The notes beneath the pieces were generated by a model that did not search any database, had not been told where the DNA came from, and saw only the letters and a program-made list of their open reading frames with translations. From NCBI GenBank assembly GCA_017441045.1, contig JAFSAK010000035.1, forward strand, positions 1 through 6,077: a stretch of DNA of 6,077 bases. The letters run 5' to 3'. Origin of the DNA: Clostridia bacterium (GTDB taxonomy: Bacteria; Bacillota_A; Clostridia; Oscillospirales; Acutalibacteraceae). This document shows, piece after piece, positions 1-6,077 of this stretch. The position numbers and the translations under genes were made by a program. Position 1 is the first letter of the stretch. Each line of letters starts with the position of its first letter.

Positions 1-330
1 CTTCTCGGTTATTTTCCCGAAGGCCAAGAGGGAGATAAATATTCCTGCGAAAAATTGGTAACCGCAGATACTCCCCCTGCGTTTATCTGGCATACCGCCG
101 AAGATAACTGCGTTCCCGCAGCTAATTCTCTTCGTTATGCCGAAGCCCTTGCAAAAAATAAAATTCCCTTTGATTTGCATATCTATCCCTTCGGCGCTCA
201 CGGACTTGCAACCGCAGATAAACTCACCCTTGACCCACCCGCTTTTGACACGGTGGAAAAACACAAAAAACTTGCCGATGTAAACGATTGGTTTTATGAA
301 CTCAAAAAATGGTTTGACCTTATTTTATAA
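1..330 (+). CDS. alpha/beta hydrolase (esterase/lipase-like), C-terminal part
   Basis: The frame is open from the first base to the TAA at 328-330, giving 109 residues, so the gene begins upstream of the window. The TTG at position 55 is not a credible start because the frame continues through it. The fragment has the end of an alpha/beta hydrolase fold. HTAEDNCVP (residues 31-39) carries the likely catalytic acid Asp35 in the usual 'D..VP' setting after a hydrophobic strand (PPAFIW). IYPFGAHGL (61-69) carries the likely catalytic His67. The segment between them (NSLRYAEALAKNKIPFDLH) matches the helix-strand seen in acetyl-esterase/BD-FAE-type hydrolases. The nucleophile Ser (GxSxG) would lie upstream and cannot be checked. 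The likely role is hydrolysis of an ester, for example deacetylation of a sugar or polysaccharide; the substrate is unknown. No terminator follows, and the next gene starts 17 bases on. Confidence 0.85.
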   Translation, partial: LLGYFPEGQEGDKYSCEKLVTADTPPAFIWHTAEDNCVPAANSLRYAEALAKNKIPFDLHIYPFGAHGLATADKLTLDPPAFDTVEKHKKLADVNDWFYELKKWFDLIL

Positions 331-347
331 TTAAGGGGAATTTAAAA

Positions 348-584
348 ATGCTTGAAAAAGAATTAATGCTTACAAATTTTGAAGACGTTAAAAAATTTGT
401 TGAAATAACCAATTCCAAAGAATACCCAATTGAACTATTATCTGGAAAGTATGTTATCAATGCTAAATCCATTATGGGTATTTTTAGTTTGGATTTAACT
501 AAGCCCGTTACTATGGTGGCTCACTGCGATAATATCGCCGAGCTTTCCCGTCAGATTGCCCCCTTCACCAAAGGACACGAATAA
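348..584 (+). CDS. HPr-like protein lacking the phosphocarrier histidine
   Basis: This 78-residue protein resembles HPr, the small phosphocarrier of the PTS sugar uptake system. The best match is YVINAKSIMGIFSLDL (35-50), equivalent to the HPr segment around the regulatory Ser46, with Ser41 in that place. Aligning the protein without gaps to Bacillus HPr puts an offset of five residues on both halves: FV (17-18) falls on Leu22-Val23, and Asn10 falls where the active His15 should be. The usual HARP motif is replaced by NFED, so PTS phosphotransfer from EI is not expected. Known family parallels are Crh (Gln at position 15) and other HPr-fold proteins in Clostridia with a regulatory or unknown role. 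The start at 348 follows AAGGGGA (333-339) with good spacing and gives a full-length domain; the internal ATG at 366 would remove the first strand. The gene ends three bases before the helicase gene, so the two are probably co-transcribed. Confidence 0.75.
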   Translation: MLEKELMLTNFEDVKKFVEITNSKEYPIELLSGKYVINAKSIMGIFSLDLTKPVTMVAHCDNIAELSRQIAPFTKGHE

Positions 585-587
585 TTT

Positions 588-3014
588 ATGGACTTTTTAT
601 CCCTTCGTAATAAACTTATAGAAAAAGATTTCAGCGGTATGAATTCCCGTCAGTTTGATGCGGTTACCACTACCGAGGGCCCCTTGCTTGTTTTAGCGGG
701 CGCAGGAAGCGGTAAAACCACCGTTCTTATTAACCGTATCGCAAATCTTATTAAATACGGCAATGCCTACGCAAACGATTTTATCCCCCGTTATACCGAG
801 GAAGATATTAAGGCGGGCGAAGATTATTTAAACGGTGTTTCCGATTATGTTCCGTCGGTTTTCGCCGTTAATCCCCCAAGACCTTGGGAAATTCTTGCCA
901 TCACCTTTACAAATAAGGCGGCGGGAGAACTAAAGGACCGACTAACAGCAAAACTGGGTGACTCGGGCAACGATATCTGGGCGGGTACTTTTCACTCTGT
1001 TTGCGGAAAATTTCTCAGAAGAAACGCCGAAAGAATCGGCTTTAATTCCAATTTCACAATCTATGATTCCGATGACCAGAAGCGCGTTATGAAGCAGATT
1101 TTGAAGGATGGCAATATTGATGATAAAATTATGCCTCCAAAGTCCGCCCTTGCCGCCATATCTTCTGCCAAGGATTCACTCATAAGCCCCGAGGAATTTG
1201 AAAGCACGGTGGGTAACGATATCAGGCAAAAAATGATTGCATCTTTATATAAAGAGTATCAAAAACGCCTCGTTGCCGCCGGAGCTATGGACTTTGACGA
1301 TATGATTTTTTATACCGTTAAACTTCTGGAAGAAAACCCCGATGTCCTCGAATATCTGGGCAGTCGATTTAAATATATAATGGTGGATGAATATCAGGAT
1401 ACCAACCACGCTCAGTACCGCCTAATCAGTTTGCTCTCAAGCATTCACGGGAATTTATGCGTTGTAGGTGATGATGACCAGAGTATTTACCGTTTCAGAG
1501 GCGCAACCATTGAAAATATACTTAACTTTGAGGATGAAAACGAAAATTCGAAGATTATCCGCCTTGAACAGAATTATCGCTCAACGGGAAATATACTTTC
1601 CGCCGCCAACGAGGTTATTAAAAACAACCGCGGAAGAAAGGGTAAAAACCTTTGGACCGATAAGGGCGATGGCGCAAAAATCCGCGTTCATACCTGTTCT
1701 GATGAACGAAGCGAAGCGAAATTTGTTGCCGAGCAGGTGCTTTCCAATGTAAAGGCGGGAGAAAATTTCGCCGATAACGCCGTGCTTTACAGAATTAACG
1801 CTCAATCGGCCGCCATAGAAAATGTTTTTGCCAGAAGCGGTATCGCATATAAAGTAATCGGCGGTATGCGTTTCTATGAGCGCAAGGAAATTAAGGATGT
1901 TCTTGCCTATTTAAATGTAATTTGCAATCCTAATGATGATTTGCGGCTGCGCAGAATTGTAAACGAGCCCAAAAGAGGTATTGGTGACACTACGGTAAAC
2001 CACGCCGCAGAAATATCTATGGGTACAGGACTTCATCTTATGGAAGTTTTTGAAAGAGCCGATGAATTTGCCTCTACCCTACGTTCTGCTCCGCGCCTTA
2101 AGGAGTTTGCCGCCATTATGCGCGACCTTTCCGAGAAGGCGAATAAACTGGCTATAAGCGACCTTGTGGAAGAAACGCTTGATAAAACGGGATATGTCTC
2201 TGCCCTTAAACTTGAAGCCACCCCCGAAGCAGAGGACAGAATTGCCAACGTAGAAGAATTTTTAAATACCGTTCGCCAATACGAAAGAGAAATCGACGAG
2301 CCCTCCCTTTCCGCATTTTTAGAGGAAATCGCCCTCGTTAGCGATATTGATGCTTTGGAAAGTGATGAAAACCGCGTAGTGCTTATGACGATTCACTCGG
2401 CTAAGGGCCTTGAATTTAATAATGTTTTCCTTATCGGTATGGAGGAAAATATCTTCCCCGGCACTCAATCTCTCTATGGCGGAGAAATTGAAATAGAGGA
2501 AGAACGGCGTCTTGCATACGTTGCTATAACAAGAGCGAAAAAGAATCTTACGGTTACCCATACCACCGCCCGTTATCTCTATGGCTCGACGCAGAGAAAC
2601 TTGCCCTCCAGATTTTTAAGGGAAATTCCCGAGGAATACTGCGAGTGTACCGCCGATATAACCCCCTCGTTTTCTTTCGGAACGGGATATGGGGCGAGAA
2701 ACGAGCGAAGCAGCGGATATTTTGATGATGATTATTCCTATTCAGGAAAACGCACCGCCGCCTATGGCTATAACCCATCGAAATCGACTTCATCTTATGG
2801 CGCTAAATACCCCTCAACCTACACCAAAAAGCCCGCCGAATCAAAACCTTGCACAAATTATTCTGCAGGTCAAACGGTAGAACACAAGACCTTCGGCAAG
2901 GGTATGATTTTAAAGGTAACGCCTATGGGAAACGATACTCTTCTTGAAATTGCTTTTGATACCGTAGGCACCAAAAAAATTATGGCAGGTTTTGCCAAAC
3001 TCACCATACTATAA
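588..3014 (+). CDS. pcrA: ATP-dependent DNA helicase, UvrD/PcrA type
   Basis: A complete 808-residue superfamily 1A helicase, expected to unwind DNA 3'-5' in nucleotide excision repair, replication restart and removal of RecA or stalled RNA polymerase. Visible motifs in order: Q-motif MNSRQFDAV (18-26), Walker A GAGSGKT (38-44, Lys43), Ia ITFTNKAA (105-112), Ic TFHS (134-137), Walker B VDEYQDT (266-272), III GDDDQSIYRFRGA (294-306), IV LEQNYRS (326-332, Arg331), V TIHSAKGLEF (601-610), VI YVAITRAKK (644-652, Arg649). A Tyr/Ser/Gly-rich linker (about 693-758) leads to a PcrA-type C-terminal Tudor-like domain (760-808, GQTVEHKTFGKG...). Between Walker A and Ia there are about 43 extra residues (roughly 57-99) compared with Bacillus PcrA. 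I believe this is typical of Oscillospirales relatives, but that is from memory. The start ATG at 588 is preceded by AAAGGA (570-575) inside the previous gene. All catalytic residues are intact. The name pcrA rather than uvrD follows Firmicute usage. Confidence 0.96.
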   Translation: MDFLSLRNKLIEKDFSGMNSRQFDAVTTTEGPLLVLAGAGSGKTTVLINRIANLIKYGNAYANDFIPRYTEEDIKAGEDYLNGVSDYVPSVFAVNPPRPWEILAITFTNKAAGELKDRLTAKLGDSGNDIWAGTFHSVCGKFLRRNAERIGFNSNFTIYDSDDQKRVMKQILKDGNIDDKIMPPKSALAAISSAKDSLISPEEFESTVGNDIRQKMIASLYKEYQKRLVAAGAMDFDDMIFYTVKLLEENPDVLEYLGSRFKYIMVDEYQDTNHAQYRLISLLSSIHGNLCVVGDDDQSIYRFRGATIENILNFEDENENSKIIRLEQNYRSTGNILSAANEVIKNNRGRKGKNLWTDKGDGAKIRVHTCSDERSEAKFVAEQVLSNVKAGENFADNAVLYRINAQSAAIENVFARSGIAYKVIGGMRFYERKEIKDVLAYLNVICNPNDDLRLRRIVNEPKRGIGDTTVNHAAEISMGTGLHLMEVFERADEFASTLRSAPRLKEFAAIMRDLSEKANKLAISDLVEETLDKTGYVSALKLEATPEAEDRIANVEEFLNTVRQYEREIDEPSLSAFLEEIALVSDIDALESDENRVVLMTIHSAKGLEFNNVFLIGMEENIFPGTQSLYGGEIEIEEERRLAYVAITRAKKNLTVTHTTARYLYGSTQRNLPSRFLREIPEEYCECTADITPSFSFGTGYGARNERSSGYFDDDYSYSGKRTAAYGYNPSKSTSSYGAKYPSTYTKKPAESKPCTNYSAGQTVEHKTFGKGMILKVTPMGNDTLLEIAFDTVGTKKIMAGFAKLTIL

Positions 3015-3040
3015 TCATTTTTATATCAAGGAGCATTTTT

Positions 3041-3841
3041 ATGACTTCACCCACATTTGCAGTAAAAACAACTGCAAAAACAATTCTTAAAGGCAATTAT
3101 TATAGATGCATACTTGCGGCATTAATCCCCGCTTTTATTTCCCTTGCCCTCACCTTTACCGCCGGAATTTTAGAAGCTCCCTTCGGTAGCGCAGTGGCTT
3201 ACGGGGTTCTTGCCGTTGCGGAATTTTTTATAGTTTTACCTGTGTTTTTAGGGCTTTTGAGATTTTATCGCCGCCTTATGTGGAACGAAAAAGATAATAT
3301 AATTTCTGTATTTCACTATTTAAGCAGTGGTGAAAAATATAAAAAGGCGCTTAAATGCTCTTTTGTCTTTTTACTTCGTCTTTTATCAGTGGCGGTTTTA
3401 GCATATCTGCCCAGCATTTTTCTTTGGGTTATATCAAATGATGCCCTTTACGAATTCATAGGAATTAATATGCCCTCATTTATAAGAAGTTTTTCTGAGG
3501 CACAGACAGCTCTTATCACACTCAGCACCGCCGTATTTATCTTCTTTGCATTAAAGTTTTATTTAACCCCGTTTTTACTGGTAGCCGATGAGGATATGGA
3601 TATCGGCGAGGCGCTTCATATGTCGAAGGTGATTTCAAGAAAATCCACTATTGATTTTATTTCCCTTTTCTTTGGTATGTCTTTCTGGATTTTAATTTCG
3701 GTATTTTTAGTGCCCCTTCCCTTTACCCTTCCGTATATAGTTTTAGCATATATGGTCCATTGCCGTTTTGCAGTAGCCCATTATAATAAAACCGCCCAAA
3801 GAGAAAGCAACCCGCCTCAATTTTATTCTTCTGATTTTTAA
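3041..3841 (+). CDS. polytopic membrane protein, DUF975-like
   Basis: A 266-residue membrane protein with about five or six hydrophobic segments (roughly residues 22-44, 51-73, 107-131, 157-180, 206-224 and 226-243) and no signal peptide cleavage site that I can see. The N-terminus (VKTTAKTILKGNYYRCILAA) and the stretch after the fourth segment (LTPFLLVADEDMDIGEALHMS, followed by a basic SRKS) resemble the layout of DUF975/YciC-like integral membrane proteins. In those, a 'P-F-L-V-x-D ... A-L-x-x-S' amphipathic part precedes the last membrane pair. The biochemical role of that family is not established. The start is set by AAGGAG (3028-3033) seven bases before the ATG. It lies 26 bases after pcrA and 12 bases before the next gene, consistent with one operon. 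The family assignment is by eye and moderate; the membrane topology is firmer. Confidence 0.65.
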   Translation: MTSPTFAVKTTAKTILKGNYYRCILAALIPAFISLALTFTAGILEAPFGSAVAYGVLAVAEFFIVLPVFLGLLRFYRRLMWNEKDNIISVFHYLSSGEKYKKALKCSFVFLLRLLSVAVLAYLPSIFLWVISNDALYEFIGINMPSFIRSFSEAQTALITLSTAVFIFFALKFYLTPFLLVADEDMDIGEALHMSKVISRKSTIDFISLFFGMSFWILISVFLVPLPFTLPYIVLAYMVHCRFAVAHYNKTAQRESNPPQFYSSDF

Positions 3842-3842
3842 G

Positions 3843-3848
3843 AAGGTG
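3843..3848 (+). promoter_or_regulatory. ribosome binding site deciding the start at 3854
   Basis: AAGGTG within AGAAGGTGAT lies five bases before the ATG at 3854-3856 but only two bases before the in-frame TTG at 3851-3853. The spacing favours the ATG as the true start of the following gene. Confidence 0.75.
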
Positions 3849-3853
3849 ATTTG

Positions 3854-4291
3854 ATGAAAAAGAATGTATTTTTTATTATTATCTATGCTTTATCCCTTAT
3901 TGTATCTTTTGTCAATGTGGGTATCACCATAAAGGATAATCTTTTTTCGGATATCAACGATTTGCCCGAGGGAAACTATGCTTATAGCGTAACTTCGCCC
4001 GACGGTAGCAGAGTGCTTAATATATATATGGTTGAAAATTCCCTCGGCTCTGCCGCAAGGGGTGAAATAGTAGAGGGCGGTACCGCTAAAAATATTTTCT
4101 GGCAAACGGGTGCGGAGCATGTTGTTTCATTTTGGGAAAATAACGAAGTAGTTAATATTCACGAGGTTAGCATTAACCTTACTCACGGTGCGGTTTATGA
4201 CTGCCGCCGCGGTATTTCTCTCTTCCAAGAGGGAAATTTAAGCGGTAAGGATGCTCCCGAGATTATAGAATATTTAGAAGAAAACAAATGA
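3854..4291 (+). CDS. membrane-anchored small protein, DUF5412-like
   Basis: A 145-residue protein, counted from the ATG at 3854; the TTG just before it is in frame but too close to the ribosome binding site. Residues about 4-25 (VFFIIIYALSLIVSFVNVGI, after an initial Lys-Lys) form one membrane segment, either a signal anchor or an uncleaved signal sequence. The rest is predicted to lie outside the cytoplasm. The core, about 38-115, reads as short strands: YSVTSPDGSRVLNIYMVE, then GEIVEGGTAKNIFWQ, then VVSFWENNEVVNI. The 'SPDG ... Y ... KNIFW ... W-x-x-x-x-V-x-I' pattern resembles the DUF5412 family of Firmicutes, whose function is unknown. Its last bases overlap the rlmD start by ATGA, so translation of the two may be coupled. 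The family call is by recollection of the pattern and is moderate. Confidence 0.65.
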   Translation: MKKNVFFIIIYALSLIVSFVNVGITIKDNLFSDINDLPEGNYAYSVTSPDGSRVLNIYMVENSLGSAARGEIVEGGTAKNIFWQTGAEHVVSFWENNEVVNIHEVSINLTHGAVYDCRRGISLFQEGNLSGKDAPEIIEYLEENK

Positions 4292-5649
4292 ACAAAAACG
4301 ATATTATTAAACTCACCATAACCGCCGTTTCTTCCGAAGGCGCAGGCATCGGAAGATATGAAAACAAGGCGGTTTTTGTGCCTATGAGCGCCATAGGCGA
4401 CCAAATAAATGCCAAAGTTTTAAAGGACAAGAAAAATCTTGCCTTCGGTAAAATTGAAGAAATTTTAATCCCCACTACCGATAGAATCGAGCCCGACTGC
4501 CCCGCTTTCAGTAAATGCGGCGGTTGTGTTTGGCGCCATATAAATTACGAAGCCGAAAGCAAAATAAAAGAAAATAAGGTCTATGAGGCCATGCGCCGCA
4601 TAGGCGGAATAGATTTGCCCCCTCGCCCCATAATAAAGGCAGGAAATACCGAACGGTACCGCAATAAAGCCCAGTTTCCTTTAGCCCCCGACGGCTCGGT
4701 AGGTTTTTATGCCAATCATTCTCATAGGGTTATCCCTTCAAATGATTGTGCCTTGCAACCCGCCGTTTTTTCAGACCTTGCCGCCACCTTTCGCGAGTGG
4801 GTGCAAAGCTTTGGTGTTTCGGTTTACAGTGAAGATAATAAATCGGGGCTGCTTCGTCATTTTTATCTTCGAATAGCCGAAGCCACAGGGGAAATTATGG
4901 CGGTTTTAGTTATAAACGGCAACTCTATCCCCGAAAGCGAAAAACTTATTGAACTTTTAAAAGGCGCCGCAAAAAGCAATCTTAAAAGCGTTATGCTGAA
5001 TATAAACCAAAAGGATACCAATGTAATTTTAGGCGAAAAAAATGTACTCCTTTATGGTAAGGAGTATATCAAAGATATTTTGTGCGGCGTTAAGGTAAGA
5101 ATTTCTCCCCTTTCCTTCTATCAGGTAAACCGCACTATGACCGAAAAGTTATACGGCAAGGCCGCAGAGTATGCCGAGCCGCAGGATAAATATATCCTCG
5201 ACCTTTATTGCGGCGCGGGTACTATCGGTCTTTCTATGGCAAAAAGCGCCGCGCATATAATAGGCGTTGAGATTATCCCCGATGCCGTAAAAGATGCTAA
5301 AATTAATGCCAGAGAAAACAGCATTGAAAACGCCGAATTTATTTGCGGTGATGCGGCGGCCGCCGCCCGCGACCTTAAAAAGCGAAACATTAAGCCCGAT
5401 GCGGTTATTTTAGACCCCCCAAGAAAAGGGTGCGACAGTGAACTTTTATCTACCGTGGCAAAGGATTTCGCCCCCGAAAGAATAGTTTATGTTTCTTGCG
5501 ACCCCGCAACCCTTGCCCGCGACTCTAAAATCTTAACCGAACTTGGTTATACCCTCAAAGAATATACGCCTGTGGATTTATTCCCGAGAACCAGCCACGT
5601 GGAAACGGTAGCGCTGTTTCTAAAACTAAGTTTGCCTGACGGCAAGTGA
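4288..5649 (+). CDS. rlmD: 23S rRNA (uracil-C5)-methyltransferase RlmD/RumA family
   Basis: A complete 453-residue, SAM-dependent enzyme that methylates carbon 5 of a uridine in 23S rRNA (U1939 in E. coli; Firmicute relatives such as RlmCD can also act on U747). Seen in order: a TRAM-like RNA-binding beta domain (about 1-62); iron-sulphur cysteines in the C-x5-C-x2-C pattern, Cys71, Cys77 and Cys80, with Cys154 as the fourth ligand; the SAM-binding motif LDLYCGAGTIGLS (305-317); DPPRKGCD (376-383); the catalytic nucleophile Cys404 in YVSCDPATLARD; and the general base Glu439 in FPRTSHVET. The 35-residue spacing of Cys404 to Glu439 equals that of RumA (Cys389-Glu424). The start overlaps the previous stop as ATGA with only a weak purine stretch upstream, suggesting translational coupling. 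The last residues (about LPDGK) and the stop codon are encoded by the hairpin array that follows, so the original C-terminus may have been altered. Exact target site not decidable from sequence. Confidence 0.95.
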   Translation: MNKNDIIKLTITAVSSEGAGIGRYENKAVFVPMSAIGDQINAKVLKDKKNLAFGKIEEILIPTTDRIEPDCPAFSKCGGCVWRHINYEAESKIKENKVYEAMRRIGGIDLPPRPIIKAGNTERYRNKAQFPLAPDGSVGFYANHSHRVIPSNDCALQPAVFSDLAATFREWVQSFGVSVYSEDNKSGLLRHFYLRIAEATGEIMAVLVINGNSIPESEKLIELLKGAAKSNLKSVMLNINQKDTNVILGEKNVLLYGKEYIKDILCGVKVRISPLSFYQVNRTMTEKLYGKAAEYAEPQDKYILDLYCGAGTIGLSMAKSAAHIIGVEIIPDAVKDAKINARENSIENAEFICGDAAAAARDLKKRNIKPDAVILDPPRKGCDSELLSTVAKDFAPERIVYVSCDPATLARDSKILTELGYTLKEYTPVDLFPRTSHVETVALFLKLSLPDGK

Positions 5650-5799
5650 AGTTGCGACTACGCAGTGAAGTTCACTTCCGTGAGTGAAGTTTCGCCCCAA
5701 GGGGCTAAGTGGCAAACTTAACTTCTCTTTTGCGCAGCAAAAACTTCACTATGAGCGAAGCGGATAACTTCACTTTGGGCATCTGCCCAAAACTTCACT
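5627..5799 (+). repeat. hairpin array with inverted 9-base words AGTGAAGTT / AACTTCACT
   Basis: Left-half copies of AGTGAAGTT lie at 5645-5653, 5664-5672 and 5683-5691. Right-half copies of its exact reverse complement AACTTCACT lie at 5742-5750, 5766-5774 and 5791-5799, plus AACTTCTCT at 5720-5728. Each gap holds a small hairpin: TTGCC/GGCAA (5632-5636, 5641-5645), TGCG/CGCA (5653-5656, 5661-5664), TCAC/GTGA (5672-5675, 5680-5683), GCCCC/GGGGC (5694-5698, 5701-5705), TAAGT/ACTTA (5706-5710, 5716-5720), TTTTGC/GCAAAA (5728-5733, 5737-5742), an imperfect one at 5751-5765, and TTTGGGC/GCCCAAA (5774-5780, 5785-5791). Left and right words can also pair in nested order. No hairpin has a following T tract, so this is not an ordinary intrinsic terminator. 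The repeat structure is directly visible; the function is unknown. It starts inside rlmD and fills the gap before the four-helix-bundle gene. Confidence 0.93.
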
Positions 5800-5807
5800 C
5801 ATCACCT

Positions 5808-5814
5808 AAAGGAG
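5808..5814 (+). promoter_or_regulatory. ribosome binding site of the four-helix-bundle gene
   Basis: AAAGGAG lies six bases before the ATG at 5821. It is the first unstructured stretch after the last AACTTCACT word (ends 5799), so folding of the array need not hide it. Confidence 0.85.
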
Positions 5815-5820
5815 AAATTT

Positions 5821-6077
5821 ATGAAGGATTCACCATTGCGCACCAGAGCTAAAAATTTAGCTTTGCACATAATTTCCGTTTGTGACCAAGTGGATACAAA
5901 AAAAGGCAGAGGTGTGCTTGTAAATCAAATTGTGCGTAGTTCTACTTCTGTCGGTGCTAATATTCACGAGGCCAACTACGCAGTAAGCAAAGCGGATTTT
6001 ATAAACAAATTACATATTGCCTTAAAAGAATGTAACGAAACAGAACATTGGATTGATATGCTTGGCGGCTCTAATGC
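5821..6077 (+). CDS. four-helix-bundle protein, S23/IVP family, 3' end missing
   Basis: From ATG 5821 the frame is open to the end of the window, giving 85 residues. Family members are usually about 115-130 residues, so roughly the last third is missing. The sequence has the family hallmark in order: VNQIVRSSTSVGANIHEA (34-51), then AVSKADFINKLHIALKE (54-70), then CNETEHWIDML (71-81). This fits PF05635/TIGR02436, the 23S rRNA-intervening-sequence proteins, small all-helical proteins that form pentamers. The Avd accessory protein of diversity-generating retroelements has the same fold. The N-terminal helix (about 6-25) precedes a short KKGRG turn. The molecular role of stand-alone members is not established; nucleic-acid binding has been proposed because of the rRNA and retroelement links. 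A strong ribosome binding site supports the start. It is separated from rlmD by the hairpin array and may be transcribed independently, though I saw no convincing promoter. Confidence 0.93.
   Translation, partial: MKDSPLRTRAKNLALHIISVCDQVDTKKGRGVLVNQIVRSSTSVGANIHEANYAVSKADFINKLHIALKECNETEHWIDMLGGSN

Follow-up and report, generated by a model that had tools for sequence, protein, structure and literature searches.

MITE and REP-BIME repeats and the STRR heptamers of cyanobacteria are short, dispersed, palindromic or 7-nt tandem repeats of intergenic DNA. Intervening sequences (IVSs) of 23S rRNA take the place of small tetraloops in 23S helices, and those with an IVP/S23 reading frame share with the locus described here an IVP-family gene, inverted-repeat ends and sporadic horizontal spread (PMC4990558). 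The IVS reading frame was proposed as a component of mobility in a 1993 hypothesis (Ralph and McClelland, cited in PMC4990558), and a solved relative of the protein is a pentamer of four-helix bundles (PMC4990558). IVP genes are also contained in cas loci, one of them between cmr3 and cmr2 (PMC3936711), and in CPR bacteria they occupy several insertion sites in rRNA, according to a source which terms the family functionally uncharacterised (PMC11270868). The family resembles Avd of diversity-generating retroelements, a PF05635-family homologue which acts with a nucleic-acid substrate (PMC10053308). A further related entity is Gut-1, which its describers list as a non-coding RNA found in the human gut only (PMC2864571).

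The stretch of DNA analyzed here (the window, 6077 bases) holds an RlmD-type gene and an IVP gene, with a ladder of mirrored short words occupying the gap between them. Its features are as follows.

4288..5649, plus strand: gene for an RlmD/TrmA-type RNA uracil-5 methyltransferase, the host gene (PF05958, 4.7e-23; same position in relatives)
5602..5620, plus strand: short degenerate hairpin GAAAC/GTTTC at the rlmD end, where relatives have the X-X' hairpin (sequence; X-X' test score 10)
5623..5695, plus strand: left half, Gut-1-like (RF01706; 32.5 bits, E 9e-5, below the gathering score of 50)
5627..5636, plus strand: left arm TAAGTTTGCC, with two possible pairing partners, GGCAA nearby (5641-5645) and the central arm (sequence complementarity)
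5645..5653, plus strand: left word 1 (exact 9-mer)
5653..5664, plus strand: side hairpin TGCG/CGCA (sequence; family covariation)
5664..5672, plus strand: left word 2 (exact 9-mer)
5672..5683, plus strand: side hairpin TCAC/GTGA (sequence; family covariation)
5683..5691, plus strand: left word 3 (exact 9-mer)
5694..5705, plus strand: third left hairpin GCCCC/GGGGC, in many relatives TCGCC/GGCGA (sequence; helix 4 of the covariation test)
5711..5720, plus strand: central arm GGCAAACTTA, a perfect partner of the left arm (in 66 of 82 ladders the two arms are fully complementary)
5720..5727, minus strand: decayed first right word AACTTCTC (word search)
5728..5742, plus strand: right hairpin TTTTGC/GCAAAA (sequence)
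5742..5750, minus strand: right word 2 (exact 9-mer)
5766..5774, minus strand: right word 3 (exact 9-mer)
5774..5791, plus strand: right hairpin TTTGGGCA/TGCCCAAA (inverted-repeat search)
5791..5799, minus strand: right word 4, the right edge of the array (exact 9-mer)
5821..6077, plus strand: 23S_rRNA_IVP gene for a four-helix-bundle protein, truncated at its 3' end by the window edge (PF05635, 1.7e-18; PDB 2rld, 1.3e-18)

The six 9-mers which the initial annotation had placed in mirror order are all exact at these coordinates, and the window contains 11 matches to the word at one mismatch (nine in the ladder), compared to a mean of 0.9 and a maximum of 4 in 200 shuffles. The proposed pairing of three words with three was incomplete, since the right side holds a fourth, decayed word at 5720-5727, which makes the layout 3+4. 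Similarly, the "apical" TAAGT/ACTTA is located at the end of the arm GGCAAACTTA, whose perfect complementarity to the left arm indicates that the element starts at about 5627 or earlier. The stems TGCG/CGCA and TCAC/GTGA share one base with the words on each side. With two partners available to the left arm within 5627-5720, the adjacent GGCAA and the central GGCAAACTTA, a conformational switch would be possible. The rlmD reading frame stops within left word 1, placing the element at the rlmD 3' end, while its right boundary falls beyond the window. The IVP reading frame scores 67.2 bits against PF05635 (cut-off 33.8) and thus belongs to the IVP family; AAAGGAG at 5808-5814 is likely its ribosome-binding site. 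The window matches nothing in Rfam at gathering score, and the element follows an rlmD-type gene rather than lying inside a 23S rRNA gene. In contrast to the 23S IVSs, it sits at the 3' end of a protein gene, other copies sit in terminator loops, and the ends are arrays of short words. The fold is as distinctive as the initial annotation held, although that annotation had overlooked that an IVP gene follows, that the element is probably mobile, that it resembles Gut-1 RNA and that it lies at the rlmD 3' end. We propose that the ladder probably serves in cis as the end structure of a mobile element, in which the adjacent IVP gene is the sole evident gene; mobility itself is highly probable, and a partnership between IVP and array is the reading that we favor on balance.

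A scan of a species-genome collection for the word occurring three times returned at least 120 loci, mostly, by the titles of the matches listed, from Clostridia and Oscillospiraceae MAGs of ruminant guts. Counts from scans and lists are lower bounds throughout, and most genomes are MAGs, so that binning errors could affect individual genomes. At least 137 clusters of three or more words were found, comprising 73 two-sided clusters, 60 one-sided clusters (13 near a locus end) and four with a single word on one side; the one-sided class includes five loci whose regular spacing fits a reading as coding tandem repeats (L099, L104, L142, L153, and L157). The layout is convergent, plus then minus, in 72 of the 73 two-sided clusters among the matches listed, where 3+4 or 4+3 is commonest (37/73) and 3+3 less frequent (18/73). 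Left and right word counts are often unequal among these clusters, and one-sided arrays occur. The usual order is a hairpin, TAAGTTTGCC, word-hairpin-word-hairpin-word, TCGCC/GGCGA, GGCAAACTTA and the right words with their hairpins. The constancy of the word against changing side hairpins, as surmised from the window, is borne out across the family. A looser word pattern was used for 67 viral stretches, with wider-gap clustering on one (L028) and, on the other 66, a gap too tight for ladders such as those of L028; L028 contains two ladders of the window's layout, and IVP is absent from this locus. Near its ladder lies another inverted-repeat stretch, GATTGCCACGCCAGTG ... CACTGGCTCGCAATGACA (L028:4260-4500).

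Copies are dispersed within genomes: all 12 of 12 genomes picked for holding an array carry 7-72 word pairs, the reversed pattern occurring 0 or 1 times. Presence is patchy between genomes. Matches were found in 7 of the 74 genomes of one family, about four of them with real arrays by eye, and the ATGAATTG array, present as 13 pairs in genome G268, is represented in five other genomes by one pair each in two and by none in three. Dispersed copies together with occupied and empty sites, as looked for in a transposon or MITE, are a finding on relatives rather than on the window's own genome.

The 3' end of rlmD was compared among congeneric loci in the genus of genome G009, where RlmD was matched in 18 of 21 genomes and 17 loci were retained after a weak match (L338) was dropped. 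Seven of these 17 sites are occupied, by four different words, and ten are empty. The occupied ends carry GTGAAGTT (L304, L327, and L331), ATGAATTG with an IVP gene (L323 and L330), GCGATATA (L329) or GTGATATA (L336), the sequences of L327 and L336 ending shortly beyond the site. RlmD of the empty locus L322 is 97% identical to that of the occupied L304. Across the wider family, the site is occupied in 5 of the 30 loci read, with fewer than 100 bases past the gene in L285 and L288. A stretch of about 65 nt, GGACAAATGTGAGTTTTGAGCAAAACTCGAAA...TATAACATATCGAAG, which possibly represents a leader or a further repeat, recurs ahead of genes, both at empty and at occupied rlmD ends (L074:2022-2075 and 3298-3352; L186:1675-1742; L303 after the IVP gene).

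At each of the seven occupied sites the last rlmD codons have an inverted copy, and together the two form a hairpin at the left end, with rlmD coding sequence as its 5' arm. The hairpin score is at least 20 in 7/7 occupied and at most 14 in 10/10 empty sites, own matches averaging 28.3 and cross matches 13.6. In a wider set, the corresponding X-X' test gave at least 18 in 10 of 13 occupied and in none of 25 empty sites, the lower scores belonging to the window (10), L101 (12), and L289 (15); cross pairs reach 36 (median 10, 99th percentile 26) since some hosts share X. Formation of this hairpin from the target upon insertion is contradicted by L074, L154, and L186, which carry the identical X hairpin at second sites, so that X appears to travel with the element. 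By eye, the arrays of L102, L133, L146, and L155 likewise follow a hairpin starting in or at the end of a gene. No target-site duplication, transposase or recombinase was noticed in an unsystematic reading of junctions. In incidental inspection, no reverse transcriptase or template repeat of the kind known from diversity-generating retroelements came to notice either.

Horizontal transfer is seen in five host pairs whose IVPs are 95-99% identical, compared to 37-51% for the adjacent RlmD stretches (99 and 51% in L303-L330, 96 and 48% in L074-L182, 95 and 37% in L182-L226). In L303-L330 and L074-L226 the block of similar DNA begins no more than about 30 nt from the hairpin, whereas in L074-L182 its start lies about 120 nt earlier. 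Compared to IVPs linked to GTGAAGTT at other loci, the IVP of the window has an identity of 68-86%, and its RlmD is 34-49% identical to the RlmDs of GTGAAGTT loci.

Twelve IVP reading frames were found among 122 sources (120 loci among the matches listed, L028 and the window). Eleven of them adjoin an GTGAAGTT array, including a much shortened one in L149, and the remaining one, in L079, is accompanied by a word of its own, TCGATATG. A second array or a left half follows the IVP gene in L133, L146, and L155; between the two arrays after the IVP gene of L155 lies a small gene without family assignment (1653-1975), giving a cassette-like arrangement. Most scan loci among the matches listed have no IVP gene beside the array, and some loci end close to it. 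Other IVP genes are associated with ATGAATTG, GTGATATA, ATTTAGCT, TATTCATT and further words, many with hairpins, and some are surrounded by plain 7-nt tandem words. In L243, L246, and L247 the IVP gene precedes the same gene, gpsA-like by reading, with a different 7-nt word in each, which recurs as its reverse complement across the IVP gene.

Of 58 IVP flanks, 30 contain inverted 8-mer words (against 0.17% of shuffles), and 15 of 42 do so after the 16 loci fetched by the word or through rlmD were left out; the control value for other reading frames, some neighboring the same arrays, is 24/177. When the upstream flank was aligned to the reverse-complemented downstream flank, a threshold score of 30 was reached by 15 of 41 Clostridia IVPs and missed by 26 (permuted 8/399; other reading frames, possibly including neighbors of the same arrays, 3/67), and was reached by 24 of 40 Bacteroidia IVPs and missed by 16 (permuted 6/313; other reading frames n = 2 only), the IVP loci being best matches and not a random draw. 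Inverted words thus often flank IVP genes in both classes, which indicates that a change of the left word from one family to another is matched by a change of the right word. IVP genes are common: in Bacteroidia, 94 of the 119 genomes searched have matches that exceed the cut-off, and a single genome can have up to 23 matches. IVSs in rRNA are rejected for the 40 IVP loci examined, at which no rRNA match was found.

The word is furthermore coupled to the IVP lineage: the nearest IVP shares the word in 22 of 26 hairpin-type IVPs (permuted mean 5.5, maximum 13 in 2000 permutations), with a median IVP identity of 84% within and 55% between words. The three GTGATAT-type IVPs form no group, however (median identity 54). 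This coupling bears on the strongest alternative, in which the arrays are non-autonomous repeats that some unrelated enzyme, such as a transposase of the HUH or DDE type, moves in trans, and the IVP is a passenger or accessory. Copies without IVP do outnumber the IVP-linked ones among the loci listed, and hairpin arrays at gene ends are reminiscent of REP-type elements. Still, we regard trans-mobilization of this kind as rather unlikely, since the word type follows the IVP lineage and IVPs of two classes, Clostridia and Bacteroidia, have inverted words of their own. The arrays also differ from MITE, REP-BIME and STRR repeats in being mirrored and in following the IVP lineage, and no transposase ends were identified. 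The simplest account is a mobile element that exists in IVP-bearing and array-only forms.

The ladder could alternatively act as a structured RNA, either a Gut-1-like leader or 3' UTR regulating the IVP gene or a structure protecting or processing the rlmD transcript. RNA folding of 5627-5820 yields -65.6 kcal/mol, compared to -47.3 +/- 4.7 for shuffles (z -3.9; 0/200 as good). In the comparison which the initial annotation had suggested, the ladder is preferred over a row of independent hairpins: the free fold of 5627-5798 reaches -63.9, against -46.3 with the pair span limited to 40 nt, and pairs 23 of at most 24 word bases with another word. The ladder fold beats the short-range fold in 82/82 family ladders, with a median gain of 17.6 kcal/mol that falls to 8.65 kcal/mol upon reversal of the right words. 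The side hairpins covary in an alignment of 18 hand-picked ladders of the 82, with 93.6% of cells paired (82.7 when shuffled) and both-side changes in 14 of 30 pairs, amounting to 47 cells (shuffled mean 10.5; 0/500 shuffles as high). Slid versions of the pairing score far lower in this alignment, and segments of the same slot pair at 81-93% with their own partner and at 58-83% with others.

The words behave differently from the side hairpins. Word-word pairs show zero variation in the 18-ladder alignment, an invariance which is uninformative as nothing varies and the loci were fetched by the word itself. Among the 82 ladders, 2 of 20 single-mismatch left words share the change with a right word, one of these cases (L100) being an overlap with the central arm. 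Word changes within the family are therefore mostly uncompensated; between families covariation holds, with other words each accompanied by their own reverse complement. The view that constraint acts on the helix formed between words is accordingly supported only in part, by complementarity between families and not by covariation within the family. As to the type of pairs, the left-half hairpins between words comprise 206 Watson-Crick, 0 G-U, 1 A-C and 6 other pairs, hinting at a constraint at the DNA level, whereas the right half, with 21 G-U and 10 A-C on the plus strand (10 G-U and 21 A-C in reverse complement), gives no such hint. Together with the 10 G-U among 534 cells of the side-hairpin alignment, these counts leave room for RNA.

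The likeness to Gut-1 lies in hairpins parted by GUGAAA-type words, three of which hairpins are present in the window; its left half aligns to model positions 1-77 of RF01706 below the cut-off. Two sister copies in L074 (52 and 51 bits) and, with another word, L248 and L265 (57 and 63.5 bits) exceed this cut-off, which was not reached in 13 of the 16 sources scored. Hammerhead and preQ1-II matches in the window are far below their cut-offs. Whereas Gut-1 is listed from the human gut, the sequence here makes up one of the two mirrored halves of an element from MAGs of ruminant guts, partly beside an IVP gene. A literature search, in which few subscription journals were covered, yielded no work that connects Gut-1 with IVP genes and short-word arrays. 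The Gut-1-like left half, the strong fold, the covarying side hairpins and the excess of G-U over A-C in the right half thus speak for a structured RNA. Against it, most array loci listed have no adjacent IVP gene, positions differ between genomes, the left-half hairpins lack G-U pairs, and the right half mirrors the left so that neither strand is privileged. Overall, an RNA function as the explanation of the ladder appears improbable.

In several MAGs the array lies within an intrinsic-terminator-like stem, with the upstream arm starting about 50 nt before the left arm and the downstream arm and T run 130-200 nt past the last word. Among the 72 of 82 ladders tested (10 were left out for short flanks), perfect outer stems of at least 11 nt occur in 9/72, compared to 1/1424 permuted, and of at least 10 nt in 11/72, compared to 10/1424. 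The window copy is not of this kind. Two terminator-like sites do lie near the ladder on the minus strand (shuffles 0.5), but an ordinary terminator or chance repeat cluster is very hard to reconcile with the word statistics (11 matches against 0.9), the family-wide layout and covariation and, as the initial annotation had noted, a plus strand without any terminator (GC hairpin and T run) in 5500-5900.

Under the proposed reading of the ladder as the end structure of a mobile element, the element would settle at gene 3' ends, with rlmD as a hot spot, and the array-only form would spread within the same genomes, partly into terminator loops. The IVP, if a pentamer like its solved relative, would recognize the word specific to it together with the intervening hairpins, thereby marking the element DNA, perhaps in single-stranded or cruciform state, for movement by an enzyme of the host or the element. 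More tentatively, and with less than even confidence, we suggest that IVP genes define a new class of mobile elements, consisting of a lone four-helix-bundle protein without its own transposase and of ends made of inverted short-word arrays (7-9 nt, plain tandem or hairpin-spaced) specific to the IVP lineage. Hairpins and the 3' ends of genes would be the insertion sites of such elements, of which the intervening sequences of 23S rRNA would be a long-known special case.

These findings provide a context for the orphan Gut-1 RNA and make the 1993 hypothesis on the mobility of the IVS reading frame testable. With a protein tied to lineage-specific word arrays, DNA movement or genome marking would gain a partner of a new type.
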